Of a stretch of 64,000 bases of DNA, positions 1 to 64,000 are shown piece after piece; positions within the stretch are counted from its first letter, which is position 1; each line of letters starts with the position of its first letter. The stretch lies in assembly GCF_019218295.1 (NCBI RefSeq), contig NZ_JAHUZF010000006.1:930001-994000 (forward strand), given 5' to 3'. This stretch comes from Maritimibacter sp. DP1N21-5. GTDB taxonomy: Bacteria; Pseudomonadota; Alphaproteobacteria; Rhodobacterales; Rhodobacteraceae. Both the position numbers and the translations under genes were made by a program. Under the pieces are notes generated by a model that was not told the DNA's origin, made no database searches, and saw nothing but the letters and a program-made list of their open reading frames with translations.

Positions 1-1247
1 TCATGGAGATGTCGCGTCAGCGGCTGCGTCCGGGGATGCTCGAGGCGACGACCCAGCCCTGCCACCATTGCCACGGCACGGGCCTCGTGCGCTCGGACGA
101 CAACCTTGCGCTGACCATCCTGCGCCAGCTCGAGGAAGAGGGCACGCGCAAGCGGTCGAAAGAGGTTCTCTTGAAGGCTCCCGTGGGCATCGTGAACTTC
201 CTTCTCAACAACAAGCGCGAGCACATCTTCCAGATCGAGGCGCGTTACGGCATGTCGGTGCGGATCGAAGCCGATCCCTTCCTGATCTCGCCTGATTTCT
301 CGATCGAGAAGTTCAAGACCGCGACCCGTGTGGTGACTGAGGTCCTGAGCCCCGTGGTGACGGGCAACGCTTCGCTCATGGAAGACCTGGACGAAGAGGA
401 CGAGGATCTCGTTCTCGAGGATCAGGACGACGACGCGGCGGAGGACGATCAGTCCGGCGATCAGGACGACAGGGAGACCTCGGACACCGACGACGAAGAC
501 GGTGAACCCAAGAAGAAGCGCCGGCGTCGCCGCCGTCGCGGTGGTCGCGGGCGTAGCAAGTCGAAGTCGGATGAAAACGGATCCGATGAAAACGGGTCTG
601 ATGAAAATGGGCCGGATGGGACCGGGTCGGAGGACGACGCAACTGAAGCCGATGAGCCGGCCGAAGCGCCTGCCGCGGTGACCGAGCCCGAGGCGACCCC
701 CGAGCCGGAAGTCGCCGCCGAGGCCGAGGTGGCGCAAGCCGAACCGGAAGCGGCGCCCAAGAAGCGCACGACCCGGTCGCGCAAGAAGAAGACCGACGTC
801 GAAACGCCCGAAGCCGCTGAAGCGGCGGCGGAAGCTCCCGCGGAAGAGACCGCGGAAGCCCCCAAGAAGCGCACGACACGGACGCGCAAGAAAAAGACCG
901 ACGATGCGGAAGTGACTCCTGAGGCGGCCCCGGAGGCGGCTGCCGAAGAGGCCCCGAAGCCCAAGCGCACGACCCGCTCGCGCGCGAAGAAGAAGGTCGA
1001 AGAGGCTGAGGTCACGGAAGAGGCCGGGACCCCGGCTGCGGACGCCGCGCCTGTGGCCGCGGAACCCTCCGCTGCGCCGGAACCGGTCGCGGAACCCGAG
1101 CCTGTGGCGCAAGAGCCCGCGCCGGACGTCGCGCCCGAACCCGAAGCCGAGCCCGCCCGCGAGCCGGCCATGGCCGAGGCAGAGGCGGAAGAGGCGCAGG
1201 ACGACGACAAGCCCAAACGCAAGGGCTGGTGGAGCCTTGGGCGCTAG
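1..1247 (+). CDS. rne: Ribonuclease E/G family, C-terminal part (5' truncated by window)
   Basis: RNase E is the endonuclease that starts mRNA decay and rRNA processing. Only the 3' part is present; the reading frame runs in from beyond the left edge, so the ATG at position 3 is internal. The first visible residues, MEMSRQRLRP, match the end of the catalytic domain, followed by CHHCHGTG (visible residues 20-27), the zinc-link motif that joins RNase E subunits. After about residue 120 the protein becomes low-complexity: an acidic block, an Arg-rich stretch near residues 170-187, three short DENG units, then an Ala/Pro/Glu tail carrying three evenly spaced KRTTR basic modules (near bases 760, 865 and 960). 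Such tails scaffold the RNA degradosome and bind RNA in this family. A strong terminator follows. Confidence 0.95.
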   Translation, partial: MEMSRQRLRPGMLEATTQPCHHCHGTGLVRSDDNLALTILRQLEEEGTRKRSKEVLLKAPVGIVNFLLNNKREHIFQIEARYGMSVRIEADPFLISPDFSIEKFKTATRVVTEVLSPVVTGNASLMEDLDEEDEDLVLEDQDDDAAEDDQSGDQDDRETSDTDDEDGEPKKKRRRRRRRGGRGRSKSKSDENGSDENGSDENGPDGTGSEDDATEADEPAEAPAAVTEPEATPEPEVAAEAEVAQAEPEAAPKKRTTRSRKKKTDVETPEAAEAAAEAPAEETAEAPKKRTTRTRKKKTDDAEVTPEAAPEAAAEEAPKPKRTTRSRAKKKVEEAEVTEEAGTPAADAAPVAAEPSAAPEPVAEPEPVAQEPAPDVAPEPEAEPAREPAMAEAEAEEAQDDDKPKRKGWWSLGR

Positions 1248-1273
1248 GCCGTTCCGACAGAACCGAAAAAACG

Positions 1274-1302
1274 AAAGGCGGGCCGAAGCGGCCCGCCTTT
1301 TT
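1274..1302 (+). terminator. Intrinsic terminator after rne
   Basis: An 11-bp perfect stem (1274-1284 with 1290-1300), GC-rich, with a 5-base loop, runs into TTTTT. It lies 27 bases after the rne stop codon. Confidence 0.9.
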
Positions 1303-1335
1303 GCTTGTGTGTGCTGGTCGCCGAGCCTACCGGGC

Positions 1336-1563
1336 TTAGCCCTTCTGGATGAAATACCGGACCGAGGAGCCGTCTTCCTCCACGTCGAGGAGCACATGAC
1401 CCTCCTCGGTGCAGAAATGCGGGACGTCGATGAAGGCGACCGGGTCCGTGGCCATGAGGCAGAGGACCTCGCCGGTCGCGAGGTCACGCAGCGCTTTCTG
1501 CGCCTTGAGCACGGGCCAGGGGCAGAGAAGCCCGATCGCGTCGATTTCCTGTGTCACGTCCAT
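1336..1563 (-). CDS. TusA/SirA-family sulfur carrier protein
   Basis: A 75-residue protein with the family signature CPWP at residues 14-17; Cys14 is the persulfide-carrying residue in TusA-type proteins. The fold and the length (75-81 aa) fit the family. TusA proteins pass sulfur to tRNA thiolation or other sulfur pathways. I chose the ATG at 1563 because it gives the normal family N-terminus; a TTG at 1620 would add 19 atypical residues. It is divergent from ccdA, with 114 bp between the start codons. MnmA, the tRNA thiolase that TusA serves in E. coli, is also in this window near 47-48 kb, but alphaproteobacterial TusA paralogues have several roles and the link is only inference. Confidence 0.85.
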   Translation of the reverse strand: MDVTQEIDAIGLLCPWPVLKAQKALRDLATGEVLCLMATDPVAFIDVPHFCTEEGHVLLDVEEDGSSVRYFIQKG

Positions 1564-1677
1564 CCGGTTTGGGTAGAACGCGGCACCGGGGCTGTCCAGA
1601 GGACGCGTTTCACCCTTCAACGAACATGTGACGATTTGGGACCGTGACGGGACCGCCGTGGCGGGATAGGGGAAAGC

Positions 1678-2430
1678 ATGTTCGGAATTGATCTCATCGA
1701 TGCGAGCCTTCTGCCCGCGCTTCTGATCGCCCTCGTGGCGGGGCTCTTGTCGTTTCTGAGCCCCTGCGTGCTGCCCATCGTGCCACCCTATCTCGCCTAT
1801 ATGTCGGGGGTTTCGGTGACGGAGCTTTCCGAAGGGGCGAAATCGTCGCGCCGGGCGACGGTGGCGGCGCTTTTCTTCGTCATGGGATTATCGACGGTCT
1901 TCCTGTTCCTTGGCTTCGCGGCTTCGGCTTTCGGGGCGTTCTTTTTGCAGAACCAGACCATCTTCAACACGCTTGCGGGCGTGGTGGTCATGATCTTCGG
2001 GGCGCATTTCCTTGGCATCGTCACGATCCCCTTCCTCAACCGCGAGGCGCGGCTCGACGCGGGGGATCAGGGCGGCTCGGCCTTCGGGGCCTATCTGCTG
2101 GGGCTTGCCTTTGCCTTCGGCTGGACACCCTGTATCGGCCCGCAACTGGGTGCGATCCTGTCGCTCGCCGCCTCCGAGGCCAATGTGGCGCGGGGAACGG
2201 TTCTGCTCGCGGTCTATGCGCTGGGGCTGGGCGTGCCCTTCCTGCTGGTCGCGGCGTTCTTTCCCCGGATGCGCGGGCTCATGGGTTGGATGAAGCGGCA
2301 CATGGAGCGGATCGAGCGGATCATGGGGCTGCTCTTGTGGACCATCGGGCTTCTCATGTTGACGGGCGGGTTTTCGTCGTTTTCCTACTGGTTGCTCGAG
2401 ACCTTTCCGGGGCTCGCCACACTGGGATGA
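1678..2430 (+). CDS. ccdA: Cytochrome c biogenesis / thiol-disulfide protein CcdA
   Basis: A 250-residue polytopic inner-membrane protein of the CcdA/DsbD transmembrane family, which carries reducing equivalents from cytoplasmic thioredoxin to the periplasm for cytochrome c maturation. The two redox cysteines lie in the expected repeats: SPCVLPIVPP (Cys30) and WTPCIGP (Cys152). About six hydrophobic segments are visible. The start has a GGGGAA ribosome-binding site. It is divergent from the tusA-like gene, so a shared control region for sulfur and thiol functions is possible. Two hairpins, the second part of a dispersed repeat, follow the stop. Confidence 0.93.
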   Translation: MFGIDLIDASLLPALLIALVAGLLSFLSPCVLPIVPPYLAYMSGVSVTELSEGAKSSRRATVAALFFVMGLSTVFLFLGFAASAFGAFFLQNQTIFNTLAGVVVMIFGAHFLGIVTIPFLNREARLDAGDQGGSAFGAYLLGLAFAFGWTPCIGPQLGAILSLAASEANVARGTVLLAVYALGLGVPFLLVAAFFPRMRGLMGWMKRHMERIERIMGLLLWTIGLLMLTGGFSSFSYWLLETFPGLATLG

Positions 2431-2432
2431 TA

Positions 2433-2457
2433 TCGAACGTAGCTTTGCGACGTTCGA
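2433..2457. repeat. 8-bp inverted repeat just after ccdA
   Basis: TCGAACGT and ACGTTCGA form a perfect 8-bp stem with a 9-base loop, starting 3 bases after the ccdA stop codon. There is no T-run, so it is either a U-less terminator or an mRNA 3'-end stabiliser. Confidence 0.5.
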
Positions 2458-2461
2458 CCGG

Positions 2462-2515
2462 CCGGGGAGGCTCTGCCTCCCCGGACCCCTCCGAGGTACT
2501 TGTGAAGCGATGAAG
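2462..2515 (+). repeat. Dispersed hairpin repeat, copy A
   Basis: A 10-bp perfect stem (2462-2471 with 2475-2484, 3-base loop) is followed by a conserved tail: ACCCCTCCGAGG, then TACTTGTGAAG, then GATGAAG. The same layout, stem plus tail, recurs at 55214-55269. It lies between ccdA and the next gene, like an intergenic REP-type element of this bacterial group. Confidence 0.65.
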
Positions 2516-2585
2516 GGCACTTCCGGGGCTTATTTGCGCCGGATTTTCGGGGTAGCGTTACGGCAGGGCAAGGTTTGGTTTGGGC

Positions 2586-3869
2586 ATGAAACGCTTCGGT
2601 GAGGTGCAGATACGGCGCGACGTGCGGCGGCGGCGGGTGTTCTATATTCCCGGCTATGACCCCATTCACCCCCGCCGGTATCGCGAGCTTTATCGGAGCG
2701 AGGGCGCGGCGCAGGCCGGGATTTCTGGATACGAGGTCGGGCTCGTCGGGCGGCAGGGGCGCGGCACTTACGGCTGGACGGTGAATGGCGACATCGAGGG
2801 GTTTTCGACCGAGGCCGAGGTCGACGTGCTCGTCTGGTCGGACATCGTGCGCGGGTCGATGGAGCTAGGGATTCTTCAGACCTATGCGCTGATGGTTCGC
2901 ACGGCATGGACCTATATCGCGAGCGGGGCGCTCCGGCGGCTCATGCGGCTTCGCAAGGGGCCGGTGATGGCGGCGCTCTATCCCGTGGGGATGCTGGTCG
3001 TGCAGGCGGTGGTGGCGGGCTTGGTCGGTTGGCTTGTGGCCGTGACGTTCGCCTTGCTCGCGGCATTTGTGGTGGAATCGATCGCGGGGCCGCGGCTTTT
3101 CGCTCCGCTTTTCTATGTCGAGCTGCTCGGTGGGCTTGTCATCGGCGCACTTGCGGCCTGGGGCGTGCTTCGATGGTTCAAGAAAAAGGACAACAAGCTC
3201 TTCGTCTATTACCTCATGCATGATTATGCTTATTCGGCGCGTGCCAAGGGGGCCAATCCGCCGGAGCTCGAGGCGCGGATGGCGGACTTCGCCGACCAGA
3301 TCGCCGAGGCGATGACGAGCGACGTGGATGAGGTGCTTGTGGTCGGACATTCCTCGGGCGCCCATCTTGGAGTGTCGATTCTTGCCGATCTGATGCGGGA
3401 CGGGCGGCTGCCTGAAGAGGGACCGGCTCTCGGATTTCTCACGCTGGGGCAGGTGGTGCCGATGGTCAGCTTCCTGCCCGACGCCGGCCGGCTCAGGCGC
3501 GATCTCCACGACCTCGCGCGGTGCGAGCGGATCTTCTGGCTCGACGTGACGGCACCGGGGGATGGCTGCGCCTTCGCGCTCTGTGACCCGGTCGCGGTGT
3601 CGGGGGTCGCGCCCGAGGGGCAGCTCTGGCCACGCGTCATCTCGGCGGCCTTCACCCAGACCCTGTCGCCGGAACGCTGGCGCGCGCTGCGCTGGCGGTT
3701 CTTCCGCCTGCATTTTCAGTATCTTTGCGCCTTTGACCGGCCGGGCGATTATGATTACTTCCGGATCACGGCGGGGCCGAAGAGCCTCGCGGCCCGGTTC
3801 GAGGATCGCAGGCCGTCGAAGAGCCTGATCTCTGCCCCAGTGAACAAGTTCACGAGCATGCCGTCATGA
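2586..3869 (+). CDS. Uncharacterised alpha/beta-hydrolase-like protein with membrane segments
   Basis: A 427-residue protein. GHSSG at residues 254-258 is a lipase-type nucleophile elbow (Ser256), preceded by a strand-like VLVV. Before it are two strongly hydrophobic stretches (about residues 135-160 and 180-205), so the hydrolase-like part is probably membrane anchored. The N-terminus has RVFYIPGYDP, which could be the first strand and oxyanion region. The ATG at 2586 is preferred over a TTG 6 bases upstream, although neither has a good ribosome-binding site. The stop overlaps the start of the P450 gene (ATGA), so the two are almost certainly co-translated. Substrate unknown; lipid or ester hydrolysis coupled to the P450 is inference. 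Confidence 0.75.
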   Translation: MKRFGEVQIRRDVRRRRVFYIPGYDPIHPRRYRELYRSEGAAQAGISGYEVGLVGRQGRGTYGWTVNGDIEGFSTEAEVDVLVWSDIVRGSMELGILQTYALMVRTAWTYIASGALRRLMRLRKGPVMAALYPVGMLVVQAVVAGLVGWLVAVTFALLAAFVVESIAGPRLFAPLFYVELLGGLVIGALAAWGVLRWFKKKDNKLFVYYLMHDYAYSARAKGANPPELEARMADFADQIAEAMTSDVDEVLVVGHSSGAHLGVSILADLMRDGRLPEEGPALGFLTLGQVVPMVSFLPDAGRLRRDLHDLARCERIFWLDVTAPGDGCAFALCDPVAVSGVAPEGQLWPRVISAAFTQTLSPERWRALRWRFFRLHFQYLCAFDRPGDYDYFRITAGPKSLAARFEDRRPSKSLISAPVNKFTSMPS

Positions 3870-5230
3870 CCGCGACACGCCAGCCACCAAAGCCGCCCGC
3901 GCGTGCGGGGAAGGTGTCGCTGCGAGAATATGCGCGGCTCTTCCGGGAGGATATCTTGTCGGCGCAGCCGGGGCACCTCTACCGGGCCTGGATGGCCGAG
4001 TTTCGCACGCCGTTCTTCCGCTCCTACCTCTGCAACGACCCGAACCTCGTCGATCTGGTCCTGAAGGCGCGGCCCGATGATTTCCCCAAGTCGGACCGGA
4101 TCCGCGAAGGGCTCGCGCCGCTCCTTGGAAATTCGGTCTTCGTGACGAATGGTGAGACGTGGAAGCGGCAACGGCGGATCATCGACCCGGCCTTCGAGGG
4201 CGGGCGGCTGCGCGATACCTTTCCGGCCATGTGGGCGGCGGGCGAGGCGGCCGTGGCGCGGCTGGGCGCAGTTGCGGACGGGACGCCGACCGAGGTGGAG
4301 TTCCATACCTCGCATGCCGCGGCGGACGTGATCTTTCGCACGCTGTTCTCGATCCCCATCGAGAACGACATCGCGGCGCAGGTCTTCGACAGGTTCCGGG
4401 CGCATCAACGCGCGCAGCCGGTCCTGAACCTCGGCGCCGTGCTGCCGCTCCCGAGGTGGTTTCCCCGGTTCCATTCCCGCGAGACCAAGCGGACAGCGCA
4501 GGAGATCCGGGCGCTTATCACTCGGCTCACGACCGAGCGGATGGCGCGGATCGACGCGGGGGATGCGCCGGACGACCTCGCCACCAAGATCATGACGACG
4601 GCGGACCCGGTGACGGGCCAACGCTTTGACACCGAGGAGATGGTTGATCAGGTCGCGATCTTCTTCCTCGCCGGGCACGAGACGAGCGCCTCGGCACTCG
4701 CCTGGACGCTCTATCTGCTCGCGATGTTCCCCGAGTGGCAGGACCGGGTCGCGGCGGAGGCCGATGGGCTGACCCAGGACTTCGGCGCGGTGTCGCGGCT
4801 GCGCGTGGCGCGGGACGTGTTTCGCGAGGCGCTGCGGCTTTATCCCCCCGTGCCGATGATGGTGCGGCAGACGACCTTTCCTGAGGAGTTTCGCGGCCGC
4901 GAGGTGGCGAAGGGATCACAGGTGGTGCTGTCGCCCTGGCACCTCCAGCGGCACGAGCGGCTTTGGGACCGGCCCGACGACTTCGATCCGGGGCGGTTCG
5001 GGACAGAGAACGGGAAGCAATGCCTGCGCGACGCCTATATGCCGTTCTCAAGCGGGCAACGGGTCTGCACCGGGGCGGGCTTCGCGATGATCGAGGGGCC
5101 GCTGCTTCTGGCGCTCTTGGTGCGGGCCTATCGCTTTGACCTGGTCGCCGAACGGCCTGCCATGCCTGTCGCGCATCTGACGGTGCGGGGCAAAGACGGG
5201 ATCTGGCTGACGATCACGCCGCGCGCCTGA
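3866..5230 (+). CDS. Cytochrome P450
   Basis: A 454-residue soluble bacterial P450, a haem-thiolate monooxygenase. All family landmarks are present: the I-helix oxygen-activation motif AGHET at residues 269-273, the K-helix ExxR (EALR, Glu321 and Arg324), and the haem-binding loop FSSGQRVCTGAGFA, fitting FxxGxRxCxGxxxA, with the ligand at Cys401. There is no fused reductase and no ferredoxin gene nearby, so redox partners must come from elsewhere. It overlaps the upstream hydrolase-like gene by 4 bases, which suggests the two act on the same compound. The subfamily cannot be told by eye; AGHET and ExxR are common to fatty-acid and terpene hydroxylating groups. Confidence 0.95.
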   Translation: MTATRQPPKPPARAGKVSLREYARLFREDILSAQPGHLYRAWMAEFRTPFFRSYLCNDPNLVDLVLKARPDDFPKSDRIREGLAPLLGNSVFVTNGETWKRQRRIIDPAFEGGRLRDTFPAMWAAGEAAVARLGAVADGTPTEVEFHTSHAAADVIFRTLFSIPIENDIAAQVFDRFRAHQRAQPVLNLGAVLPLPRWFPRFHSRETKRTAQEIRALITRLTTERMARIDAGDAPDDLATKIMTTADPVTGQRFDTEEMVDQVAIFFLAGHETSASALAWTLYLLAMFPEWQDRVAAEADGLTQDFGAVSRLRVARDVFREALRLYPPVPMMVRQTTFPEEFRGREVAKGSQVVLSPWHLQRHERLWDRPDDFDPGRFGTENGKQCLRDAYMPFSSGQRVCTGAGFAMIEGPLLLALLVRAYRFDLVAERPAMPVAHLTVRGKDGIWLTITPRA

Positions 5231-5241
5231 ACATGGCAAAG

Positions 5242-5268
5242 AAAAACGCCCGACGCAGGCGCCGGGCG
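5242..5268 (-). terminator. Intrinsic terminator of the iron-binding protein gene
   Basis: Read on the minus strand: a stem CGCCCG/CGGGCG (5263-5268 with 5247-5252) followed by a run of five T (5246-5242). It lies 23 bases after the stop at 5291 and between two convergent genes. Confidence 0.75.
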
Positions 5269-5290
5269 ATTCTTGCTCTTTTCCAGCATC

Positions 5291-6292
5291 TTAGCCGTCG
5301 AAGTCGACTTCCTGCATGAGGCGCAGCGCGGTGGGGCGAGCTGCGGCCAGTTCGGGCAGGCTCAGGTCGTCCGGCGTGAAGCTGCCCCAGCTCTGCACGA
5401 GCTCCGAGGCTGCCACATTGGCGTCCACAGGATATTCGCTCACGGCTTCGGCATAGATCGCCTGCGCCTCGTCTGACGCGAGGAACTCCATGAACGCCAG
5501 CGCGTCGGCCTTGTTCGGCGCGGCCGCGGTCATTGCGACGCCCGAGACGTTCACATGGGTGCCGCCGTCCTCGAAGGTCGGGAAGACGATGCGCACGGAA
5601 TTGGCCCATTCGGTCTGTTCCGCGTCGGCCAGCATTTCACCCATGTAGTAGGTGTTGCCGAGCGAGATGTCGCACTCGCCGGCCCAGATGGATTTCACCT
5701 GAGCGCGGTCGTTGCCCTGCGGCGTCATTGCGAGGTTGGCCTTGAGCCCCTCGAGCCATTCCTTGGTGTATTCCTCGCCGTGGTGCACGACCATCGCGGC
5801 GGCGAGCGCGACGTTGTAGGGGTGGGTGCCCGAGCGGGTGCAGATGCGACCCTGCCATTTCGGGTCGGTCAGATCCTCGTAGGTCGTGATCTCGCCGTCT
5901 GCCACACGTTCTTTCGAGGCGTATACGATGCGGGCGCGGGTGGTGAGGGCGAACCACTGGTCATCCTCGGCGCGCAGGTTTTCAGGCACTTGTTCCTTGA
6001 GCACAGCGCTGTCCACCGGCTGCGTCACGCCGGCGTCGACCAGTTCCACGAGGCGGGAAATGTCGGTGGTCAGCACGATATCGGCGGGCGAACGGTCGCC
6101 CTCGGCCTGCAGCCGCTCGACCATCCCGGTGTTGAGGAAAGCCACGTTCACATTGGTGCCGGTCTTTTCCGTGAAAGCGTCGACCAGCGGCTGGATCAGT
6201 TCGGGCTGGCGATAGGAATAGACATTGACGTCGGCGAAGGCGGGCAGGGCCGTAGCGGCAAGCGCGGTCGCGGCGACAGTAGTGCGAAGCAT
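5291..6292 (-). CDS. Periplasmic Fe(3+) ABC transporter substrate-binding protein
   Basis: A 333-residue protein of the FbpA/FutA/AfuA class that binds ferric iron in the periplasm. It has a signal peptide (MLRTTVAATALAATALPAFA, cleavage after AFA), then VNVYSYRQ, where family members have the first Tyr ligand. GNTYYMGEM in the C-terminal half carries the paired tyrosines used as iron ligands. The ATG at 6292 has a GGAGGAT ribosome-binding site; an upstream frame extension to 6349 would destroy the signal peptide. No permease or ATPase gene is adjacent, so this is an orphan binding protein. It has its own promoter with an overlapping inverted repeat, fitting iron control. Confidence 0.92.
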   Translation of the reverse strand: MLRTTVAATALAATALPAFADVNVYSYRQPELIQPLVDAFTEKTGTNVNVAFLNTGMVERLQAEGDRSPADIVLTTDISRLVELVDAGVTQPVDSAVLKEQVPENLRAEDDQWFALTTRARIVYASKERVADGEITTYEDLTDPKWQGRICTRSGTHPYNVALAAAMVVHHGEEYTKEWLEGLKANLAMTPQGNDRAQVKSIWAGECDISLGNTYYMGEMLADAEQTEWANSVRIVFPTFEDGGTHVNVSGVAMTAAAPNKADALAFMEFLASDEAQAIYAEAVSEYPVDANVAASELVQSWGSFTPDDLSLPELAAARPTALRLMQEVDFDG

Positions 6293-6320
6293 GGTATCCT
6301 CCGAATTGCGTTCGCAGGAG

Positions 6321-6349
6321 GTTAAACCCGACAATTTTACTTTGGTCAA
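6321..6349 (-). promoter_or_regulatory. Promoter and candidate iron operator of the FbpA-like gene
   Basis: Minus strand: -35 TTGACC (6349-6344), 17-bp spacer, -10 TTTAAC (6326-6321), about 29 bases before the start codon. TTGAC at the -35 and GTCGG inside the spacer form an imperfect inverted repeat with an AT-rich centre (6328-6349), a layout typical of a repressor operator. The regulator (IscR-, RirA- or Irr-like) cannot be told from the sequence. Confidence 0.55.
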
Positions 6350-6361
6350 TACCTGACAGTC

Positions 6362-7210
6362 TTAGTCGGATTTTGATTTCGCGACCTTTGAAGCCTTTTC
6401 CTCGGCCTTCACGGCGTTCCAGAGAGCGTCCATTTCGTCCAGGTCGCTGTCCTCGGGTCGCTTGCCCATTGCTTCGAGCCGCGATTCGATCCCCTTGAAC
6501 CGGCGCACGAATTTCGCGTTCGCGCGGCGCAGCGCGGCTTCCGGGTCGATCTCCAGGTGCCGGGCAACATTGGCCATGACGAAGAGAAGATCTCCGAACT
6601 CTTCGGTCAGGTCGTCGTGGGTCAGATGGTCGCGGGCCTCCACGACTTCGCGCGTTTCCTCGGCCACCTTGTCGAGCACAGGGCCAAGGTCTGGCCAGTC
6701 GAAGCCGACGCGGGCGGCGCGCTTCTGAAGTTTCACCGCGCGCAGGAGCGCAGGCAAGCCCATGGCCACGTCGTCGAGGACACCCGTCGCCTGTTTCGCG
6801 GCGCGCTCGGCCGCCTTCAGCGTTTCCCAGTCCTTCGTCTGCTGTTCGGCGGATTTCTCGCGGCTCTCCTCGCCGAAGACATGGGGGTGACGGGCCACCA
6901 TCTTGTCCGACATCTGGTTCGCCACGTCGTGAAAGCTGAAGAACCCGCGTTCCTCGGCCATCTGGGCGTGAAAGACCGACTGGAACAGCAGGTCGCCAAG
7001 TTCGCCTTTGAGCTCGCCCCAGGCCTCGCGCTCGATGGCGTCGGCGACCTCGTAGGCCTCTTCGATGGTATAGGGGGCAATGGTCGCGAAATCCTGTTCG
7101 ATGTCCCAGGGACAGCCCGTGGCCGGGTCGCGCAGGCGGCGCATGATTTCGAGAAGCCGCGGCATCCCGCCGTCGGGGTCGAAGACGATGTCGTTGGAAC
7201 GGTCGCGCAT
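6362..7210 (-). CDS. mazG: Nucleoside triphosphate pyrophosphohydrolase MazG
   Basis: A 282-residue protein, the normal length of two-domain MazG, which hydrolyses (d)NTPs to NMPs and pyrophosphate and cleans the nucleotide pool. The first MazG domain has the metal-binding pattern EEAYEVADAI followed by ELKGELGDLLFQ (about residues 45-85); the second has EEFGDLLFVMANVARHL in the C-terminal half. The start at 7210 is fixed by an AGGAGG ribosome-binding site; the frame stays open to 7261 but without one. It is divergent from the agmatinase gene, and a 15-bp palindrome sits between the two. Confidence 0.95.
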   Translation of the reverse strand: MRDRSNDIVFDPDGGMPRLLEIMRRLRDPATGCPWDIEQDFATIAPYTIEEAYEVADAIEREAWGELKGELGDLLFQSVFHAQMAEERGFFSFHDVANQMSDKMVARHPHVFGEESREKSAEQQTKDWETLKAAERAAKQATGVLDDVAMGLPALLRAVKLQKRAARVGFDWPDLGPVLDKVAEETREVVEARDHLTHDDLTEEFGDLLFVMANVARHLEIDPEAALRRANAKFVRRFKGIESRLEAMGKRPEDSDLDEMDALWNAVKAEEKASKVAKSKSD

Positions 7211-7246
7211 AAGGGGCCTCCTGTCGCCCGTTTGGTAACAGTCGGC

Positions 7247-7261
7247 GTGGCGCAGCGCCAC
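7247..7261. promoter_or_regulatory. GTGGCG-N3-CGCCAC palindrome between mazG and the agmatinase gene
   Basis: GTGGCGCAGCGCCAC is a 15-bp palindrome in the divergent intergenic region. The same arrangement (different centre) occurs in the gyrA promoter at 60816-60830. It may be an operator, but GC-rich palindromes also occur by chance here. Confidence 0.3.
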
Positions 7262-7326
7262 CGCTTGCGGGGGCGCGTGGGCGCTGGCAGGGTGCGGAAA
7301 ACGCGGTTGCCCTTTAGGAGACGGAT

Positions 7327-8286
7327 ATGGCGCTCGAAGATGCGAAGAACGAAATCGACGCGGCCTTCACCAAGGAAAGCCTGAAGGGGCCGGGATTCGA
7401 GAACACCTTCTCGGGCGCGACGAGCTTTCTCCGGCGGCGCTACACGAAGGACCTGAGCGCGGCGGACATCGCGATCACAGGTATCCCCTTCGATCAGGCC
7501 GTGACCAATCGGCCCGGCACCCGCCTGGGCCCCCGCGCGATCCGCGAGGCCTCGGCGCTGCAGTCGCCCGACGCGCCCTATGGCTGGGGCTTCGACGTCA
7601 TGAGCGAGTTCGCCATCGTCGATCACGGCGACATGCCCTTCGACTATGCAAAGCCCGCCGATGTGCCGGCGCAGATCGAACGGCACATCTCGAAAATCCT
7701 GCTTCAGGATTGCGCCGTCGTGACCCTGGGCGGGGATCATTCGATCACGCTGCCGATCCTGCGGGCCCATGTGGCCAAGCACGGGCGGCTCGCCCTTATC
7801 CAGTTCGATGCCCATACCGACAGTTGGGCCGACGACGATCCGAGCCGGGTCGACCACGGCACCTTCGTCTACAAGGCGGTCAAGGAAGACCTGATCGACG
7901 TCAAGCGTTCGGTCCAGATCGGGATTCGCACGACGAACGACGACACCCTGGGAATCACCGTGATCGACGCGGCCGAGGTGCACCGGATCGGTTCCGAGGC
8001 CGTCGTCGAGATCGTGAAGCAGGTGGTGGGGGATGCGCAGGCCTATCTCACCTTCGACATAGACGCGCTGGACCCGGCCTTCGCCCCCGGCACCGGAACG
8101 CCTGTCTGGGGGGGGCTCACGTCCGCACAGGCGGCCGCGATCCTGCGTGGTATGGCCGGGATCGACGTGATCGGCGGGGACGTGGTCGAGGTGTCTCCAC
8201 CCTTCGACACCACCGGGGCGACCGCCGTGGCCGCCGCCCATGTGGCGACGGAAATCCTGTGTCTCTGGGGTTGGACCCGGCGCTAA
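7327..8286 (+). CDS. speB: Agmatinase / ureohydrolase family enzyme
   Basis: A 319-residue ureohydrolase that by family would cleave agmatine to putrescine and urea. The binuclear manganese ligands are all visible: GGDHS (His138), DAHTD (Asp161, His163, Asp165) and a third motif FDIDALDPAFAPGTG (about residues 243-257). The start has an AGGAG ribosome-binding site. Rhodobacterales carry several ureohydrolase paralogues (agmatinase, guanidinobutyrase, guanidinopropionase) that cannot be separated by these motifs, so the exact substrate is uncertain. Confidence 0.85.
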   Translation: MALEDAKNEIDAAFTKESLKGPGFENTFSGATSFLRRRYTKDLSAADIAITGIPFDQAVTNRPGTRLGPRAIREASALQSPDAPYGWGFDVMSEFAIVDHGDMPFDYAKPADVPAQIERHISKILLQDCAVVTLGGDHSITLPILRAHVAKHGRLALIQFDAHTDSWADDDPSRVDHGTFVYKAVKEDLIDVKRSVQIGIRTTNDDTLGITVIDAAEVHRIGSEAVVEIVKQVVGDAQAYLTFDIDALDPAFAPGTGTPVWGGLTSAQAAAILRGMAGIDVIGGDVVEVSPPFDTTGATAVAAAHVATEILCLWGWTRR

Positions 8287-8399
8287 CCGTTCGTTTCGGT
8301 CGACGGGGGAATCCTGACCGTGGGTCCCGGATTGCGCGCGGGACTGGTTCTCGCGCCGGAAAACGCTAGGCTGGCCCCATGGGAAAAGGAGCCTGTGCC

Positions 8400-8828
8400 A
8401 TGGGTCTTCGCATCGTTCTGGGTCTTGTCCTGCTCCTCGTTATCGCAGGTGCCTGGGTGCGCTTTGCGCCCTTGCCACAGGGGAGGCTGACGGCCACCCC
8501 TGGACCCGACGAGCCGGGCGCCCACAAGCTCACCGGCGGGATCAAGCTCGTCGTGCCGCTCGACACGCTTCCGCCGGATGCGTTCGACAGGCTCCTCGAG
8601 GTGGCCGCCGCGACCCCACGGACAGAGCGGATCGGCGAGGGCAGGGACCCGGCTGCCTTCGTGACGCGGTCAAAGCTCTGGCGTTTCCCCGATATCGCGA
8701 CGATCTGGCAGGCGGAGGGAAACCTCCACGTCTACTCACACCTTGTCTTCGGGCAGGGTGACATGGGGGTGAACGCGGCCAAGGTCACGCGCTGGATGCA
8801 GGCGCTGGAAGCGGGCGGCGATGCCTGA
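8400..8828 (+). CDS. DUF1499 family protein
   Basis: A 142-residue protein with an N-terminal hydrophobic anchor or signal (MGLRIVLGLVLLLVIAGAW) and a C-terminal DUF1499-type domain; FVTRSKLWRFPDIATIW and the GQGDMGVNAAKV stretch are the recognisable parts. The function of this family is unknown. The ATG at 8400 is chosen because AAAGGAG lies 10 bases before it; an ATG 21 bases upstream has no such site. It follows the agmatinase by 113 bp. Its 3' end overlaps the 3' end of the convergent secreted-protein gene by about 90 bases. Confidence 0.8.
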   Translation: MGLRIVLGLVLLLVIAGAWVRFAPLPQGRLTATPGPDEPGAHKLTGGIKLVVPLDTLPPDAFDRLLEVAAATPRTERIGEGRDPAAFVTRSKLWRFPDIATIWQAEGNLHVYSHLVFGQGDMGVNAAKVTRWMQALEAGGDA

Positions 8829-9095
8829 GCCCACTGGCGGCGTGCGGGACATCCGATCCGACGTCACTGCGCAGGTTTCGCCGGTCGGACGCCACATTGG
8901 AACGTTCTGGCTCATCTCGCAGCGGGCCATGAAGCTCCGGTGGTCGACGGTCAGACAGACAGAAACACCCATCTCGACCCGCGCGCCGGCACGGTCGGTG
9001 CAATAGCAGTCGGGATCGGCGCTGGCGGTGCCAGCAATCATCGGCACCCCTGTTGCCAGAGCCAGGCCGACGACATGGACGGCTTTGACAGTCAC
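8736..9095 (-). CDS. Small secreted Cys-rich protein
   Basis: About 119 residues from a GTG at 9095. The N-terminus reads as a signal peptide (VHVVGLALATGVPMIAGTASA) followed by DPDCYCTDRAGARVEMG, then CLTV, RCEM and GETC: five cysteines, suggesting disulfide-bonded periplasmic or extracellular folding. I recall similar uncharacterised proteins of about 100 residues in Rhodobacteraceae, but have not searched. The start is uncertain: there is no clear ribosome-binding site and the frame is open to 9227. After the last Cys the tail looks less protein-like and overlaps the DUF1499 gene on the opposite strand, so the true 3' end may be altered by a frameshift. Confidence 0.55.
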   Translation of the reverse strand: MTVKAVHVVGLALATGVPMIAGTASADPDCYCTDRAGARVEMGVSVCLTVDHRSFMARCEMSQNVPMWRPTGETCAVTSDRMSRTPPVGSGIAARFQRLHPARDLGRVHPHVTLPEDKV

Positions 9096-9195
9096 CGGGA
9101 GAGTGTAGCACGTCGGCCCGGCAATCCCCAAGGACGCGTTCGAGGGTCCGCGATCCACCTTGACCTGCCCTGATATCTCGGTAACGAAGCCCGCC

Positions 9196-10251
9196 ATGGT
9201 GCCCTTGGACAAACTCGACGCGATCACCCAACGTTTTCAGTTTCTGGAGGCGAAGATGTCCTCTGGCCTCTCGGGCGAGGACATCGCCAAGGTCGGGCGG
9301 GAATATGCCGCGCTGAAACCGGTGGTCGAGGAAATCGCGGTCTTTCGCCAGTTGCTCTCGGATATTTCCGAGGCCGAGGCGATGCTGGCCGATCCGGAAA
9401 TGCGCGCGCTCGCGGAAGAGGAATTGCCGGACCTGCGCGCGCGGCTTCCGGAGATGGAACAGGCGATGCGCGTGGCGCTCCTGCCGCGAGACGAGGCTGA
9501 CGCGCGTCCTGCCATGATCGAGATCCGCCCCGGCACGGGGGGCGACGAGGCCTCGCTCTTCGCGAGCGATCTGCTTCGGATGTATCAACGCTATGCCGAA
9601 GCGCGGGGCTGGACCTTCGACATCCTGGAGCAAAGCCTGACCGAGCTCGGCGGCATCAAGGAAGTCGTCGGCCGGATTTCGGGCGAGAACGTTTTTGCGC
9701 GACTGAAATTCGAAAGTGGCGTGCACCGGGTCCAGCGGGTGCCCGAGACCGAAAGCGGCGGTCGCATCCACACCTCGGCCGCGACGGTGGCCGTCCTGCC
9801 CGAGGCCGAGGACGTCGATATCCAGATCGACCCCAACGACCTCCGCATTGACACGATGCGGTCTTCGGGGGCTGGCGGGCAACACGTGAACACAACCGAT
9901 TCAGCCGTGCGCATCACCCATATCCCGAGCGGCATCGTGGTCACGAGTTCCGAGAAGTCCCAGCACCGCAACCGCGAGATCGCGATGCAGGTGCTCAAGA
10001 CCCGGCTCTATGACGCCGAACGGCAGCGCGTGCACGACGCGAGGGCCGCGGATCGCAGGGCACAGGTGGGCTCGGGGGATCGGTCGGAACGGATCCGCAC
10101 CTACAATTTCCCGCAGGGCCGGATGACCGACCATCGCATCGGCCTGACGCTTTACAAGCTGGGCGAGGTCATGGCGGGCGATCTGGACGAAATCATCGAC
10201 GCGCTGACTGAAGCCGACCAGGCGGCGAAACTGGCCGAGATGGAAGGATGA
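9196..10251 (+). CDS. prfA: Peptide chain release factor 1
   Basis: A 351-residue class-I release factor that recognises UAA/UAG and triggers peptide release. GGQ lies at residues 227-229 in SGAGGQHVN; its glutamine is methylated by PrmC, encoded next. The codon-reading tripeptide is PET (residues 183-185), a PxT variant of the PAT known from E. coli RF1. The start ATG (followed at once by GTG) gives the normal N-terminus; the ribosome-binding site is weak. The stop overlaps the prmC start by 4 bases (ATGA). Confidence 0.98.
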
Positions 10252-11084
10252 AGCTCATCGACGCGCTGCGGCGCGGGGTGGGGCGCCTTTCCGAGGCTGG
10301 AATCGAGGGCGCGAACCGGGATGCCGACCGCTTGCTGGCACATGTGCTTGGGGTCGAGGCCCCGATGGTGCGGCTTGGTGCGTTGCATGCGTTGACGGAA
10401 GAGGAAGCGCGCGCCTTCGACGCCGCAGTTGACCGTCGCGTCAAGCGTGAGCCGGTGTCGCGGATCGTCGGGCGGCGGCTCTTCTGGGGCCGCTGGTTCG
10501 AAGTCACGCCGGATGTGCTCGACCCGCGTCCAGAGACCGAGGGGATCATCGCTCTTGTGGCAGAGGGTCCCGCCCCGTCACGTCTGCTCGATCTGGGGAC
10601 CGGATCGGGGATTCTCGCTGTGACGCTTCTGGCCGAATATGAAGCTGCACAGGGCGTGGCGACCGACATTTCCCCCGGCGCGCTGGAGGCGGCGGCGCGC
10701 AACGCGGCGATGCACGGCGTCGCAGGTCGCCTCGAATTGCGCCGGTCGGATTGGTTTGCGGGCGTAGAAGGGACATTCGACCTCATCGTATCGAACCCGC
10801 CTTATATCGCCGCCGACGAGTTGCCGGATCTGGCGCCGGAGGTGCTCAACCATGACCCGGACCTCGCGCTCACGCCCGGCGGCGATGGGCTGTCGCCCTA
10901 CCGTGTGATCGCAGGCGATGCCCGTGACCACCTCGAGCCCGGCGGTCGGCTCCTGGTCGAAATCGGTCATCGCCAGGGGGCATCGGTGTGCGACATCTTC
11001 CGTCAGGCAGGCCTTGACGCCGTGACGGTTCATCCCGACATGGAAGGTAAGGATCGCATCGTCAGCGCGCTTGCCCCGCGATGA
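10248..11084 (+). CDS. prmC: Release factor glutamine methyltransferase PrmC
   Basis: A 278-residue SAM-dependent methyltransferase that N5-methylates the GGQ glutamine of release factors. The SAM-binding motif [12 protein letters not shown] (about residues 111-122) and the catalytic SNPPYIA motif (near residue 181) are present, with a helical N-terminal domain before them. It is translationally coupled to prfA by an ATGA overlap, the usual substrate-enzyme pairing. Confidence 0.97.
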
Positions 11085-11183
11085 TCCGGGCCGAACCCGA
11101 CGTGCGATCAAGGCCATATCAGCGATTTGGTGCCAAAAAGGCGCAAAAAGACCGCTTATGCCGCCGATATACGCAAAATCCCC

Positions 11184-11212
11184 TTGTCACGCGCAACGGC
11201 GCGTGTTTACTC
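11184..11212 (+). promoter_or_regulatory. Candidate promoter with palindrome before the DUF4167 gene
   Basis: TTGTCA (11184-11189) is followed after 17 bp by TTACTC, a good -35 with a poor -10. The spacer contains CACGCGC-AACG-GCGCGTG (11188-11205), a perfect 7-bp inverted repeat that could be an operator. The start codon is 124 bases further on. Confidence 0.35.
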
Positions 11213-11335
11213 AAGAACAGCGCCTGATGAGGAAAGTGACCTCTCGGCGCGGCAAGCCGAAAAACCGGACCATTTGGGCGCTGCACGGAGGCAGCGGGGA
11301 TCGGTAGCCAGAAAAAAGGCTGGATACAGGAACTT

Positions 11336-11989
11336 ATGAGATCGTCTAAATCACGTTCGCGCGGGAAGAATAATCGTAACCGCTCGCCTTCCAACAACCT
11401 CAATCGGGTCTTCGACAGTTCGGGTCCCGAGGGCAAGGTGCGCGGAACTCCGCAGCAAATCATCGACAAATACACCCAGCTGTCGCGGGACGCCTTTCTG
11501 GGCAACGACCGCGTCGCCGGCGAGAATTTCCAGCAGCACGCCGAGCATTACGCGCGTCTTCTGAGCGAAGCCCAGAAGGACGCCGACTCAAAGCGCCAGA
11601 ACCAGCAAGGTCAGCAGGGCGGTCAGAACCAGCCCGACACTGACGGAGCCGAAGGTGACGCGACGCAGGGCAATGGTGGTAACGGCGGCAACAACGGTGG
11701 GGCGCCGGACGGACGACAGTCCGATGGCCGTCAGAACCGCGACGAACAGCGCCGCCGCGAAAAGCAGGGGCGTCGTGAACAGCAGGAGATGTTCACCGAC
11801 CCGGGTTCCGCACCGCAGCCCGACGTGATGGACACCAGCGCCGAGGAAGATCAGGACAGCGGACTGGTCGAGACGCCGGAAGAGAAACCGAAAAAGCCCC
11901 GCACTCGCAAACCTAGGGCGAAAAAGACCGATGGTGACGGCGCGACCGAAGCCGCCGGCGGCAAAGAGGCGCCGGAAGCCGCGGAATAA
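11336..11989 (+). CDS. DUF4167 domain protein, RNA-binding-like
   Basis: A 217-residue basic and low-complexity protein. The N-terminal 80 residues, beginning MRSSKSRSRGKNNRNRS and including GTPQQIIDKYTQLSRDA, are the DUF4167 domain, found almost only in alphaproteobacteria and of unknown function. The rest is Gln/Gly/Asn-rich, then Arg/Glu-rich, ending in a KPRTRKPRAKK basic patch that resembles the basic modules of the RNase E tail in this window. A role in RNA metabolism is inference. ACAGGA precedes the ATG. A terminator follows. Confidence 0.88.
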   Translation: MRSSKSRSRGKNNRNRSPSNNLNRVFDSSGPEGKVRGTPQQIIDKYTQLSRDAFLGNDRVAGENFQQHAEHYARLLSEAQKDADSKRQNQQGQQGGQNQPDTDGAEGDATQGNGGNGGNNGGAPDGRQSDGRQNRDEQRRREKQGRREQQEMFTDPGSAPQPDVMDTSAEEDQDSGLVETPEEKPKKPRTRKPRAKKTDGDGATEAAGGKEAPEAAE

Positions 11990-12011
11990 CGCGGTTTCGG
12001 GACCAGAGTTC

Positions 12012-12043
12012 ATGCCCCGGCCAAGCGCCGGGGCATTTGCTTT
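12012..12043 (+). terminator. Intrinsic terminator after the DUF4167 gene
   Basis: A perfect 9-bp stem ATGCCCCGG/CCGGGGCAT (12012-12020 with 12028-12036) followed by a T-rich stretch (TTGCTTT), 22 bases after the stop. Confidence 0.8.
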
Positions 12044-12136
12044 CGGCCAGGCAGCGCAGGTTGTGAAGCCGAAGGCCCTGCGCTAATCCGGGCGCGTACC
12101 CTCTGACACCTCCCCAGACATCCCAAGGAACTGCAC

Positions 12137-12577
12137 ATGACTGTCAAACACCGCGTCGTTCTGTCCAGCGACCACGCCGCCATCGACCTGCGTCAGACGA
12201 TTGCCCGGCATATCCAAGCTCAGGGTCACGAGGTGCTCGACATCGGCCCCACCACGACCGAGAGCACGCATTACCCGCTGCATGGTCAGGCCGCCGCGCA
12301 GAAGGTGGTCGCGGGCGAGGCTGATCTGGGGATCATCCTTTGCGGAACGGGGCAGGGCATCATGATGGCCGCGAACAAGGTCGCCGGTATCCGCTGCGGC
12401 GTCTGTTCGGACACGTTCTCGGCCCGGATGATCCGTCAGCACAACGACGCCAACATGCTCTCCCTCGGGGCGCGGGTGGTGGGCGAAGGCCTCGCGCTCG
12501 ACATCGTGGACGCTTATCTCTCGGCAGAGTTCGAGGGCGGCCGCCACGCCACGCGCGTGGACATGATCGAGGGCTGA
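12137..12577 (+). CDS. rpiB: Ribose-5-phosphate isomerase B
   Basis: A 146-residue RpiB/LacAB-family isomerase that interconverts ribose-5-phosphate and ribulose-5-phosphate. SSDHAA near the N-terminus and the active-site Cys in IILCGTGQG with the following MMAANK match the family, as do RQHNDANMLSLG and length. It is a single-gene unit between two terminators. Confidence 0.95.
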   Translation: MTVKHRVVLSSDHAAIDLRQTIARHIQAQGHEVLDIGPTTTESTHYPLHGQAAAQKVVAGEADLGIILCGTGQGIMMAANKVAGIRCGVCSDTFSARMIRQHNDANMLSLGARVVGEGLALDIVDAYLSAEFEGGRHATRVDMIEG

Positions 12578-12598
12578 TTGCCGCCACCCGGAACGACG

Positions 12599-12624
12599 AA
12601 GGCCGCCCGGATGGGCGGCCTTTT
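12599..12624 (+). terminator. Intrinsic terminator after rpiB
   Basis: A 10-bp perfect stem (12599-12608 with 12613-12622), 4-base loop, then TT; the stem's own TT gives TTTT. It lies 21 bases after the rpiB stop and may also serve the convergent peroxiredoxin gene. Confidence 0.85.
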
Positions 12625-12647
12625 CATGTGCATCAGCAGATGGCGGT

Positions 12648-13193
12648 TCAGGCCGTCGCTTTCGCGTTTTCCTTGAGCCAGGTCAGGACCGTCTCGGGCG
12701 AGCTTTCGCCGTAGGGGTCTTCGCCGTGGTTGTCGCACATGCCGGGCTCGACGAAGAGCGCTTCGATGGTGCCGTCGTTCACGATGGCCGCGTAGCGCCA
12801 GGAGCGGGCACCGAAGCCCAGGTTATCCTTGGCGACGAGCATGCCCATCTCCTTTGTGAACTGGCCGGAGCCGTCCGGGATCACCTTGACGTTTTCGAGG
12901 CCCTGGTCGATGGCCCATTTGTTCATCACAAAGCTGTCGTTGACCGACATGCAGTAGATGGCGTCAATGCCTTCCGCCGCGAAGTCGCCGAAGCCTTTTT
13001 CAAAGCCCGGGAGCTGGTAGGTCGAGCAGGTAGGCGTGAAGGCGCCGGGGAGCGAGAAGAGCACGACGCGTTTGCCGGCGAAGTAATCGTCGGTGGTCAT
13101 GTCCTGCCAGCGGAAGGGGTTCGGGCCGCCGACGGATTCGTCGCGGACACGGGTCTTGAAGGTCACGGAAGGGACGCGATCGCCAACTTTCAT
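12648..13193 (-). CDS. Prx5-type peroxiredoxin
   Basis: A 181-residue peroxiredoxin of the Prx5/hybrid-Prx class, reducing hydrogen and alkyl peroxides. The peroxidatic Cys56 lies in PGAFTPTCSTYQLPGF; the GARSWRYAAIVNDG stretch is typical of Prx5 proteins. There is no fused glutaredoxin domain, so reductant comes from elsewhere. The ATG follows GAGAGCACCC with AGGAG close upstream. A 20-bp inverted repeat sits 38 bases upstream of the start, and katG/oxyR lie just beyond, making this a peroxide-defence block. Confidence 0.95.
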   Translation of the reverse strand: MKVGDRVPSVTFKTRVRDESVGGPNPFRWQDMTTDDYFAGKRVVLFSLPGAFTPTCSTYQLPGFEKGFGDFAAEGIDAIYCMSVNDSFVMNKWAIDQGLENVKVIPDGSGQFTKEMGMLVAKDNLGFGARSWRYAAIVNDGTIEALFVEPGMCDNHGEDPYGESSPETVLTWLKENAKATA

Positions 13194-13230
13194 GGGTGCT
13201 CTCCTGAGGTTCGGTTAATCTTGACTGTTC

Positions 13231-13250
13231 CTGTCGGAATCGCCCGACAG
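13231..13250. promoter_or_regulatory. Inverted repeat upstream of the Prx5 gene
   Basis: CTGTCGG (13231-13237) and CCGACAG (13244-13250) form a perfect 7-bp inverted repeat with a 6-base centre. TTATAA (read on either strand) follows directly at 13252. It lies 38-57 bases upstream of the peroxiredoxin start codon, where an operator would be. Confidence 0.4.
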
Positions 13251-13375
13251 TTTATAACGGTTCTAGATCATACTGCGGGCGCATCCTCAATGCCGCATCT
13301 GCAAAATGAACGGGAGGCCCAGGGCCGCACCCTGAACCTCCCTGATTTTGCGCGGTTTTTCAGCGTCCATGCCTG

Positions 13376-13394
13376 TCGCACAGACGCTGTGCGA
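13376..13394 (-). terminator. Hairpin directly after katG
   Basis: TCGCACAG-ACG-CTGTGCGA is a perfect 8-bp stem that touches the katG stop codon. No T-run follows on the minus strand, so its terminator role is uncertain. Confidence 0.4.
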
Positions 13395-15745
<2,351 letters not shown>

Positions 15746-16669
15746 ATGAACATCACGCTCCGTCAGTTGTCCTATCTGGTCGCGCTGGCCGAAGAACGTC
15801 ACTTCGGGCGGGCAGCGGCGCGGGTGCATGTCACACAACCCGCCCTGTCCACGCAGATCAGGGAGCTGGAGGACCGTCTCGGCGCGCCGCTTATCGACAG
15901 AACGGACCGCGAGTTCCGCCTGACGCCGGCCGGGCGCGAGGTGCTGGAAGGCGCACACCGGATCATGGCCGAGGTGGAGCGGATCGAGACCCAGGCGCGC
16001 TGGGGCGAGGGGCTCTCGGGTCGGCTGAAGCTCGGCATCATTCCGACCGTCGCGCCCTACCTACTGCCCGTCGCCTTGCCGATGCTCCGGATGCGCGACG
16101 TGACGCTCGACCTGCGGCTGACCGAGGCCAAGACAGAGCGGGTGCTGGCGGCGCTGGCCGACGGGCAGCTGGACGCCGCCGTTGTCGCCATCCCCGCGGG
16201 CCTGCCGGGGCTGATCGAGCGGCCGCTCTTTCGGGACCGATTCCTGCTCGCGGCGTCCCGAGCCTCGGTCGCCGCGGTGACAGCCAAGGGGCCCGTGCTG
16301 CCCGAAGAACTGAACCCCAACGCGCTCCTCCTTCTGGACGAAGGCCATTGCCTTGCCGATCAGGCGCTCGAGGTCTGCGGAACCTCGCGCGGGCAGACGC
16401 GGGTGGACCTTCGGGCCTCGTCTTTGCCGACGCTCTGCGGCATGGTCGCGGCGGGTTTCGGCCAGACGCTCTTGCCCGAAATCAGCCTCTCCAAAGAATG
16501 CGCCGCCGCGCCGGACATGGACGTTCTGGCCTTTGCTGAACCGCAGCCTGCGCGGACCATCGGCCTCGTGCGGCGCGATCTTGGCGGGCCGGAGGGCTGG
16601 TTCAGCGAGTTGGGCGAGATTCTCGCCACGGCGGGCCGGGAACTCCTGGGCCATGACGCCGCCGCATAG
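15746..16669 (+). CDS. oxyR: Hydrogen-peroxide sensor OxyR (LysR family)
   Basis: A 307-residue LysR-type regulator: N-terminal helix-turn-helix ([21 protein letters not shown]), then an effector domain. The OxyR redox pair is present: Cys202 and Cys211 in [16 protein letters not shown], the same 9-residue spacing as Cys199/Cys208 of E. coli OxyR. Thus it should sense peroxide through a disulfide and control katG. The ATG at 15746 is preferred; a TTG two codons earlier is possible. The ATG is only about 7 bases after a -10-like AT-rich block, so the mRNA may be leaderless or have a very short leader. Confidence 0.95.
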
Positions 16670-16730
16670 CCGTTTCGCGGTGACAATCCACCGCACAGGC
16701 GTTAGGAAACAGGGAACTGGAGGACCGTCC

Positions 16731-17681
16731 ATGCGTGATCTCAAAATTCCGACGAGCCGTCATCCCGAAAAGGCGCATCGCCCGGACAATGCCCAGCCCA
16801 AGAAGCCGGATTGGATCCGCGTGCGCGCGCCGGGGGGCGAGGGCTATGCCTCGACCGCCCGGATCATGCGTGAACATGGTCTGGCCACGGTCTGCGAAGA
16901 GGCCGGCTGCCCGAACGTGGGAGAGTGCTGGAACCAGGGCCACGCCACCATGATGATCATGGGCGAGATCTGCACGCGCGGCTGTACCTTCTGCAACGTG
17001 GCCACAGGCCGCCCCGATGCGCTCGACGTCTTCGAGCCGGGGCGCGTGGCGGACGCGGTGAAGAAGCTGGGGCTCAATCACGTGGTCATCACCTCGGTCG
17101 ACCGCGACGACCTTGACGACGGCGGCGCCGAGCATTTCGCGATGACGATCCGGGCGATCCGCAAGCAGGCGCCCGACACGACCATCGAGATCCTGACGCC
17201 CGACTTCCTGAAATGCGGCCCCGACGCCTTGGAGAAGGTCGTGGAAGCTCGCCCCGACGTGTTCAACCACAACCTCGAAACCGTGCCGGGTCTCTACCCC
17301 GAAGTGCGCCCCGGAGCCCGCTATTTCCATTCTCTGCGGCTCCTCCAGCGGGTCAAGGAACTGGACCCGATGATGTTCACCAAGTCGGGCATCATGGTCG
17401 GTCTGGGCGAGGATCGCCAAGCGGTGCATCAGGTCATGGACGACATGCGCGCCGCCGACATCGACTTTCTGACCATCGGTCAATACCTGCAACCGACGCC
17501 GAAACACCATGCGGTGGCCAAGTTCGTCACTCCGGACGAGTTCAAGGGCTACGAGAAAGCGGCCTACGGCAAGGGCTTCCTCATGGTTTCAGCGACCCCG
17601 TTGACGCGGTCGTCCTACCACGCAGGCGACGATTTCGCACGGATGCGGGCGGCACGGCAGGCCAAGGTCAACCGCGCGTGA
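16731..17681 (+). CDS. lipA: Lipoyl synthase
   Basis: A 316-residue radical-SAM enzyme that inserts sulfur into octanoyl groups to make lipoyl cofactors of 2-oxoacid dehydrogenases. The auxiliary cluster cysteines are Cys55, Cys60 and Cys66 ([12 protein letters not shown]) and the radical-SAM motif is CTRGCTFC (Cys81, Cys85, Cys88). The C-terminal RSSYHAGD contains the Ser ligand known from LipA. CTGGAGGA is the ribosome-binding site; the frame is open further upstream inside oxyR but has no start signal. Its stop overlaps the GTG of the thioesterase gene. Confidence 0.98.
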
Positions 17682-18094
17682 CGGAAGCGGAGATCGAGGC
17701 CTATGCCCGCAAGATCCTGAGCGAGCAGGCCTTCAGCCAGATGCTCGGCGTGGAACTGGTCTCGATCGCGCGCGGCAGGTCCGAATTGCGGATGCCGATC
17801 ACCAACAGCCACAAGCAGCACATGGGGTTCACCCATGGCGGCGCGGTCGCGAGCCTGGCCGATATGGCGCTGGCCTATGCCGGCGGGCCGATGATGGGCG
17901 GCGGCGCGGTGACGCAGGAGTTCAAGATCAACTTCCTGCGCCCGGGCATCGGCGAGACCCTGATCGCACGGGGCGAAGTGATCGGTGCGGGCAAGATGCA
18001 GGCCGTCGTGCGCGCCGATGTTCTGGTGCTTGCCGAAGGTGCGGAGAAACTCTGCGCCACAGCCCAGGGCACCATCATGAAGGCTGCGCCGTAA
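17678..18094 (+). CDS. PaaI-type hotdog thioesterase
   Basis: A 138-residue single hotdog-domain protein. [20 protein letters not shown] is the PaaI-family core, with the Asn/Asp-containing catalytic helix, followed by [11 protein letters not shown]. These enzymes hydrolyse acyl-CoA thioesters; the substrate is not readable. The start is the GTG at 17678, within the stop of lipA (GTGA overlap), so the two are coupled. The link with lipoate or octanoyl metabolism is inference. Confidence 0.88.
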
Positions 18095-18110
18095 CCGCGA
18101 CGTCGGGCGC

Positions 18111-18728
18111 CTAGTTTCCGGCCCAGGCCTGAACCGTGCGGCGCGTGCCCCATTGGTCGACGTAGGAGCCATCAGCCGCCCGCGCCGCGACATATCCGTT
18201 GGCCGAATAGAAATTGCCGTCCATGCTGGTGTAGACCACGCCGTTGTTGCCCGGCGACATGAGCGGGTTGTCGAGGTTGAAGCCGGCGGGCGCATCGGCG
18301 CGGGCGGCCGAGAGCGAGATCTGTCGGGCGAGCGCGTCGTTTCCGCCTGCCTGCGATGCCCCGATCCCCCAGTAGTTGCCGGCGTATTTGCCGGACCAGT
18401 TGGTCCAGTCGCCCGCTGTATAGGAGGGCACGGAAGGCGTTTCGGGTTCGGTCTCCTCTCCTTGTTCTTCAGCCGGTTCCTCTTCGGTTTCGGTCGCGTC
18501 CTCCCCGGAAGAACCCCCTTCGGTCTCCGGGTCAGCACCTTCGGCTTTTCCTGCGCCGACATCCAGGGCAGCGAGGACCTCGGAGACCCGGGTGCCGACG
18601 GACCCGACCCCTCCCGCCACGCTGGCGAGCGTCGTTCCTCCCATCAGGACGATGGCGGCGGTCAGGACGACCCAGTCGACGGTGACGGCGCCGCTTTCGG
18701 AGCGGAGAAAATGCAAACGGTCGGGCAT
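18111..18728 (-). CDS. Pilin-like protein with acidic linker and novel C-terminal domain
   Basis: A 205-residue protein. The N-terminus SESGAVTVDWVVLTAAIVLM resembles a type IVb (Flp) prepilin: a prepilin peptidase could cut after Gly14, leaving an acidic residue (Asp) at mature position 5, then a hydrophobic helix. Residues about 60-100 are an acidic Glu/Thr/Pro linker. The C-terminal 100 residues are rich in Gly, Asn, Trp and Tyr (for example NWSGKYAGNYWGIG and NPLMSPGNNGVVYTSMDGNF); I do not recognise this domain. No pilus assembly genes are nearby. It could be a minor pilin or a pseudopilin-anchored surface protein. Confidence 0.75.
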   Translation of the reverse strand: MPDRLHFLRSESGAVTVDWVVLTAAIVLMGGTTLASVAGGVGSVGTRVSEVLAALDVGAGKAEGADPETEGGSSGEDATETEEEPAEEQGEETEPETPSVPSYTAGDWTNWSGKYAGNYWGIGASQAGGNDALARQISLSAARADAPAGFNLDNPLMSPGNNGVVYTSMDGNFYSANGYVAARAADGSYVDQWGTRRTVQAWAGN

Positions 18729-18996
18729 GTGGAAGCCTCGGGGCTAAATGGTGGGGCAGCATAATTCGTTGTTGCGGCTCTGGATGCGCACGGTTCCGGG
18801 CGGAAATCGCCCCGGTTTGAGAAAAAATCATGATCAAGATGTCCCTTTTCGCGGCACTGGACGTGGGGCCACAACAGAGGCCAGGCGTTTCACTTATTGT
18901 CTCACAAGTCGGACCAGTCGACGCGCTTGACGCCATTGCACTGTCTTGTCCATTCTGACCCTGCGAACAGGGCAACCTTTCGTGTGGGAGGACAGC

Positions 18997-19797
18997 TTGA
19001 CCGAAACCAAGACGGTGGCCCAGACCGAGGCCGCGCCGATGCCCGCGATCGGGCCCGTGACGCTGTCGGACATTCCGGACATCCTCGCCTTGGGTGTGCG
19101 GGACTTCCTGCGCGCACCGGTTCTTGGGCTTGCCTTCGGCGCCTTCTACACGGTCGGCGGGTTGATCCTTCTGTGGCAGTTCGAGGCGATGGACCAAAGC
19201 TACCTCGTCATTCCGGTCGCCTTCGGCTTTCCCCTTCTGGGCCCCTTCATCGCCACCGGGCTATACGAGATGTCGCGCCGGCTGGAATACGGCATTCCCT
19301 TCCGCCCGCGCGAAGTCCTGGGCGTGATCTTTCGCCAGAAGGACCGACAGATTCCTTCCATGGCTGTCGTGGTCATCATGATCTTCCTGTTCTGGGTCTT
19401 CCTGGCCCACATGATCTTTGCGCTCTTCCTCGGGCTCATGCCGATGACGAACATCCTGTCGGACTGGCAGGCGACGATCTTCACGCCCGAAGGGATCAAG
19501 ATGCTGGGGTTCGGAACTCTGGTGGGCGCGGGCTTTGCCTTCGTGCTTTTCGCGCTCACGGTGGTGAGCCTGCCGCTTCTTCTGGACAAGGAGATCGACT
19601 TCATCTCGGCGATGATCGTGAGCTTTCAACTCGTCATGGTGAACACCGTGCCGATGCTGGTCTGGGGCCTCGTGATCGCGGTGCTGCTCTTTCTGGCGAT
19701 GCTTCCGGTCTTTCTGGGCCTGATCGTGGTGCTTCCGGTCCTGGGACATGCCTCCTGGCACCTCTACCGCCGCGCCTTGATCCATCCTGACGCCTGA
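18997..19797 (+). CDS. DUF2189 integral membrane protein
   Basis: A 266-residue polytopic membrane protein with about six hydrophobic segments. DFLRAPVLGLAFGAFYTVGG near the N-terminus and the closing VLPVLGHASWHLYRRAL are the marks of DUF2189, a family of unknown function. The start is taken as the TTG at 18997 because GGGAGGA lies 5-11 bases before it; the frame is open to a TTG at 18946 without such a site. It forms a single-gene unit. Confidence 0.8.
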   Translation: MTETKTVAQTEAAPMPAIGPVTLSDIPDILALGVRDFLRAPVLGLAFGAFYTVGGLILLWQFEAMDQSYLVIPVAFGFPLLGPFIATGLYEMSRRLEYGIPFRPREVLGVIFRQKDRQIPSMAVVVIMIFLFWVFLAHMIFALFLGLMPMTNILSDWQATIFTPEGIKMLGFGTLVGAGFAFVLFALTVVSLPLLLDKEIDFISAMIVSFQLVMVNTVPMLVWGLVIAVLLFLAMLPVFLGLIVVLPVLGHASWHLYRRALIHPDA

Positions 19798-19860
19798 GCC
19801 GATGGACGTTCTCTGCCAAGTGCCGCATACAGGGCGCGACAGATGCATGGAGGTGCCGCG

Positions 19861-20094
19861 ATGGGGTCATCGCTCAATTTACCCGGGATCGGGGAAGATC
19901 GTCTCGCCGCGCTCGAGGCCGAAGCCTCTGCGCAGGGGGTGAGCGTCGAGGCGCTGGTCCTGACGTGGATCGACCAGGGCCTCTCGCGGAGCCGAGCCGA
20001 GCGGGACAGGGCGGACCGGGCGCAGACATCACCAGACGCGAAGGACGGACTCTACAGCCACGGGACGAGCCTCGGGCGCTTCGTGAAGGACTGA
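19861..20094 (+). CDS. Small conserved-looking protein, function unknown
   Basis: A 77-residue protein with a good GGAGG ribosome-binding site 7 bases before the ATG at 19861. Residues about 10-40 (LAALEAEASAQGVSVEALVLTWIDQGL) look like two helices of a ribbon-helix-helix or small DNA-binding type; the rest is charged. It ends before a strong terminator, which supports a real gene. No firm family assignment. Confidence 0.6.
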   Translation: MGSSLNLPGIGEDRLAALEAEASAQGVSVEALVLTWIDQGLSRSRAERDRADRAQTSPDAKDGLYSHGTSLGRFVKD

Positions 20095-20123
20095 GCGCCG
20101 GTTCGCTTCCCCCGGGAACGACC

Positions 20124-20148
20124 AAGGCCGCCCGAGGGCGGCCTTTTT
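20124..20148 (+). terminator. Intrinsic terminator after the 77-aa protein gene
   Basis: A 9-bp stem AAGGCCGCC/GGCGGCCTT (20124-20132 with 20137-20145), tetraloop CGAG, running into TTTTT, 30 bases after the stop codon. Confidence 0.88.
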
Positions 20149-20188
20149 CATTGAATGACGCTACGAAGTGGCCCGGGTCAGCCCCGTG

Positions 20189-20713
20189 TCAACCCTGCGC
20201 GGGCTTCGGCGCGGCGGCCTGCGGCTGCGGCGCGGGCTTCTGGCTGCCACCTTCGAGGGGGTTGTCCTGACGCTGGACCGACCCTTCGAAATGCGCGCCG
20301 CTCTCGATGGCGATCGTCTTGTGGATAATGTCGCCTTCGACACGGGCGGTCGAGGTCAGGCGCACCTTGAGGCCACGCAGACGGCCCACGATACGGCCAT
20401 TCACGACCACGTCGTCGGCGACCACTTCGCCCTTCACGGTCGCACTTTCGCCTACGGTGAGCTGGTGGGCCCGGATGTCGCCCTCGATGGTGCCTTCGAC
20501 GAGGATGTCGCCGGTCGAGCGCAGGTTGCCCACAACATGAAGATCGGAGGACAGGGTCGAAGCCGGCGGTTTCGCCTTGGGGGCGGTCGACGCCGGGGCA
20601 GAGGACCCGCCCATCAGCGGCATGGACGGTTTGGGCGCGGTGCCTTCCGGTGCCTTGGCGTCGGTTTCGCCCGCCTTCGGGCCGGGTTCGTTGATACGGC
20701 TTTTAGAAAACAT
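20189..20713 (-). CDS. bacA: Bactofilin (polymer-forming cytoskeletal protein)
   Basis: A 174-residue bactofilin. The core beta-helix domain spans about residues 57-150 (DLHVVGNLRSTGDILVEG, then GDIRAHQLTVG and VEGDIIHKTIAI), flanked by Pro/Ala-rich, presumably disordered tails. Bactofilins polymerise at the membrane without nucleotide and localise cell-wall enzymes. The start codon lies inside the end of the upstream M23 peptidase gene (11-base overlap), the same gene pairing seen in other bacteria where bactofilin and a LmdC-type peptidase shape the cell. Confidence 0.93.
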   Translation of the reverse strand: MFSKSRINEPGPKAGETDAKAPEGTAPKPSMPLMGGSSAPASTAPKAKPPASTLSSDLHVVGNLRSTGDILVEGTIEGDIRAHQLTVGESATVKGEVVADDVVVNGRIVGRLRGLKVRLTSTARVEGDIIHKTIAIESGAHFEGSVQRQDNPLEGGSQKPAPQPQAAAPKPAQG

Positions 20714-22004
20714 TTCGTCCTGCCTGAATGTAGGTCATCGGGTTGATCGCGTTACCACCAACGCGGATTTCGTAGTGAAGATGCGGTCCCGTGGACCGGC
20801 CGGAATTTCCCATATCACCGATAAGGTCGCCGCGCGAGACCCTTTGGCCCTTGTTGACGCGAATGCGCGACATGTGACCATAGCGCGTTTCGATGCCGAA
20901 CTCGTGCTGAATCTTCACCAGACGGCCATAACCGGACTGCCAGTCGGCATGGGTGACGACGCCGTCGGCAGTGGCATAGATCGGTGTGCCCACGGGGCCG
21001 GCCATGTCGGTGCCGGCATGGAGCCTGCCCCAGCGGGAACCGAAGCCGGAGGTGTAGCGGAAGGAACCGGGGCGCAGCGGCATGTAGAAGGGCAGCTTCT
21101 CGGCCGCAATGCGATAGATGTTCATCCGGTCGAGCTCGCCCAGGATGTTGTTGGCGCGCGCCATGTCGCTGTCGGCGGCGCTCCCCTTGGTCGAGAGGAT
21201 CATCGGCATGAGCGGACCGCCTTGTCCGGAATAACCGCGCCGAACTGTGGCGAGGATGCTGTCGGTGGACATGCCCGCCGCCGAGAACATCTTGTCGAGT
21301 GGTTCGAGGCTCACCGTCACCGCATCTTCAAGCTGGCTGAAGATCTGGTTGTTGCGCTCGTCGCGCAGGCGCGCCTCGTAGATCAGTTCGTCGGTCGCCT
21401 CGCGGGCCTCGCGGGCTTCGGTGCGGGCCGCGTCCCGTTCGGCCGACGTCATGTCGAGGGCTTCGGTCAGGGCGGTCACGGTCTGGGAAAGGTCCGGGCC
21501 GGCGGCCATCTGGAAGCTGCCGGCAGGAACCTCGCCACCATTCTCGGCGAGCATGGCTTCGACCGAGCCGCGCGCCGCGTCGCGTTCGTTCATGGTCCGA
21601 CGCAGGGTCGACTGGATGACGTTGATCCCGGTTTCGAGCTCGCGGCGCCGTTCTTCGGACGACAGAAGCTCAGACTGCATATCGGAAATCTGGGCGAGGG
21701 CGAGGTTGAAGCGCTCCTGTGCTGCGGCGGCTTCGGCTGCGCGAGTATCACGTTCGGTTGCGAGAATCTGCAGACGTTCTTCATACAGGCGCTGTTCGCG
21801 CTGGGTCTGCTCACGCACATTCCCGGACCCGATCGAATCCATGATGAGTACGGCGGTCGCAATGATGGCCCAGGCCACGAAGGCCGCCGAAACGGTCCAG
21901 GCTATGAGCTGTGTGAGCGGCGAGAGGATGACGAAGCGGGTGCCTTGTTCGGATCTCAGGAAAAGCCGTTGTTCCGGGAAGCTCGTTTCGAGCTTTCGGT
22001 TCAT
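20703..22004 (-). CDS. Membrane-anchored M23 (LytM) peptidoglycan peptidase
   Basis: A 433-residue protein: short cytoplasmic N-terminus, one transmembrane helix (about residues 30-55), a long periplasmic coiled coil (about 60-190), then an M23 domain (about 320-425). Zinc-ligand motifs are intact: HAGTD in the first motif and HLHYE in the last, so it should be an active endopeptidase rather than an EnvC-like activator. The ATG at 22004 removes a 27-residue extension with no ribosome-binding site. It overlaps the bactofilin gene, which suggests that the bactofilin positions this enzyme. Confidence 0.92.
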   Translation of the reverse strand: MNRKLETSFPEQRLFLRSEQGTRFVILSPLTQLIAWTVSAAFVAWAIIATAVLIMDSIGSGNVREQTQREQRLYEERLQILATERDTRAAEAAAAQERFNLALAQISDMQSELLSSEERRRELETGINVIQSTLRRTMNERDAARGSVEAMLAENGGEVPAGSFQMAAGPDLSQTVTALTEALDMTSAERDAARTEAREAREATDELIYEARLRDERNNQIFSQLEDAVTVSLEPLDKMFSAAGMSTDSILATVRRGYSGQGGPLMPMILSTKGSAADSDMARANNILGELDRMNIYRIAAEKLPFYMPLRPGSFRYTSGFGSRWGRLHAGTDMAGPVGTPIYATADGVVTHADWQSGYGRLVKIQHEFGIETRYGHMSRIRVNKGQRVSRGDLIGDMGNSGRSTGPHLHYEIRVGGNAINPMTYIQAGRNVF

Positions 22005-22182
22005 ATCGTGTCCGAGCTTGTTCAGCACTGTTCTACCGTTCGTTGCCCCATATCCCAGCGCATGCGGAACCCGACGGTGCCGCATGCTTGGGGTTCTCTA
22101 ACCTGCCATGTTGGATTGGTGCAAGGAATTTGGCCCAAGTCGGCCGAGACCCGCTGTCGCAGGCGGCAGATGTTCGCCGATC

Positions 22183-23004
22183 TCAGGAGGCGGCAAGGGG
22201 CCAGTAGAAATCGGGCGGTAGACCCGCTTCAGCGCGCTTTTCCTCGTTGAAAGGCGGCTTCAGCGCCCCGTGGAAATAACGCCGGACAAGGTCGTGAAAC
22301 GCCACTTTCGGATCGAGGTCTTGGCGACCGCAAAGGAAGTGGAACCACTTCGAGCCATAGGCCACATGGGCGACTTCCTCGGCATAGATGACCTCGAGCG
22401 CGGTCACCGCCTTGGCGTCCTGCGCGCGGGTGAAGGTCGCGATCATGGCGGGCGTCACATCGAGACCGCGCGCCTCCAGCACCATGGGCACGACCGCCAG
22501 GCGACCGAGGAAATCCCGCGCGGTATCGGTGGCCGCCTGCCACATACCGGCATGGGCGGGCAGGGCGCCGTAGTAGCTCCCCAGGTTCTCCAGCGCGTCG
22601 CAGACGAGCCCGAAGTGCTTGGCCTCTTCGTCCGCCGCCTTTACCCAGTCGTCATAGAACCCGAGCGGCATCGGCGTGTCCGCGAAGCGTGGGATGATGT
22701 CCCAGTGGAGGTCGACGGCATTGAGCTCGATATGGGCGATTGCGTGAAGGATGGCCTTGCGCCCCTCGATACTGCCGGGGCGGCGCCTTGGCACGTCGCG
22801 CGGATCGAGGAGGTCGGGTTTGGTCGGCCGCGCCGGGCGGTCGGGCGGCGTGGCCCGACCGATGGGAATGGAGGTTCCTGTTTCGCGTGCCGCGAACCAC
22901 GTTGCGGCATGACGGCGCGACAACGCGGCCTTTTCGCGTCCGTCGGCGGTGGACAGAACCTCGACTGCCATGTCCGACAGGGTGATTGCCGTCCGGTGGC
23001 TCAC
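22183..23004 (-). CDS. DUF455 ferritin-like protein
   Basis: A 273-residue four-helix ferritin-like protein. Candidate di-iron ligands occur in HIELNAVDLHWD, EEAKHF, LEARGLD and AEEVAHVAYG, consistent with a non-haem di-iron centre; the biochemical role of DUF455 is unknown. It overlaps the bcp stop by 4 bases, so it is translated with the peroxiredoxin, pointing to oxidative stress or iron handling (inference). Confidence 0.85.
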   Translation of the reverse strand: MSHRTAITLSDMAVEVLSTADGREKAALSRRHAATWFAARETGTSIPIGRATPPDRPARPTKPDLLDPRDVPRRRPGSIEGRKAILHAIAHIELNAVDLHWDIIPRFADTPMPLGFYDDWVKAADEEAKHFGLVCDALENLGSYYGALPAHAGMWQAATDTARDFLGRLAVVPMVLEARGLDVTPAMIATFTRAQDAKAVTALEVIYAEEVAHVAYGSKWFHFLCGRQDLDPKVAFHDLVRRYFHGALKPPFNEEKRAEAGLPPDFYWPLAAS

Positions 23005-23474
23005 AGGGCGCGAACCGCGGCGAGCACGTCGTCCGCGTGACCGTCCACCTTCACCTTGTCCCAGACCTGCGCGATTTTCCCGTCGGGCCCGATCAGATAT
23101 GTCGTGCGGGCGATGCCCATGAAGGTCTTGCCGTACATTTTCTTCTCGCCCCAGACCCCGTAGTCTTCACAGACGGTGCCCTCGGCATCCGACAGGAGCG
23201 CCGTGGCAAGCTCTTCCTTCTTCGCGAAATTCGACTGTTTCTTGACGCTGTCCTTGGATACCCCGATCACGACCGCGCCGGCCGCCTCGAAATCACCGAG
23301 CTTGGCGGTGAAGTCCCGCGCTTCCAGTGTGCAGCCGGGGGTTGAAGCCTTGGGATAAAAGAAAAGGACCACGGGCTTGCCGGCGAACTGGGACAATTCC
23401 ACCAGATCGCCCGACTGGTCGGGAAGGGCGAACTCAGGCGCTTTCGCGCCGACCTTCAACAGCGATTCCGTCAT
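23001..23474 (-). CDS. bcp: Thioredoxin-dependent peroxiredoxin Bcp
   Basis: A 157-residue Bcp/PrxQ protein that reduces peroxides with thioredoxin. The peroxidatic Cys48 lies in ASTPGCTLEARDF; the position five residues later, Cys in two-Cys PrxQ, is not Cys here, so it is a one-Cys or distantly resolving type. Start choice is open: the ATG at 23474 lies 12 bases from AAAGGAG, while a GTG at 23483 lies only 3 bases from it. It is coupled to the DUF455 gene by an ATGA overlap. Confidence 0.95.
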   Translation of the reverse strand: MTESLLKVGAKAPEFALPDQSGDLVELSQFAGKPVVLFFYPKASTPGCTLEARDFTAKLGDFEAAGAVVIGVSKDSVKKQSNFAKKEELATALLSDAEGTVCEDYGVWGEKKMYGKTFMGIARTTYLIGPDGKIAQVWDKVKVDGHADDVLAAVRAL

Positions 23475-23562
23475 TTCCTTCACAAGCTCCTTTGCATCTC
23501 GTAAGCACCTGACCTAGACATTTCCGACGCCGTTTTGAAGACGGCATGAACCCCCAAGGCCG

Positions 23563-26500
23563 ATGACCGACAGCGACAGGACCCCAGATTCAACGGTGCC
23601 GGAGAGCAGCCATTCGAGTCTGGAGAGCCCGGCGCGTCGCTGGCGGCCGCGCCGGTTGCACTTCCATCTGGGTCTGTGGTCGGTCCTCACCATCGGGATC
23701 GGGGCTCTCTTCCTTCTGCTCGTCTCGATGTCGGTCACGGGGCGCGCCGTGCCCTTGCCGGGCTGGGTCGCCGAGAATGTCGAGACGCGGATGAATACGC
23801 TCATCCCGGAAGGCTCGTTCACTCTGCGCCGGATCGAGATCGGCGTCACGCCGAAGGGCCGGCCCCGGCTGAGGCTGGTCGACGTGGGGATCCGCGATGC
23901 CTCCGGGCTCGACATCGCGCAGCTCAACTCCGTGGAAGGCGGCGTCCGGCTCGCGCCGATCTTCAAGGGCGAACTGGTGCCGCGCACCGCGATCCTCTCC
24001 GGCGCGCAGGTGACCTTTCGCAGGCTGGCGGATGGCAGCTTCGCCCTGCAATTCGGGCAAGGGAACACGACCACCGGCAATCTGGCCGAGGTCTTCGATG
24101 CGATCGACGGGCTCTTCGCCGGCGGCATTCTGGCCGAGGCCGGTCGCGTCGAAGCCAACGGTCTGACCATCACGCTCGAAGACGGGCGCACGGGGCGGCT
24201 CTGGCAGGTGACGAACGGCCAGATGGAGATCATCCAGTCCGAAAAGATCATCGAGACGAACATCAGCTTCGAGGTCTTCAACCAGACCGAAGAACTGGCG
24301 CAGGTCGAAGTGGCCCTGCGGTCGGACAAGACGAACTCCGCGGCTTCGCTGTCGGTGTCTTTCGACAATGCCGCCGCCGCCGATATCGGGGCACAATCGC
24401 CGGCGCTGTCGTTCCTGTCGCTCGTCGATGCGCCGGTCTCGGGCGCGCTGCGCACCACCCTTGGCCCGGAGGGAGAAATCACCGACCTTGCCGGGGCGCT
24501 CCAGATCGACGAGGGCGGGATCAAGCCCGCCGAGGGCGCGCGCACGGTGCGGTTCGGGGGCGCCAAGGCCTATGTCGACTTCGACCCCGAGGCACAGGCG
24601 ATCAACGTGTCGGGGCTGGGTCTCTCGAGCGAGCTTGGCGAGGCCGAACTCGAGGGCAAGCTTCTTTTGACCGACCTGGTCAACGGCTGGCCGCAGGGCG
24701 TCGTCGCGCAGCTTCGCCTGAACCGCGCCGTTGTGCGCGACCAGCGCGTGTTCGACACGCCCGTGGAACTCCAGAGCGGCTATATCGACGCGAGGGTGAA
24801 GCTCGCGCCTTTCAAGCTCGACATCGGGCAAGCGGTGTTCTTTCACGATGCCACGCGGATCGAACTCTCGGGTGATATCGGGGCCACGAAGGACGAATGG
24901 GACCTGTCGCTCAACGTCCAGATCCCCGCGCTTGACGTGGCCGAGTTGAAGACCCTCTGGCCGAAGCCCCTTTCCCCAAATCCGCGCCGCTGGGTGTTCC
25001 AGAACGTCCGGAGCGGCGAGATTCGCGATGTTCAAGTGGCGCTGCGCGGCCCCTCTCTGGAAGACGCGCAAATGCTTCTGGGCGCGCGCCTGACCGATGC
25101 CGTCGTGAAGCCGATGCCGGCGCTTCCCAACGTGGTCGGGGCCTCCGGCTACCTGATGCTCGCCGAGCAACAGTTGACGATCCGCGCGAACGCCGGCCGC
25201 ATGACTGCGCCCAATGGCGAACAGATCGACCTGTCCGGATCGACCTTCACCGTGCCCGACGTGCGCGACAAGCCCGGCGACGGGGTGGCGGACCTCGCCC
25301 TGCGGGGACCGCTTCAGGCCGGGCTGTCGCTTCTCGCGATGAAGCCTTTCGATGTGTTCAAGGACACGGACCTTGGTCCCGATCTGGCCGAAGGCCGGTT
25401 CGAGGCACAAGGACGGGTCGAATTTCCCATGCTGAAGGACCTGCCCTTCGAGCAGGTGAAATTCGAGGTGCGGGGCAAGGCCTTCGACGTGCGGTCAGAA
25501 AGGCTGGTCGAGGGCAGCGTGCTGACCGGGGCAGAGCTGGATTTCCGGGCCTCGCCGGACATGGTCGAAGTGTCCGGGCCCGGGCGACTGGGCGATGTGG
25601 CCGCCACTGCCACCTGGCGGCAATCCCTGCGGGCGGAGGACAAGGGGCAGGGGTCGACGGTGACGGGCACCGTGACCCTGAGCCAGGCGGCGGTAGAGGA
25701 ATTCAACCTCGGGCTGTCGCCCGACATGCTGGGCGGCGAGGCGCCGGGTGCGTTTTCGCTTAGCCTCAAGCCCGACGAGGCCCCGCGTCTGACCTTGACC
25801 TCCAACCTGGAAGGCCTGAGCCTGTCGATCCCGGGCACCGGCTGGTCCAAGGGGCGTGGATCGCGCGGATCGCTCGAGGTCGAGGCCTTGCTGGGTCCAC
25901 GTCCGACGGTCGAAACGCTCGCCATTTCGGCACCGGGGCTCACCGCCTCGGGCACGCTGACCACGCGGGAGGGCGGCGGTCTCGATCAGGCCCGTTTCGC
26001 ACGTGTGCAGCTCGGAGGATGGCTCGATGCGCCGGTGACCCTGACCGGACGCGGCAACGGCATCGGCATCGCGGTCGAGGGGGGCACCGCGGACCTGCGC
26101 AAGGCCAGTTTTGGCAGCGGTCCGGCCGGCGGCGGTGGTGGCGGTGGGAGCTCGCAACCGCTTTCGATCCGCCTGAACAGCCTCACGGTCGCCGAAGGAA
26201 TCGTCCTGAGCGACTTCCGGGGCAACTTCGATCTGAACGGCGGCCTGTCCGGCACCTTCCTTGCCAATGTAGAGGGCGGCGCACCGATCGAAGGGACCGT
26301 CGCCCAGACGCCCCAAGGCGCAGCCTATCGCATCAAGTCGGCGCAGGGGGGCGAGGTCTTGAACGGGATGGGCGTGTTCAACAAGGCGCGCAAAGGCAAC
26401 CTCGAGGTCATTCTGGTCCCGACCGGGGTCTCGGGCACATTCGAGGGCACGCTGTCGCTGACGAGCACCTACCTCGTGGATGCGCCCGCCATGGCCGAGC

Positions 26501-26913
26501 TGCTGTCGGCGATTTCCATCGTGGGCCTGCTCGACCAGATGGACGGTCAGGGGATCTTCTTCTCCGAGGTGAAGGGCAAGTTCCAGCTCTCGCCCACGCG
26601 GCTCACGCTCTATTCGTCCTCGGCGGTCAGTTCCTCGCTCGGCCTGTCGATGGACGGCTACTACAATCTCGACCAGAAGACCCTCGACATGCAGGGGGTG
26701 CTGTCACCCTTCTACCTCATCAACTCCATCGGTCGTCTCGTCTCCGCGCGTGACGGCGAGGGGCTCGTGGGCTTCTCCTTCAACCTGACCGGGCCCGCGA
26801 GCGACATGAACGTGTCGGTAAATCCCCTGTCCATCCTGACCCCCGGTTTCCTGCGCGAGATCTTTCGCCGCCAGACGCCGCAACCCGACCAGACGTCACA
26901 ACCCAATCAGTAG
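23563..26913 (+). CDS. YhdP/AsmA-like large envelope protein
   Basis: An 1116-residue protein with one N-terminal transmembrane helix (about residues 40-60) and a very long beta-rich periplasmic region. The C-terminal 250 residues (for example AMAELLSAISIVGLLDQMDG and the closing DMNVSVNPLSILTPGFLR) match the AsmA-like C-terminal domain. Such proteins are thought to bridge the periplasm and carry phospholipids to the outer membrane. A Gly-rich loop lies near residue 855. It is divergent from bcp and 6 bases upstream of queA, so queA is probably in the same transcript. Confidence 0.88.
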   Translation: MTDSDRTPDSTVPESSHSSLESPARRWRPRRLHFHLGLWSVLTIGIGALFLLLVSMSVTGRAVPLPGWVAENVETRMNTLIPEGSFTLRRIEIGVTPKGRPRLRLVDVGIRDASGLDIAQLNSVEGGVRLAPIFKGELVPRTAILSGAQVTFRRLADGSFALQFGQGNTTTGNLAEVFDAIDGLFAGGILAEAGRVEANGLTITLEDGRTGRLWQVTNGQMEIIQSEKIIETNISFEVFNQTEELAQVEVALRSDKTNSAASLSVSFDNAAAADIGAQSPALSFLSLVDAPVSGALRTTLGPEGEITDLAGALQIDEGGIKPAEGARTVRFGGAKAYVDFDPEAQAINVSGLGLSSELGEAELEGKLLLTDLVNGWPQGVVAQLRLNRAVVRDQRVFDTPVELQSGYIDARVKLAPFKLDIGQAVFFHDATRIELSGDIGATKDEWDLSLNVQIPALDVAELKTLWPKPLSPNPRRWVFQNVRSGEIRDVQVALRGPSLEDAQMLLGARLTDAVVKPMPALPNVVGASGYLMLAEQQLTIRANAGRMTAPNGEQIDLSGSTFTVPDVRDKPGDGVADLALRGPLQAGLSLLAMKPFDVFKDTDLGPDLAEGRFEAQGRVEFPMLKDLPFEQVKFEVRGKAFDVRSERLVEGSVLTGAELDFRASPDMVEVSGPGRLGDVAATATWRQSLRAEDKGQGSTVTGTVTLSQAAVEEFNLGLSPDMLGGEAPGAFSLSLKPDEAPRLTLTSNLEGLSLSIPGTGWSKGRGSRGSLEVEALLGPRPTVETLAISAPGLTASGTLTTREGGGLDQARFARVQLGGWLDAPVTLTGRGNGIGIAVEGGTADLRKASFGSGPAGGGGGGGSSQPLSIRLNSLTVAEGIVLSDFRGNFDLNGGLSGTFLANVEGGAPIEGTVAQTPQGAAYRIKSAQGGEVLNGMGVFNKARKGNLEVILVPTGVSGTFEGTLSLTSTYLVDAPAMAELLSAISIVGLLDQMDGQGIFFSEVKGKFQLSPTRLTLYSSSAVSSSLGLSMDGYYNLDQKTLDMQGVLSPFYLINSIGRLVSARDGEGLVGFSFNLTGPASDMNVSVNPLSILTPGFLREIFRRQTPQPDQTSQPNQ

Positions 26914-26919
26914 GTTCCC

Positions 26920-27987
26920 ATGCCCCAGCACGACGACGGCACCCGGCTGTCGGATTACGATTTCGACCTTCCCGAAGACCTGATCGCGACCCGGCCTGCA
27001 CGGCCCCGGTCGTCGGCGCGCCTTCTGGTGGCGACCGCCACTGCCATCCACGACCGGACCGTGACCGATCTTGTCGACTGGTTGCGCCCGGGCGACAGGC
27101 TCGTGCTCAACGACACCCGCGTCATTCCCGCGCGGCTCGAGGGCCTGCGCCGTCGGGGCGAGGCTGAGGCCCGGATCGAGGTCACGCTGCTCGAGCCCGA
27201 TGCGGCACCGGGTGCCTGGCGTGCGCTGGTGAAACCCCTGCGCAAGGTCGCCGATGGCGAGGAGATCGTATTTGCCGCCGGGCTGTCGGCGCGGGTTCTG
27301 CGGCGCGAAGAGGGGCAGGCGGTGCTGGCCTTCAACCGGCAAGGGCCGGATTTCGACACCGCGCTTGTAGCCGCCGGTCGCATGCCGCTGCCGCCCTATA
27401 TCGAGGCCAAGCGCAAGGCCGATGCCGAGGACCTGCGGGATTATCAGACGGTCTGGGCCCGGAACGCCGGAGCCGTCGCGGCGCCGACCGCTTCGCTTCA
27501 TTTCGACGAGGATCTTCTGTCCGCGCTGGCCATTCGCGGCGTCGACACCACCCATGTGACCCTCCACGTCGGGGCCGGGACGTTCCTTCCCGTGAAGGTC
27601 GACGACGTCACTGACCACAAGATGCATTCCGAATGGGGCGAGGTGACCCCGGCCGCCGCCGCCGAGATCAACGCGACCAAGGCGGCAGGCGGGCGCGTGA
27701 TACCGGTCGGCACCACCGCGCTGCGCCTGATCGAAAGCGCGTCAAAGGACGGCAGCATCGCACCCTGGCGGGGGCCCACCGATATCTTCATCCGGCCCGG
27801 CTATGCCTTCCAGATGGCCGACGGGCTGATGACCAACTTCCACCTGCCCAAGTCGACCCTGATGATGCTGGTCTCGGCCCTGATGGGGATCGACCGGATG
27901 CGCGCGGTTTATGACCATGCCATCGCGACGCGCTACCGCTTCTTCAGCTACGGCGACGCCTCGCTTCTTCTGCCGAACGAACCCTAA
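26920..27987 (+). CDS. queA: S-adenosylmethionine:tRNA ribosyltransferase-isomerase
   Basis: A 355-residue enzyme that transfers the ribosyl part of SAM to 7-aminomethyl-7-deazaguanine in tRNA to make epoxyqueuosine. [14 protein letters not shown] at the N-terminus, [20 protein letters not shown] and [17 protein letters not shown] [15 protein letters not shown] are family blocks. It follows the YhdP-like gene by 6 bases and overlaps the xerD stop at its 3' end by 3 bases (convergent genes). Confidence 0.97.
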
Positions 27988-28922
27988 TCCTTGCGGGCAA
28001 GCGGATGGTGCGTGAGGACAAGGTCTTTCAGCCGTTCGTCCAGAACATGGGTATAGATCTCGGTCGTCGAGATGTCGGCATGGCCCAGTAGCGTCTGGAT
28101 AGCGCGAAGGTCCGCGCCGTTCGCCAGCAGATGTGTGGCGAAGGCATGGCGCAGGCGGTGCGGCGTGACTGAGGCGGGCGACACGCCGGCGGCCACGGCA
28201 ATCTCCTTGATCAAGCCGTGAAAGCGGTGCCGGGTCAGGTGCCCCTCTTTCCCGGTCGAGGGAAACAGGAAACGCGAGGGCTTGCTGCCGGTCTCGACCC
28301 GGTGCCGGTCCTCGACCTCGTCGCGCACGGCGAGCCATTCCACAAGGGCGGCGCGGGCTGGTGGTGACAGCGGCACCATTCGTTCCTTGCCGCCTTTGCC
28401 AAGGACCAGAAGCATCCTCGTGTCGCCCCGCGCGGCATTGGCGGGCAGGGTGACGAGCTCGCTCACCCGCATCCCGGTGGCATAGAGCACTTCCATGAGG
28501 CAGGCGTTACGCAGGCGGTCCCCCGGCGTGCGTCCATGACTGCGCGCGGCGGTGAGCAGGGCGGTCACTTCCGCCTCCGACAGGGTCTTGGGGAGCGATT
28601 TCGACTTGCCGGGGCCCTTGATCCGCAGGGCGGGGTTGTCCGTCCGCCAGCCTTCCTCGAACGCGAAGCGAAAGAGTTGCTTGATCGCCGACAGCCGTCG
28701 CGCACGGGTCGACGCGGCGAGCCCCTGCGCCTCGCAATGGATGAGGTAGTCCTCGATCAACGCCCGGTCCGTCGTCTCAAGGTCCCGTTTCGCCGTCGCC
28801 ACGAAGCCCGCGAAATCCTGCAGGTCGCGCCCATAGCCCAGGAGGGTGTTGCGGGCGGCATCGAGTTCTGCGGATTGCGCTTCGAGAAACGCCGAAATCC
28901 ACCGATCCGACGACGCGCTCAT
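27984..28922 (-). CDS. xerD: Tyrosine recombinase XerD
   Basis: A 312-residue site-specific recombinase that resolves chromosome dimers with XerC at dif during division. Catalytic residues are visible: Arg in [11 protein letters not shown], HxxR in [14 protein letters not shown], His in [10 protein letters not shown] and the nucleophilic Tyr in EIYTHV. The start overlaps the stop of the upstream secreted-protein gene (ATGA), making it the last gene of a three-gene operon. Confidence 0.95.
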
Positions 28923-30493
28923 CCGAGCCGCTCCAGGATAAGGACATCGAGCGCGGCGCGACGCGCCAGTTCCTCGAGCCCGATGCCGCGAAAGAACGCA
29001 ATGGCCTGGGCCAGATCGGAAAAGTCGCCACGCATCCCGTTGTCGAAAAGCGCAAGCGCCTGGAGGATGGCCTCGCCCAGGCGGTCGGTTCGGGCCAGCC
29101 GGAGCAGGTCGTCCGGTGGCGCGGAGGTGAAACCTTCCGCCACCGCGCGGGCCGTTTCGTCATAGGGAGCGAGGCCGGCCACGTTGCCTTTGGCCACACC
29201 GAGGAGAAAACGCGTTTCGTCTGTCGCGCCCGATGCGGCAAGCGCCACCGTTTCGTAGTCGTCTGACAGGAGGCCCAGCTTCAGGGCGAGGTCGCTGCCC
29301 TCGGCCGGCAGATCCAGCGCCGCCAATTCCGCGCCGTGGATGCGCGCGATCACGGCGTCGGTCTCGACCACGGCGAGGCGGTCCCAGATCGCGGGCAGGG
29401 CGGCGGATATGGCCGCCTCGTCGCTTTCTGCCAGGGCGGTCTCGAGCGCCTGAACGGCAGCGACCCGGTCCCAGACGCCGCCCGAGGCCGAGGCCTTGCG
29501 CTCCATGTAGAGGCCATGCATCTGGTTGTCCGTCACAGCCCCGGTGCGGACGAGCCGTTCGCCGGCTTCGACCCGTGCCTTCCAGCCGATATTGGCCCTG
29601 AGATCCGCCTGCGCGAAAGCGACGGGCAGGCCCGAGGTGGGAACCGGTTCGCCCACCGCTTCGAGCATCCGAAAGGTCAGGGGGGTCAGGGGGCGCGGCA
29701 CCGACAGGGGCGGTTCACCCTCGAAAAGGTCGGGGTCGAGGAACCGCGCGATGAGCGCGTCTTCCTCGTCGGTCGTCAGGTCAAGTGCCCGTGCGGTGCC
29801 CATGAGAAGCACCGCGCCGTCCCAGTCCCCCGCTCGCGCGAGGCAAAAGATGCGCGCGGGATACGTCGGGGACAGGTCGGTCCGCTCCTCCATCGCACGG
29901 CATACAGTATCCTCGTGGCCGATGAGGAGCGCGGTGTCGAACCAGCGGCGGGTGATCTCGGGTGTGATCGCCCCGGCGCGCGACAGAAGCTCATAGGCCG
30001 GATCGAGCGCCCCCATCTGAAGGAGCTTGTCGATGCGGGCCAGAAACAAAGTCTGGCCGGTGCCTCCCACGGGCGGATCGAGTTCGGCGAGGAGGAGTTC
30101 CTGAAGAAAGGCGGTGAGTGTGGGCGAAATCGCGGGACCTTCGGCGCTGATGAGCGCGGCAAGCGTCGTCGCCTCCGACTGCCCCCAGAGACCCACCGGC
30201 AGCCCGGTGATCGCGGGAGAGGTCAACCCGATCGCGTCTGCGCGGGGGACATCGGTCTGGTCCAGTCCTGTGACCGTCACATCGGGTGTCGTCGCGCCGC
30301 CGTCGACCGGAGGTTCGCCCCCGACGACTGCGCCAGTCTGGGTATCGGGGCGGGTGAGCGAATCCGACAACCAGTCGATCGCCGACATGGGTGCGTCCGT
30401 CTGCGCCCCGGCAGTCGGCGGCACCAGGGCGCCACCAATGAAGAACAAGGAAAGAAGAAGCCCTGTGGCCTTACTTGTGGCCCTAATTGCCAT
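28919..30493 (-). CDS. Secreted helical-repeat protein, function unknown
   Basis: A 524-residue protein with a clear signal peptide (hydrophobic GLLLSLFFIGGAL, cleavage near AGAQ at residues 28-31). The mature part is almost wholly alpha-helical and Ala/Leu-rich, with short Asp/Glu loops, suggesting TPR/HEAT-like repeats (for example LARIDKLLQMGALDPAYELL). No catalytic motif is recognised. It overlaps the small membrane-protein gene upstream and xerD downstream, so it may serve envelope function or cell division, but that is inference from position only. Confidence 0.8.
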   Translation of the reverse strand: MAIRATSKATGLLLSLFFIGGALVPPTAGAQTDAPMSAIDWLSDSLTRPDTQTGAVVGGEPPVDGGATTPDVTVTGLDQTDVPRADAIGLTSPAITGLPVGLWGQSEATTLAALISAEGPAISPTLTAFLQELLLAELDPPVGGTGQTLFLARIDKLLQMGALDPAYELLSRAGAITPEITRRWFDTALLIGHEDTVCRAMEERTDLSPTYPARIFCLARAGDWDGAVLLMGTARALDLTTDEEDALIARFLDPDLFEGEPPLSVPRPLTPLTFRMLEAVGEPVPTSGLPVAFAQADLRANIGWKARVEAGERLVRTGAVTDNQMHGLYMERKASASGGVWDRVAAVQALETALAESDEAAISAALPAIWDRLAVVETDAVIARIHGAELAALDLPAEGSDLALKLGLLSDDYETVALAASGATDETRFLLGVAKGNVAGLAPYDETARAVAEGFTSAPPDDLLRLARTDRLGEAILQALALFDNGMRGDFSDLAQAIAFFRGIGLEELARRAALDVLILERLG

Positions 30494-30620
30494 CCAGTGT
30501 CACCGTCAACGAATTCTGGCTCGCAGGCGGTGTGAGGTCGCCGACGAGCGCATATCCGGCTATCCCGATGGCTCCGACAACCACCACGAAGAGCACAAAT
30601 TTGATAAGCCGCGCCAGCAT
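30483..30620 (-). CDS. 45-residue single-pass membrane protein
   Basis: A gene of 45 codons beginning MLARLIKFVLFVVVVGAIGI and ending TLDGN. It has one transmembrane helix (about residues 5-26) and a short exported tail. AGGGA precedes the ATG at close spacing. Its last 11 bases overlap the start of the secreted helical-repeat gene, which would couple their translation. Similar tiny proteins before xerD are, as I recall, common in Rhodobacteraceae. Function unknown; it may anchor or stabilise the secreted neighbour. Confidence 0.7.
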   Translation of the reverse strand: MLARLIKFVLFVVVVGAIGIAGYALVGDLTPPASQNSLTVTLDGN

Positions 30621-30773
30621 GGTCCCTCGCTTTCAACTTCGACCGATCCGAACGTCTCGCGCGTTCGATTTCCGATCACGGGTTTTGCCCCGCGCGCACT
30701 TCATATATGGCATGTTCGGCAAGGTCACGCCACGGCGGTGTGACAATTTCGAGATCGGCAAGGCGCTGCCACT

Positions 30774-31319
30774 TTGGGCTACAAACTGAAAAAGCCGGTG
30801 ACGGTCGTCGGCATGATGGGCGCGGGCAAGACAGCCGTGGGCAAATCTCTGGCCCAGCGGCTTGGCGTGCCCTTCGTCGACAGTGACGCCGAGATCGAGG
30901 CCGCCGCCGCCATGACCATCCCGGAGGTCTTCGAACGCGACGGCGAGATCTTCTTCCGCCAGCGCGAATCTGAAGTCATCGCGCGCCTTCTCGCGATGGG
31001 GCCCATGGTGCTCTCTACCGGGGGCGGGGCCTTTCTGGCGGAGCGCAACCGCGAAGAGATCTCGCGTGCCGGCGTGTCGCTCTGGCTCCGGGCCGACGTG
31101 GAACTCCTGTGGCAACGCGTGCGTCACAAATCAACGCGCCCCTTACTCAGGACGGCGGATCCCAAGCGGACACTGACCGATCTCTACGAGGCGCGGCGCG
31201 ATATCTATGCCTTGGCCGATCTCGTGGTCGACAGTCACAAGAGCTATTCGATCACGACCATGACGGACCATGTAATCCGGGTCCTTCTGACCCGCCCCGA
31301 TGTATTGGAGGAGCTGTGA
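30774..31319 (+). CDS. aroK: Shikimate kinase
   Basis: A 181-residue P-loop kinase that phosphorylates shikimate. Walker A is GMMGAGKT (residues 13-20), DSDAEIE and RESEV bind shikimate, and LSTGGGAF is the central motif. The only usable start before the P-loop is the TTG at 30774: the frame has a stop 31 bases upstream and no ATG or GTG between. The stop overlaps the aroB ATG by one base (TGATG). Confidence 0.96.
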   Translation: MGYKLKKPVTVVGMMGAGKTAVGKSLAQRLGVPFVDSDAEIEAAAAMTIPEVFERDGEIFFRQRESEVIARLLAMGPMVLSTGGGAFLAERNREEISRAGVSLWLRADVELLWQRVRHKSTRPLLRTADPKRTLTDLYEARRDIYALADLVVDSHKSYSITTMTDHVIRVLLTRPDVLEEL

Positions 31320-32428
31320 TGGAAACGGTTCACGTGGCGCTCGGCGACCGCGCCTATGACGTGCGGATCGGCGCCGGCCTTCTGGCGGACGCGGGCAAAC
31401 ATATGGTCGGACTCCTCAACCGCCCGCGGGTCTGGATCGTCACCGAGGAACGGGTCGCGGGCCTGCATCTTACCGCACTTCAGGCGGCGCTATCCGCCGC
31501 GGGGATCGAGAGCGATGCGCTGATCCTGCCGCCGGGCGAGGCGACGAAGGACTGGGCACATCTCACCCGGACCGTGGAATGGCTTCTCGCCCAGCGGGTC
31601 GAACGCAAGGATGTGGTGGTGGCCTTTGGCGGCGGCGTGATCGGCGACCTCGTGGGCTTCGCGGCTGCGATCCTTCGGCGCGGTGTGCGTTTCGTTCAGA
31701 TGCCCACAAGCCTTCTGGCACAAGTGGACAGTTCCGTGGGTGGCAAGACCGGAATCAACTCGCCGCATGGCAAGAACCTGATCGGCGCCTTCCATCAACC
31801 CTCGCTCGTGCTGGCGGATATCGACGTGCTCGGCACGCTGGCGCCGCGCGATTTTCTGGCGGGCTACGGGGAAGTGGTGAAATATGGCGGGCTTGGCTCG
31901 CTCGACTTCTTCGAATGGCTGGAAACGAATGGCCCGGCCCTCGCCGCCGGAGACGTCGGGCTGCGCACCGAGGCGGTCCGGCGTTCGGTCCAGATGAAAG
32001 CCGATATCGTCGAGCGGGACGAGACCGAACAGGGCGACCGCGCGCTTCTCAACCTTGGCCACACTTTCGGCCACGCGCTCGAGGCCGCGACGGGATACTC
32101 CGACCGGCTCCTCCACGGCGAGGGCGTCGCCATCGGGTGCGCGCTGGCCTTCGAGACCTCGGCCCGGATGGGGCTCATGCCGCAGGAGTCGCCGTCGCGG
32201 TTCCGGGCGCATCTGGCCGAGATGGGGATGAAGCGCAACCTGTCGGACATTGCCGGTGATCTGCCGGACGCCGCCGGACTGATCGACCTCATGGGGCAGG
32301 ACAAGAAGGTCGAGGCGGGCAAGATCAAGTTCGTTCTCGCGCGTGAGATCGGCGAGGCCTTCGTGTGCTCCGAAACGGACCTGGACGTCGTCCGGGACGT
32401 GCTCGACGAGGGGCTTTCCGGGCGCTGA
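31319..32428 (+). CDS. aroB: 3-dehydroquinate synthase
   Basis: A 369-residue NAD- and metal-dependent enzyme of the shikimate pathway. FGGGVIGDLVGFAA (NAD-binding), DSSVGGKTGIN, GYGEVVKYG and the metal ligands in LNLGHTFGHALE and HGEGVAIG are all present. GGAGGAG is the ribosome-binding site. It is coupled to aroK, the usual alphaproteobacterial pairing. Confidence 0.98.
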   Translation: METVHVALGDRAYDVRIGAGLLADAGKHMVGLLNRPRVWIVTEERVAGLHLTALQAALSAAGIESDALILPPGEATKDWAHLTRTVEWLLAQRVERKDVVVAFGGGVIGDLVGFAAAILRRGVRFVQMPTSLLAQVDSSVGGKTGINSPHGKNLIGAFHQPSLVLADIDVLGTLAPRDFLAGYGEVVKYGGLGSLDFFEWLETNGPALAAGDVGLRTEAVRRSVQMKADIVERDETEQGDRALLNLGHTFGHALEAATGYSDRLLHGEGVAIGCALAFETSARMGLMPQESPSRFRAHLAEMGMKRNLSDIAGDLPDAAGLIDLMGQDKKVEAGKIKFVLAREIGEAFVCSETDLDVVRDVLDEGLSGR

Positions 32429-32447
32429 TGCGTCCGGGAGCCGTCCA

Positions 32448-33503
32448 CTACTTCAGATGCTCCATCACGGTCTGCTGCGTCACGTAGCCGACCGTCTCTC
32501 CCGTGGCTGTCACGACGCCGACGCCGGAAGCCCGCTGCAAGAGCCGCAGGACCTGGCCCAGGGGCTGGCCCTCGCGCACATGGGCGACATTGCGCGCCAT
32601 GACGTTTCCGACGAACTCGGCCCCACCCTGTTTCGCGTGGATGTCGAGCACATGTTTCTTCGTCACGAAGCCCACGATGCGCGACGTGGCGCTGTCGACG
32701 ACGGGGAACTCCAGAACGTCATGGGAGTCGAAGGCGGCCTTGGCCTGATCGAGCGTGAGCGTGGGCGAGAGCGCGGTGAAATGGCTGCGCATCACGTCTT
32801 CGACCCGGGCGGTCCGGGCCAGATCGCGCAACCTGACATCCTGCGCCTCGGCCCGTGCCGCCATGAAGATGAAGACGGCGATGAGCGGATAGATGAAGCT
32901 GCCGATGTAAAGCCCGTAGATCCCGAACCCGATGGCGAGGGTCTGGCCGATGAGGGCCGCGATCCGGGTCGCGGTCACGCGTGTGGTCATCAGGGAAAGC
33001 ACCGCGCGCAGCACGCGACCGCCGTCCATCGGGAAGGCGGGGATCATGTTGAAGCCGGCGAGGATCAGGTTCAAGAGCGCGATCTGCGCGGGAAGCTGCG
33101 CCAAGGTCATGCCGCCTCCGAGGGGCGCACCGTTGAAATCGGCGCTGCCCATGAGGAAGAGGATCCCGAAGATCACGACGTTCACGGCCGGGCCCGCCAG
33201 CGCGACGAGAATCTCCTGCACCGGGTTGTCCGGAATGCGTTGCAAGCGCGCGAGTCCCCCGATTGGGAGGAGCGTGATGTCCGGTGTCGGGATGCCGAAG
33301 GCCCGGGCGGTCAGGGCGTGACCGTATTCATGCGCGATCACGCAGGCGAAGAGCGCGAGCACATAGATGACGTTGATGACGGCCGCCGATGGACCGGCGG
33401 CCATCCAGGCGCTGCCGCCGATGAAGGCGAGCAGGAGGAGGAACGTGTAATGGACACGAAGCTCGGAGCCGAGAAGGCGACCTATCGGAAAAGACCAGCT
33501 CAT
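32448..33503 (-). CDS. M50B (site-2-type) zinc metalloprotease with CBS pair
   Basis: A 351-residue polytopic intramembrane protease. Zinc ligands: IAHEYGH (His58, Glu59, His62) and the NMIPAFPMDGGR motif with its Asp (about residues 150-165). The C-terminal 110 residues form two CBS domains, which sense adenosyl ligands in this family. The substrate is unknown; related proteins cut membrane-bound regulators. It lies downstream of ssb on the same strand but 80 bp away behind a hairpin, and is convergent with aroB. Confidence 0.92.
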   Translation of the reverse strand: MSWSFPIGRLLGSELRVHYTFLLLLAFIGGSAWMAAGPSAAVINVIYVLALFACVIAHEYGHALTARAFGIPTPDITLLPIGGLARLQRIPDNPVQEILVALAGPAVNVVIFGILFLMGSADFNGAPLGGGMTLAQLPAQIALLNLILAGFNMIPAFPMDGGRVLRAVLSLMTTRVTATRIAALIGQTLAIGFGIYGLYIGSFIYPLIAVFIFMAARAEAQDVRLRDLARTARVEDVMRSHFTALSPTLTLDQAKAAFDSHDVLEFPVVDSATSRIVGFVTKKHVLDIHAKQGGAEFVGNVMARNVAHVREGQPLGQVLRLLQRASGVGVVTATGETVGYVTQQTVMEHLK

Positions 33504-33524
33504 GAGAAAGACATAAGTGCAGAG

Positions 33525-33546
33525 CAGGGCGCTTGCCAGCGCCCTG
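33525..33546 (-). terminator. Hairpin between ssb and the M50 protease gene
   Basis: CAGGGCGCT-TGCC-AGCGCCCTG is a perfect 9-bp stem, 38 bases after the ssb stop. There is no T-run on the minus strand, so it may attenuate rather than end transcription. Confidence 0.45.
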
Positions 33547-33583
33547 TCAGGTCTCGTCGGACCTTTTGCGCCACTCCGCCTCG

Positions 33584-34096
33584 TCAGAAGGGGATTTCGT
33601 CGTCGAAGCCGCCACCGGCCGGGGCGCGGTCGTTGCCACCGCCGGACCGGTCGTCATAGCCGCCGCGGTCGTCGTATCCGCCACGGTCGTCATAACCGCC
33701 GCCCGAGGACCCGCCCCCGTAGGTTCCGCCGCCGCCGCCTTCGCCGCGGCTGTCGAGGAGGGTCAGTTCACCACGGTAGGGGCGCAAGACCACTTCGGTG
33801 GAATAGCGGTCCTGACCGGACTGGTCCTGCCATTTGCGGGTTTCGAGCTGGCCCTCGATATAGACCTTGGACCCCTTGCGCAGATACTGCTCGGCAATGC
33901 GGCCGAGCGGTTCCGAAAAGATCGCGACGGAATGCCATTCCGTCTTTTCCCGGCGCTCGCCGGTATTACGGTCTTTCCAGTTCTCGGAGGTCGCAATGCG
34001 CAGGTTCACCACCTTGCCGCCGTTCTGGAACGTCCGCACTTCGGGGTCGCGCCCGAGATTGCCGACGATGATCACCTTGTTCACGGAACCAGCCAT
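33584..34096 (-). CDS. ssb: Single-stranded DNA-binding protein
   Basis: A 170-residue SSB. The OB fold occupies residues 1-110 ([15 protein letters not shown], then [11 protein letters not shown] and [11 protein letters not shown]). A Gly-rich linker contains repeated GGYDDR units, and the C-terminus ends in the acidic peptide DDEIPF that binds repair and replication proteins. No LexA box is visible in the 50 bases before the ATG. Confidence 0.98.
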
Positions 34097-34285
34097 GGTG
34101 CCCCCCGAATCTGAAATTTCCGATTTCCTCGGTTACATCACCCGAGCGTGGTGAAGGAAAGGTTAAAGTGCCCCGGTCCGCGCGCGGTTTCGGTCCGACG
34201 CCCGGATGATCGGCGAGGGTGGCGAAAGGCGTGGAATTGGTCTAGTCTTCCCGGCGAACCTCTTCCACAAGGCGGAGACAGGGCG

Positions 34286-34867
34286 GTGAAGGACATTCTG
34301 GGGGGCGCTTTGGCGCTGACGCTCCTGACAGGCGCGCCGCTTATTGCGGACACGCTGTTTTCGTCGTCAAGCGGACGGGCGAATTTCGAGAACGCTTTGA
34401 AAGTGCTCGATAATCGGGCGGCGAGCCAATATCAGGGTTCGGTCCGCTACCAGCCCAACCCGCCCGCCCGCGATGCCGCGATCCCGCGCTACAACGGCAA
34501 TTACAAGGGGACCTATCTGGCCGCCGCGAAAGAGGCGGCGCGCAAGCATGGTATCCCGGAAGACCTGTTCCTGCGACTCGTTCAGCAGGAATCGGGCTGG
34601 AATCCCTCGGCGAAGAGTCATGCGGGAGCCTTCGGCCTCGCGCAGCTCATGCCGGAAACCGCCGCGCGGCTGGGTGTGGATCCCGCCGACCCGCACCAGA
34701 ACCTCGAAGGCGGCGCGCGCTACCTTCGTCAGCAATACAACCGGTTCCAAAGCTGGAAGCTTGCGCTGGCCGCCTATAACGCGGGTCCCGAGGCGGTTGC
34801 GAAATACGACGGCGTGCCGCCCTATGACGAGACGCAGGGCTACGTGAAGGCGATCCTCGGCGGTTGA
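34286..34867 (+). CDS. Soluble-lytic-transglycosylase-domain protein (SLT, family 1)
   Basis: A 193-residue protein with an N-terminal signal or anchor ([18 protein letters not shown]) and a lysozyme-like SLT domain (about residues 75-193). The catalytic Glu102 is in [24 protein letters not shown] and [12 protein letters not shown] are the other SLT signatures. It cleaves peptidoglycan glycan strands in the periplasm. The start is the GTG at 34286 with GGCGGAG upstream; the frame is open to 34148 but that region does not look like protein. Confidence 0.92.
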
Positions 34868-34873
34868 TCCGTC

Positions 34874-35392
34874 TCAGAGCTCGCGGTGGACGAAGTCTAT
34901 GCCCCGGCGGCTGAACCCCATGAAAGACCAGGACGTCAGAAGCCGCGCGAAGAGCCCAAGCGAATAGCGCGGCAGGTTCTTGCAGTCATCCGGCAGGCGA
35001 TCTCCGCCGACCCGGTCCCTGAGCATCACGCGCATTTCGGTCTTCGGTCGCTCCTCGGGCGGGAGCCGGTCGCGATAGATCGTGGCCCATCCACCCTTCG
35101 TGTAATCTAGGAACATGGGCGTGCCGCAACAGGTCGCAATGATACGGCGAGTCGCAGACTGTCTGGACAGCCGGTATTCGGCCAGATGCTCGGCCCCGCG
35201 CAGGCACCGGACGCGGTCCTTTCGCCAGACCACGTGATCGGTTCCGCCATCCTCATTCATGATGAGAATGCCGAAGCGATTTTCGAAGTGAAGTGCCGCA
35301 GTTTGACAATCAGAACAATAGCATGTGGTCGTGACGACCGGCGTTCCCCGCAAGTCCAGCACCACTTCCCCGCAACGGCATGTCGCCTGCAC
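34874..35392 (-). CDS. GFA/CENP-V-type zinc-binding protein (DUF6151-like)
   Basis: A 172-residue protein with the cysteine pattern of the GFA family: CRCG near the N-terminus, CYCSDCQ at about residue 24, and CCGTP near residue 89, enough for two structural zinc sites. The C-terminal 70 residues are helical. True glutathione-dependent formaldehyde-activating enzymes are longer-studied members, but most GFA-like proteins have unknown roles, so no reaction is claimed. It is a single gene, convergent with the transglycosylase. Confidence 0.75.
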   Translation of the reverse strand: MQATCRCGEVVLDLRGTPVVTTTCYCSDCQTAALHFENRFGILIMNEDGGTDHVVWRKDRVRCLRGAEHLAEYRLSRQSATRRIIATCCGTPMFLDYTKGGWATIYRDRLPPEERPKTEMRVMLRDRVGGDRLPDDCKNLPRYSLGLFARLLTSWSFMGFSRRGIDFVHREL

Positions 35393-35515
35393 CGCGCTGT
35401 CTCCTCGTCCCTGAGCGGTGCCGATGTTACGGTCCGCTGTCCCAAGGCAAAGGTGTCGCGCGCAAAGCGCACGGCGTCAAGTAAAAGAGGGTGGTGGTCT
35501 CGGAAAACCCGTGGA

Positions 35516-36322
35516 TCAGCCGCCGCGCCGGAACTGCGAGGGCGTGCGCCCGGTGTGCTGCTGGAACGCGCGGGTGAAATAGGCCGCGGAGGCGAAGCCG
35601 AGCGAGGAGGCGATGTCCTTGATCGGCATGTGAGTCTCGGTCAGCAGACGACGCGCTTCGTAATGCACGCGATCCGCGAGGATCGAAGAGGCCGGGCGAC
35701 CGCAGGCCTTGTTGCAGACGCGGGACAAATGCGTGGGCGTGACACCAAGGTCCTTGGCGTAATCGCGCACCGTCTTGGCCGAATGGAAGTCCTGTTCCAC
35801 CAGCGCGGTATAGGCGGCGGCCAGTCGGGAGGAGGCGTCCGCATCGGGTTCCTCGATGTCGAGCGACCGCATCTGCCGTTCGACCCAGACCGACAAGAGC
35901 CCGGCATGGCAAAGCATCGCGCGGTCGGAGGCGAGGTTGCCGCCCTCGAGCTCGGTCTGGAGATTGTCGATCAGGCGGTTGAGCTCGATATGCTGTTCGC
36001 TTTCGGGCAGGCGCATGTGCACGGTGTCTTCGGGTAGTTCGAGCTGCCGTTCGACGCCGACCGGAAAGACCACGATCATGCCCTGCACCGAGGAATTCAT
36101 CTCGAATCCGTGCATCGTGCCGGCGGGAATGAAGATCGCATTGTGGGCGGTATAGCCCGCCGTCTTGCCGTTGACCGTGATTCGGCCCTGGCCACGGGTG
36201 AACCACAGAAGGACCGGCGCGCCATAGCTGCGCATCGCTTCAGTGCGCCAACGGCCACCATTCGCCAGTCGCGCAAGGGGAATCACACGAAACGGGGACG
36301 ATAGCCTGTTGGTCTGATCCAT
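35516..36322 (-). CDS. AraC-family transcriptional regulator
   Basis: A 268-residue regulator: an N-terminal cupin-like sensing domain (FTRGQGRITVNG, then NAIFIPAGTMHGFEM) and a C-terminal pair of helix-turn-helix motifs (VRDYAKDLGVTPTHLSRVC and IKDIASSLGFASAAYFTRAF, ending GRTPSQFRR). Cupin-type AraC proteins usually bind small aromatic or sugar-like inducers. GGGAGAG lies before the ATG at 36322. Its target is not obvious: the neighbours are convergent or unrelated. Confidence 0.92.
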   Translation of the reverse strand: MDQTNRLSSPFRVIPLARLANGGRWRTEAMRSYGAPVLLWFTRGQGRITVNGKTAGYTAHNAIFIPAGTMHGFEMNSSVQGMIVVFPVGVERQLELPEDTVHMRLPESEQHIELNRLIDNLQTELEGGNLASDRAMLCHAGLLSVWVERQMRSLDIEEPDADASSRLAAAYTALVEQDFHSAKTVRDYAKDLGVTPTHLSRVCNKACGRPASSILADRVHYEARRLLTETHMPIKDIASSLGFASAAYFTRAFQQHTGRTPSQFRRGG

Positions 36323-36472
36323 GCGAAAATCTCTCCCATCCCTCGGAGGCTTCGACCGCTTGTCCTGGCTACTTACAGGCGAAATTTCCCTGTCGTTCAC
36401 GGGGTGGACCGGGTGACCTCTCGTTCGTGTGAGGATACGGGTACCCGATTCCCGCTCACCTGTCGCCCCTAG

Positions 36473-36505
36473 CTATCCACAGGGTGCCGGTTTGCCTGTG
36501 GATAA
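36473..36505. promoter_or_regulatory. Inverted pair of DnaA boxes
   Basis: TGTGGATAA (36497-36505) is a perfect DnaA box in reverse; CTATCCACA (36473-36481) is one base from consensus in the other orientation. With flanking bases they form a 9-bp inverted repeat around a 15-base centre. They lie between the AraC gene and miaA. They could bind DnaA, or be only an RNA hairpin. Confidence 0.45.
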
Positions 36506-36550
36506 GTCTGAGGCAATTTCCGTCTGTTTCCAAGAGGCCACAGTTTACCT

Positions 36551-37447
36551 TCAGACGTGTTCGCTCGGAATCGGGAAGTTGCACCATTTCGACATTCGGG
36601 CCCGGAACCAGGTCATTTGACGCTTTGCGTATTGTCGTGTTGCGACCACGGCGCTGTCGCGGGCATTTTCAAGCGTCATTTCACCCCTTAGATGGGCAAT
36701 CAACTCCCGGGCACCGATCGCCTTGGACGAGGGGGCCGTGGGGGACCAGTCGGGCAGGTTCGCGCGGGCTTCCTCGAGCGCGCCCTGAGCGATCATGGCA
36801 TCGAAGCGTCGGGTGATCCGGGAGAGGAGCCACTCTCTGTCTGGGAGAAGGCAGATCGGCGTCACGTCGTCCAATGGAAGAAGTGGCGCGGGCGTCGTGT
36901 CCTGCCAACTGGCCAGACCGTGTCCGGTCGTGCGCTGGACTTCCCAGGCACGGGCGACACGGGCCGGGTTCCGCTGGTCGATCCTTGCGAGGGTTTCCGG
37001 ATCGAGGTCGTCGAGAAGAGCCTGAAGTCCGTTTCGGTCCAGAAGGGCTTCGCCTTCGGCCCTGATTTCGGCAGGGGTCTGCGGAATCTCCGCGAGGCCC
37101 TCGGTCAAGGCCGTCAGGTAAAGCCCAGTGCCCCCAACGATGATGGGGCGGTCAGGTCCGGCGAGGATCGGCGTGACATCCCGAAGCCAGTGTCCGACGG
37201 AATAGGCGGTGTCGCCGGACACATGTCCATAAAGCCTGTGCGGCGCGACCTCTTCCTCCGACAGGCTGGGGCGCGCCGTGAGGATGCGCCAATTGGCAAA
37301 GACCTGAAGCGCATCGGCGTTGACGACGACGCCGCCACCGTCGCGTGCGAGGGCAAGGGCGAGGGCGCTTTTTCCGCTCGCCGTCGGTCCGGCGATCAGG
37401 ACCGGCCGGTCCGGCGGCACGTCCTTCAGAAGCGCGTCCAAGTCCAT
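36551..37447 (-). CDS. miaA: tRNA dimethylallyltransferase
   Basis: A 298-residue enzyme that adds dimethylallyl to A37 of tRNAs reading U-starting codons. The P-loop [10 protein letters not shown] (about residues 19-28), NADALQVF, the [11 protein letters not shown] motif and a C-terminal [12 protein letters not shown] (tRNA contact) are present. The ATG at 37447 gives the family length; longer starts at 37510 or 37585 would read through the pyrH upstream region without a ribosome-binding site. It is divergent from pyrH. Confidence 0.96.
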
Positions 37448-37554
37448 ATCCGCGTGGCACCCCTCAGGTCCCGGCCATAGCGCATTGCGCCTCCGGGGTT
37501 TTTCCGACATTACAGGCGCGATCCATACATGAGCCCCGAGGACGACGCAAAGAC

Positions 37555-38313
37555 ATGACCGAGGCCACGCCGACCGCATCTTCATCTAAGACCAAATACA
37601 GCCGTGTCATGCTCAAGATCAGTGGCGAAGCGCTGATGGGCGACCAGGGATACGGGCTGCATCCACCCACCGTCGCGCGCATCGCGCAGGAGGTGAAATC
37701 GGTTCATGATCTGGGCGTCGAGATCTGCATGGTGATTGGCGGCGGCAACATCTTCCGGGGGCTTGCGGGTTCCGCGCAGGGGATGGAGCGGACCACGGCG
37801 GACTACATGGGCATGCTCGCGACGGTGATGAACGCACTCGCGATGCAGTCGGCGCTCGAAGCGCTCGGCGTCTTTACGCGGGTGATCAGCGCGATCCCGA
37901 TGGATCAGGTCTGCGAACCCTATATTCGTCGCCGGGCCGTGCGCCATCTCGAGAAAAAGCGGGTCGTCATCTTCGCGGCCGGGACCGGGAACCCTTATTT
38001 TACAACCGACACGGCCGCGACGCTGCGCGCCAACGAAATGACCTGCGAGGCGATCTTCAAGGGCACCAAGGTCGACGGCGTCTACGACAAGGACCCGAAG
38101 AAATTCGACGATGCCAAGCGCTATGACACGGTGAGCTATGACGAGGCGCTCGCGAAACGTCTTGGTGTTATGGACGCCTCGGCCATTGCACTGGCACGGG
38201 ACAACAACATGCCGATCATCGTCTTCAGCCTGGATGAGCCGGGCGGGTTCCGCACGATCCTCGCGGGCGAGGGGACCTATACGCTGGTCCATGGCGGCAA
38301 GACGGGCGCCTGA
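37555..38313 (+). CDS. pyrH: UMP kinase
   Basis: A 252-residue bacterial UMP kinase that makes [34 protein letters not shown] and [13 protein letters not shown] are the family blocks. The N-terminal dozen residues are Thr/Ser-rich, longer than in E. coli. It starts the translation and envelope cluster; frr follows after 156 bp. GAGGA precedes the ATG by 13 bases, a loose spacing. Confidence 0.97.
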
Positions 38314-38469
38314 TCCCGGGTCGCCGGGTCGGGAAAGCCGCGAAATGAGGGGGCGCCACCGCGTGCCCCCGAGACTATACAATAGCGCCGGATTAGGGAT
38401 ATACCGACGCAAACGAGCGGGCAGGGGACAGGTCCCCGCAAAAGCCCGGACAGCCAGGAGGTATGAGCC

Positions 38470-39036
38470 ATGAGTGACGGTGATTTCGAGATTGACACCG
38501 ATGACCTCGAACGGCGCATGGATGGGGCCATCTCGGCGCTACGCACGGAATTCGGGTCGCTTCGGACGGGGCGGGCCTCGGGCTCGATCCTCGAGCCGGT
38601 CATGGTCGAAGCCTATGGCCAGCGCACCCCGATCAACCAGGTCGGCACCGTGAACGTGCCGGAACCGCGCATGGTCACGATCAACGTCTGGGACCGTGGG
38701 CTCGTGGGTGCCGTGGAAAAGGCGATCCGGGAAAGCGGTCTGGGGATCAACCCCCAGACCAATGGCACCATCGTCATGCTGCCGATCCCGGAGTTGAACG
38801 AAGAACGCCGGCGCGAGCTGACCAAGGTGGCCGCGCAATACGCCGAGAGCGCCCGCGTCGCGATTCGCAACGTGCGCCGGGACGGCATGGAACAGCTCAA
38901 GAAGGCCAAGGCCGACGGCATGAGCGAAGACGACCACAAGGTCTGGTCCGAAGAGGTTCAGGAGCTGACCGACAAGTATATCAAGCTGGTCGACAAGTCG
39001 CTCGAGACGAAACAAGAAGAGATCATGCAGGTCTGA
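38470..39036 (+). CDS. frr: Ribosome recycling factor
   Basis: A 188-residue RRF that splits post-termination ribosomes with [34 protein letters not shown] and the [14 protein letters not shown] tail region are family blocks. AGGAGG lies 9 bases before the ATG. uppS starts 8 bases after the stop. Confidence 0.98.
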
Positions 39037-39043
39037 GGCCGGC

Positions 39044-39814
39044 ATGACCCCGGGCATGGTCCGGGGCAGGACAACCGGGGGTCGCGTCGTGAACCAGCAA
39101 GGCAGCATCGAAGCGCGTGATGGGCTGCATGTGGCTTTCATCATGGACGGCAACGGCCGCTGGGCCAAAGCACGCCGCCGCCCGCGCCCCTTCGGCCATC
39201 AGGCCGGCGCAAAACGTGCGCGTGAAGTCGTGGCCGCCTGTCCCGATCTCGGCGTGAAATACGTCACGCTCTATGCCTTCTCGACCGAGAACTGGAAACG
39301 TTCCCGCGCGGAGATCACCGCGCTGATGGCGCTCTTTCGGCACTATATCCGCAAGACATCGCACGAGCTTCACGCCGAAGGCGCAAGGGTGCGGTTCATC
39401 GGCGACCGGGGGCCGCTCGACAAGAAGCTCGTCAAGCTCATTGGCGAACTCGAGGACCTCACCCGCGACAACGACCGTGTCCATGTGACCGTCGCCCTGA
39501 ACTACGGCGGGCGCGACGAGATCCTGCGCGCGACGCGCAAGATGGCGGACGCGGTGAAGGCTGGAACGCTTGCCCCCGAGGACATCGGGGAGGATACCAT
39601 GGCCTCTTATCTGGATACGGCGGGCATGCCCGACCCGGATCTCGTGGTGCGGACCTCCGGCGAAAGCCGGACCTCGAATTTCCTGACCTGGCAATCCGCC
39701 TATGCGGAATACGAATTCACCGAGACGCTCTGGCCGGACTTCGGGAAAGAGCAGTTCGCCCAGGCGCTCGACAAATTCGGCCTGCGCGAACGGCGTTACG
39801 GTGGCGTGAGCTGA
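39044..39814 (+). CDS. uppS: Isoprenyl (undecaprenyl) diphosphate synthase
   Basis: A 256-residue cis-prenyltransferase making the C55 lipid carrier for peptidoglycan. FIMDGNGRWAK binds diphosphate and Mg; YAFSTENWKR and RTSGESRTSNFLTWQSAY are the other motifs. The start could also be the GTG at 39089, because family members begin shortly before the GLHVAFIMDG block; GAGG before 39044 favours the longer form. The stop overlaps the cdsA start by one base. Confidence 0.96.
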   Translation: MTPGMVRGRTTGGRVVNQQGSIEARDGLHVAFIMDGNGRWAKARRRPRPFGHQAGAKRAREVVAACPDLGVKYVTLYAFSTENWKRSRAEITALMALFRHYIRKTSHELHAEGARVRFIGDRGPLDKKLVKLIGELEDLTRDNDRVHVTVALNYGGRDEILRATRKMADAVKAGTLAPEDIGEDTMASYLDTAGMPDPDLVVRTSGESRTSNFLTWQSAYAEYEFTETLWPDFGKEQFAQALDKFGLRERRYGGVS

Positions 39815-40665
39815 TGGCGGAGGCCGCCGCTTCGGCCAGCAAGTGGTCCGACCTTGGCACGCGCGTCCTGTCGGCCGGCGTGATTGTCGCGCTGGCGCTC
39901 GGTGCGCTTTATGGCGGCGCTCTGGCCTGGTCGGTCTTCGTCCTCGTCATTTATGTCTTGATGCTGCGCGAGCTGGCGAAGCTCTGCGAGCCCGAGATCA
40001 CGACGCTTCGGCGCTGGTCCATCGCGCTGGTGCCCCTCGGGGTTCTGGTGATCGCGCTGCTCATGCAGAACAGCGGCGACGTCCGCGCCGAAGAGCTTTG
40101 GGACATCTACCGTCTCGGCATCCTGCGCGCGGCGTTGGTTGTGCTGGTGCCCATCGCGGTGGGGCTTCTGGTCTTGCGGGACGGGCACAGGATCTGGCTC
40201 GCCTACGGGATGCTCCTCGCGGCGGCCGCGCTCGCGCTCGATTTCGGCCACGCCGTGATCGGGCCCCGGTCGATCCTGATCCTCGTAGGAATCGTGGTCG
40301 TGTCCGATGTGCTTGGCTATTTCGCGGGCCGCATGTTTGGCGGACCCAAGTTCTGGCCCCGCATCAGCCCCAAGAAGACCTGGAGCGGGACCGTCGCCGG
40401 CTGGATCGGCGCGGGGATTCTTGGCGCCGTGTTCGGGCCCGAGGTCTGGCCGGTGAACGCCGGGGTGGCCGCCTTGGCCGCCGTGGTGCTGGCCTTTGCC
40501 GGGCAAATGGGCGATATCGCCGAAAGCTGGATGAAGCGCAGGGCAGGGGTGAAGGACAGTTCCACCCTCATTCCCGGTCACGGGGGCGTTCTGGATCGCC
40601 TCGATGCGCTGGTGGCAGTGGCGGCGCTTGCCGGTGTTGCCGGGTTTGTTGCGGGAATTTTCTGA
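39814..40665 (+). CDS. cdsA: Phosphatidate cytidylyltransferase
   Basis: A 283-residue integral membrane enzyme making CDP-diacylglycerol. About seven to eight hydrophobic segments; the C-terminal signature is present in full, with SWMKRRAGVKD followed by LIPGHGGVLDRLD. dxr starts one base after the stop codon, so these genes are tightly coupled. Confidence 0.97.
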   Translation: MAEAAASASKWSDLGTRVLSAGVIVALALGALYGGALAWSVFVLVIYVLMLRELAKLCEPEITTLRRWSIALVPLGVLVIALLMQNSGDVRAEELWDIYRLGILRAALVVLVPIAVGLLVLRDGHRIWLAYGMLLAAAALALDFGHAVIGPRSILILVGIVVVSDVLGYFAGRMFGGPKFWPRISPKKTWSGTVAGWIGAGILGAVFGPEVWPVNAGVAALAAVVLAFAGQMGDIAESWMKRRAGVKDSSTLIPGHGGVLDRLDALVAVAALAGVAGFVAGIF

Positions 40666-40666
40666 G

Positions 40667-41836
40667 ATGGCACGCAGGGTTTCGATCTTCGGCTCCACGG
40701 GGTCGATCGGGGTGTCGACCATCGACCTGATCGCGCGCGATCCGGACGCCTATCACGTCGTCGCCCTGACCGGAGGCCACAACGTCGCGAAACTGGCCGA
40801 ACAGGCCAAGACGCTTCGGGCCGAGATTGCTGTGACCGCACATGAGGAAAACCTGCCCGCGCTGCGCGACGCGCTGGCCGGCAGCGGGATCGAGGCGGCC
40901 GCAGGCGAAGCGGCAATCGAAGAGGCCGCGCGTCGTCCGGCCGACTGGGTGATGTCGGCCATCGTTGGCGCGGCGGGGCTTCCGCCGGGTCTTGCGGCGC
41001 TGGAAAGCGGGGCCTGCCTCGCACTCGCCAACAAGGAAAGCCTCGTCACGGCGGGGCCCCTCATCCTCGCCACCGCGCAGAAGCACGGCAGCCGCATCCT
41101 GCCCGTGGACAGCGAACATTCCGCCGTCTTTCAGGCCCTTGTTGGCGAAGACCTGGCGGCGGTCGAACGGGTCGTCATCACGGCTTCCGGCGGGGCCTTT
41201 CGTGACTGGCCGATCGAGGACCTGCCGAACGCGACCCTCGCGCAGGCCTCGTCGCATCCGAACTGGGACATGGGACAGCGGATCACCATCGACTCCGCCT
41301 CGATGTTCAACAAGGCGCTCGAGCTGATCGAAACGCGTGAGTTCTTCGGCGTCGATCCGAAGATCATCGAGGTGATCGTTCATCCGCAAAGCCTCGTCCA
41401 TGCGCTGGTCGGCTTCAACGACGGCGCGCTCATGGCGCACGTCGGCCCGCCCGACATGCGCCATGCCATCGGCTATGCGCTACACTGGCCAGAGCGCCGC
41501 AAGCTGCCGGTGGACCGCCTCGACCTCGCGCGGGCGGGCACCTTCGAGTTTCGCGCGCCCTGCGACGACCGTTATCCCGCGTTGCGACTGGCGCGCGACG
41601 TGATGGACCAGCACGGCATGTCGGGGGCGATCTTCAACGCCGCCAAGGAGGCCGCACTCGACGGCTTCATCGACCACAGGATCGGCTTCATGCGCATGGC
41701 TGAAGTCGTGGAAGAGGTTCTCACGGATTTGTCGGGTGACGCGGGCCTGATCAATGCCGCATTCACCCTTGATAACGTGCGCGCGGCCGACCAGATGGCA
41801 CGCAGACGAGCAGTAGAGATTATTGGCGGGGCCTAA
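40667..41836 (+). CDS. dxr: 1-deoxy-D-xylulose 5-phosphate reductoisomerase
   Basis: A 389-residue NADPH enzyme of the MEP isoprenoid pathway. IFGSTGSIGVST is the NADPH loop; LANKESLVTAG, PVDSEHSAVFQ (metal) and the ASGGAFRDW flexible loop are intact. It supplies the isoprenoid substrate that UppS, two genes upstream, polymerises. It starts one base after the cdsA stop codon. Confidence 0.98.
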   Translation: MARRVSIFGSTGSIGVSTIDLIARDPDAYHVVALTGGHNVAKLAEQAKTLRAEIAVTAHEENLPALRDALAGSGIEAAAGEAAIEEAARRPADWVMSAIVGAAGLPPGLAALESGACLALANKESLVTAGPLILATAQKHGSRILPVDSEHSAVFQALVGEDLAAVERVVITASGGAFRDWPIEDLPNATLAQASSHPNWDMGQRITIDSASMFNKALELIETREFFGVDPKIIEVIVHPQSLVHALVGFNDGALMAHVGPPDMRHAIGYALHWPERRKLPVDRLDLARAGTFEFRAPCDDRYPALRLARDVMDQHGMSGAIFNAAKEAALDGFIDHRIGFMRMAEVVEEVLTDLSGDAGLINAAFTLDNVRAADQMARRRAVEIIGGA

Positions 41837-41855
41837 CCCGCCAGAAGGAGCGACC

Positions 41856-43196
41856 TTGGACATGACCGGGCTCATCCCAGACTTCGGCAATCTGGCCTTC
41901 ACGCTGTTGGCCTTTGTCGTCGCGCTGACGATCATCGTCTTCATCCATGAATACGGCCATTACATCGTCGGCAAATGGACGGGCATCAAGGCGGACGTCT
42001 TCTCCATCGGGATCGGTCCGGTCCTGTTCAAACGCACGGACAAGCACGGGACCCAGTGGCAGGTCGCGGCCTTCCCGGTGGGCGGATACGTCAAGTTCCG
42101 GGGCGACGCGAATGCCGCCTCTGCCGGCGCGGACGAAGACGCGATTCGCGGCCTTACGCCCGAGGAACGCCGCGCGACGATGCCCGGGGCCCCAGTCTGG
42201 GCGCGGGCGCTTACGGTGGCGGCGGGGCCAGTGTTCAACTTCGTGCTCTCGGTCCTGATCTTCTTCGGCATGGCCTATTACCAGGGGATCGCTACCGATC
42301 CGCTGACCGTGAAGCAGATGGTGCCGATCTCCGGCGTCGAAAACACGCTCGAGCCGGGTGACCAGATCCTGTCGATCGCGGGCCAGACCACGCCACCGCT
42401 CGAGGAGTTCGGGGCCTATGTCGAAACGCTCCCCGACGACAGTCCGCTCCACTATGTCGTTCTGCGGGACGGCGCGGAGGTCGAGGTCACGACCCTGCAT
42501 CCCTATCCGGCCTTTGTCGGATCGGTCACGCCCCAGACGGCGGCCGCGGACGCGGGGCTGGAGAAGGGCGACCTGATACTCGCGGTCAACGGCACGCCGA
42601 CGGCGACCTTCGAGGATCTGAGGGGGATCGTGGGCGAAGGGGATGGCGAGGCCCTGACGCTGACCATCGTTCGCGATGGTGAGCAGTCAGACGTCACCCT
42701 GACGCCGCGGCGCATGGACCTTCCGCTCCCGGAGGGCGGCTTCGAGACCCGCTGGCTCATTGGGATCGGTGGCGGGCTGATCTTCGAGCCGGCGACCCGT
42801 GCGCCCAGCATCGGCGAGGCGATCACCGGCGGCGTGTCCCAGGTGCAATACATCATCACCTCGTCGCTGTCGGGCCTGTGGCACATGATCACGGGTGCCA
42901 TTTCGTCGTGCAATCTGCGTGGGCCGATCGGGATCGCGGAGACCTCGGGGGCCGCGGCAAGCCAGGGCATGCCGGACTTCATCTGGTTCATCGCCGTTTT
43001 GTCCACGGCGGTTGGACTTCTGAACCTGTTCCCCATCCCGGTGCTGGATGGCGGACATCTGGTCTTTCATGCCTACGAGGCCGTCGTGGGGCGCCCGCCC
43101 GGCGACCGCGCCATGCGCGTTCTGCTTGCGGCGGGACTGGCGATCATCCTGTCGATCATGGTGCTCGGGATCACGAACGACCTGTTCTGCCCCTGA
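41856..43196 (+). CDS. rseP: Intramembrane zinc protease RseP
   Basis: A 446-residue site-2 protease. IHEYGHYIVGK holds the catalytic His31/Glu32/His35 near the N-terminus; two PDZ-like domains occupy about residues 150-320 (GDQILSIAGQ and GDLILAVNG motifs); LFPIPVLDGGHLVFHAYE near the C-terminus is the third membrane motif. RseP family members cut anti-sigma factors and clear signal peptides. Start choice: TTG at 41856 lies 5 bases after GAAGGAG; the ATG at 41862 lies 11 bases after it. Confidence 0.95.
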   Translation: MDMTGLIPDFGNLAFTLLAFVVALTIIVFIHEYGHYIVGKWTGIKADVFSIGIGPVLFKRTDKHGTQWQVAAFPVGGYVKFRGDANAASAGADEDAIRGLTPEERRATMPGAPVWARALTVAAGPVFNFVLSVLIFFGMAYYQGIATDPLTVKQMVPISGVENTLEPGDQILSIAGQTTPPLEEFGAYVETLPDDSPLHYVVLRDGAEVEVTTLHPYPAFVGSVTPQTAAADAGLEKGDLILAVNGTPTATFEDLRGIVGEGDGEALTLTIVRDGEQSDVTLTPRRMDLPLPEGGFETRWLIGIGGGLIFEPATRAPSIGEAITGGVSQVQYIITSSLSGLWHMITGAISSCNLRGPIGIAETSGAAASQGMPDFIWFIAVLSTAVGLLNLFPIPVLDGGHLVFHAYEAVVGRPPGDRAMRVLLAAGLAIILSIMVLGITNDLFCP

Positions 43197-43289
43197 GGAA
43201 AGGGGATGCCGCAATAATGCCCCACTTCAGGGCAGCTTTGGACACAGAACCGGGCGACGGTCGGCCCGGGATCTGGCGAGGTAGGCATC

Positions 43290-43421
43290 ATGGAACGGAT
43301 CGAGCAGGGTTACCGCGGTCTCCACCTGTTGGTGGACCTGAACTGGGACCGTATCCTCTATGTGGGAACGCTTGTCGCGGCGCTTGGCTGCGGCGCGCTT
43401 CTGGGTGGTTTCTTCCACTAG
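43290..43421 (+). CDS. 43-residue membrane protein between rseP and bamA
   Basis: 43 codons starting MERIEQGYRGLHLLVDLNWD and ending LLGGFFH. The N-terminal half is amphipathic, the C-terminal half (about residues 23-42) is one transmembrane helix with Gly-rich packing. GAGGTAGG precedes the ATG. It stands between rseP and the terminator at 43521, so it is probably the last gene of the pyrH-rseP transcript. Too short for routine gene calling; function unknown. Confidence 0.6.
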   Translation: MERIEQGYRGLHLLVDLNWDRILYVGTLVAALGCGALLGGFFH

Positions 43422-43520
43422 CGAGCGCAGCGCGCGCCGGCCATAAAAGAAAGTTCGCGAACGTGGCCTAGTTGCCACGCCGCAAGCCCCGGATTTTGCG
43501 TCAATAAATCATCTTGCCTC

Positions 43521-43552
43521 ATGGGCCGCGTCACAGCGGCCCATTTGTGTTT
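43521..43552 (+). terminator. Intrinsic terminator before bamA
   Basis: ATGGGCCGC/GCGGCCCAT is a perfect 9-bp stem (43521-43529 with 43536-43544) followed by TTTGTGTTT. It ends the upstream cluster, so bamA needs its own promoter. Confidence 0.85.
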
Positions 43553-43560
43553 CACATGCT

Positions 43561-43589
43561 TTGACAACCCATCGCGTAGCCGTTACTCA
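43561..43589 (+). promoter_or_regulatory. Candidate bamA promoter
   Basis: A perfect -35 TTGACA lies at 43561-43566, but the hexamer 17 bp further, TACTCA, is a poor -10. The start codon is 38 bases on. Either another sigma factor is used or the -10 is degenerate. Confidence 0.35.
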
Positions 43590-43626
43590 CACAAGGGACT
43601 GGGATGTCAGAGCGGATGATAACAAG

Positions 43627-45972
43627 ATGACGTATAACGAGCAGCGCAAAGCCCGGACGGCAAGCATGCGCAAATCCGTACTCAAGCCGGCTGCCACGGC
43701 GATTTTCTTCGGGATGACAGGACTGGCGGTCCTGGCGCCGGCGTCGGTTCAGGCGCAGTCCTACAATTTTCAATCCGTCCAGATCGTCGGCACCGACAAG
43801 GTCGAAGCCTCGACCGTGCTGTCCTACCTTGGCTTCGGCAAGGGGCAAACTGTCTCGGCCGGGCAACTCAACGACGCCTACCAGCGGCTCGCCGGCTCCG
43901 GTCTGTTCAACACCGTCGAGCTTCAGCCGCGCGGCAATACGCTGATCGTCCGGGTTCAGGAATACTCCGTCATCAGCCGTATCAACATCGAAGGCAACCG
44001 TCGCAAGGATGACGAGGACCTTCTGGCCCTGATCCAGTCGCAGCCGCGCCGGGTGTTCTCGCCCTCCGTGGCGGAACGCGATGCCCAGATCATCGCCGAA
44101 GCCTATGCTGCCGACGGTCGCATCGCCGCCGAGGTCACGCCGCGGATCATTCGCCGGGGCGGTGGCCGCGTCGACCTCGTTTTCGAAGTGATCGAGGGCA
44201 AGAACGCGGAGATCGAAAGCCTGACCTTCAACGGCAACCGCAGCTTCTCGGACGCGCGTCTGCGCCGGGTCCTCACCTCGAAACAGGCCGGGCTCCTGCG
44301 CACCTTCGTCCAGGTGGACACCTTCGATCCCGAACGGCTCGAGTTCGACCGTCAGGTGCTGGGCGATTTCTATCGCTCGCGCGGCTTTGTCGATTTCGAG
44401 GCACAGGCGCTGGTTGCCGAGCTTCCCGAAAGCCGCGATGGCTACAAGGTCACCTATCAGATCGTCGAAGGTCAGCAGTTCTCGCTGGGCCGGGTCAACA
44501 CGATCTCGGAAGTCGACGGCGTCGATCCGGCCGAGTTCGAGCGTGTCGCGCGGCTTCGGACCGGTGCGGTCTATGACCCCACGGACATCGACAATGCCAT
44601 CGCGCGGATGGAACGTCTCGCGATCCAGAAGGGCCTTAACTTCATCACCGTCGAGCCGCGTGTGACACGCAACGACCGGGAAGGCACGCTGGACATCGAA
44701 CTCGCGATCACGCGCGGTCCCCGGGTCATCGTGGAGCGCATCGACATCGAGGGGAACCAGACCACGCTCGACCGCGTGGTGCGTTCGCAGTTCACTACTG
44801 TCGAAGGCGACCCCTTCAACCCGCGCGCCATCCGCAACGCGGCGGAACGCATCCGTGCGCTCGGCTATTTCTCGGACGTGCAGGTGGAAGCGCGCGAAGG
44901 CTCGGCCTCGGACCGTGTCGTCGTCGACGTGGATGTGGAAGAGCAGGGCACGGGGTCGCTGTCCTTCGGTGCGTCCTACTCGACCGCCACCGGCCTTGGG
45001 CTCAATGCGAGCTTCGTGGAAACGAACTTCCTTGGCCGCGGTCAGTATATCTCGGCCGAGTTCTCGGGCGGCGCCACGACCCGCAACTATTCGTTCAGCT
45101 TTGCCGAACCGAACCTGCTCGGGCGTGACCTGACGCTCGGGATCGACGCGTTCTATTACACCACGACCTCCTCGACGATCGCGATGTATGACACCGCGCA
45201 GTTCCAGGTTCTGCCCTATGTCGAGTTCCCGATTTCCGCATCGAGCCGCGTGAGCCTGCGGGTCGGGGCCGGCGGGTCCAACATCACCAACGTCGACCCG
45301 GCGTCCTCGGCCGTGCTCATGGCCGAAGCCGCGCGTGGCTGGCAGTACGGGGCACAGGCGGGGCTCACCTACAAGTTCGATACCGCCTACAACGCCATCG
45401 ACCCGACCTCGCGCCTGTTCCTGCGCTTCGACGGGGATATCGGCGGGCTGGGGTCCGACAATACCTGGCTTCGTGCCACGGCACTGGCGCGGGCGCAGAC
45501 CCGGGTCCTGAATGACGAAGTGACCCTCCGGGCCGAGGTCGAAGGCGGTGCGCTCTATTCGCTCTCAGGCGCGGGCAGCCGTGTCACCGATCGCTTCCAG
45601 CTTGGCACCGACAAGGTGCGAGGCTTCGCACCCTACGGCGTCGGGCCGCGCGATCTTCTGGCCGGCAACCAGGACGCGCTTGGCGGCAACTTCTACGCGG
45701 CCGCACGGGTCGAGGCACAGTTTCCGCTCGGACTTCCCGAGGAATACGGTATTTCGGGCGGCGTCTTCGCCGACGTCGGCAGCCTCTGGGGCCTCGACAA
45801 CACGCTGGGCGGCGCGATCGACGACTCGGCCTATCTGCGGTCCTCGGTGGGCGCCTCGCTCTTCTGGGAAACGCCGATCGGCCCGCTGCGCTTCAACTAC
45901 TCGGTCCCGGTCGTGAAACAGGGCTATGACCGCGAAAACCGCTTCGAGATCACGATCTCCACGTCGTTCTGA
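43627..45972 (+). CDS. bamA: Outer membrane protein assembly factor BamA
   Basis: A 781-residue Omp85 protein that inserts beta-barrels into the outer membrane. A signal peptide (LKPAATAIFFGMTGLAVLAP, cleavage at VQA-QS) is followed by five POTRA domains (about residues 45-400) and a 16-strand barrel. DKVRGFAPYG in the barrel is the VRGF/Y loop motif and the last residue is Phe, as needed for barrel recognition. The ATG at 43627 is used; one at 43666 also gives a complete signal peptide. skp follows 1 base after the stop. Confidence 0.97.
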   Translation: MTYNEQRKARTASMRKSVLKPAATAIFFGMTGLAVLAPASVQAQSYNFQSVQIVGTDKVEASTVLSYLGFGKGQTVSAGQLNDAYQRLAGSGLFNTVELQPRGNTLIVRVQEYSVISRINIEGNRRKDDEDLLALIQSQPRRVFSPSVAERDAQIIAEAYAADGRIAAEVTPRIIRRGGGRVDLVFEVIEGKNAEIESLTFNGNRSFSDARLRRVLTSKQAGLLRTFVQVDTFDPERLEFDRQVLGDFYRSRGFVDFEAQALVAELPESRDGYKVTYQIVEGQQFSLGRVNTISEVDGVDPAEFERVARLRTGAVYDPTDIDNAIARMERLAIQKGLNFITVEPRVTRNDREGTLDIELAITRGPRVIVERIDIEGNQTTLDRVVRSQFTTVEGDPFNPRAIRNAAERIRALGYFSDVQVEAREGSASDRVVVDVDVEEQGTGSLSFGASYSTATGLGLNASFVETNFLGRGQYISAEFSGGATTRNYSFSFAEPNLLGRDLTLGIDAFYYTTTSSTIAMYDTAQFQVLPYVEFPISASSRVSLRVGAGGSNITNVDPASSAVLMAEAARGWQYGAQAGLTYKFDTAYNAIDPTSRLFLRFDGDIGGLGSDNTWLRATALARAQTRVLNDEVTLRAEVEGGALYSLSGAGSRVTDRFQLGTDKVRGFAPYGVGPRDLLAGNQDALGGNFYAAARVEAQFPLGLPEEYGISGGVFADVGSLWGLDNTLGGAIDDSAYLRSSVGASLFWETPIGPLRFNYSVPVVKQGYDRENRFEITISTSF

Positions 45973-45973
45973 C

Positions 45974-46627
45974 ATGGTGATCCGGGATTGCCTGTGCGGG
46001 GGCCTTCTGGCCCTCGTTCTCGCGGTCGGCACACAGGCCGCATCCCCCGCCTTGTCCCAGTCGCTTGGCCAGGTCGTGAGCGCGGTCGTGGTGATCGACC
46101 GCGATGCGCTTTTCTCCGGCACGGCCTTTGGTCAGCGGGTGAACGAGGAACTGGACAGCGAACGTGCCTCGCTTGCCGAGGAAACCCGCAAGATCGAGAC
46201 CGCGCTTGAACAGGAAGAACGCGCCCTGACGGAAGAGCGGGCGAACCTGACCCAGGAAGAGTTCCGCGCGAAAGCCGATGAATTTGACGAACGGGTTCAG
46301 GCACTACGGACCGACCGCGACCGGGCCCAGACCACCTATGTCCAGAAATACGAGGCCGCGCAGCGGGATTTCTATGCGCGGGTCGGTCCCATCATTGGCC
46401 AGCTGATGACGGACCGCGGTGCGGTCGTCGTGCTCGACAAGCGCATGGTGCTTCTGTCGAACAGTGCGGTGGACGTGACCGAGGAAGCGATTTCCCGGAT
46501 CGATGCCGTCCTGGGTGACGGGTCCGCCGAAGACCTTCCAGAAACCGCGCCCGAAGGCGAGAACACGGACGTCATCCTGCCGCCTCTCGACATGGGAACC
46601 GAGGCCACGGAACCCGTGGAACAATAG
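45974..46627 (+). CDS. OmpH/Skp-like periplasmic chaperone
   Basis: A 217-residue protein with a signal peptide (CLCGGLLALVLAVGTQAASP) and a long coiled coil (about residues 55-145) with a core AVVVIDRDALFSGTAFGQ as in OmpH proteins. Skp trimers carry unfolded outer-membrane proteins to BamA, encoded directly upstream. The C-terminal 50 residues are acidic and probably disordered, an extension relative to E. coli Skp. fabZ follows after 83 bp, with no lpxD between. Confidence 0.88.
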   Translation: MVIRDCLCGGLLALVLAVGTQAASPALSQSLGQVVSAVVVIDRDALFSGTAFGQRVNEELDSERASLAEETRKIETALEQEERALTEERANLTQEEFRAKADEFDERVQALRTDRDRAQTTYVQKYEAAQRDFYARVGPIIGQLMTDRGAVVVLDKRMVLLSNSAVDVTEEAISRIDAVLGDGSAEDLPETAPEGENTDVILPPLDMGTEATEPVEQ

Positions 46628-46710
46628 CGCGCCCGATGTGATATGCCTGTGATGCCCGCGCGGCGTCGCTTGAACGAATGCCAATGCCCGCCCAGGAAAG
46701 GGACCACGAG

Positions 46711-47190
46711 ATGACCGACGCAACCCCCGCGACCGACAGACCTACGAGCGCGGATATCCATCTGATCCAGCGCTGCATTCCGCATCGCTACCCCTTCCTC
46801 CTCGTGGACAAGGTCGTCGATATCGTCGCGGGCGAAAGTGCCGTCGGGATCAAGAACGTGACCTTCAACGAACCGCATTTCCAAGGCCATTTCCCAACGG
46901 CTCCCATTATGCCCGGCGTGACGATCATCGAAGCGATGGCGCAGACCAGCGCGGTGATGGTGGCCATCACGCTCGACCTCGTCGACAAGGAGCCGCTGGT
47001 CTACTTCATGGGGATCGACAAGGTGAAATTCCGGCGCAAGGTCGTTCCGGGCGACGTGCTGCGCATGGACATCAAGACCCTGCGTGGCGGATCGAAGATC
47101 TGGAAATTCGAGGGCGTCGCCACGGTCGACGGAGAGGTCGCCTGTTCCGCCGAGTTCTCGGCGATGATCGACCTGTCCAAGAACGCCTGA
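46711..47190 (+). CDS. fabZ: 3-hydroxyacyl-ACP dehydratase FabZ
   Basis: A 159-residue hotdog-fold dehydratase of fatty-acid synthesis. HRYPFLLVD, the catalytic His in [14 protein letters not shown] and Glu in [10 protein letters not shown] are intact. AAAGGGA lies before the ATG at 46711. In many alphaproteobacteria fabZ is followed by lpxA; here the next gene, mnmA, is convergent and starts a different unit. Confidence 0.97.
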
Positions 47191-47195
47191 GCGGC

Positions 47196-48344
47196 CTAGC
47201 GGCGGCCGGCCCAGATCCAGCCGCCGCCAAGCACCCGGCTGCCCTCGTTGGCATAGAAGACGCAGGCCTGTCCCGGGCTCACGCCTTCCTCGGGGGTGAT
47301 AAGCTCGACCTCGGCTTCGGTGTCGGACAGCGGTCGGATGATCGCTTCACGCGGCGGGCGCGTCGAGCGCACCTTGACCGATACGTGCCATTCGGACTGC
47401 GACGTGAAGGGCGCATCGCCCAGCCAGTTGATTTCGCGCACGGGAACGGTCCTCGTGGCGAGCATTTCCTTGGGTCCCACGATCACGCGGCGCGCATCGA
47501 CGTCGAGCTTCACGACGTAAAGCGGATCGGCGAGCCCGCCAATGCCAAGCCCGCGCCTTTGCCCGATCGTGTAATGAATGACGCCCTCATGCTGACCCAG
47601 CACGCGCCCGTCGGTGTGCACGATCTCGCCCGGTTCCGCGGCACCGGGGCGGAGTTTCTCGATCACCCCGGCATAGTTGCCGTCGGGCACGAAGCAGATG
47701 TCCTGACTGTCGGGCTTGTCCGCGACCATGAGCCCGAACTCCCGCGCGAGCGCACGCGTTTCGTCCTTGGTCGCAAGATGGCCCAGCGGGAAGCGCAGGA
47801 AGCCGAGTTGTTCCGGCGTTGTCGAAAACAGGAAATAACTCTGGTCGCGCGCGGGATCGGCGGCGCGGTGCAACTCGGGTCCGGTCGCGCCCTCGAAGCG
47901 CTGGATGTAGTGACCCGTCGCCATGCAGTCGGCATCAAGGTCACGCGCGGTGGCGAGCAGGTCCTTGAACTTCACCCGTTCATTGCAGCGGATGCAGGGA
48001 ACCGGGGTCGCACCGCCGAGGTAGCTGTCGGCAAACTCCTCGATCACCGCTTCGCGAAAGATGTTCTCATAATCGAGCACGTAATGCGGGAAACCCATCT
48101 CGTCGGCCACGCGGCGCGCGTCGTGAATGTCGATGCCCGCGCAACAGGCGCCCTTCTTGGCCAGTGCCGCACCGTGGTCATAGAGCTGGAGCGTGACGCC
48201 GATGACGTCGTAGCCTTCGGATTTGAGCTTCGCCGCCACGACGGACGAGTCGACGCCGCCCGACATCGCCACGACGACGCGCGTGTCCTCGGGGCGCTTC
48301 GCAAAGCCCAGTGAATTGACGGTCATCTTGCTGTCCAACGCCAT
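47196..48344 (-). CDS. mnmA: tRNA 2-thiouridine(34) synthase MnmA
   Basis: A 382-residue enzyme that thiolates U34 of Lys, Glu and Gln tRNAs. The ATP PP-loop is SGGVDSS (residues 28-34). The nucleophilic Cys117 (PCIRCN) and the catalytic Cys361 (GQACVFY) are both present. The N-terminal 20 residues precede the usual family start. AGGAG precedes the ATG, and a well-formed promoter lies just upstream. Confidence 0.97.
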
Positions 48345-48368
48345 GGTCGTGCTCCTGAAGAGCTAGGG

Positions 48369-48396
48369 AATATAGGAAAATTGCAGATATCTGCAA
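48369..48396 (-). promoter_or_regulatory. mnmA promoter containing a perfect 16-bp palindrome
   Basis: Minus strand: -35 TTGCAG (48396-48391), 16-bp spacer, -10 TATATT (48374-48369), 5 of 6 matches to TATAAT. The palindrome TTGCAGATATCTGCAA (48381-48396) covers the -35 and the first 10 bases of the spacer, the classic place for a repressor. The binding protein is unknown. Confidence 0.6.
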
Positions 48397-48464
48397 GGCC
48401 GGGGTTCACCCATCCTTAAATCCCTTGGGCGAAGAAGATGCCACCTTTGACCGAGGGACGAATG

Positions 48465-48743
48465 ATGTATCTGAAAAAAGTGGACGGCCCCCGTGCTGTG
48501 AAGTTGCCGGACGGGACGCATATGACCCGCGCCGACCTGCCGCCTGCGACCACGAAACGCTGGGTGGCCTCCCGCAAGGCCGCTGTTGTTCGCGCGGTGA
48601 AATACGGGTTGATCACGCTGCCGGAGGCTCTGACGACCTTCGGCCTGTCCGAAGAGGAACTGGCCGAATGGTCCCATGCGGTCGAGGAGCATGGCGAGGC
48701 GGCCCTGAAGGCCACCGCCTTGCAGAAATATAGACAACCATAG
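48465..48743 (+). CDS. sciP: CtrA inhibitor SciP (DUF1153)
   Basis: A 92-residue helix-turn-helix protein of the DUF1153/SciP family. MYLKKVDGPRAVKLPDG, then RWVASRKAAVVRAVKYGL and LSEEELAEW, ending in TALQKYRQP, match Caulobacter SciP, which binds CtrA-promoter complexes and blocks transcription. GAGGG lies 7 bases before the ATG at 48465. It sits directly upstream of ctrA, so regulator and antagonist are linked here. Confidence 0.93.
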   Translation: MYLKKVDGPRAVKLPDGTHMTRADLPPATTKRWVASRKAAVVRAVKYGLITLPEALTTFGLSEEELAEWSHAVEEHGEAALKATALQKYRQP

Positions 48744-48770
48744 GTAGAAAACCCTATAGCGGTCTGAATA

Positions 48771-48786
48771 GTAACCGAACATTAAC
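48771..48786 (+). promoter_or_regulatory. Candidate CtrA-binding site upstream of ctrA
   Basis: GTAAC-N5-ATTAAC, that is GTAA-N7-TTAA, is one base off the TTAA-N7-TTAA CtrA motif. It lies 56-71 bases before the ctrA start, suggesting autoregulation. Confidence 0.5.
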
Positions 48787-48841
48787 TAATTGCCCCGAAA
48801 GTGTTGACGAACAGAACGGGAACTATTCAGGAGATTGACCT

Positions 48842-49555
48842 TTGCGTATCCTGCTTGTCGAAGACGATCCGACGACCTCGCGGTCGATCGAGCTCATGCT
48901 CACCCATGCGAACCTGAACGTCTATTCCACCGATCTCGGGGAAGAGGGCATCGACCTCGCGAAGCTCTATGACTACGATCTGATCCTTCTCGATCTCAAT
49001 CTGCCGGACATGACCGGGCACGAGGTCCTGCGCCAGCTCCGGATGGCCCGGATCGCGACACCGATCCTGATCCTGTCGGGCGCGGACGACCCGGAGAACA
49101 AGCTCAAGGGCTTCGGCTTCGGTGCGGACGACTACATGACGAAGCCCTTCCACCGCGACGAGCTCGTGGCGCGGATCCATGCGATCATCCGCCGCTCCAA
49201 GGGGCATTCCCAGTCGATCATCCAGACCGGACGCGTCTCGGTGAACCTCGATGCCAAGTCGGTCGATGTCGGGGGCAAGCCCGTGCATCTGACCGGCAAG
49301 GAATACCAGATCCTGGAACTGCTCTCGCTGCGCAAGGGCACCACGCTCACGAAGGAGATGTTTCTCAACCATCTCTACGGCGGGATGGACGAGCCGGAGC
49401 TGAAGATCATCGACGTGTTCATCTGCAAGCTGCGCAAGAAGCTCGCCGAAGCCACCGACGGCGACAACTATATCGAAACCGTCTGGGGCCGGGGCTACGT
49501 GCTGCGCGATCCCGCACCCTCGGTGATGGACAGCCAGATCGCGCTCGGGGCCTGA
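48842..49555 (+). CDS. ctrA: Cell-cycle response regulator CtrA
   Basis: A 237-residue OmpR-family regulator. The receiver domain has the acidic pocket EDD at residues 7-9 and phospho-acceptor Asp51 ([15 protein letters not shown]), conserved Lys in [10 protein letters not shown]; the DNA-binding domain has [13 protein letters not shown] and a winged helix ending [11 protein letters not shown]. In Rhodobacterales CtrA controls motility, gene-transfer agents and competence-like traits rather than being essential. The start is TTG with AGGAG 9 bases before it. Confidence 0.96.
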
Positions 49556-49625
49556 TCCCTGCGGGCCATTCCTGCGTGGTAACCCCCGCATGAGAGGTAT
49601 GGACCCGCTCCACCCTGACGCCTAG

Positions 49626-53872
<4,247 letters not shown>

Positions 53873-53910
53873 GGGAGTCCTTGGCGAAATTTCGCAGAAA
53901 GTTCGCATTT

Positions 53911-53925
53911 GTTCTCAAAAAGTTC
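53911..53925 (+). promoter_or_regulatory. LexA (SOS) box
   Basis: GTTC-TCAAAAA-GTTC is a perfect alphaproteobacterial LexA site (GTTC-N7-GTTC). A third GTTC lies at 53901, ten bases before. The only downstream gene is the 40-residue protein at 54004; TTTACA directly after the box could be its -35. Confidence 0.7.
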
Positions 53926-54003
53926 TTTACAGCGCGGGGCTCGTTGTGAGAACAAAGCGTTAACAAAGAACAAACGCAGCACATTGAGAACAGGAGCGCC
54001 TCG

Positions 54004-54126
54004 ATGATCAAGGATATCCAAGCCGTATTCGCCCGGTCCCGCGCCACGATCTGGCAGGACCTTGCCGGCGGCGCCGCTCTCATGATCGGCCTCATGGCTG
54101 CGCTTCATCTTCCAGGAGTCCTCTGA
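54004..54126 (+). CDS. 40-residue membrane protein under LexA control
   Basis: 40 codons starting MIKDIQAVFARSRATIWQDL and ending LHLPGVL. An amphipathic basic N-terminus is followed by one transmembrane helix (about residues 21-39). AGGAG lies 7 bases before the ATG. It has its own LexA box 79 bases upstream and its own terminator downstream, so it forms a separate unit between recG and the NifU-like gene. Too short for routine gene calling. By size and topology it resembles small SOS-induced division inhibitors such as Caulobacter SidA, but I see no sequence match; the function is inference. Confidence 0.7.
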   Translation: MIKDIQAVFARSRATIWQDLAGGAALMIGLMAALHLPGVL

Positions 54127-54261
54127 CCCCACACGAGTTTCTGCCTGCGGATCAGGGTCCCGGCATCTGTCCCCAACTCGATGCCGACGTTTACCCAAGC
54201 GTCACCTGTCCTGCCCGGAGTTCTGCCTCTTTCCCCGGGTCCGACCCAACCGCATACCTTC

Positions 54262-54295
54262 CGCCGCCTCCCATGGAGTGCGGCGGTTTTTTTTG
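54262..54295 (+). terminator. Strong intrinsic terminator of the small SOS-type gene
   Basis: CCGCCGC/GCGGCGG outer stem (54262-54268 with 54281-54287), an inner CTCC/GGAG extension, then eight T. It lies 135 bases after the small gene and on its strand. Confidence 0.92.
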
Positions 54296-54312
54296 TTCAG
54301 CAGGGGGCGGGG

Positions 54313-54756
54313 TCAGGCGGCCGCCTGTGCCTCGTCCATGGCGGCGAGGGTGGCTTCCCAGGCGAGCAGGATCGAGGGGTGCCGGTTCTTGAAGTCGCGC
54401 GCCGGGCGCAGTACCTCGAGGTCCTCGAAGGGCGCGGGCGGGGTCGGCCCGTCCTCGCGCAGCATCTTGATGAGCGCGTCGCGCGCGGCCTCGACGGTGG
54501 CGCGGTCCTGCCCGATCACATGCGCGCCCAGGATCGAGGAGGACGCCTGACCCAGGGCGCAGGCCTTCACGTTCTGGGCGAAGTCGGCGACCTTGCCATC
54601 CCGCACGACGACCTGCGCGGTGACAGTCGATCCACAGAGGGGCGAGCGCTGCTTGGACATGCCTTCGGGCGCATCGAGGCTGCCCAGATGCGGAATATCG
54701 GCGGCCAGCGCCAGAATGCGTTTGGAGTAGAGCTTGATCAGGTCGCTGTCGCTCAT
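54313..54756 (-). CDS. NifU-like iron-sulfur scaffold protein
   Basis: A 147-residue protein with the NifU_N fold: Cys in RSPLCGSTV, the conserved [16 protein letters not shown] segment and a helical C-terminus. The third scaffold Cys is not evident in its usual place, so it may be a SUF-type U-like protein of altered function. GGAGGGAAAGTG precedes the ATG at 54756. It is divergent from hisI. Confidence 0.82.
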
Positions 54757-54820
54757 CACTTTCCCTCCGGTAGTCTTCCCCCTAGATAGGACGGAAATCT
54801 TGCTTTGGGAAGGAAGTGCC

Positions 54821-55180
54821 ATGTCATTCGATGTCACGACTTTGGTCTACGACGACAAGGGGCTTGTCCCCTGCATCGCGCAGGCGGCGGGCACGGGCGA
54901 GGTTCTCATGATGGCCTGGATGAATGCCGAAGCGGTGGAGAAGACGCTCGAGACGAGACGTGTGACCTATTGGAGCCGCTCGCGGCAGGCCTTCTGGGTC
55001 AAGGGCGAGACATCGGGTCACACGCAGAGGCTGGTGGAGTTGCGGGTGGACTGCGACCGGGATTGCCTGCTGGCAATCGTGGAGCAGGAGGGGCCGGCCT
55101 GTCACACCAACCGGCGGTCGTGTTTCTACACGGGCGTGGAGACGGGCGAAGAGGTGGAACTGTCCCGGCCCATGGTCTGA
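54821..55180 (+). CDS. hisI: Phosphoribosyl-AMP cyclohydrolase
   Basis: A 119-residue stand-alone HisI, which opens the purine ring in histidine synthesis. [18 protein letters not shown], the zinc and magnesium sites in VDCDRDCLL and [11 protein letters not shown] are intact. No HisE domain is fused. GGAAGGAAGTG is before the ATG. A dispersed hairpin repeat follows. Confidence 0.97.
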
Positions 55181-55213
55181 GGTTTCGCGCCGGGCTGCGC
55201 CCGCCACGACCCG

Positions 55214-55269
55214 CTGGGGGAGGCCAGCCTCCCCCAGACCCTCTCCGGGATATTTATGAACCAGAGAAG
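55214..55269 (+). repeat. Dispersed hairpin repeat, copy B
   Basis: An 11-bp perfect stem (55214-55224 with 55227-55237, 2-base loop) followed by ACCCTCTCCGGGA, TATTTATGAAC, CAGAGAAG. It parallels copy A at 2462-2515 in both the stem and the downstream tail. It ends the hisI gap and meets the convergent gluQRS gene. Confidence 0.65.
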
Positions 55270-55281
55270 AGGGGACCCGGC

Positions 55282-56100
55282 CTAGACTCCGATGAGGCTC
55301 CAGATGTCGTCGGGTGTGAGACCTTCTTCGCGGTAACTCGCGATGGCGCGGCTCTTGTCGATCTTGGCAAGGCGTTGGCCCCGGGGATCGCGCACGAGGT
55401 CGTGGTGGTGATACATGGGGGTCGGCCACCCCATGACGGCTTGCAGAACGACATGCAGGAACGTCGCGTGCCAGAGGTCGGCACCGCGGATGACATGGGT
55501 CACGCCCTGCGCCGCATCGTCATGGGGGCAGGCGAGGTGATAAGCCGGATCACCGGTCTTGCGCCAGAGTACGGGGTCGCCGATGTGGGTGAGAAGGTCG
55601 GCGGGGCCGGGCCGGTGGTCGCCCGCGAAGAGCGGGCCGGTTTCGGTGAAGGCGAGCGGTCCGATCCCCGACAGCGCCGCGGCGAGGTCAAGACGCACCG
55701 CATCGCGGGGGCCCCGGTCGGACATGGGCCGCGCGCGGCAAGTGCCGGGATAGACGTAGCCGTCCCAGCCGATGGCAGGAGCATGGGCGGCGATGTCTGT
55801 CCGTGTGCAGGAACAGGGATAGACGAGGCCTCTTTCGTCCAGCGCCGCCAGCGTGGCGCGGTAGGCGTCGAGGTTGGTGGATTGCCTGAGAACCGGCTCC
55901 AGCCAGTCGAACCCGAGCCAATGCAAGTCGTCGCGGATCGCCTGGTCATAGACTGGCCGACAGCGTTCGCTGTCCACGTCCTCGATCCTGAGAAGCACCG
56001 TGCCGCCGGCCCCACGGGCCAGTCGCCAGACCTCAAGGGCCGAAAACGCGTGGCCCAGATGCAGGAGGCCGGTGGGGGATGGGGCGAAACGGGTGATCAT
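55282..56100 (-). CDS. gluQ: Glutamyl-queuosine tRNA(Asp) synthetase
   Basis: A 272-residue truncated class-I synthetase lacking the anticodon domain. TRFAPSPTGLLHLGH contains the HIGH-like motif and LAKIDKSR the KMSKS-like motif; YPCSCTRTD is part of the zinc site. It glutamylates queuosine in tRNA(Asp), the product of the pathway in which QueA works. The ATG at 56100 is used; a TTG two codons earlier is possible. Downstream of trmFO and the Pmp3-like gene in the same direction. Confidence 0.93.
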   Translation of the reverse strand: MITRFAPSPTGLLHLGHAFSALEVWRLARGAGGTVLLRIEDVDSERCRPVYDQAIRDDLHWLGFDWLEPVLRQSTNLDAYRATLAALDERGLVYPCSCTRTDIAAHAPAIGWDGYVYPGTCRARPMSDRGPRDAVRLDLAAALSGIGPLAFTETGPLFAGDHRPGPADLLTHIGDPVLWRKTGDPAYHLACPHDDAAQGVTHVIRGADLWHATFLHVVLQAVMGWPTPMYHHHDLVRDPRGQRLAKIDKSRAIASYREEGLTPDDIWSLIGV

Positions 56101-56151
56101 GCGCAAGCTATGCGAAATCGCTCGCGCAAGGTCCAGACGCCGCGCGGCGGC

Positions 56152-56361
56152 TCAGGCGTCGGGATCGTAGCGCCGCATCCGACGATCTTCCCGTGACTGG
56201 AAGATGATGATCCAGGCAAGGATGATGAACATCGGGTGCGTGAGCCCGCCCGAGAAGATGAGCGCAGGGACCCAGATCAGGAACACGATGATCGCGAGGA
56301 TCGGGCGCCCCGTGAGGAGGATCGAAACAGGCGGCAGCAGGAGAGCGAGGATGTAATTCAT
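56152..56361 (-). CDS. Small Pmp3/YqaE-like membrane protein
   Basis: A 69-residue protein with two transmembrane helices: [19 protein letters not shown] and [15 protein letters not shown], then a basic tail ([13 protein letters not shown]). The LLPP in the first helix and overall layout resemble the Pmp3/YqaE family, which responds to ionic stress in other organisms. Its ATG overlaps the trmFO stop by 4 bases. Confidence 0.75.
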
Positions 56362-57713
56362 GCGACGACAACGCGCGAGGCTTCAAGCCAGTTCCGCCAG
56401 TCCGCCTTGGCCCGGTCCGTATAGGCCTGGTAGCGATCCTTGCGGCCCCGACGACCACCCTTGAGCCCCTCGACGGGCGGGAAGAGACCGAAGTTCACGT
56501 TCATGGGCTGGAAGGTCTTGGCATCGGCCCCGCCGGTGATGTGGGTGACGAGCGCCCCCATGGCCGTGGTCTGCGGCGCGGGAGGCAGGCTCTCGCCGGT
56601 CAGCTCGGCAACGGCGAAGCGCGCGGCGAGAAGCCCCATCGCCGCGCTTTCGACGTAACCTTCAACCCCGGTGACCTGCCCCGCGAAACGGATGTTGGGC
56701 CGCTGGCGCAGGCGCATTTCATTGTCCAGAAGCGTGGGCGAGTTCATGAAGGTATTGCGATGGATGCCACCCAGCCGCGCGAAGCTGGCGTTCTCCAGCC
56801 CGGGGATCATCTTGAACACCTCGGTCTGCGCGCCGTATTTCATCTTGGTCTGGAAGCCGACGATGTTGAAGAGCGTGCCGAGCGCATTGTCGCGGCGCAG
56901 CTGCACCACGGCATAGGGCTTGTGTTCCGGATCATGGGCATTGGTGAGACCGATGGGTTTCATCGGCCCGAAGCGGAGGGTTTCGCGGCCGCGTTCCGCC
57001 ATGACCTCGATCGGAAGGCAGCCGTCGAAATATCCCGCCGTCTCGCCCTCATGAAACTCGGTCTTGTCGGCAGCCAGTAGCGCGTCGATGAAGGCCTCGT
57101 ATTGGTCTTTCGTCATCGGGCAGTTGAGATAGGCTTTCTGCTCTTCTTCCGTCTCGCCCTTGTCATAACGCGACTGCGCCCAGACCACGTCCATGTCGAT
57201 CGACTCGGCATAGACGATGGGGGCGATGGCATCGAAAAAGGCGAGCCGGTCGGCGCCGGACATCTCCTGGATCGCCTGACCGAGCGCGGGCGAGGTAAGT
57301 GGACCCGTAGCGAAGAGCCAGTGGCCCTCAGCGGGCAGCGTCGTCACTTCTTCATCCACGACCGTCACGTTGGGCAGGGCGCGCAGCGTATCGGTCACGG
57401 TCTGTGAGAAGGGTTCGCGGTCAACGGCGAGGGCTCCACCGGCGGGCAGGCGGTGCTTGTCCGCCGTGGCCATGATGAGCGAGTTCGCGGCGCGCATTTC
57501 CCAATGGAGGAGGCCGACGGCGTTCTGTTCGTCGTCGTCCGAGCGGAAGGAGTTGGAACAGACCATCTCGGCCAGCTTGCCGGTCTGATGCGCGAAGGTT
57601 TCGACCTTGGGGCGCATTTCGTGGATCACCACGTCGAGCCCGGCATTCGCGGCCTGCCAGGCGGCCTCGGACCCGGCCATGCCACCGCCGACGATATGTA
57701 ATGTCTTATCCAT
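56358..57713 (-). CDS. trmFO: Methylenetetrahydrofolate-tRNA (uracil-5-)-methyltransferase TrmFO
   Basis: A 451-residue FAD enzyme that makes m5U54 in the T-loop using methylenetetrahydrofolate. The FAD dinucleotide fold is [23 protein letters not shown] holds a catalytic Cys and [15 protein letters not shown] contains a second. It starts a three-gene unit with the Pmp3-like and gluQRS genes, separated from gyrA by a 299-bp gap. Confidence 0.97.
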
Positions 57714-57763
57714 AGGCGGGAGATAGGCGGTCGCGGGTCAAAAGGAAAGCGGGGGCGCCAAAG

Positions 57764-57789
57764 AAAAGGCCCGCTCGGAAGAGCGGGCC
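57764..57789 (-). terminator. Orphan minus-strand terminator
   Basis: GGCCCGCTC-GGAA-GAGCGGGCC is a perfect 9-bp stem (57768-57776 with 57781-57789). On the minus strand it runs into TTTTCTTT. No gene precedes it after the gyrA terminator. Confidence 0.75.
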
Positions 57790-57950
57790 AGTTGCACCCT
57801 TAGCAAGGCATTCCAGTCAGGCGGAATTGGTCAGATCTCGTCTCATGCGGGTGAGGGGGCGCGGTGTGCCGGGCCGCCCTCGTTGGGTTGAGATTGTTAT
57901 GGCTGGCAATTCGGGCGGGATTGCGAAACGGGCGCGGTGATTGTTGGGAA

Positions 57951-57982
57951 TGAAAAAGAAATCCCGGCGCGGGGCCGGGATT
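57951..57982 (-). terminator. Intrinsic terminator of gyrA
   Basis: AATCCCGGC/GCCGGGATT, a perfect 9-bp stem (57960-57968 with 57974-57982), followed on the minus strand by TTCTTTTTCA. It lies 30 bases after the gyrA stop. Confidence 0.88.
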
Positions 57983-58012
57983 GTCTGATTTTGCGAAACG
58001 ATTTCGGAACGT

Positions 58013-60778
58013 CTATTCTTCCGCGGCTTCCGCCGCTTCCACGACGTCGTCGGCCTCTTCGCTGGCTTCGGCGATCCAGGCCACCGAGACGACGCGTTCG
58101 CCCTTGCCGGTGTTGAAGACCTTGACCCCGCCGGCGCCGCGCGAGCGGAAGGAAATGCCATTGACCGGGCAGCGGATCGACTGGCCCTTAGAGGTCGCGA
58201 GCATGACCTGATCGTCCATCCCGACCGGGAAGCAGGCGACGAGGTCGCCCCCCGGCATCGCCTTGGTGAAGGCCGTCACGCCCTGACCGCCGCGACCCCG
58301 GACCGGGTAGTCGTGCGAAGAGGAAAGCTTGCCCAGACCCCGTTCGGTGATGGTGAGGATCAGTTCCTCGGCGGCCTGCATGGCGTCGAACCGGTCTTGC
58401 GTGATCGCGCCTTCGACCTGTTCTTCTTCGTCGTCCGTGCTCTCCGTGTCGTCCACGCCGGCCATCTGGCGGCGCATCTTGAGATAGGCGGTCCGTTCTT
58501 CCGAGGTGGCGTCGAAATGGCGGATCACCGACATCGACACGACCTCGTCGTCCTTGCCCAGAAGCCGGATGCCGCGCACGCCGGTCGAGGCACGGGAGTT
58601 GAACACGCGCACGTCGGTGACCGGGAAACGGATCGCGCGACCCTTGTTCGTGACGAGCATGACATCGTCGCCCTCGTCACAGATCCGCGCGTTGATGAGA
58701 CGGGTGTTCTCGTCCTCGCCCTCGAACTTCATTGCGATCTTGCCGTTCGCCTTGACGTTGGTGAAGTCAGACAGGCGGTTGCGGCGAACCGAGCCTTTCG
58801 AGGTCGCGAAGACGATCTGGAGATCGTCCCAGTCGAGCTCGTCCCGGTCGATGGGCAGGATCGACGAGATGCCGACACCGGTAGGGATCGGCAGGATATT
58901 CACGAGCGGCTTGCCCTTGGCCGTGCGCCCGCCCAGCGGCAGGCGCCAGGTCTTGAGCTTGTAGGCCATGCCGTCCGTCGTGAAGATCAAAAGCTGGGTA
59001 TGGGTGTTGGCCACGAAGAGCGTGGTCACCACGTCCTCATCCTTGGTCGCCATGCCCGAAAGCCCCTTGCCGCCGCGTTTCTGTTCGCGGAAGTCGATAA
59101 GCGGCGTGCGCTTGGCCCAGCCCGACTGGGTGATCGTGACGACCATATCCTCGCGTTCGATCAGGTCCTCGTCGTCCATGTCACCCGACCAGTCGACGAT
59201 CTCGGTGCGGCGCGGCACGGCGAATTCGTCCTTCACCGCCGTCAGCTCGTCCGAGATGATGCCCATGATCCGTTCGCGCGAGCGCAGGATTTCAAGGTAT
59301 TCCTTGATCTTGCCCGCCAGTTCGGCCAGCTCGTCAGTCACCTCCTTGACACCGATCTGGGTCAGGCGTTGCAGCCGCAGGTCGAGGATCGCACGGGCCT
59401 GCGTTTCCGACAGGTTGTAAGTGCCGTCGTCGTTCATCGTGTGGCTCGGGTCGTCCACGAGCCGGATGTAGTCGGCGATATCCTCGGCAGGCCAGCGCCG
59501 ATCCATCAGCTTGAACCGCGCTTCGGCGGCATCTGCAGAGGCGCGGATGGTCGCGACCACCTCGTCCACGTTCGACACGGCCACGGCCAGACCGCACAGG
59601 ATATGCGACCGGTCGCGCGCCTTGCGCAGCTCGAACGCCGTGCGCCGCGCGACGACTTCTTCCCGGAAGGTGATGAAGTGGCGCAGGAAATCCCGAAGCG
59701 TCAATTGTTCGGGCCGACCGCCGTTGAGGGCGAGCATGTTGCAGCCGAACGAGGTCTGAAGCTGCGTGAAGCGGTGAAGCTGGTTCAGAACCACCTCGGG
59801 TGTAGCGTCACGTTTCAGCTCGATGACGACACGCACGCCCAGGCGGTCGCTTTCATCCGCGATCGAGGAGATGCCTTCGAGTTTCTTGTCGCGCACAAGC
59901 TCTGCGATCTTTTCGATCATCAGCGCCTTGTTCACCTGGAACGGCACCTCGTCGACGACGATGGCGTAGCGTTCCTTGCGGATCTCCTCGACCCGGGTCT
60001 TGGCCCGCAGGATGACCGAACCACGGCCTTCGAGATAGGCCTTGCGCGCACCGGCGCGGCCAAGGATGACGCCGCCGGTGGGGAAATCGGGGGCCGGGAT
60101 GATCTCCATCAACCGCTCGTCCGAGATGTCGGGGTTCTCGATCATCGCGAGCGTGGCGTCGACGACTTCGCCCAGGTTGTGCGGCGGGATGTTCGTGGCC
60201 ATGCCGACCGCGATGCCGCCGGCCCCGTTGACGAGCATGTTGGGAAAACGCGCAGGGAGCACCACGGGCTCGCGTTGCTTGCCGTCGTAGTTGTCCTGAA
60301 AATCGACCGTATCCTTGTCGATATCCATGAGAAGCGCCTGCGCGGCCTTCTCCATGCGGACTTCGGTGTAACGGAAGGCGGCCGGTTTGTCGCCGTCCAT
60401 CGAGCCGAAGTTGCCCTGGCCGTCGAGAAGCGGCAGCGACATCGAAAAGTCCTGCGTCATCCGGGCGAGCGCGTCATAGATCGCGCTGTCGCCATGCGGG
60501 TGATACTGGCCCATCGTGTCGGCCACGGGGCGCGAGGATTTGCGGTAGGGCTTGTCGTGGGTGTTGCCCACCTCGTGCATCGCGAACAGGATCCGGCGGT
60601 GCACGGGCTTCAGCCCGTCACGCAGGTCCGGAATAGCCCGGCTCACGATCACGCTCATCGCGTAATCGAGATAAGAGGTGCGCATTTCCTCTTCGATGGT
60701 GATCGAGGGGCCAGCGAAGGTCGGCCGTTCGGGAGGCATATCGCCCCCGTTTTCAGGGGTATCCGGAGTATCGCTCAA
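58013..60778 (-). CDS. gyrA: DNA gyrase subunit A
   Basis: A 921-residue type-II topoisomerase subunit. [12 protein letters not shown] and the catalytic Tyr137 (FRYTEVRM) are intact; the quinolone region reads [10 protein letters not shown] with Ser98 and Asp102, the susceptible residues (E. coli 83 and 87). [10 protein letters not shown] is the GyrA box. The C-terminal barrel carries an acidic insert ([11 protein letters not shown]) common in alphaproteobacteria. The start is the TTG at 60778, the only start before an upstream stop; GGCGGA precedes it. Confidence 0.98.
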
Positions 60779-60795
60779 GGTGTCCGCCGTGCGTT

Positions 60796-60830
60796 GTTAT
60801 AGGTTCTGATCACGGGTGGCGTCACGCCAC
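60796..60830 (-). promoter_or_regulatory. Candidate gyrA promoter with overlapping palindrome
   Basis: Minus strand: -10 TATAAC (60801-60796) and -35 GTGACG (60825-60820), 18-bp spacer. GTGGCG-TCA-CGCCAC (60816-60830) covers the -35. The leader would be only about 11 bases. Confidence 0.4.
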
Positions 60831-60974
60831 ATCTTGTCTGGGCACTCTATACCAAACCCAAGCCGTGGGGTGCAATCGGAAGGGCGCAGAAAGGGGCGGA
60901 AAAGCGGGTTTATCCTTCACTTTTCCGGGGCCATCCCCCATGTTCCGCAAAACCAGAAAATTCGGGGGTGAGCC

Positions 60975-62117
60975 ATGTCCCAAAAGCGCAGCATTTTCGA
61001 AGAGGTGGACCACGATGCCGCCGCGCGGACCCCGCGCGAAACGGGTATGATCGACGCCGGAACGCGGAGTGGCGCGCGGCGCTTTCTGCGCGGCTGGCTC
61101 ATTGCGCTCTTCGCGCTGATTACGGTGATGATCGTCGTCGGTGGCCTGACGCGGCTCACGGACTCCGGCCTTTCGATCACCGAATGGAACCTCGTGGGCG
61201 GCTCGCTTCCCCCGATGAACGCCGAGGACTGGGCGTCGGAATTCGACAAATATCGCGAAAGCCCGCAATACCGGAACATGAACGCGGGCATGGACCTCGC
61301 GTCTTTCAAGGCGATCTACTGGTGGGAATGGGGACACCGGCAGCTTGGCCGCTTCATCGGCCTCGTCTGGTTCGCCGGTTTCCTTGGCCTTCTCGCGACC
61401 CGTCGGATGCCTAAGGGCTGGACCAGCCGGACCCTGACCGTGGGCGCCCTGATCGGCGTGCAGGGGGCCGTGGGCTGGTGGATGGTGCACTCGGGGCTGC
61501 AAGGGGAAATGACCAGTGTGGCCTCCTATCGACTGGCCACGCATCTGGGCCTCGCCTTCGCCATTCTGGGGCTGATCCTGTGGTACATCCTGCTTCTCGG
61601 CCGAACCGAGGCGCAGAACATTCAGGCGCGTCGTCTCCGTGAGCGAAGCCTCTTCGGCATGGGCACGGGGCTCATGCACCTCGCGTTCCTCCAGATCTTG
61701 CTGGGCGCGCTGGTGGCCGGCATCGATGCGGGGCGGAACTTCGTAGACTGGCCTTATATGGCGGGGCAGGTCTTTCCGCCGGACGCCTTCTCGATCATGC
61801 CGGTCTGGCGCAACTTCTTCGAGAACCCCGGACTCGTGCAGTTCTTGCACCGGATCGCCGGCTATCTCCTGTTCCTCTTCGCCATCGGCGTCTTCTTCCG
61901 GGGTCGCATGGCCGCTTCCCCTTCGACGCGGCTCGCCTTCACTCTCGCGGCGGCGATGATCGTGGTTCAGATGGTGCTGGGAATCGTGACCGTGCTCAAC
62001 GCAGCACCACTTCATATCGCGATCACCCATCAGGCCGGTGCCATCCTGACATGGGCGCTCATCATCGTCGCGCGGTTCCGCGCAGGCTATCCCACTGCAA
62101 CTTCCGTCCGGGGCTAA
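60975..62117 (+). CDS. ctaA: Haem A synthase CtaA/Cox15
   Basis: A 380-residue integral membrane enzyme that oxidises the haem O methyl to haem A for cytochrome oxidase. GGLTRLTDSGLSITEWNLV, WEWGHRQLGRFIG, a central HxxxxH arrangement and a C-terminal HQAGAILTWAL with conserved His residues are visible; about eight transmembrane segments. The first 35 residues are hydrophilic and cytoplasmic, as in the alphaproteobacterial type. The M32 carboxypeptidase starts 4 bases after the stop, perhaps co-transcribed. Confidence 0.95.
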   Translation: MSQKRSIFEEVDHDAAARTPRETGMIDAGTRSGARRFLRGWLIALFALITVMIVVGGLTRLTDSGLSITEWNLVGGSLPPMNAEDWASEFDKYRESPQYRNMNAGMDLASFKAIYWWEWGHRQLGRFIGLVWFAGFLGLLATRRMPKGWTSRTLTVGALIGVQGAVGWWMVHSGLQGEMTSVASYRLATHLGLAFAILGLILWYILLLGRTEAQNIQARRLRERSLFGMGTGLMHLAFLQILLGALVAGIDAGRNFVDWPYMAGQVFPPDAFSIMPVWRNFFENPGLVQFLHRIAGYLLFLFAIGVFFRGRMAASPSTRLAFTLAAAMIVVQMVLGIVTVLNAAPLHIAITHQAGAILTWALIIVARFRAGYPTATSVRG

Positions 62118-62121
62118 GACC

Positions 62122-63603
62122 ATGACCGCATACGATGACCTCATGGCGTTCGAGCGCCAGACCCAGGCCCTTGGTCAGGTGGCCGGGCGGCTCGGCTGGG
62201 ATCAAGAGACCGTCATGCCGCGCGGGGCTGGTCCGCAGCGGGCGGAGGAAACGGAAGCTCTGGAGCATGTCCTTCACGAGCGCCGCACCGACCCGCGCGT
62301 GGGCGACTGGCTCGACGACATCGACACGACCGCGCTGGACGCGATCGGGCAGGCCAACCTGCGGCAGATCCGCCGCCGCTACATCCGGACCAAACGCGTT
62401 CCGATCAAGCTCGCGGGCGAGATCGCGCGGGTGACCTCCTCGGCGCAGGGCATCTGGGCGGACGCGCGGGCCAATAACGATTTCACCATGTTCAGGCCGA
62501 TACTCGAGACGGTCGTCGCGTTGAAACAGGCCGAGGCGCAGGCGCTGGCGGACGGGGGCGACCCCTATGACGCGCTACTGGACGACTACGAGCCGGGAGC
62601 GACCTCAGCGCAGCTCGAAGCGATGTTCGACGCGCTTCGTCCGCGCCTCGTATCTCTGCGGGACCGGATCATGGGCGCGGCACATCAGCCCGCGCCCCTC
62701 GTGGGCACCTTCAGCGAAAACGCCCAGATGAAGCTCACGCGCGAGATCGCCAAGGCCTTCGGTTATGACATGGCCCATGGCCGCATCGACAAAGCGGTGC
62801 ATCCGTTTTCGTCTGGCTCCGGGCTCGACGTCCGGATCACGACGCGGACCAATGCAGCGGACCCCTTCGGCTCGATCTATTCGACGGTGCATGAGGTCGG
62901 CCATGCCTGCTACGAGCAGAACATTGACCGTGAGCATCTTCTCACGCCGCTGGGTGCGGGGGTGTCAATGGGGGTGCACGAGAGTCAAAGCCGCATCTTC
63001 GAGAACCAGCTTGGCCGTTCGCGGGCCTTTACCGGCTGGCTCTTCGCGCGGATGGGCGAGACCTTTGGTCCGCTCTCCACGCCCGACGCCGAGGCGTTCT
63101 ACGGGGCCGTCAACCGGGTCACGCCGGGGTTCATCCGGACCGAGAGCGACGAGGTCCAGTATAATCTCCACGTCCTCCTGCGCTTCGATCTGGAGCGCGA
63201 CATGATCGCCGGTCGCCTGGCCGTCGCCGACCTCGAGGAGGCCTGGAACACGCGGTTCGAGAAGGATTTCGGCGTCGCGGTGGACCAGCCGTCGCACGGT
63301 TGTCTGCAGGACGTCCACTGGTCGGTGGGGCTCTTCGGGTATTTCCCGACCTATTCGCTGGGCAACGTCTATGCCGGCTGCCTGATGAAGGCGCTTCGGG
63401 CCGAGGTGCCGGAGGTCGACGATCACCTTGCAGCGGGCGAACCCGGCAAGGTCACGCGATGGCTTGCCGAGAACCTTCAGCGTCACGGCGGTCTTTACGA
63501 GCCGCGCGAGGTGATCACGCGGGCCTGTGGCGGCGAGGCGCCGTCCGAGGTGCCGCTTCTTGAGTATCTCGAAGAGAAGTTCGGGGGCATCTACCGGCTG
63601 TAG
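62122..63603 (+). CDS. M32 family thermostable-type carboxypeptidase
   Basis: A 493-residue zinc carboxypeptidase. HEVGHACYEQN contains the HExxH (His257, Glu258, His261); the downstream GVHESQSRIFENQLGRS carries the third ligand Glu. DxRITTR-like RITTRTNAADPF and GYFPTYSLGNVYA are further M32 signatures. The usual Leu after HExGHA is Cys here. It trims C-terminal residues from peptides in the cytoplasm. Confidence 0.95.
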   Translation: MTAYDDLMAFERQTQALGQVAGRLGWDQETVMPRGAGPQRAEETEALEHVLHERRTDPRVGDWLDDIDTTALDAIGQANLRQIRRRYIRTKRVPIKLAGEIARVTSSAQGIWADARANNDFTMFRPILETVVALKQAEAQALADGGDPYDALLDDYEPGATSAQLEAMFDALRPRLVSLRDRIMGAAHQPAPLVGTFSENAQMKLTREIAKAFGYDMAHGRIDKAVHPFSSGSGLDVRITTRTNAADPFGSIYSTVHEVGHACYEQNIDREHLLTPLGAGVSMGVHESQSRIFENQLGRSRAFTGWLFARMGETFGPLSTPDAEAFYGAVNRVTPGFIRTESDEVQYNLHVLLRFDLERDMIAGRLAVADLEEAWNTRFEKDFGVAVDQPSHGCLQDVHWSVGLFGYFPTYSLGNVYAGCLMKALRAEVPEVDDHLAAGEPGKVTRWLAENLQRHGGLYEPREVITRACGGEAPSEVPLLEYLEEKFGGIYRL

Positions 63604-63606
63604 TGC

Positions 63607-63630
63607 AAGGACCCGCAGGTGCCGGTCCTT
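63607..63630. terminator. Weak hairpin between convergent genes
   Basis: AAGGACC/GGTCCTT stem (63607-63613 with 63624-63630) with a 10-base loop, 4 bases after the carboxypeptidase stop. No T-run; could be a weak shared terminator. Confidence 0.3.
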
Positions 63631-63651
63631 GCCACGCGGCAGGGGCCGGGG

Positions 63652-63870
63652 TCAGACGCCGTTGGCCTTGCGCAGCTGCGCGATGAGTTCGAGCGCGCGC
63701 ATCTCGGCGCGACGTACACGGACGGCGGTCATATAGGCCTCTTCCAGCGTCTGCGACGAGGTGCCGATGACTTTCTTAACCTCGTCGATCAGATCGACGT
63801 TCCCGGTCTCGTCCACCAGTTTCAGAACCTCGATCGCGACCCGGTCGGCGACGTCGTCGATAAGCTGCAT
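63652..63870 (-). CDS. Small conserved-looking helical protein
   Basis: A 72-residue, fully helical, charged protein: MQLIDDVADRVAIEVLKLVD then VDLIDEVKKVIGTSSQTLEEAY and a basic C-terminal helix. GGGAG precedes its ATG. It starts 13 bases after the stop of the alpha/beta hydrolase gene, so both are one operon. I do not recognise a family; it could be a small partner or regulatory protein. Confidence 0.7.
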   Translation of the reverse strand: MQLIDDVADRVAIEVLKLVDETGNVDLIDEVKKVIGTSSQTLEEAYMTAVRVRRAEMRALELIAQLRKANGV

Positions 63871-63882
63871 CGGGCGGCTCCC

Positions 63883-64000
63883 TTAGCGCGTATTCTCGGT
63901 CAGACGGCGGCGCACATATTCGTCCACGGCGCCGATCATCGTGTCCATATGCGCACCTTCATAGAAGTGCCCGGCACCGTCCACCTCGGTATGGGTGATG
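63883..64000 (-). CDS. Alpha/beta hydrolase, C-terminal fragment (cut by window)
   Basis: Only the last 38 codons lie in the window: EVDGAGHFYEGAH then a helix VDEYVRRRLTENTR and the stop. The GAGHFYEG is the catalytic His region of small alpha/beta hydrolases (COG2945-type). The gene continues beyond position 64000. Confidence 0.7.
   Translation of the reverse strand, partial: ITHTEVDGAGHFYEGAHMDTMIGAVDEYVRRRLTENTR

Follow-up and report, generated by a model that had tools for sequence, protein, structure and literature searches.

Peptides of the SOS response that carry a single membrane helix include membrane toxins, and TisB is a LexA-controlled membrane toxin with one such helix. DinQ is described in excerpts of PMC3567139 as belonging to the SOS regulon and as a toxic peptide with a single transmembrane segment. 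In the alphaproteobacterium Caulobacter crescentus, SidA is a tiny inner-membrane protein that is induced in the SOS response, according to the excerpted text of PMC4211646. An SOS-controlled RNA is represented by DinR of Klebsiella pneumoniae, which is cleaved off the LexA-controlled dinI message at the 3' end and acts on the ribosome-binding site of ftsZ to repress it; the stretch of DinR that pairs with ftsZ is called Klebsiella-specific (PMC10907235, excerpts). Within the Rhodobacteraceae, CcsR1-4 of Rhodobacter sphaeroides originate in the 3'UTR that follows a small-protein gene, and the division gene cluster is a target of StsR and UpsM (PMC8625941, PMC8307010, excerpts). The terms recG and SOS are absent from the main texts of PMC8625941 and PMC8307010, and LexA is absent from that of PMC8625941; a paper on Ruegeria pomeroyi sRNAs mentions neither SOS nor LexA in its main text.

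The window analyzed here, a 64,000-nucleotide stretch of a Maritimibacter genome, contains a 40-codon frame that is preceded by a LexA box and followed by a structured 3'UTR. The frame lies between recG (51758-53872, plus strand, itself preceded by ligA) and a minus-strand NifU-like gene (assignments by Pfam). The features of the locus are as follows.

53901..53904, plus strand: third GTTC half-site, 6 nt 5' of the LexA box (letters read)
53911..53925, plus strand: LexA box GTTC-N7-GTTC, GTTCTCAAAAAGTTC (letters read; present at 142/143 loci)
53926..53931, plus strand: TTTACA, a -35-like element adjoining the box (conserved at a fixed place; putative promoter function)
53950..53964, plus strand: inverted half-sites GAAC-N7-TAAC, family consensus GAAC-N7-CAAC (letters and consensus; putative binding site)
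53992..53996, plus strand: Shine-Dalgarno sequence AGGAG (letters read)
54004..54126, plus strand: frame of the predicted 40-aa single-helix membrane protein, stop included (open reading frame, conservation, hydropathy, structure prediction)
54137..54260, plus strand: core of the structured 3'UTR RNA, multi-branched with C-rich loops (covariance-model match G000:C6:984137-984260, fold, covariation)
54141..54147, plus strand: loop or leader word CUGCCUG (letters, motif count)
54167..54173, plus strand: loop word CUGUCCC (letters, motif count, fold)
54205..54211, plus strand: unpaired word CCUGUCC (letters, motif count, fold)
54223..54229, plus strand: loop word CUGCCUC (letters, motif count, fold)
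54261..54294, plus strand: intrinsic terminator, a G+C-rich hairpin plus a tail of eight T (fold)

The frame opens with an ATG at 54004, 78 bases beyond the box, and runs through 40 codons to a stop at 54124-54126. The letters and the RNA fold bear out the original prediction for the positions of the frame, the LexA box, the third GTTC and the terminator, and the ribosome-binding site that it proposed corresponds to the AGGAG at 53992-53996 ahead of the ATG. It had, however, missed the structured RNA of the 3'UTR. The terminator stem was seen in the RNA fold; a simple scan for terminators in 53500-54700 did not list any. A promoter scan of the same interval reported no sigma-70-like site on either strand, including the 40-aa gene's own promoter.

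A GTTCN7GTTC motif occurs twice in the 64-kb window, where 2.4 occurrences are expected. Because this count is at the chance level, the box by itself is not significant and was rejected as evidence in its own right; its conservation in relatives decides. The second occurrence in the window is GTTCCCGTTCTGTTC at 48809-48823 on the minus strand. The whole genome (G000) contains 135 such motifs versus 76 for the reversed control pattern, and this excess of about 60 gives a hint of how large the LexA regulon may be.

Conservation was judged at 143 distinct loci, which are the better-scoring protein matches from 137 of the 262 positive family genomes together with six genomes of the same genus. GTTCN7GTTC is present within 200 bp upstream of the frame at 142 of them (the exception is L103), and its start falls 69-115 nt 5' of the start codon at all 142. 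GTTC pairs with spacers of N3 or N8-N12 occur at 1 to 6 of the 143 loci and those with N4 or N5 at none, the control CTTGN7CTTG is found upstream of the frame at 0/143 loci, and shuffled upstream sequences contain GTTCN7GTTC in 17 of 2860 cases. The third GTTC is conserved as well, giving GTTC-N6-GTTC at 132 of the 143 loci. A blind scan of the relatives' contigs for GTTCTYAWAAAGTTCTTTACA leads to the same frame: among the 117 matches listed, 112 run into the 40-aa gene, and the other five comprise two that are truncated where the stored DNA ends, one with a divergent frame and two that are unrelated. At L326 the operator precedes a divergent small frame that is barely matched by the protein profile and may be a fast-evolving version of the gene.

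When the upstream regions are aligned on the box, the consensus reads GTTC-N6-GTTC-N7-GTTCTTTACA, a gap of near-fixed length, and then TGAGAACAAA and CAACA. The TTTACA that adjoins the box fits a -35 element. Since GAAC and CAAC are inverted half-sites with a spacing of 7, two operators may flank the promoter, and we infer the promoter itself, because no -10 hexamer was recognized and the promoter scan gave none.

The same family carries GAACN7GAAC upstream of recA in 18/19 genomes (both directions read) and upstream of lexA at 14/15 loci (those of 30 that were read in the gene direction). In most of the 19 family relatives examined for recA, the box GAACAAGAGG(C/T)GAAC stands about 160 nt before the GKGSIM codons (L347-L370). 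Of the 296 family genomes, 287 have a LexA-domain match. The 40-aa gene is missing from 29 of these and from 5 of the 9 that lack such a match (p = 0.0014). In G141, G169, G175 and G176 the gene is present and a LexA-domain match is absent.

These four genomes could mean that the GTTC array binds a regulator other than LexA, as could the extra half-sites and the conservation of the N7 spacer beyond what a bare GTTCN7GTTC motif demands. The shared motif at recA and lexA and the loss of the gene along with LexA make another regulator very improbable. We regard LexA control of the unit as very likely on the strong sequence support that the original prediction thereby gains, with the box at nearly every locus and an operator scan that leads back to the frame; LexA would bind at the box and DNA damage would induce the gene. 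The available part of a published in silico study of LexA sites in D. shibae (Dinoroseobacter) does not name the 40-aa gene.

The protein is widespread in the family. A profile built from 25 copies (E ≤ 0.01) finds it in 262 of 296 Rhodobacteraceae genomes, some weakly and mostly with one match; of the 34 gene-less genomes, 14 are known by gaps in the match list. Of the seven matches in a class-wide sample of 289 genomes, five are in members of the family; the other two are weak and cover pieces of longer frames. A total of 152 copies was extracted, 143 of them distinct; all begin with ATG and 131 of the 152 are exactly 40 aa long. Frame and box are conserved together (262/296 genomes and 142/143 loci, respectively), as the original prediction had proposed to check, so the lack of conservation that was to count against it is not observed.

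Synonymous change exceeds non-synonymous change in the frame, with pS 0.30 and pN 0.04 for the nearest relative and means of 0.65 and 0.36 over 122 copies. The closest protein (90% identity) is labelled uncultured Maritimibacter sp. There is no match for the protein in Pfam or NCBIfam, even at E 10, a PDB fold search with the one-helix model returned none, and plasmid and phage records gave no match to the window's single protein sequence.

The original prediction of a basic N-terminus and one membrane helix agrees with charge, hydropathy and a structural model. Among the 98 distinct 40-residue sequences, residues 1-18 have a mean net charge near +0.9 and residues 21-40 contain no K or R; the C-terminal half is hydrophobic by hydropathy. 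An AlphaFold prediction that drew on 60 sequences has helices at 2-11 and 13-39, with a confident second half (for the helix at 13-39, pLDDT 96 and 89 over residues 21-40). The product is thus supported as a tiny single-pass protein under LexA with a predicted inner-membrane location. Seven residues are invariant in the 98 sequences (M1, D19, G22, L26, L30, L34 and P37), and the conservation moment along the protein peaks at 100 degrees per residue, as for a single helix face that binds a partner. A recG-like C-terminus is encoded upstream at 140 of the 143 loci by a loose motif. A location behind recG, which the original prediction fitted to a DNA-damage theme, is frequent in the family, but this speaks of position only.

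The unit might also encode a LexA-induced membrane toxin of the TisB or DinQ kind that lowers membrane potential and slows growth. Its LexA control and single helix agree with the description of DinQ (PMC3567139, excerpts), but the gene is near-universal and mostly single copy, holds a fixed place beside recG, lacks a match to the window's protein sequence in plasmid and phage records, and keeps its invariant residues on one helix face. We consider such a toxin quite improbable. A patchy or mobile distribution is common among type I toxin modules, although it does not strictly define them, and the gene is not distributed in this way, being present in 262 of 296 genomes with a recG-like neighbor at 140 of 143 loci.

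The 3'UTR is near certain to be a structured RNA, as judged from folding and covariation. The window's 3'UTR folds with z -3.8, and the mean over 122 copies with the terminator removed is z -2.9. MAFFT and RNAalifold yielded no consensus structure for a group of 21 3'UTR sequences, and one was obtained for a group of eight from the window's genus; given the result with 21 sequences, we built a covariance model (R1) from nine similar sequences, all copies from other genera with hand-kept pairs. With a cutoff of E ≤ 0.01, R1 recognizes 67 of 100 loci (three are training copies) and misses 33. All 67 matches are on the strand of the gene and start within 65 nt of the stop codon.

In an alignment fitted to R1, double changes occur in 25/25 pairs and fill 252 cells versus 52.6 when shuffled and at most 47 when slid. 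Since this alignment leans toward its own model, an alignment-free arm swap was added; for 116 of 119 copies, pairing was better with the native 3' arm than on average with 60 foreign ones. G.U pairs outnumber A.C mismatches by 76 to 16, which places the RNA on the gene's strand. The CTGCC word occurs in 98% and TGTCC in 91% of 129 copies, at 5 to 7 times the expected number, and the motif bases are more often unpaired (0.72) than other C (0.40), a preference that holds in 114/119 copies.

In a whole-genome search with R1, 54137-54260 is the only match at E ≤ 1 in the window's own genome (E = 0.005). R1 is also found in 8 of 10 other gene-bearing genomes (three are training genomes), so that it misses 2 of 11 gene-bearing genomes overall, and in the 34 gene-less genomes it has two doubtful matches only (E = 0.048, partial; E = 0.97). 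G163 contains a second, weak match away from the gene (G163:C1:3549104-3549206, E = 0.086). Cereibacter johrii (L302) and Rhodobacter ruber (L247) have shorter 3'UTRs in which CTGCCTGTCC still stands 5' of the terminator. No Rfam family reaches its gathering score in 15 relative loci, and the six Rfam matches at E ≤ 10 in 53850-54320 of the window are all far below theirs. A conserved structured RNA is therefore found between the stop codon and the terminator of a putative LexA-controlled mRNA that would be a single transcript.

This RNA bears on whether the peptide alone is the SOS effector. It could be a SidA-like division inhibitor whose 3'UTR just stabilizes the mRNA or tunes its translation. 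The invariant helix face suits this idea, and LexA control, size and predicted topology are as in SidA (PMC4211646, excerpts). The repeated, exposed C-rich words and the compensatory changes in the 3'UTR nevertheless exceed the needs of a terminator, and we think a peptide that acts alone rather unlikely.

The precedent of DinR in Klebsiella led us to examine ftsZ, after the loop words had been listed. The loop words CUGCCUGU (with one G.U) and CUGUCC are complementary to ACAGGCGG and GGACAG, the two mutually overlapping halves of ACAGGCGGACAG; the commonest loop word needs a G.U wobble to pair with the ftsZ site. The ftsZ leader contains CAGGCGG in 41 of 44 family genomes; in the comparison with outgroups it is present in 21/22 family relatives and 0/7 readable outgroup genomes. 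The sole exception among the 22 relatives is without the 40-aa gene, and the gene-less G008 and G022 keep the site. CAGGCGG occurs in 28 of 30 gene-bearing genomes, hand-picked over the family, versus 16 of 30 gene-less ones (p = 0.0009, uncorrected for kinship). Its retention in those 16 implies that the site is not there solely for the 3'UTR RNA. The commonest leader 7-mer is shared by 7/13 recA and 2/22 lexA leaders versus the 41/44 for ftsZ. Whatever the cause, conservation in the Rhodobacteraceae is far higher at the ftsZ ribosome-binding region ACAGGCGGAC (e.g. L386, L468-L497) than at the recA and lexA leaders compared.

By motif score in an 800-kb sample with 467 genes, the number of genes that score at least as well as ftsZ is 7, 12 and 6 for words of 8, 7 and 9, respectively. 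By duplex energy, ftsZ ranks 95 of 657 genes. Its mean pairing-energy percentile is 0.21 in 17 genomes, where recA has 0.60 in 16, and 0.15 in a set of 27 genomes, in all 27 of which ftsZ does better than the median. Plain duplex energy was set aside as a target test, because it fails to single out ftsZ, and this failure counts as evidence against the pairing. With unspecific pairing energy and a site that is kept in about half of the gene-less genomes, ftsZ is a candidate rather than a result, and pairing of the 3'UTR RNA with its leader is a prediction.

The same unspecific energy would suit an RNA that is itself the main product, one that masks many ribosome-binding sites or soaks up an RNA-binding protein as a sponge; its targets would lie outside division, and the peptide would be an accessory. 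Its repeated loop words and conserved structure are also what such an RNA would have. The clear protein-level constraint on the peptide and the unusual conservation of the complementary site at ftsZ speak against this, and we judge it unlikely.

We favor a transcript that is induced in the SOS response, yields both a single-helix membrane protein and a regulatory RNA, and probably restrains division; we give this combined reading about an even chance. Taken more broadly, it is roughly an even question whether the peptide, the RNA or both restrain division. In undamaged cells LexA would sit on GTTC-N7-GTTC next to the -35 region, and perhaps also on the inverted half-sites farther downstream. 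Once DNA is damaged, RecA would promote self-cleavage of LexA and release a transcript of about 340 nt, from which the RNA might be processed. The first product would be the 40-aa inner-membrane protein, with its basic N-terminus inside and one helix that spans the membrane to the C-terminus. Its conserved helix face may dock in a SidA-like manner on a partner that spans the membrane several times (e.g. FtsW/FtsI/FtsN). The second product would be the 3'UTR RNA. With its C-rich loops available for pairing, it may mask G-rich ribosome-binding sites in a DinR-like manner, with ftsZ as the leading candidate. One or both products would most likely restrain division during repair. In its fullest form this becomes a family-wide DNA-damage checkpoint with two arms, in which the peptide stalls the septal machinery and the RNA shuts off ftsZ translation via the conserved ACAGGCGGACAG leader; we offer it tentatively, as possible but doubtful.

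The Rhodobacteraceae are a major marine and photosynthetic family, and this unit is a specific, conserved and genetically simple candidate for their SOS division inhibitor. A search of the open-licence literature, with subscription journals outside its scope, located no paper that names such an inhibitor for the Rhodobacteraceae, nor the 40-aa gene. Its protein falls outside Pfam and NCBIfam, and its RNA structure stays below threshold for every Rfam family. If both arms act on division, then a single SOS transcript would affect the divisome through protein as well as RNA, and the SOS division inhibitor of the Rhodobacteraceae would be of a dual peptide-RNA kind that is convergent with SidA and DinR. 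Even if not, there would be a conserved RNA under LexA in alphaproteobacteria that is directly testable.

Each of the described systems matches a part of this unit. DinQ and TisB have its LexA control and single membrane helix, but they are enterobacterial toxins with antisense RNAs, whereas the 40-aa gene is near-universal, mostly single-copy and beside recG. The UTR-derived sRNAs of R. sphaeroides (UdsA-H, CcsR1-4 and UpsM) and StsR, compared here by description, share its occurrence in the Rhodobacteraceae; the promoters of UdsA, UdsH, UdsC and StsR differ in being RpoH-type (PMC8625941, PMC8307010, excerpts). SidA is like the 40-aa protein in small size, predicted topology and LexA control, and in these features alone: SidA has 29 aa rather than 40, and the excerpted description of it mentions no structured 3' RNA (PMC4211646). 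DinR likewise comes from the 3' end of a LexA-controlled small-protein mRNA and shares a possible ftsZ target, yet the genes are unrelated, the Rhodobacteraceae RNA is family-wide with a covarying structure, and its ftsZ pairing is predicted. The 3'UTR RNA resembles DinR in its origin and possible target and not in its sequence history.
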